Source: Parvularia atlantis
Lineage: Eukaryota > Opisthokonta > Rotosphaerida
NCBI GenBank assembly: GCA_943704415.1
Contig: CALSCO010001367.1
Location: forward strand, 1 to 29,007
Length of the DNA: 29,007 nt
Reading direction: 5' to 3'
The position numbers and the translations under genes are program-made. Each line of letters starts with the position of its first letter. The stretch's first letter is position 1. This document shows positions 1 through 29,007 of this stretch, in pieces. The notes beneath the pieces were generated by a model. That model was not told the DNA's origin. It made no database searches and was given only the letters and a program-made list of their open reading frames with translations.

Positions 1-516
1 GTAGAGCTGCGATGTGCGCGATGAGCATCATGATCGATCGGCCAATCGCAACGCGGGCGAACCGTGATAAACAGGATGAAGAAATCGGGCACGCGCTGTG
101 CGCTCGCCCGCGGCTGCGCCAGCTGGTACACGAGCGTCCCGCCCATGATCAGCATCATCGCGGTGTAGGCGGCCGTGACGGTCGTCTGCGCGGCGTGCGC
201 GGCGTGCGCGGCGTTTGTTGACGGCGGACACGCGAACTTGAATGATAGAGCGTAACAACGCACCGGCGCCTTGTCGACGCGGCGCACGTAGCGCGACACG
301 CCCAGCTCGAGCAGCGCGAGCACGGTCAGCGCGAGGCCGAGCGCGTTGATCGTGTCCTTGGCCGGCTGCAGCAGCGAGCACGGCGCGGGGTCGAGGAACA
401 GCCACCAGTCGTCGTCTGCCGTTCGCGTCAGGTGGCGAAGCAGCAGCGGCCGCAGGCGCACCGCGGAAGCCCGGCGCGCACGGCTCGCCGCCACCGCTGT
501 CGCTGCTGCTGGTCAT
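1..516 (-). CDS. Hypothetical small membrane protein, two predicted helices, 3' end outside window
   Basis: I do not recognise this protein. It starts at the ATG ending at 516. Exons are 462-516, 264-415 and 185 downwards; the introns (416-461 and 186-263) have GTGCGC/GTGCGT donors and CAG acceptors and keep the frame. The protein opens with a short polar stretch, then DDDWWLFLDPAPCSLLQPAK, then a hydrophobic helix (NALGLALTVLALLELG), a basic VSRYVRR turn, and a second helix (YTAMMLIMGGTLVYQL) followed by FFILFI. Two or three membrane passes with a short basic loop are likely. A further intron may begin near 54 and end just before the window edge, so the C-terminus is missing. It is divergent from OSGEP across about 330 bp. 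Codon use has G/C at nearly every third position, which supports real coding. The function is unknown. Confidence 0.6.
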
Positions 517-862
517 TTTGCGGCGCGCTGTGCGGGGAGAGAACGGCGTGGTCAGCAGGCAGCGCGCGTCCGGGGCCCAAACAAAACGGGCGGAATGCGA
601 AACAAAGGCGTGACACGCATGAAACCGTGGGACATTTTTTTTTTCGCGCGGTGCAGCCACAGCACCAGCAGCAGCCACAGCAGCAGTGCACGCCACCGCA
701 CACGCGGCACACGGTAGCAGCATGCGTGGCGCGCAGAAAGAAAAAAAAAAGAAAAAGCGCGATAACGGAGGGGGAAAACGCCACGGAATGCGATGGCGTG
801 CGCAGCCACACCTGGCGACGCCGCTCTGCACCGCGCTTCCGTGCATGCCGGCGGTTCGGTGG
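517..862. promoter_or_regulatory. Divergent intergenic region between the membrane-protein gene and OSGEP
   Basis: About 345 bp separate the two divergent start codons. The stretch has lower GC than its flanks, a run of Ts near 635-644, CAG-rich trinucleotides near 660-690 and a purine-rich A/G tract at about 735-757. I see no convincing TATA box, and the reading frames crossing it do not look like protein. It presumably carries both promoters and 5' UTRs. An alternative in-frame ATG for OSGEP lies at 845. Confidence 0.45.
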
Positions 863-2277
<1,415 letters not shown>

Positions 2278-2369
2278 GTTAATCGTGTGCCCCTTGACGA
2301 GTTGCGCGTGATGATCACACGTGCCTCATGCAACGTGGCGGATGGAGTGGGTGGGCTGCCACTTCACCA

Positions 2370-4321
2370 ATGCCGGCGGCCCGTGGAATGCTGCCCGACG
2401 AGCTGCTGCTTCACGCGCTCGCCTTCCTCGACGCGCGCGACCTCGCGGCGTGCGCGCGCGTGAGCCGGCGGTGGCGTGCGCTCGCCGATGACCCGCAGGT
2501 GCGCGTGGCGGTGGCCGATGGCGCGCGCTGACCGCGAACGGCGCGATCGATCAGCTGTGGCGAGCGCTGTTCCTGCGCCGGTTCAAGCTGCAGGTCGACG
2601 GGCGCGGTCCGCTGCTGTCGCCGCGCGCGCTGCGCCAGCCGCTCGTGCCGGCGGCTGCGCCATCGGCCTTCGCGAGCAGCTGGCGCACCGGCAGCCGCGC
2701 GCGCGCCCTCGGCAACAGCGGGCACGACGTGCACACGCAGCGCGAGGCGTACCGGCACTGGAAGGACATGTACGTGACGCGCCACAACTGGGAGGCCGGC
2801 AACGTCTCCGTCGCGGCCTACGCGCCCCCTGCAGGCCCTGCACGTGCGTCAATCATCGCGCCCCTGCCCCTGCGCATGCGCCGCCGATCATCATCGGACG
2901 ACTGATCAGCGCGCAACAGCAGCCCGGCCAGACGCGCCCGTGCGCCATCTGCAGTTCACGCGCAGCCGCATCTTCTCGGCCGACGGCGGGCTGCTCGTGC
3001 GCGTCTGGGCTGTCGGCGCCGCGTCCAGCACCGCGCACGTCGTCACGTTCACCTGCCCGGCAAACATCTGCGCCCTGCGCCTCGCGGCCTGGCCGTGGTC
3101 GTGGCCCGCGCCGCCGTCCAAGCGCGCCGTCGACGCCGACGAGCCGCTGCTGCTGCTGTGCGGCCTGCGCGACGGCTCGCTGGTGCGCGCGCTCGTTGAA
3201 CGTGCTGCGGCTTCTTTGACGTGCGCGAGACACAGATGCTATGGAACGTGAGCACGCTGCTGCCGCTCAGCCTCGTCGGCGCCGACGTGGCCCAGGGCGA
3301 GACGCGCCCGCCCGTGCTGTACGTGACCATGACCGACCGCTACATCGCCACGGTCGACGCCGAGCACCGCCTCGACATCTGGGTGACGGACGTGCGCGAC
3401 GGCGACGCGACGACGGCGACGCTGCGGCGCGTGCACTCGCTGCACAGGTGCGCATCCTGTCGTGCTCAGACAGGCCACGCTGACGTGTGCGGTGCGCGCA
3501 GCGTCGTGTGCTCGGACCCTGTCGCGATCGAGCTCGGCCACCGCGGCTACCTCAAGGCCGAGGCCGCCGCGCCGCAGACGCGCCGCTCGCGCCTGCGCCT
3601 CACGATCTCGTTCGCGAGCAACAGCTGGATGAACCTGCGCTCGCAGCATATCTGCTCGCAGCGCGTCGAGTTCACCGAGGACTGGATCCTGTACAACACG
3701 CGGCAGGAGCCGCCGATGTACGCCAAGGACGGCGGCATGCCGGCGCTGTCCGTGCTCGGTGCGACGCGCCGCTGTGCTCTCACATGCTGCGGCTCACTGA
3801 CCCATGCGCAGGGCCGCACGCGACCGTCACGTGCCTGCGCTTCGAGGCCGCGTCGCAGCTGCTCGTGTCGGGCCACGGCGACAACACGATCCACGTGTGG
3901 TCGGCCACGGGCGCGCACGGGCGCTTCCGCCACCTGCGCGCGCTGTACGGCCACACGGGTGCGGTGACGTGCCTTGAGTTTGACGGCTTCAAGATCATCA
4001 GCGGCTCGCGCGACCGCACGATCAAGCTCTGGTCGCTCGAGACGGGTGCGCCGCGTGTGCGTGGCACGGCCTAGGCTGAAGCGCTGCGCAAGGTGAGTGT
4101 CAGCACACGTTTGCCGACCACGACAGCGCCGTCACCGCGCTCGTGTTTGACGAGCAGCGCATCTGTTCGGCCGACGAGGTGCGCCACTCGCTTGCTGCCG
4201 GCTGTATCGTGCGTGTGACCGTGCTGCTGCGCAGGGCGGGCACATCAAGCTGTGGTCGTTCCGCTCGTCCCACGCCGAGCCCGACCAACCGGCCGAGAAG
4301 CGCGTGCGTGTACATGTGTAA
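2370..4321 (+). CDS. F-box/WD40-repeat protein (putative SCF substrate receptor)
   Basis: An N-terminal F-box (MLPDELLLHALAFLDARDLA, then CARVSRRWRALADD and LWRALFLRRF) is followed by a linker and a WD40 propeller, so it should bridge Skp1 to a ubiquitination substrate. Exons: 2370-2498, 2555-2843, 2920-3182, 3236-3447, 3502-3758, 3812-4056, 4104-4178, 4235-4321 (about 518 aa). The best WD repeats are near the C-terminus: LLVSGHGDNTIHVWSATG, GHTGAVTCLEFDGFKIISG with SRDRTIKLWSLETG, and ICSADEGGHIKLWSF. Earlier blades are degenerate. The start could instead be the ATG at 2388. The splice at 4057-4103 (47 bp) was chosen because it is the only frame-keeping option I found, so residues around it are less certain. 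The orthologue is not identifiable. Its stop lies 11 bp from the convergent ATAD5 stop. Confidence 0.85.
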
Positions 4322-4332
4322 ACAACAAAATA

Positions 4333-7300
4333 TCAGGTTGTGGTCTCGCTTAGAACGCTGCAGGTGTCGATGGCCGGTGCGGGCACGCTGGAGGCGTCCG
4401 CGGTGAGCATGGCGTCGGCCGGTGCGGCGTCGGCCGGTGCGGCGTCGGCCGGTGCGGCGTCGACTGCCATGCCGATCGCACGTACGCCGATCGCAGGCAG
4501 GGCATCGACGGCCACGCCGACTGCAGGCAAGGCATCGACGGCCACGCCGACTGCAGGCAAGGCATCGACGGCCACGCCGATTGCAGGCACGGCCGCAGCA
4601 GCAACGAGGACGGTCCACTGCTGACAAAGCCGCGGATCCCAGACGGGCGCAGCCCGCGCAGCAGCACGCCCGGCAGAGATGCGACGGCTGACGCGCTGGT
4701 CGTCGCTCGCGCCCGGTGGCGGTGCCGTGGCCAGCTGGCGTATCACGGGCACCACGTCCTGCATCAGCTCGAGCAGGTGCAGCCCAGACCGTGTGCGTGC
4801 AGTGAGACGTCCAGCACTGTGCAGCCGGTCAGCTCTCGTTGGCTGTAGCGCGGCGCAGCTCACCATGCGTCCACCATCGCGTCCCGATGCGCTCGTGCGG
4901 CGGCGGCGATCGGCAGCGGCATTGGCTGGTCGCTCGAACGCACAGTGCCCGCCAGGCAGCGCAGCGCGAGCAGTTCGATCGCCGCCTGCAGCTCCACCGC
5001 GCGCGCCCAGTCGACGTCGCTGCCGTGCCGCTGCGAAAAGCGCGAGCGCGTGGGCAAGACGCGGCGCCCAGTGAGCGAGTCGGGCTGCTTGTTGGCGGCC
5101 TCGGGCTCGGTCGCCTGCCAGCACGCCAACCGTCAGCGAGAGCGCCGCAGTGCGCTCGGTACGCACCCGGATCACCGCCTCGGGCCGCACGCAGCAGTGA
5201 GCGTCCACGTGTGCGAGCACGTCCAGCGCGGCTGCGAGCGGCGCAACGTTCCCGCTGCCGTCGAACTGGAGCACGCTGCTGAGATCGTCCAGCCCGTCCT
5301 GTGTCGCTCGGGTGAGCACACGCCAACAGCGCGGGGCGCACACGCACCATCAGCGCGAGGCGCATGAGCTCTTCGTCTTCATCATCGCAATGGGCCAGTA
5401 TTTCATGAGCCGTCGACGTCTGCCCGAGGCAGGCGAGCGGTAGCTGGGCGAAAAAATGAGCTGCGCAACCGCGCAAGCACGCGGCATCGACGCACCGCGC
5501 GGCCTGTACCCGGCAGCAGCAGCGTCTGCAGGCTCAGCAGCGAGCGGCGGATGTCGAGCGCGCAGGCGAGGGCCAGGCGCTCGTGCCACGCGCGGTCGAG
5601 CTGGCAGCCTGCAACATGCGCACGGGTGTCAGTGCGCAGCCGCGGCACACGCTTGTCGCACCCTCGGCCTGAGCAACACGGTCGAGCAGCGCGGCGAGCT
5701 CGGCGACGGACGGACGAGCAAAGTGGAGCACGTCGACCTCGTTGCTCAGCTGCCGCTCGGCGTCGCCCGCATCGTTGCACGTGAGCACGATCGGCCGCTG
5801 CGAGCGCGCCGTCAGCGCCTCAGCCTTGCGTGCACGACACAAACACGCACCTTGGTGGTCGCGATGAGCGACGAGACGGTCGCCCAGAAGCCCTTGTCCT
5901 CATCAAACAGCACGTCCACTTCCTCGATCAGGATGAGCGACAGCTTGCTCAGCGTGCCCGACGGCTGCTGCTGCGCCGGCGCGGCGGGGGGCGGCACCGT
6001 GACACGCTTGGCTTTGCGCTTGCGCGCGTTGCGCTTGGCCGCCTCGCGCTCGCGCTCCTCCTGCTCCTGCTGTTGCGCAGCTGCTGGCGACGATCGCAGG
6101 GCAGTGAGCCGAGCACGCGCGGCGTCAAGCGCGCCGCACCCTGCGCCGCCATCCACGGTTGCACGACCAAGTGCGACTGTGTCGACTCGCCAAACAGCTG
6201 CTGCAGGTCCTTTGCACGATGCACATCGGTAAAGCCGCCGCGCGAGCCTTGCGGAACGCGACGCACACCTTGCCCGTGCGCCGCTGCGTGCAGTTGCTCT
6301 CGAGGATCTCAATGTCGAGCTCGGCACACGCCGCATTGAGCGCCTGCCGCAGTCGCGACGGTCAGCAACGACAGCGGCGAGGCAGCCACCGCACACGCAC
6401 GGCTGTCTTGCCGCTCCCGCTCGGGCCGCACAGGACGATCACGGTCGGCACGCTGTCCTCGTCCTCGCTGTCCTGTTGGCTGTCGTCGTCGCCGTTCGCG
6501 TGCTGCTCACCGTTCGCGTGCCGCTCGCCATTCGCGTGCAACTCGCCGTTTTGCGCGCCCGCGTCCTCGTACTCGTCGTCCTGGCTCGACTGCAGCCGGC
6601 GCCGCGCAGACGCACGCCTCGCAAAGTCGTCGTCTGCCGCGTGAACCGTCAGCCGTTGCCTTACCGGCACAGCAGCACACGCGCACCGGGCGACGTCTCG
6701 GCTGCCGCAACTTGCGACAACGCGCGTCTTGGGCGCTTGCTGCGCGGCGGCGAGGACGACGGCACAGCGTCGAGGACGACCATGGGCGCTGCTGGTGTGA
6801 CCTCGGGCGCGCGCTGTGGCTGCCAGCGGCGCAGCCACGCCAAGAGCTGCGCGACCTTTGCGCTGTTGCCGCAGACCTCGGCAGCGCGGCGCGGACGGTA
6901 CTTGTCAGTCCACAGCTCGGTGCCGCCCGTGGATGCCGCCGCGGCAGGAGCAAGAGCAGGAGCAGATGCAGCGCGCCAGCGTGCCTGCGTGCGCAGGTCC
7001 CACGCGACGACCCCGGCACGCGCGGGTAACATGCGCAGGGCAGCACGCATCGGGCCGTGCACTGCGCTCAGCTCGGGCCGCGGCGTGTGCACTGTCAGCG
7101 CGTCCGGCAGCGGCGCGTCCTCGGCGGTGTAGATTCGGCGTGCTGCGGGCTGAGCTGGCGGCGTGCTCGGCGGCTGCGACTGGTTGGCCGTGTCTTGCGA
7201 CGTACGGCTGCTGCGGGCGCATGTGAGCAGCGAGCCAATGCGTGCGCACGCAAGCGGGAGCGGCGCACCTGTCGCCGTCCGACGTCGCCGCGCGCTTGGG

Positions 7301-7978
7301 CTGCAGGAACGGGTTGGCCGAGCGGCCCTTCCAGAAGGCGGCGTCCCACTGCTTGGTCTGCTCGATGCTCTGCTTGAGCCGGTGCGTTGTCTGCTCGGCG
7401 CGCTTGGCCTTGCGCTGGCCCGTGGACAGGAACATGTCTGGGATGGACTGCAGCGGCACGGGCGGCTGGCTGCTGTTGCCGTCGTCGAGTGGCACGGGCG
7501 ACTCGCTGCTGCTCGCAATCTGCGGCTGCTCATCGCCCGCGTCCACGCCGTCCACGTCGACCTCCTCCTCGCCCTCGGCCTCGTCGCTCGTTGCGGCCGG
7601 CGCGGCCACCGATGGCGCGGCCTTGACGCGCGGCGCAAAGAACGGATGCACCTTGGCCGGCTCGCTCTGCATCGCCTGCTGCTGCTGCGCCGCCGCAAAG
7701 AACGGATGAATCTTGGCCGGCGGCGCGGCCGGCTTGGCGCGCTTGGCCTTGGCGCTGCGTGTGCGCGCCGTCGATCAGTTCGCGCCATCGACGTGCGGAC
7801 AAACGCATCGGCACCGCCGCGGCTCGTCCCGGTCCTCGGCGACGTCGGACAGCGCGACGACGGCGACCGGGCGACGCACACGGCCCGATCGGCGCGGCGC
7901 GGCCCCGTCGCCCGCCCCGTCGGCCCCGGCGGCCCCGGCGGCGTCGCTGGGCGGCGCCGAGGCGGGTGGCGCGCTCAT
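4333..7978 (-). CDS. ATAD5: ATAD5/Elg1-like AAA+ PCNA-unloading clamp loader
   Basis: This is the large subunit of the alternative RFC complex that unloads PCNA after replication. Exons: 7815-7978, 7269-7754, 6687-7210, 6401-6633, 6269-6343, 6140-6209, 5851-6083, 5662-5797, 5510-5608, 5348-5460, 5167-5298, 4864-5114, 4333-4816. All phases close, giving 999 aa. The disordered N-terminus carries two HPFF motifs (residues 71-74 and 91-94) of the ATAD5/Elg1 type. LWTDKYRPRRAAEVCGN opens the clamp-loader module. The Walker A is GPSGSGKTA (461-469), then ALNAACAELDIEILESN, FGESTQSHLV, the Walker B LILIEEVDVLFDED (567-), RPIVLTCND, and the helical DIRRSLLSLQTLLLP. An acidic HANGE/HANGQ tandem lies before the P-loop. 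The C-terminal tail is made of short tandem repeats. The exon 9 donor is GTACAG, unusual here, and was chosen for frame. RFC1 is less likely because no BRCT domain is seen. Confidence 0.9.
4411..4455. repeat. Three perfect 15-bp tandem copies in the ATAD5 C-terminal exon
   Basis: The unit GGCGTCGGCCGGTGC is repeated exactly three times at 4411-4425, 4426-4440 and 4441-4455. Read on the coding (minus) strand it encodes a pentapeptide repeat of the DAAPA type. Copies are identical at the DNA level, so the expansion is recent or still active. Confidence 0.9.
4501..4590. repeat. Three 30-bp tandem copies in the ATAD5 C-terminal exon
   Basis: Blocks 4501-4530 and 4531-4560 are identical and 4561-4590 differs at two positions. 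The unit is a multiple of three and encodes a decapeptide repeat PAVGVAVDAL on the minus strand, close to the C-terminus. A more diverged copy precedes it near 4471-4500. The number of copies probably varies between strains. Confidence 0.9.
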
Positions 7979-8287
7979 TTGGCGCGCTTCGAGAAGCTTC
8001 TGTTGGCCACGCGCGATGCGCAACAAACCGTGGAGACCTTTTCGCGCTTTATGAAGCAAAGTACCCGCTTCTCTCCATTTTCTCTTTTCCGTCTGCGCAC
8101 TCTGCTCCAGTGAGCGATTCCGCTTTGTTTGCTTTTGCACAGAATGTTTGCAATTCGGCTTTTACAGGTGCGTATAAAAGTGCGCGCCTTGTGTCTTTCC
8201 AACCATGATGATGAACCATTATGCTATTCTGATCTGCGAACATGTCTGCATCAACGACCACACCAGGCAAGGAGATCCGCAAGCACT

Positions 8288-8451
8288 ATGCCCTGGGTGA
8301 AGGTCGTGATCGTCGACGAGTCGTACACCAGCAAAACGTGCGGCTGGTGCGGCGTCCTCCACACCACTTTCACTGCAAGTCGTGCGGCACTGCAGTGGGA
8401 CGCGACATCAACGGCGCACGGAACGTATATCTCAAGAACCGAAACCCCTGA
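8288..8451 (+). mobile_element. Broken C-terminal remnant of a Fanzor/TnpB-type RNA-guided nuclease
   Basis: The signature of the OrfB/TnpB/Fanzor C-terminus is plain. VKVVIVDES-YTSKTCGWCG lies at about 8300-8353 and gives the first zinc-ribbon cysteine pair. FHCKSCG at 8368-8388 gives the second pair. RDINGARN at 8401-8424 is the RuvC-III motif with its catalytic aspartate, followed by VYLKNRNP and a stop ending at 8451. The glutamate in VDES before YTSKTC sits where Fanzors and some TnpBs are reported to carry their alternative RuvC-II glutamate, which favours Fanzor over ordinary bacterial TnpB. The copy is broken: it has at least one break inside the preserved part and no recognisable N-terminus, RuvC-I or recombinase. 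Codon use is GC-rich like the host, suggesting long residence or a GC-rich source. No capsid or other viral gene adjoins it. Confidence 0.85.
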
Positions 8452-8566
8452 GGCTGCCTCGGGCCCGGAGAAAGGTGCCACCAAGCACGACTCGGCTCCA
8501 CAGTGACACAAGGAGTTCAGTTTAGGTCTAAAAAGGCACTTATGTAAGAGGCGCTTTGGGCGCAGG

Positions 8567-8689
8567 TGGATCGACAACATCGTCCTCCGCCACCGCGAGC
8601 GCTTCGCGTACGTGCTCGACCACCTGCAGAAGCCGTTCGCGCGCGAACTCCTCACGAGCAACTGCATAGCACTCACAGTAGTACCGTGA
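8567..8689 (+). pseudogene. Orphan short coding stretch of unknown origin
   Basis: The frame starting WIDNIVLRHRERFAYVLDHL and continuing QKPFARELLTSN to a stop at 8687-8689 has nearly all third positions G or C from 8570 to about 8660, as in the real exons around it. It is preceded by GGGCGCAG, which resembles the acceptor end of introns in this window. No donor exon or start fits upstream. It may be a scrap of the same element as the Fanzor remnant, a decayed host exon, or chance. I do not recognise a family. Confidence 0.35.
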
Positions 8690-8719
8690 AGGCTGTGCAT
8701 TACACTGGGCCATCTACAT

Positions 8720-9919
8720 CTACACGCCCAGCTCCACTGCCCGCAGCCGGTCGTCGACAAAGTGCGCGAGCTTGTCCATGGCCCACTCGGCGACCTCGGC
8801 GAAGCTTTCGTTCAGCAGGATCGTCTTGGACGAGTTGCGCACGGTGTCCAGCAGCAGGCGCCGCTCCTCCATCACGAGCCGCACAAAGACCGCCTTCGTC
8901 TCAGCATCCAGCTGCGGCAGCGCGTCCTGAATGCGCTTGACAAGCTCGCCCATGCGCCGGCGCAGGTACAGGTCGAGCTGGTGCACGAGATTGCCCTCGA
9001 CGCGCGCCCGGTCAAGCTCCTGGCGTCGACGCGGCGTCGATGAACGCTGGACCAGGCGGGGTCACGCGCGCACCTGCTCCTGCACGAGCTGCACGCGCTG
9101 CGCCTGCGCCTCGCGCCACTCGCTCATTCGCAGCACGTCCGCCATCGCCGCCTCGAGCACGTCGGCCACGAAGCGCCCGACGAGCGGTGACGACGCGTCC
9201 AGCGGCGGGTCCGTGCCCGTCGACGGCAGCTGCACGGTCACGAGCGACGTCTCCCACGCGCGCTGCGTGCTCGGCGCCTCGAAACGCTCGCGCATCGTCC
9301 GCCACACGTCCGCCGGCACAATGTGCTCGGGGAAGCGCGCGGCGTTGCGAGCGGCGCTCACGTCCGGGTCGGCGTCGACGTGCACAAACACGACCGGCAC
9401 GTCGACTGCGCAGCTCAGGGGGGTCAGCATCGCCGCGGTACAAAGCGGCTGCGCACTCTTGCGGCTTGCGTGGAACACCTCGTGGCGCATGCCCGCGTAG
9501 TACATGTTGTCGTCCACAAGCACAAGCACGCCCTGCGCCGCCGCCACGCGCGCGCGCGTCTCGGCCGGCGGCAGCTGGAGGGCGGCAAAGTGCACGTCGA
9601 GCGCATCGGCGCGCGCCGCTGCGTCCCCATCGCCGTTCCCGCCGCCGCCTCCGCCGCCACCCAGCTGCAGCCGTTTGCACGCGCTCAGCAGCGCCACGGT
9701 CCGGTTGAGCAGCTGCCTGCGCTGTGCGCGCCACGGGCCCTCGCCGGCGCTCGGGATGGGCGGCAGGACGCTGTCGTACTCGACGTGGACGACGGCGGGC
9801 CGCGGCGCGGCATCGGGCGGCGGCGCGAGGTGCTGCCAGCGGTCGAGTGCGTGGCACAGCGTCGTCTTGCCTGCGCCGGGCAGGCCGCAGAGCACGACGA
9901 GGACGACGCGCGGCTGCAT
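8720..9919 (-). CDS. PSTK: L-seryl-tRNA(Sec) kinase (PSTK)
   Basis: PSTK phosphorylates serine charged on tRNA(Sec), making the substrate that SepSecS turns into selenocysteinyl-tRNA. Two exons, 9074-9919 and 8720-9019, with a 54-bp intron, give 381 aa. The P-loop GLPGAGKTT lies at residues 12-20 after a hydrophobic strand. Further marks are VVHVEYDSVLPP, the lid-like VLVDDNMYYAGMRHEVFHAS, VVFVHVDADPDVSAARNAAR, and RERFEAP followed by WETSLVTVQL. The last 100 residues are helical (DLYLRRRMGELVKR, FVRLVMEERRLLLDTV) and correspond in position, not obviously in sequence, to the helical C-terminal region of animal PSTK. KTI12 at 24405-25493 is a relative of the same P-loop class but carries different landmarks. 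The ATG at 9919 is preferred; an in-frame ATG at 9982 would add 21 residues. Confidence 0.88.
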
Positions 9920-10050
9920 CGGTAACTGAACGCGGCTCAGCACAGATGTCAACGGCGCGGTGTGCGCTAGTGTTTTGCACATCGCGCCTGGCTGCGTCGC
10001 GCGGGTTGCGATGGCCGCGCACTGACCACGCGGCGCTCGACAGGCGCCAG
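9920..10050. promoter_or_regulatory. Shared divergent promoter of PSTK and DHX15
   Basis: Only 131 bp separate the two start codons, so both transcripts must start within this stretch. No TATA box is evident. A short upstream open frame (ATG GCC GCG CAC TGA, near 10010) precedes the DHX15 start. Confidence 0.5.
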
Positions 10051-13069
<3,019 letters not shown>

Positions 13070-13220
13070 GTGGGGCTTTTTCTTTGATCTGTGACAGGCG
13101 ACACCCAGTGTGGCCACGCGTCGAGCCGTCGGATCTGCGCGTCTCGGGCTTGAGCCGCGCCGCATCACGCTCTGCCGCCGCACCGGACCATCGCTCGTGA
13201 GCCGCACACCTCAGCCCGTC

Positions 13221-16200
13221 ATGACGACCGCCGCCACCGATCCCGTGCGCGTGCTGGACGAGCACATCAACATCGCGTGCGTCGCGAGCGCATCGGTGCA
13301 CGCGTAGACCGATATGCGCGCGCGCGCGCGCACGGCGGCAGGCCGGGCCACCTCGGGCGCTTCCGCAAGGAGCCGATCAAGTTCATCTCGCGGCTGACGG
13401 TCAACTCGACGCGGTTCTTCTCGGGCGTGGGGTGGCGCGCGTACAACGACTACATCGGCGCGCGCCTGTTTGTGCCCGACATGACACGCAAGCTTAAGCA
13501 GCGCGTGGTCGACTCGCCGCGCGGTGCGGACCGCGTGATTGTCGTGCGAGCCCTCACCGACGCGCGTGCGCCAGTCGCCGACAAGATCGCCGAGATCGCG
13601 CGCGACAAGGGCGTGCCCGAGGCCAAGCTGCGCGACGAGGCGCGGCGCATGATCGACGGCCTGGCCGCGGACCTGAGCGGCAAGACCACCGTCCGGTGCG
13701 GCCCCTCCCGTGCGCCTGTTCGCGCTGCAGCCGCTCATGCGCACGGGCAGCTTTGGCGCGTACCTGATCAACCAGATGTTCATCCGGCTAGTGCGCGCGC
13801 GTCCGTCTCGCGCACCTCGACTTGCCACTGATGCGCACGCGCGCACAACGCAGTACCAGCAGGGCATTCACATCGTGCAGAGTCAGTTCATGCAGCTGCG
13901 TGAGGTCGCGCTGCGCGCGCAGGAACAGAAGGTGTCGCTGTTCTTCGCGCCGTGCCATCGCTCGCACATCGACTACATGGTGCTGTCGTACCTGTTCTAC
14001 CGCATGGGCATCTCGCTCCCGTTCGTGGCCAGGTGTGCGTGTGCGGCGCAGACACTGGCCGGCGGGCAGACCAACGCGCGCCACAGCGGCGACAACCTCA
14101 ACATGCCCTTTCTCGGCACGCTCATGTCGTACTGCGGCGCGTTCTTCATCCGCCGCTCGTTCCAAGACGACCCGCTGTACAACGCCATCTTCAAGGAGTA
14201 CATCGAGGTGCGCGCGCGGCACGCGCTGCAAGGCAAGTGCATGACGGCCCTGCGCGGGCAGTGTTTGCTCGAGGACGGCTACAACCTTGAGGCGTTTGTC
14301 GAAGGCACGCGAAGCCGCACCGGTGACGCGCGCGCGTGCTCCTGCGCGTCGCTGCTCTTTCTGACACGCGTCGTGTGCAGGCAAGCTGCTCAACCCCAAG
14401 TTTGGCGTGCTCAAGATCCTCGTTGACGGCGTGCTCTCCGGGCGCATCAAGGACGTGTACGTGTGCCCGATCTCGATCGGCTACGACCGCGTGCTCGAGA
14501 CCGAGTCCTACGTCACCGAGCTGCTCGGCGCCGAGAAGACTAAGGAATCGCTCAGCGGGCTCCTGCGCAGCGCGAGCGTGCTCCAGCTCTCGCTCGGGCG
14601 GATCGACGTGCGCTTCAGCAAGCCGTTCAGCCTGCGTGCGTACGTGCAGGACCAGATCTTGAAGCGGCCGTGTGTTTCGTCCTGCTGCTGCGTGCTCGCG
14701 GTGCACTGCTGAACAGCGCACGTGCAGCGCGTTTGACCCGTACAAGAACCGGGAGATGCAGATGGTCCTGCTGCGCTCGCTCGGCTATTTGTGCGTGCGG
14801 CCGCGCCCTGGGCGACGGCGCTGACGTGCCGATGCGGTTGCGCCAGCATCCTCACGATGATCAACGACGCCTCGCTCATTATGCCGTCGGCGCTCGTCGG
14901 GACAATCTTGCTCACGCTTCGCGGCCGCGGCGTCGGCTTTGGCGAGGTGGGCGGCGCGTGCCTGCACCCGTGCGCGCTGACTGACGGTCATACCACCCAG
15001 CTCGTCACGCGCGTGCAGTGGCTGCGCTCGGCCATCATGGAGCGCGGCGGCATCGTCGTCGACTTTGGCAAGGAGGCGATCGAGACAGTCGTCGAGCGCG
15101 CGGTAAGCGGCACCGCATGCGTATCGCGCGGGTCCTCACGCCGGCACGCGCAGATCCAGACGATGGGCGACCTCGTCGGCAAGCACACGGGGCTGCTCGA
15201 GACGGTGCTGTACGCCAACAAACGGTACGAGCTCTCGTACTACCGCAACGAGGTCCTGCACCTCTTTGTGGACGAAGGTGCGCGCCGCGCGCCGTGGTTG
15301 CGTGCTGTCTGCTTCGTTGTGCCGACCGCGCTGGCCGCTGCCAGCCATCGTGTGCACGGCGCTGTACGCGTGCTTCAAGATCGGACACAACCCGGACGTC
15401 TTTGGGCGCCGCGGCGGCCTCGTGCAGGTGCGAGATGCGCGTGCGCCCCGCTCGTCGCTGCTCAACATCCGGCTGTGCACGCAGAGCAACCGGACAGTCG
15501 GGCGCGCCGAGCTGCTGGCCGCCGTGACGTCGCTGTCGCAGATGCTCAAAACCGAGTTCATCTTCGCCGCCGGCACGGTCGAGGAGAACATGGACGAGGC
15601 GATCACGATGCTGGCGGTGCGGTCATACGCGCTCGATGCAGCAGTGCGACGGGCGGCTGAGCGCCGCGGCAGAGTAAGAACGTGCTCCACGAGGACGCGG
15701 ACGGCGGCGTCCGCATCGCCTCGGAAGAGTTCCTCAACGGCCGCGAGAACTTTGGTGCGTTGCGCGTGCACGTGTCGCGCTCTCTGACTTGCTGCCCAAG
15801 ACTTCTTCTGCTTCCTGCTGTGGCCGTTCGTGGAGACGTACTGGCTCGCGGCGGTGACGCTGTTTGCCATCCCGCCGGGCACGACGTGCGACGGCAAGCT
15901 GCTCGAGCAGCGCCTGCAGAAGTTTGGCGTGACGATGTACTACGTCGGCGTGCGTGTTGGACTAGCATGTGCCTGCACCGTCTCACACGCGCCGCACGCG
16001 CGCGCGCAGGACCTGTCGTACTTTGAGGCGATCAACAAGGAGACGCTCAAGAACGCGTGGCAGCGGCTGCAGGAGGTCGGCGCGCTGCAGCGCACGCGCA
16101 GCGACAAGACCGAGGTGTTCCAGGTCACACCACGCTTCGAGGAGCGCGACCGTGCGCCGCTGCGCCGCCTTGTGGAGGAGATCGGGCGGTTCAGGCGTGA

Positions 16201-16352
16201 GGTGTGTCGTCGCGCGAGAGCCCTGCTCGGTCCGCCTGCTGACGCCCCGCGTCGCACAGGGCAAGAACCGCCGCGACAACGCCAACACGGGCGAGCGCAC
16301 AATGCGCCTTGCGTCGCTCGCAGCGTCGACCGTCGTCGCGCCCAAACTGTGA
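13221..16352 (+). CDS. Glycerol-3-phosphate acyltransferase, GPAM/PlsB type
   Basis: This enzyme puts the first acyl chain on glycerol-3-phosphate. Exons: 13221-13276, 13342-13695, 13751-13790, 13854-14032, 14087-14207, 14262-14322, 14381-14669, 14728-14790, 14847-14946, 15001-15102, 15154-15277, 15345-15427, 15485-15616, 15673-15754, 15801-15949, 16010-16201, 16260-16352 (739 aa). Acyltransferase block I is PCHRSHIDYMVLSYLFY, with the HX4D pair H185/D190. Then come SGDNLNMPFLGTL, block II GAFFIRRSF (227-235), block III FVEGTRSRTGK (262-272) and block IV CPISIGYDRV. KTKESLSGLLR, RPAFDPYK, YELSYYRNEVLHLF, LLWPFVETYWLAAV and SYFEAINKETLKNAWQRL match the long C-terminal region of PlsB/GPAM. SGDNLN resembles mitochondrial GPAM more than peroxisomal GNPAT, but a GNPAT-like role cannot be excluded. 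The location is not clear: I see no obvious targeting peptide. Confidence 0.88.
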
Positions 16353-16426
16353 ACGCCTCATGCCCAAAAGTTCGCGCATGGCAAATCGCTCCCCACTCTC
16401 CCTCTCACACAGAAACGGGCGCGGGC

Positions 16427-20574
<4,148 letters not shown>

Positions 20575-20954
20575 GGCGCTGGGCGTCGACGTGGGTGCTG
20601 CGCGCGAGGCGAGGCGCGCACGTGAACATGTCGTGCGCCGCGCAGCGAGCAGCGAGCACGGCGGCACGACCAGCACGACGAGCACGACGGCAACGAGCAC
20701 GACGAGCAGCACGGCGGCAACGAGCAGCAGCACGACGGCAACGAGCAGCACGGCGGCAAAGCAGCAGCACGGCGGTACGACCAGCACAACGAGCAGCACG
20801 ACGGCAAAGCAGCAGCAGCGGAGAGGGCGCCGCGTGGGCCGACGCAACACTCAGACCGCGAAATGCACGACGCCGCCGCAGCTCGGGTTTCGCGCGTCGC
20901 GACGGGTTCCAGTGCGGCGACGGGTGTGGCGGGCGAAGCGTGACAGCCGCCGTC
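20575..20954. promoter_or_regulatory. Divergent promoter region of AARS and TMEM135 with an embedded minisatellite
   Basis: About 380 bp separate the two start codons. A G/C-rich array at about 20655-20830 repeats the strings GCACGACGGCAACGAGCAG and CACGGCGGCAA. Because units are near multiples of three, the region is open in several frames; the minus-strand frame in phase with AARS would encode a very hydrophobic Val/Leu-rich extension from an ATG at 20850. I treat it as non-coding because the array explains the open frames. Confidence 0.55.
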
Positions 20955-22726
20955 ATGGGCCCGGATCGCGCCGTCGCCGTCTCCTCCTCGTCCTCCTCGT
21001 CATCCGCCTCGTCCGCCTCGTCGGCTGCCTCGTCGGCTGCACCCCGACCAGCACCAGCAGCATCGGCACCAGCCGCAGCACCATCGGCACCAGCACCAGC
21101 ATCGCCATCGCCCATCACGCCTCCCCCATCGGCAGTCGCGCACGCCATCCGCGCCTTCGTCCGCAGCTTCCTCCTCGCCTACGGCGCCCGTGCGGGCCTC
21201 GCCGTGCTGCTCAAGCTCGTGCGCATCGTCCGCGAGCCGTGCGTTTTGCGCCTCGCACCCGCCCCCCCCCCGTTCCGCACCGCATCAAACGCGCCGCCCG
21301 CAGGAAGCACGCCGCGCGCCACATCGCCGCCGCGTTTGGCGAGGACGCGCTGCGCTTCGGCCTGTTCCTCGGCGGCTTCTCGGGTCTGTACAAGCTCACG
21401 CTGCTCACGCTCAACCGCCTGCGCGGCCGCGCGAACACCACCAACGCTCTCGTCGCTGGCGGCGTCGCCAGCCTCGCGCTGTTCGCTGAAGACCCCGGGC
21501 GGCGCCTGACCGTGTCGCACTACCTCCTCGCGCGGTGTGCGGCCCGCTGCGTCGTGCGAGGGCGCCGTGCGGCTGACCGGTGGGACGGAGCGCAGCGCGC
21601 TGCAGTGCGTCTTCTCGGCGGCGCACGGCCGCGGCTGGTTCGGCTTCCTCGACGGCTTCGCGCACGGGGATGCGCTGCTGTTTGTGCTCTCGTGCGGCCA
21701 GATCATGTACGCCTACGTCCTCCGCCCCGAGACCATCCCCTCAACCTACTACAAGTTTATTGTGCAGACGTGCGCCCGCGGCCTGCCTGCTCTGCTCTCA
21801 CGCACCTCGCTAACCACGTGCGCGTGCGCGTCGCCAGCGGGCCCATCCCCGAGGTCGTCCTGCAGAACGTCCGCCGCAACATCCGCGGCCAGCCCGTCGA
21901 CCTGCTCACGCTCAACAAGCACATCGCCAGCCGTGGCGGGCCCCGCCACTACCTGCGCGACCCCTTCCCACCGTTCCTCGACAACACGGTGCTGCACCCG
22001 CAGAACCGCGACTGGGTCGGGAACGGTGCGCCCTCTTGCTGCTGCTGCCGCCTCACCATCGCGCCTGACACGCGCGCCGAAGCCGTCCAGGTGTTCCTCA
22101 ACTCGTTCGAGAAGATCATCCCGCTCTACCTCTCGCTCACGTTCGCGCCAATGGTCCTGCTGCGCTTCCGCAAGGTCGTCTCGAGGTGCGTGAACGCCCC
22201 GCCGCACGCGCTCAAACGCTGAATGCGCTGACCGCGCCCCACGCACCAGCCCACTCCAGAGCGCGCTCGACGGCGTGCTGTCGGCGGGCCGCTCGACGGC
22301 GTTTCTCGCGGCCTTTGTGGCGCTGTACCAGGCGTTCATCTCGGCGCAGCGGCGCCTACTCGAGCTGCGCTTCGCCGACTTTGACCGCGATCACAAGCTC
22401 GTGTACTACGCCGCGGGCCTGTTTGCGGGCCTGTCGATCTTCATTGAGCGCAAGTCGCGGCGCAGCGAGCTCGCGCTGTACGCCCTGCCGCGCGCCGCCG
22501 ACTCGCTGTACGAAATCATGTACCAGCACAAGGTGCGCCTGCACCTGCGCCGCATGCTCGCTGGCCCTGACCCATCTTGGCGCGGCAGGTGCTGCACAAG
22601 TACCCGCACGGCGAGGTCGCGCTCTTCGCGGTGGCCATGTCGGCCATCATGTATTACTTTGAACACGAGCCCGACGCGGTCAGCCCGCTCGTGCACGCGG
22701 TGCTGTCGCGCTTTGTGGAGCCGTGA
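20955..22726 (+). CDS. TMEM135: TMEM135-like multi-pass membrane protein
   Basis: TMEM135 is a peroxisome- and mitochondria-associated membrane protein linked to lipid handling. Exons: 20955-21238, 21304-21534, 21596-21769, 21838-22025, 22083-22185, 22250-22532, 22589-22726 (466 aa; human has 458). The N-terminus is a long Ser/Ala/Pro-rich stretch without the usual Cys-rich appearance. Then come GLFLGGFSGLYKLTLLTLNR, NALVAGGVASLALFAEDPGR, FLSCGQ-like SCGQIMYAYVLRPETIP, LNSFEKIIPLYLSLTFAP, AGLFAGLSIFIERKSRRSEL, ALYALPRAADSLYEIMY and FAVAMSAIMYYFEHEP. The IERKSRR string followed by a helix is a TMEM135 hallmark, and the repeat of the FxGxFxxxY-type segment in both halves fits the family's internal duplication. 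It converges with the GT6 gene, with 55 bp between stops. Confidence 0.8.
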
Positions 22727-22781
22727 CCAGCTCCACTGCGAGCCTGAGAGCGACAATATGTGGCCATGTCGCATGTGCGGT

Positions 22782-24374
22782 TCACAGGTCGTGCCGGAGC
22801 AGGCTGCCGTCCTTGACGCGGTGCACGACGTGCGGCGTGATCTGCTGCGCGCGCAGCCACTCAAAGTTGAACTGCATGTCGAGCGGCGGCTCCGGGTAGA
22901 TGTAGGACGAGTCGAGCACGCGCGTGATGTCCATGTGGCGCAGCAGGAACGCGTTGAGCTGGCTCTCGTCGTGGAACGAGGCGGTGACGCCTGCGCACGG
23001 CAGCGCGTGAGGCTGTGGCGCGGTGCGAGGAGCGGTGGGCGCACCCTTGTTGGTGTCGGCCTCGGTCGCGCGGTGGATGCTCTCGCAGGCGTAGAGGAAG
23101 TAGGGCCCCGTGCCGCCGAAGAGCGCGCCCTGGAAGTAGAAGGTGTTGCCGTGGTCGAACGTGGGCGGGAGCTTGCCGAGGGCGATGTCGATGTGGGCGG
23201 CGCTGCGGTCGTTGCGGTCGTAGGGGTACTGGCAGAACGTCCACTGGCCCTTCTTGTCGAAGCCGTGGGCGTTGGTGGACGGGGCGTCACCGTAGCGTCC
23301 GCAGAAGCCCTTGTAGTACCTGATTACGGTGGGCGGTGCGGAGGGCGGGGGGGATGCGCGACGCGTGCGTGTCGCGCGTGAGTGTGCGTGAATGCGAGCG
23401 GCGTGTAAGCGCATGAAACCAGGCACGATGCGAACACGAGGCACGAGGCAACGAGGCAACGAGGCACGAGGCGCGAGGCACCAGGCAACCAGGCACGAGG
23501 CACGAGGCACGAGGCACGAGGCAAAGAGCCAACGAGGCACGATGCGAACACGTGGCACGAGGCAACGAGGCACGACGCGAACACGTGGCACAAGGCAACG
23601 AGGCACAAGGCAAAGAGGCAACCCACGTGGCACAAGGCACAAGGCACCCACCAAGCAAGCAAGCACGACTCCACCAGCCAACAACAGCACGCACCGAGGG
23701 TAGTAGGGATGCTCGACGCCGACGAGGAGGCCGTAGACGTCGGCGAGGGAGACGTTGGCGACGAAGCGCGTGTCGGCGTCGAGAAAGAGGACAAAGTCGA
23801 GCGGGGCGATGTCGTCGGCGAGGTGGGCGAGGATGTCGGCGCACTTGTTGAGGGTGCTGTGGGGCCACTCGCGGAAGGGCACGCGGGCGGCGCGGATGCG
23901 CACGTCGGGGCGGGCGGGCGGGCGCAGCTGCGTGTCGTCCAGGTCGTCGACGCGCGACGTGAGCAGCAGCAGCGCGAGGTCGCATGCCGCGCCGCAGAAG
24001 TGCGCGGCCGCGCTGTGCAGCAGCTCGAGGCCCATCGGCCGGTACTTGCCGGCCGCCACCGTCACGACGCCCACGCGCCACCGCGTCCCGCCCCCGGCCG
24101 GCGCCGGCAGCGCCACCGCGCCCGTCCCGTTGCCGTGCAGCGCCGCCGTCGCCGATGCGCTGCGCGGCGCGCCGGGCGGGTCGGGCGGCGGCCGCGTGCG
24201 CCCGTCCACTGGCCGTGCCACGTCGTGCAGCTGCTGCTCGGCGTCGGCATCGGCATCGGCGAGCCGCAACGGGCCCGCGCCGCCCGGCGGCAGCAGCACG
24301 ACGACCAGCAGCAGCAGCGCCGTCGCCAGCAGCAGCAGCAGCGCGCCCGTGCCGCAGAATCGTGCGAGGCGCAT
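22782..24374 (-). CDS. GT6-family glycosyltransferase (ABO / alpha-1,3-Gal(NAc) transferase relative)
   Basis: It is a predicted Golgi type II enzyme. Exons 23695-24374, 23045-23319 and 22782-22990 give 387 aa. A short Arg-containing N-terminus is followed by a Leu/Val signal anchor (residues 11-28) and a Pro-rich stem. The catalytic domain opens RVGVVTVAAGKYRPMGLELL. The metal/nucleotide site is FLDADTRF (DAD 199-201). Downstream lie YFQGALFGGTGPYF, CESIHRATEADTNKG, SFHDESQLNAFLLRH (E327 at the GT6 catalytic-glutamate position) and VLDSSYIYPEP, which line up with ABO and GGTA1. At the positions that decide Gal or GalNAc in ABO (266/268) it has Q and A, so the donor cannot be called. Both introns are multiples of three and stop-free, so the 375-bp repeat-filled one (23320-23694) could be retained as coding. 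Confidence 0.8.
   Translation of the reverse strand: MRLARFCGTGALLLLLATALLLLVVVLLPPGGAGPLRLADADADAEQQLHDVARPVDGRTRPPPDPPGAPRSASATAALHGNGTGAVALPAPAGGGTRWRVGVVTVAAGKYRPMGLELLHSAAAHFCGAACDLALLLLTSRVDDLDDTQLRPPARPDVRIRAARVPFREWPHSTLNKCADILAHLADDIAPLDFVLFLDADTRFVANVSLADVYGLLVGVEHPYYPRCVLLLAGGVVLACLVGALCLVPRGLPLCLVPRCLVPRVRVVPRCLVPRVRIVPRWLFASCLVPRASCLVAWCLAPRASLPRCLVPRVRIVPGFMRLHAARIHAHSRATRTRRASPPPSAPPTVIRYYKGFCGRYGDAPSTNAHGFDKKGQWTFCQYPYDRNDRSAAHIDIALGKLPPTFDHGNTFYFQGALFGGTGPYFLYACESIHRATEADTNKGAPTAPRTAPQPHALPCAGVTASFHDESQLNAFLLRHMDITRVLDSSYIYPEPPLDMQFNFEWLRAQQITPHVVHRVKDGSLLRHDL
23419..23655. repeat. Minisatellite filling the long intron of the GT6 gene
   Basis: The array repeats GGCACGAGGCAAC-type units, with a larger period marked by GGCACGATGCGAACACG. 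On the transcript strand it reads CTCGTGCC repeats. It shares the AGGCACGAGGCA core with the minisatellite in AARS intron 1, about 3 kb away in a gene on the same strand. If translated it gives CLVPR-type repeats with no stop. Confidence 0.88.
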
Positions 24375-24404
24375 CGCGATCGATCAAAGCGGTGAACTCG
24401 GCGG

Positions 24405-24749
24405 TCAACCCGCGCTCACTCGCTGCACATAGTCCAAAAACGCGTCCGCCACCGCCACCGCCGTCCCCAGCCGCGTCAGCCGGTTGAGCGCGAGAAACTG
24501 CCGCCGGTGCCGGTGCAGCTCGGCCCACGACAGCGGCCGCGCCGTCTGCCGCGCCGTCGTCCGCTCAGCCCGCCCGCACGGCCAGCAGCACACGGCCAGC
24601 AGCGCACCTCGAACGAGCGCGTCGTGCCCGGCACCGTCGTCGCGCCCGTGCGCTGCGCCTCGACGATCGCGCTCACGACCTGCTGCGTCGTCTGGTCCAA
24701 CAGGAAGACGTAGTTGGGCTCGCTCACGGGTTGCTGCGGCCGCCGCCGT

Positions 24750-24790
<41 letters not shown>

Positions 24791-25493
24791 AGGTGCACCG
24801 CCGGCAGGGGAGGGGGCGCACCGTGCGCGTCGAGAGGTGCGGCGTCGGCGCGGCCCCGCCAAATAGCGCCGCGTCCAGCGCGTCCAGCGGCAGCGCGTCG
24901 CCCGTCGCGACGACAAACAGCGGCCGGTCCCAGCGCGCCATCGAGTTGGGCGCCTCGTAGCGCTGCTCGAGCTCGCGCAGGCTGCACACGTCGTGCGATC
25001 AGCAGCGGACGAGGCAGCGGCAGCAGCGGCCGAGGCAGCGCACAGCGTCTCGCCGTAGCCGTCCGTGCTGCGCGCCGCGTCCCAGCGCGCCGCCTCGTCC
25101 GCGCCCGCCGCGACCTCGAGCACGGCGTGAGGTGTGGCACAGGCGCGGGCGATGCACGAGAGCTGGTAGCGCACGCCCTTGATGTCGTTGAGCGCGTCGG
25201 CAATGACGAGCACGTCGGGCGCGAGCAGGCTGTGCGTGGCGATGCGCATCAGCCCCGCCACGGCAGCGAGCAGCAGGCGGCGCGCAGCACCGCTCCACGG
25301 CCGACAGCAGCGTCGCCCGCGCGCGCTTTTCGGCCGCGACGTCGCCGTGCACCGCGCGTCTCCCGGCCGCGTCGACGCCGTCGTCGGCGATCCGCGCTGC
25401 CGGCCGCCCGCGCGCCGCGAGGGCCGCAGCGACCTCGGCGGCGCGCGTCGTCTTGCCGCGGGACGGCAGGCCGCACACGACGAGCAGTGGCAT
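24405..25493 (-). CDS. KTI12: KTI12, Elongator-associated P-loop ATPase
   Basis: Kti12 binds Elongator and is needed for wobble-uridine modification (mcm5/mcm5s2) of tRNA. Exons 25291-25493, 25044-25229, 24822-24981, 24608-24733 and 24405-24545 give 271 aa. The P-loop is MPLLVVCGLPSRGKTT (K14). The family marks are VLVIADALNDIKGVRYQLSC, LRELEQRYEAPNSMARWDRP, LPLDALDAALFGG, APTPHLSTRT, SEPNYVFLLDQTTQQVV, VPGTTRSFE and PLSWAELHRHRRQFL. The start was set at the Met directly before the P-loop strand, as in yeast and human; a Met seven residues upstream (25514) is possible. Intron 3 contains 13 CTG triplets running into its CTGAC branch-like motif. The gene is divergent from SFT2 across 77 bp, and its stop is 30 bp from the GT6 start. 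Confidence 0.92.
24750..24788 (+). repeat. (CAG)13, read as CTG repeats in KTI12 intron 3
   Basis: Thirteen perfect triplets lie inside the intron 24734-24821. In the KTI12 pre-mRNA they are CUG repeats that merge directly with the CTGAC branch-like motif about 12 nt before the acceptor. Confidence 0.95.
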
Positions 25494-25570
25494 ATCCGCG
25501 CGAGTGCTCAGCACCTACATCGCAGTAGCACACGACGCACAGCGGGACGCACGCAGCCGCACCAGGCGCG
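25494..25570. promoter_or_regulatory. 77-bp divergent promoter of KTI12 and SFT2
   Basis: The start codons of two divergent housekeeping genes are only 77 bp apart, so the region must hold both core promoters and both 5' UTRs. No TATA element is visible; the strand carries CAGCACCTACATCGCAGTAG and CACACGACGCACAGCG strings of unknown role. Confidence 0.55.
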
Positions 25571-26445
25571 ATGTCGACCAGCAGCCAGGAGGACGCCTTC
25601 CGCGCGTCGCTCCGCGGCTTCAAGGGCGAGAGCGCGGGCGAGGCGCCGCGGACGGCGTCGGCCGTGCTCGGCTCGGCGTTCGAGATGCTGCAGCGCACCG
25701 TGCGGCGCACGCGATGTCGCGCAGACGTGGCGGACAAAGGCGCTGATTGCAGCACGCAGGTGCAGGGCGCCGTGCCCGCGCGCATCACCGACGCACTCGC
25801 CGACCCGATCGCGGCGCAGACGTGCGGCCTGACGCGGTGGCAGGTGCGCCGCCGCCGCGGCATCGCGCCGTGCCTCGTGCGGCTCACAATAGGCGAAGCG
25901 CCTGATCGCCTTTGCGGCGCTGCTGGCCGGCGGCGCGGCGTGCCTCGGGCTCGCGTTCCTCACCCTGCCGATGCTCGTCCTGCGCCCGGGCAAGTTTGCC
26001 GTGTCGTACACGGTCGGCAGCGTGCTGGTCCTCGCCAGGTGCGAGCGCAGCGCCCGCTTGGCACGCGCACAAGCCTGAACGGTGCGCCGCGCAGCTTCGC
26101 GATGCTCACGGGGCCCGTCGCGTACGCCAAGAGCCTGGTGGCCAACGACCGCGTCGCCTTCACGGCCGTGTACTTTGGCTCGCTCGGCATGACGCTCTAC
26201 TCGGCGATCTTTGTGCGCTGACGCGGCATCCCGCCCGACGCGCGTGCGCTGACACGGCCGTGGCGGCGGCGGCGGCGGCGGCGGCGATGCAGGCCTACAA
26301 CTACTTCTTCGTCGTGCTGTGCGCGCTGGTGCAGCTCGTGGCGATGCTGTGGTATGTCGCGTCGTTCTTCCCCGGCGGCGTGGCGGCCTTCAGCTTCGTC
26401 TCGTCGCTCTTCACGCGCTCGGCGCGGTCGGTGCTGCCCATCTGA
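25571..26445 (+). CDS. SFT2: SFT2-domain vesicle transport protein
   Basis: SFT2 proteins are four-helix Golgi membrane proteins that help fuse endosome-derived vesicles with the Golgi. Exons 25571-25699, 25760-25843, 25893-26038, 26095-26212 and 26293-26445 give 209 aa. The soluble N-terminus (MSTSSQEDAFRASLRGFKG) leads to LTRWQAKRLIAF, then helix 1 (FAALLAGGAACLGLAFLTLP), LRPGKFAVSYTVGSVLVLAS, FAMLTGPVAYAKSLVANDR, AFTAVYFGSLGMTLYSAIFA, and YNYFFVVLCALVQLVAMLWY with VASFFPGG. GPVAYAKSL and WYVASFFPGG match the GPxxQLKxM and WYxLSFIP motifs of SFT2D proteins. Intron 4 (26213-26292, 80 bp) has a GGC run between its branch-like CTGAC and CAG. The second exon boundary was chosen for frame and is less certain. 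Confidence 0.88.
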
Positions 26446-26570
26446 GCGAGCGCACAGTGTTGTGTTGTACAGTGCCTGCTGCTGCTGCCCTCGCCCCTGC
26501 CCTTGCTGCTGCCGTGTGCTTTTGCCTGCTGTCTGCGAGGTTCGCTGTACACTGCTCTCCCAGCCACCGC

Positions 26571-26809
26571 CTAGGGCTGCTGCGATGCCGCCGACGACGA
26601 CGATGACGACGAGGGCGGCGGCGGCGGCCCCCCGGCACCTGCCGGCGCGTCCGCGATGGGGATCTCGACCTTGAGCTCCTGCTCGAAGCGCTCCTTGGCC
26701 CGCACCACCTTGGACTGGAGGTAGAACGAGCCGCCGACGTTGGGGTCGTTCGCCTTGAACAGGTGCTCAAAGTTCTGGACCGCGGTGCGCACGTCAGCGG
26801 CCGGCACAA

Positions 26810-26849
<40 letters not shown>

Positions 26850-27232
26850 CCTTGCGAACGACGTCGACCGACGGCGCGCCCTTCTCGACGTTGAGGATCT
26901 TGGCGGCCTCCTCGAGCGACATCAGGCCGCGCCCGGACGCCGCCGCCCCTGCCGCGCCCGCCGCACCGCCCGCCGCCGCGCCGCCGCCGCCGCGCGCCGC
27001 GTCTGCCGAGTGCGCGAACGGGACCGGGCAGTGAGCGGCGCAGGCAAAGAGCGGCGCAGGCAGGCAGCGCGCACGCACTGGCCACGGCCTGGCGGTACGC
27101 CTCCATGAACGCGCGGCCGAAGACCTGCACGCCCGCCAGCACGAGCTGCGCGATGATGCGGCCGGCCTGGGCGCGGGACAGGAAGGTGCGGTGAGGGGTG
27201 CGGTGGCAGCGAGGCACGACGTCACGTACCAT
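26571..27232 (-). CDS. PAM16: PAM16/TIM16 (Magmas), mitochondrial import motor subunit
   Basis: Pam16 is a J-like protein that pairs with Pam14 at the TIM23 channel and restrains its stimulation of mtHsp70. Exons: the ATG alone (27230-27232), 27079-27166, 26851-27002 and 26571-26774 (148 aa; human 125). The N-terminus [20 protein letters not shown] is the conserved amphipathic membrane-anchoring segment. An Ala/Gly linker follows, then the J-like domain: [55 protein letters not shown]. The HPD motif of true J proteins is absent, as expected. The C-terminus is a Pro/Ser-rich tail. Intron 3 carries (CTG)12 beginning straight after its GT donor. The start rests on the splice of a lone ATG codon to GCC GGC; an unspliced upstream frame would add a long unlikely leader. 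Confidence 0.9.
26812..26847 (+). repeat. (CAG)12, read as CTG repeats in PAM16 intron 3
   Basis: Twelve perfect triplets in the intron 26775-26850. On the transcript the donor GTG runs directly into CTG repeats, so this donor lacks the usual GTGCGY form, perhaps because the expansion overwrote it. Confidence 0.95.
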
Positions 27233-27329
27233 ACGTAGCGATCGATGCACAAAGGAGACATACAGATGCAGTCGTGCCTTCCTCGCCTTCTCCTCGCCTT
27301 CTCCTCGCATGTTCTCCACCATGTGACGG

Positions 27330-29006
27330 TCAAAACAAGTACACCTTGTGGTGCCCCTGGCTCACAGCAGCCAGTGTGCCGTCGACGGGCGAGATGGCGA
27401 CGTGGCCGTAGCCGCTGATGAGGCCTTGCGCCCAGACGTGCACGCGCTCGCCCTCGAGCGTCCAGGCGGACAGCTTGTCCTGCTCGCCTACAACGAGCAC
27501 GCGCGCGACCGGGTCCCAGGCGAGGCCGCTGGGGCTGCTGAGCTGGCCCTGGCCGATGCAGCGCACAAACTGGCCCGTCTCGAGCGAGAGCACTTGCAGG
27601 CGGTTGTTGAAGTAATCGCAGCAGACGACAAGCTGCGCGTCCGTGATGGCCACCACGCCGAGCGCGTTGTCGAAGCCGCTGCCCGTCGACGACCAGCGCT
27701 GTGAGCCGTCTGCATTGAGGCGCACGACCTTGTTGGCACTCCAGCAGCCCACGAGCAGCGAGCCGTCGTCCAGCGATTGCACGCTCCTGGGCCCATCGCA
27801 TTCGATCGTGCGCTCGACCGCGCCCGTCTCGTCGTTGATCAGCTCCAGGCGGTTGTTTCCACTAAGCGCCACCCAGATGCTGCCACTCGGCGTGACAGCG
27901 ACGCCGCACGGCTGTCCCGATGTCGCCACGCTGCGCAGATGTGCCCCGTTGGGCGAGAAGAACGGCATGCTGCACAGATTTGTCCTGTCGGGCGAGAAGA
28001 ACTGCAGGCGCGCGTTGCCCTGGTCAGCGACGACCAGCTGGCCTGGCACTGTGAAGGTGGCGCCATGTGGGCTGTTGAACTGTCCAGCCGCGTTGCCCGC
28101 TGTGCCACTGCCGATCGTGCGCACAGGTCGGCCGAGCGTGCGGTAGTTGCACGCCGGCCGAGCGGGTGCCGGCTGCGGCGCCGGTCCATGCAGCGGCACA
28201 ATCTTGGCCACACCCAGCTTGCTCGCGTTCGCCTTGAGCACGGCCTCGACCGTCGGCCGCGGTCCAAACACCACCGCCGTCGTCTGCGCCACGAGCGGCT
28301 TGCCGGTGATCGGCTGCTGCTCGAGCGTGCGAAGCCGCGCCACAAGCTGCCCGCGCTCGCGTGCAGCCTGTGCCGACGCGCCCGCCGGTGCAGCCTCCGC
28401 CGCCGCGCGCGCCCGCGCCAGGTGGTCGTCGATCAGCATGAGCGCGTCCTTCTGCTCGAGCAGCGCCTTGATGTCGGCCGTCAGCGCCCGGTCAAACTCG
28501 TGCTTGAGCTCGTCCTTGCGGCCCTTGAGCTCGTCCAGCTTGCGCTGCAGCGGCTCGATCAGCGGGTCGAAGAAGCCGTCGACCGTGGCCAGGCCCGTGC
28601 GCTTGAGCTCCTCGAGGCGCGCGATGTCGGCCTCGATCGCGTCGATGCCCGCCTTGACCTTCTGCTGCTGCGGCTCGAGCGCGCTGCTGAGCGAGGCGAT
28701 GGCCGCACGCTGCTTCTCGAGGCCTTCCGCGACGGGCACGAACGGATGATCGCGATGCGGCGCGGCGATGCAGTCGACGCAGGCGAGCTGGTCGCATCGG
28801 TCGCAGTACAGCGTCGCGCGGTTGGCCGGGTGCGCCTTGCACGTCGGCACGCTCGTCGCCGCGCCGGGCTTGGCCGTCACGACGTGGCCCTTGGTGCGGC
28901 GCTGCAGCGGATGCGCCTCGGCGTCGTCCTCGCACAGGTCGATCGCGCACGTCTCGCAGCGGTGCGTCGCGGGCGCCTCCTCGCACGACTGGCACACCGT
29001 CGCCAC
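27330..29006 (-). CDS. B-box/coiled-coil/NHL-repeat protein (TRIM-NHL-like without RING), 5' end outside window
   Basis: The frame is open from the window edge to the stop at 27330 (at least 558 codons) with no intron. Two B-box zinc fingers come first: CQSCEEAPATHRCETCAIDL followed by CEDD and spaced His, then CKAHPANRATLYCDRCDQLA followed by CVDC and HRDH. A coiled-coil region of about 130 residues follows (EKQRAAIASLSSALEPQQQK, RLEELKRTGLATV, LQRKLDELKGRKDELKHEFD). The C-terminal half is an NHL beta-propeller (GQFNSPHGATFTVPGQLVVA, DQGNARLQFFS, GVAVTPSGSIWVALSGNNRL, YFNNRLQVLSLETGQFV). Animal TRIM-NHL proteins bind RNA or act as E3 ligases; no RING is visible here, though one could lie upstream. 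No Met fits near the edge, so the true start is probably outside. Confidence 0.85.
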   Translation of the reverse strand: MATVCQSCEEAPATHRCETCAIDLCEDDAEAHPLQRRTKGHVVTAKPGAATSVPTCKAHPANRATLYCDRCDQLACVDCIAAPHRDHPFVPVAEGLEKQRAAIASLSSALEPQQQKVKAGIDAIEADIARLEELKRTGLATVDGFFDPLIEPLQRKLDELKGRKDELKHEFDRALTADIKALLEQKDALMLIDDHLARARAAAEAAPAGASAQAARERGQLVARLRTLEQQPITGKPLVAQTTAVVFGPRPTVEAVLKANASKLGVAKIVPLHGPAPQPAPARPACNYRTLGRPVRTIGSGTAGNAAGQFNSPHGATFTVPGQLVVADQGNARLQFFSPDRTNLCSMPFFSPNGAHLRSVATSGQPCGVAVTPSGSIWVALSGNNRLELINDETGAVERTIECDGPRSVQSLDDGSLLVGCWSANKVVRLNADGSQRWSSTGSGFDNALGVVAITDAQLVVCCDYFNNRLQVLSLETGQFVRCIGQGQLSSPSGLAWDPVARVLVVGEQDKLSAWTLEGERVHVWAQGLISGYGHVAISPVDGTLAAVSQGHHKVYLF

Positions 29007-29007
29007 C

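Follow-up and report, generated by a model that had tools for sequence, protein, structure and literature searches.

Fanzor proteins are, when whole, RNA-guided DNA nucleases (PMC10432273). Fanzor2 families have been described in eukaryotes by Bao and Jurka in 2013, two of them in Acanthamoeba castellanii, and in the account given there some of the Fanzor2/IS607-like elements encode a TnpA-like serine recombinase and the elements have neither TIRs nor TSDs (PMC3627910). The same source defines the C-terminal motif of the TnpB/Fanzor superfamily as [TS][TS]xx-C4 zinc finger-x(5,50)-RD. Two fingerprints of Fanzor proteins were given by Yoon et al. in 2023, namely DPG in RuvC-I and a glutamate placed six residues ahead of the zinc finger; this alternative glutamate (Ealt) is stated there to be common to Fanzor1 and Fanzor2 and also to mark the DphiG clade of TnpB proteins (PMC10711439).

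In the window analysed here (the whole stretch of DNA, 29,007 nucleotides), positions 8288-8451 of the plus strand encode the C-terminal end of a TnpB/Fanzor nuclease, spread over two successive frames (Table 1). The first piece (8288-8359) reads MPWVKVVIVDESYTSKTCGWCGVL and the second, which lies in another frame and ends at the stop codon TGA (8449-8451), reads HHFHCKSCGTAVGRDINGARNVYLKNRNP (8362-8448). Together the two pieces show the superfamily motif with TSKT, four cysteines and RD, and the loop between the second and the third cysteine is shortened. The zinc-ribbon and RDINGARN motifs quoted in the initial annotation are all present, but they are divided between the two frames. PF07282 (Cas12f1-like TNB) matches the frame of the first piece (8288-8452) with 28 bits (gathering score 26.3, E 2.5e-6). 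Linking both pieces by an X at the frame change gave 57.2 bits (E 1.8e-15), and this match is nearly full, with a compact, TnpB-like zinc ribbon. The joined pieces also matched the NCBIfam models guided_TnpB (E 4.9e-11) and IS607_TnpB (E 6.6e-7), in each case with a score under the full-length cut-off. In PDB, the top chains for the joined pieces bore the name transposase or OrfB_Zn_ribbon (lowest E 7e-7), the mimivirus TnpB-like protein L79 was matched with E 2.1e-5, and von Willebrand factor dropped back to E 0.0049. Single pieces were poor guides in such searches: the first piece alone gave von Willebrand factor as top match (E 0.00097) and Cas12f1 with E 0.052, and the second piece alone gave a transposase (E 0.17) with p53 next. 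The patterns YTS[KRQ]xCxxCG and CxxCGx4RDxNGARN, which were picked post hoc, once the sequence had been seen, did not occur when the window was simulated 300 times with a first-order Markov model. The remnant is a homologue of TnpB/Fanzor nucleases, and the PF07282 match over both pieces bears out the proposal that a remnant of this type is located here.

Table 1. Features of the remnant and its surroundings, with positions in the window.
Feature	Positions	Strand	Description
First surviving piece	8288-8359	+	Ealt glutamate, TSK motif, zinc-ribbon cysteines 1 and 2; model positions 458-481
Shortened zinc-ribbon loop, Cys2-Cys3	8351-8373	+	23 nt, compared with 39-45 nt in Ealt relatives; site of deletion and frameshift
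Second surviving piece	8362-8451	+	Zinc-ribbon cysteines 3 and 4 in the shifted frame, RuvC-III RDINGARN, stop TGA 8449-8451
Near-palindrome CTCGGGCCCGGAG	8458-8470	+	Named in the initial annotation; nothing supports a function
PSTK (L-seryl-tRNA(Sec) kinase)-like ORF	9062-9982	-	TIGR03575 E 1.8e-11, 43.9 bits, curated cut-off 382

Two models were run against all stop-to-stop frames with a minimum length of 15 aa on both strands of the whole window: an Ealt model with 528 positions, built from 38 full-length proteins with the DPG and Ealt pattern, and a canonical model built from 20 TnpB sequences. With the Ealt model only the two pieces matched well (E 1.4e-8 for the first and 1.7e-6 for the second, next frame E 2.7), the second piece covering model positions 487-509. 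The canonical model recovered the same two pieces (E 5.1e-6 and 9.3e-7, next frame 0.77). The rest of the nuclease, beyond positions 458-509, was detected with neither model on either strand of the window. About nine tenths of the protein are gone, including the first catalytic aspartate and the N-terminal part.

The surviving part is itself damaged. The spacing between the second and third cysteine is 13-15 codons in the Ealt relatives (25 of 44 domains parsed) and 14-18 codons in the relatives without Ealt (22 of 24 parsed). Relative to the Ealt domains, the zinc ribbon is about 16-22 nt too short, and the frame changes because of this loss. A one-base sequencing error is ruled out as the cause since 16-22 nt are missing, an intron between the pieces would, on inspection, find no room in the 23-nt gap, and an assembly error could still be the source of the frame change. 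The remnant is a truncated pseudogene with a frameshift; the copy had been called broken on first inspection, and it is, as the match to the 528-position model is confined to positions 458-509. With its zinc ribbon no longer intact and both the N-terminal part and the first catalytic aspartate lost, this copy very probably cannot work, and judged from its sequence it most likely has no present activity. An open frame of 125 aa (8129-8506) does run through the remnant, and a domesticated short host gene could be imagined that uses this ORF, or another short product, to place half a zinc ribbon in a new role. The ORF keeps two of the four cysteines, however, and departs from the family frame at the deletion, and its only Pfam matches up to an E value of 10 are PF07282 and a weak match to DUF7336 (E 0.26). 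We consider such a domestication highly improbable.

The locus is eukaryotic, as the initial annotation had stated. The PSTK-like ORF next to the remnant also matches PSTK chains in PDB (E 0.0018 and 0.0033) and PF08433 (KTI12, E 2.8e-14), and beyond it lies a DHX15/Prp43 gene (E 2.2e-11) with a GT-AG intron of 67 nt at 10205-10271, recognised by inspection. A bacterial contamination or a chimeric contig, for which no supporting point was found, is scarcely credible next to these two genes on the same contig; no bacterial gene was recognised among the nearby ORFs scanned, and the GC3 of the remnant is 0.83, compared with 0.896 for PSTK. This codon use had been taken as host-like and as a sign of old residence. 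It is compatible with old residence, but the argument for age is weak because the remnant comprises only 53 codons, which is too little for dating.

The other side of the remnant is occupied by minus-strand coding sequence. Of the two flanking genes originally named, ATAD5 and PSTK, the latter was recovered as a PSTK-like ORF, whereas the ATAD5 label is unconfirmed and has only weak AAA matches behind it. These came from a minus-strand ORF (6362-6838) that contains a Walker-A peptide at 6427 and matched AAA_33 (E 0.026) and AAA_22 (E 0.042), both below the cut-off. It is one of 17 minus-strand ORFs of 120 aa or more in positions 1-7881, and no AAA match was obtained with the other 16, searched with thresholds of 0.01 (three ORFs), 0.01 (two), 0.5 (ten) and 1 (one), and a PDB search with 4333-5343 (minus strand) gave no match.

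Several other properties of the window were observed. The GC content, 71-82% at 7501-8000, drops sharply to 47-53% at 8001-8300, compared with 69% for the window, and this stretch may be promoter sequence or an old insert. A KTI12 gene is present on the minus strand at 24405-25514, where three overlapping ORFs match PF08433 (E 6.3e-12, 2.8e-10 and 1.9e-13); PSTK and its relative KTI12 are therefore both located in the window, about 15 kb apart. A tandem array of the CACGAGG type, with about 30 copies of 7 nt, extends from 23435 to 23647.

Around the remnant, the search for inverted matches in 8000-8740 revealed no element ends, and none of eight nearby ORFs contains a recombinase or other transposon domain. 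The best 19-nt inverted match in this region (8177-8195/8505-8523) agrees in 15 of 19 positions and was equalled in 8 of 60 shuffles; as a pair of terminal inverted repeats it is compatible with chance. The near-palindrome behind the stop codon had been put forward as an RNA hairpin, with a guide RNA encoded past the 3´ end. The sequence is there, but the 3´-end folds (8381-8520, 8440-8540 and 8452-8482) are no more stable than those of shuffled sequences (z 0.62, 0.03 and 1.27), and Rfam gave no match at gathering score within the window, so this proposal found no support. Intact relatives may nevertheless encode a guide RNA.

In VDE-SYTSKT-C, the E is located six residues ahead of the first zinc cysteine, and the remnant thus carries Ealt. 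The site of DPG falls within the lost part. The initial annotation had read the glutamate in VDES as pointing to Fanzor, and the alternative position is indeed occupied; since Ealt is also found in the DphiG TnpBs and the DPG site is lost, Fanzor is likely but not proven.

The relatives used for comparison came from viral contigs (7 found with a pattern, and 45 loci), from GTDB genomes (the best 80 of 376), from 30 PF07282 loci of 7 genomes and from 8 annotated phage or plasmid records. The total of 170 loci yielded 68 distinct usable domains, 44 with Ealt and 24 without. Three domains were separated from the 44, leaving 41: L003 and L058 combine Ealt with DLG where DPG is expected, and L011 is an archaeal TnpB from Sulfolobus that contains VDESYTSKTC letter for letter as in the remnant. 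Among the 41 Ealt domains, 29 have a full-length ORF with DPG and Ealt at the source locus, and the CxxCG ribbon is present in 28 and absent from 13. In some bacterial Ealt relatives (L064, L065, L066, L068, L083 and others) E and RD are kept and the zinc cysteines are replaced (CSWSG...DG).

Domain HMMs scored the remnant with 74.0 bits for the 28 zinc-bearing Ealt domains, 60.9 bits for the 24 non-Ealt domains and 53.5 bits for L003, L011 and L058. In the leave-one-out test all 28 Ealt and all 24 non-Ealt domains fell on their own side, and one of the three separated domains (L011) sided with the Ealt profile. Random profiles made of three sequences gave the remnant more than 53.5 bits in 38 of 40 cases with Ealt triples and in 2 of 40 with non-Ealt triples. 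In matches to single domains (n=68) the best 14 were all Ealt and the 15th was canonical. The remnant has a margin of +13.1 bits, whereas all 28 Ealt domains reach +27.1 or more, and such a small margin is expected of decay but also of a clade that was not sampled. The full-length models were divided: for the second piece the canonical model scored slightly higher (23.4 versus 21.9 bits for Ealt), for the first piece it scored lower (21.0 versus 28.8 bits).

A decayed prokaryotic TnpB that came from a bacterium or an archaeon, either canonical or of the Ealt type with DphiG, and that was no strict Fanzor has several points in its favour. The Sulfolobus protein is identical in VDESYTSKTC, two of the separated domains join Ealt to DLG, and the top plasmid match among the 20 listed of 1856 records, scoring 49 bits, comes from Gloeobacter and is a canonical TnpB that has Pro in place of the Ealt glutamate. 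The domain scores favour the Ealt set, however, and the ending DxNGA[RK][NG] of the remnant is shared by 25 of the 41 Ealt domains and by none of the 24 non-Ealt domains or of L003, L011 and L058. We regard a prokaryotic TnpB as unlikely. The top phage matches, among the 20 listed of 151 records, were both Ealt (Microcoleus phage, 47 bits; Nodularia phage, 46 bits), and no close relative of the pieces was confirmed in the viral contigs (8 and 9 stretches), where a degenerate pattern led to 7 contigs. In the Nodularia phage KU230356 (L010, 2492-2743) we observed a frame of 84 aa with a TnpB-type Ealt zinc ribbon that is cut off from any upstream part in the same frame and is possibly a frameshifted or decayed copy.

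Fanzor1 proteins are marked by a TDG motif, REC2 helices and eukaryotic DNA-transposon ends, none of which was detected here. A remnant of a Fanzor1-type element would suit the eukaryotic setting, and Ealt, being common to Fanzor1 and Fanzor2 according to PMC10711439, would suit it as well. We judge it very unlikely, given the compact TnpB-like zinc ribbon and the near-full match to PF07282, which is a weak argument as the comparison covered Ealt and canonical TnpB domains. Within this comparison a Fanzor2-type origin of the remnant is likely, but not proven.

Taken together, it is highly probable that we are dealing with a dead, 5´-truncated fragment of the TnpB/Fanzor family, most likely Fanzor2-type, that entered on a mobile element and decayed between two host genes. 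A Fanzor2-type gene of the alternative-glutamate clade would have been brought into the eukaryotic genome by such an element, presumably an IS607-like one that possibly arrived via bacteria or giant viruses. The ancestor would have been active as an RNA-guided nuclease, and the later decay would have taken place in the space between the two host genes. Homologous to these nucleases, truncated, frameshifted and equipped with the alternative glutamate, the remnant is an ordinary dead transposon fragment and a degenerate member of an already known family. It is possible, although we suggest this only tentatively, that other parts of the genome of the host, a GC-rich eukaryote, contain intact Fanzor2 elements, the remnant being one dead copy of them, and that the host would be a possibly undescribed eukaryotic carrier of RNA-guided nucleases. 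The remnant suggests that a Fanzor2-type element was once present in the genome of this host, which adds one data point on the spread of these elements among eukaryotes. It is unlikely to have a function of its own but can serve to probe the same genome for intact copies.

Compared with the described systems, the remnant resembles the pro-Fanzor TnpBs, which according to PMC10711439 are mostly cyanobacterial, in Ealt, in YTSKTC and often in the ending NGARN or NGARG; most of those compared are long open frames and come from bacterial genomes, IMG/VR or phage contigs. With the canonical TnpBs of IS200/IS605 or IS607 it has the zinc ribbon and the RuvC-III aspartate in common. These proteins differ from it at the site of the glutamate, where 22 of 24 have Pro, Phe or Trp and the other two Ala and Lys, and DxNGA, present in the remnant, is found in only 1 of the 24. 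Mimivirus L79 (PDB 9b0l), which we take to be a Fanzor2, has both DPG and Ealt in the alignment. From Fanzor2 in IS607-like elements the remnant differs in its length of about 52 of 528 model positions, its frameshift, the loss of DPG and the lack of a visible TnpA-like recombinase or element ends. It shares with them the order [TS][TS]xx-C4 zinc finger-RD, Ealt and the location in the genome of a eukaryote or of a eukaryotic virus.
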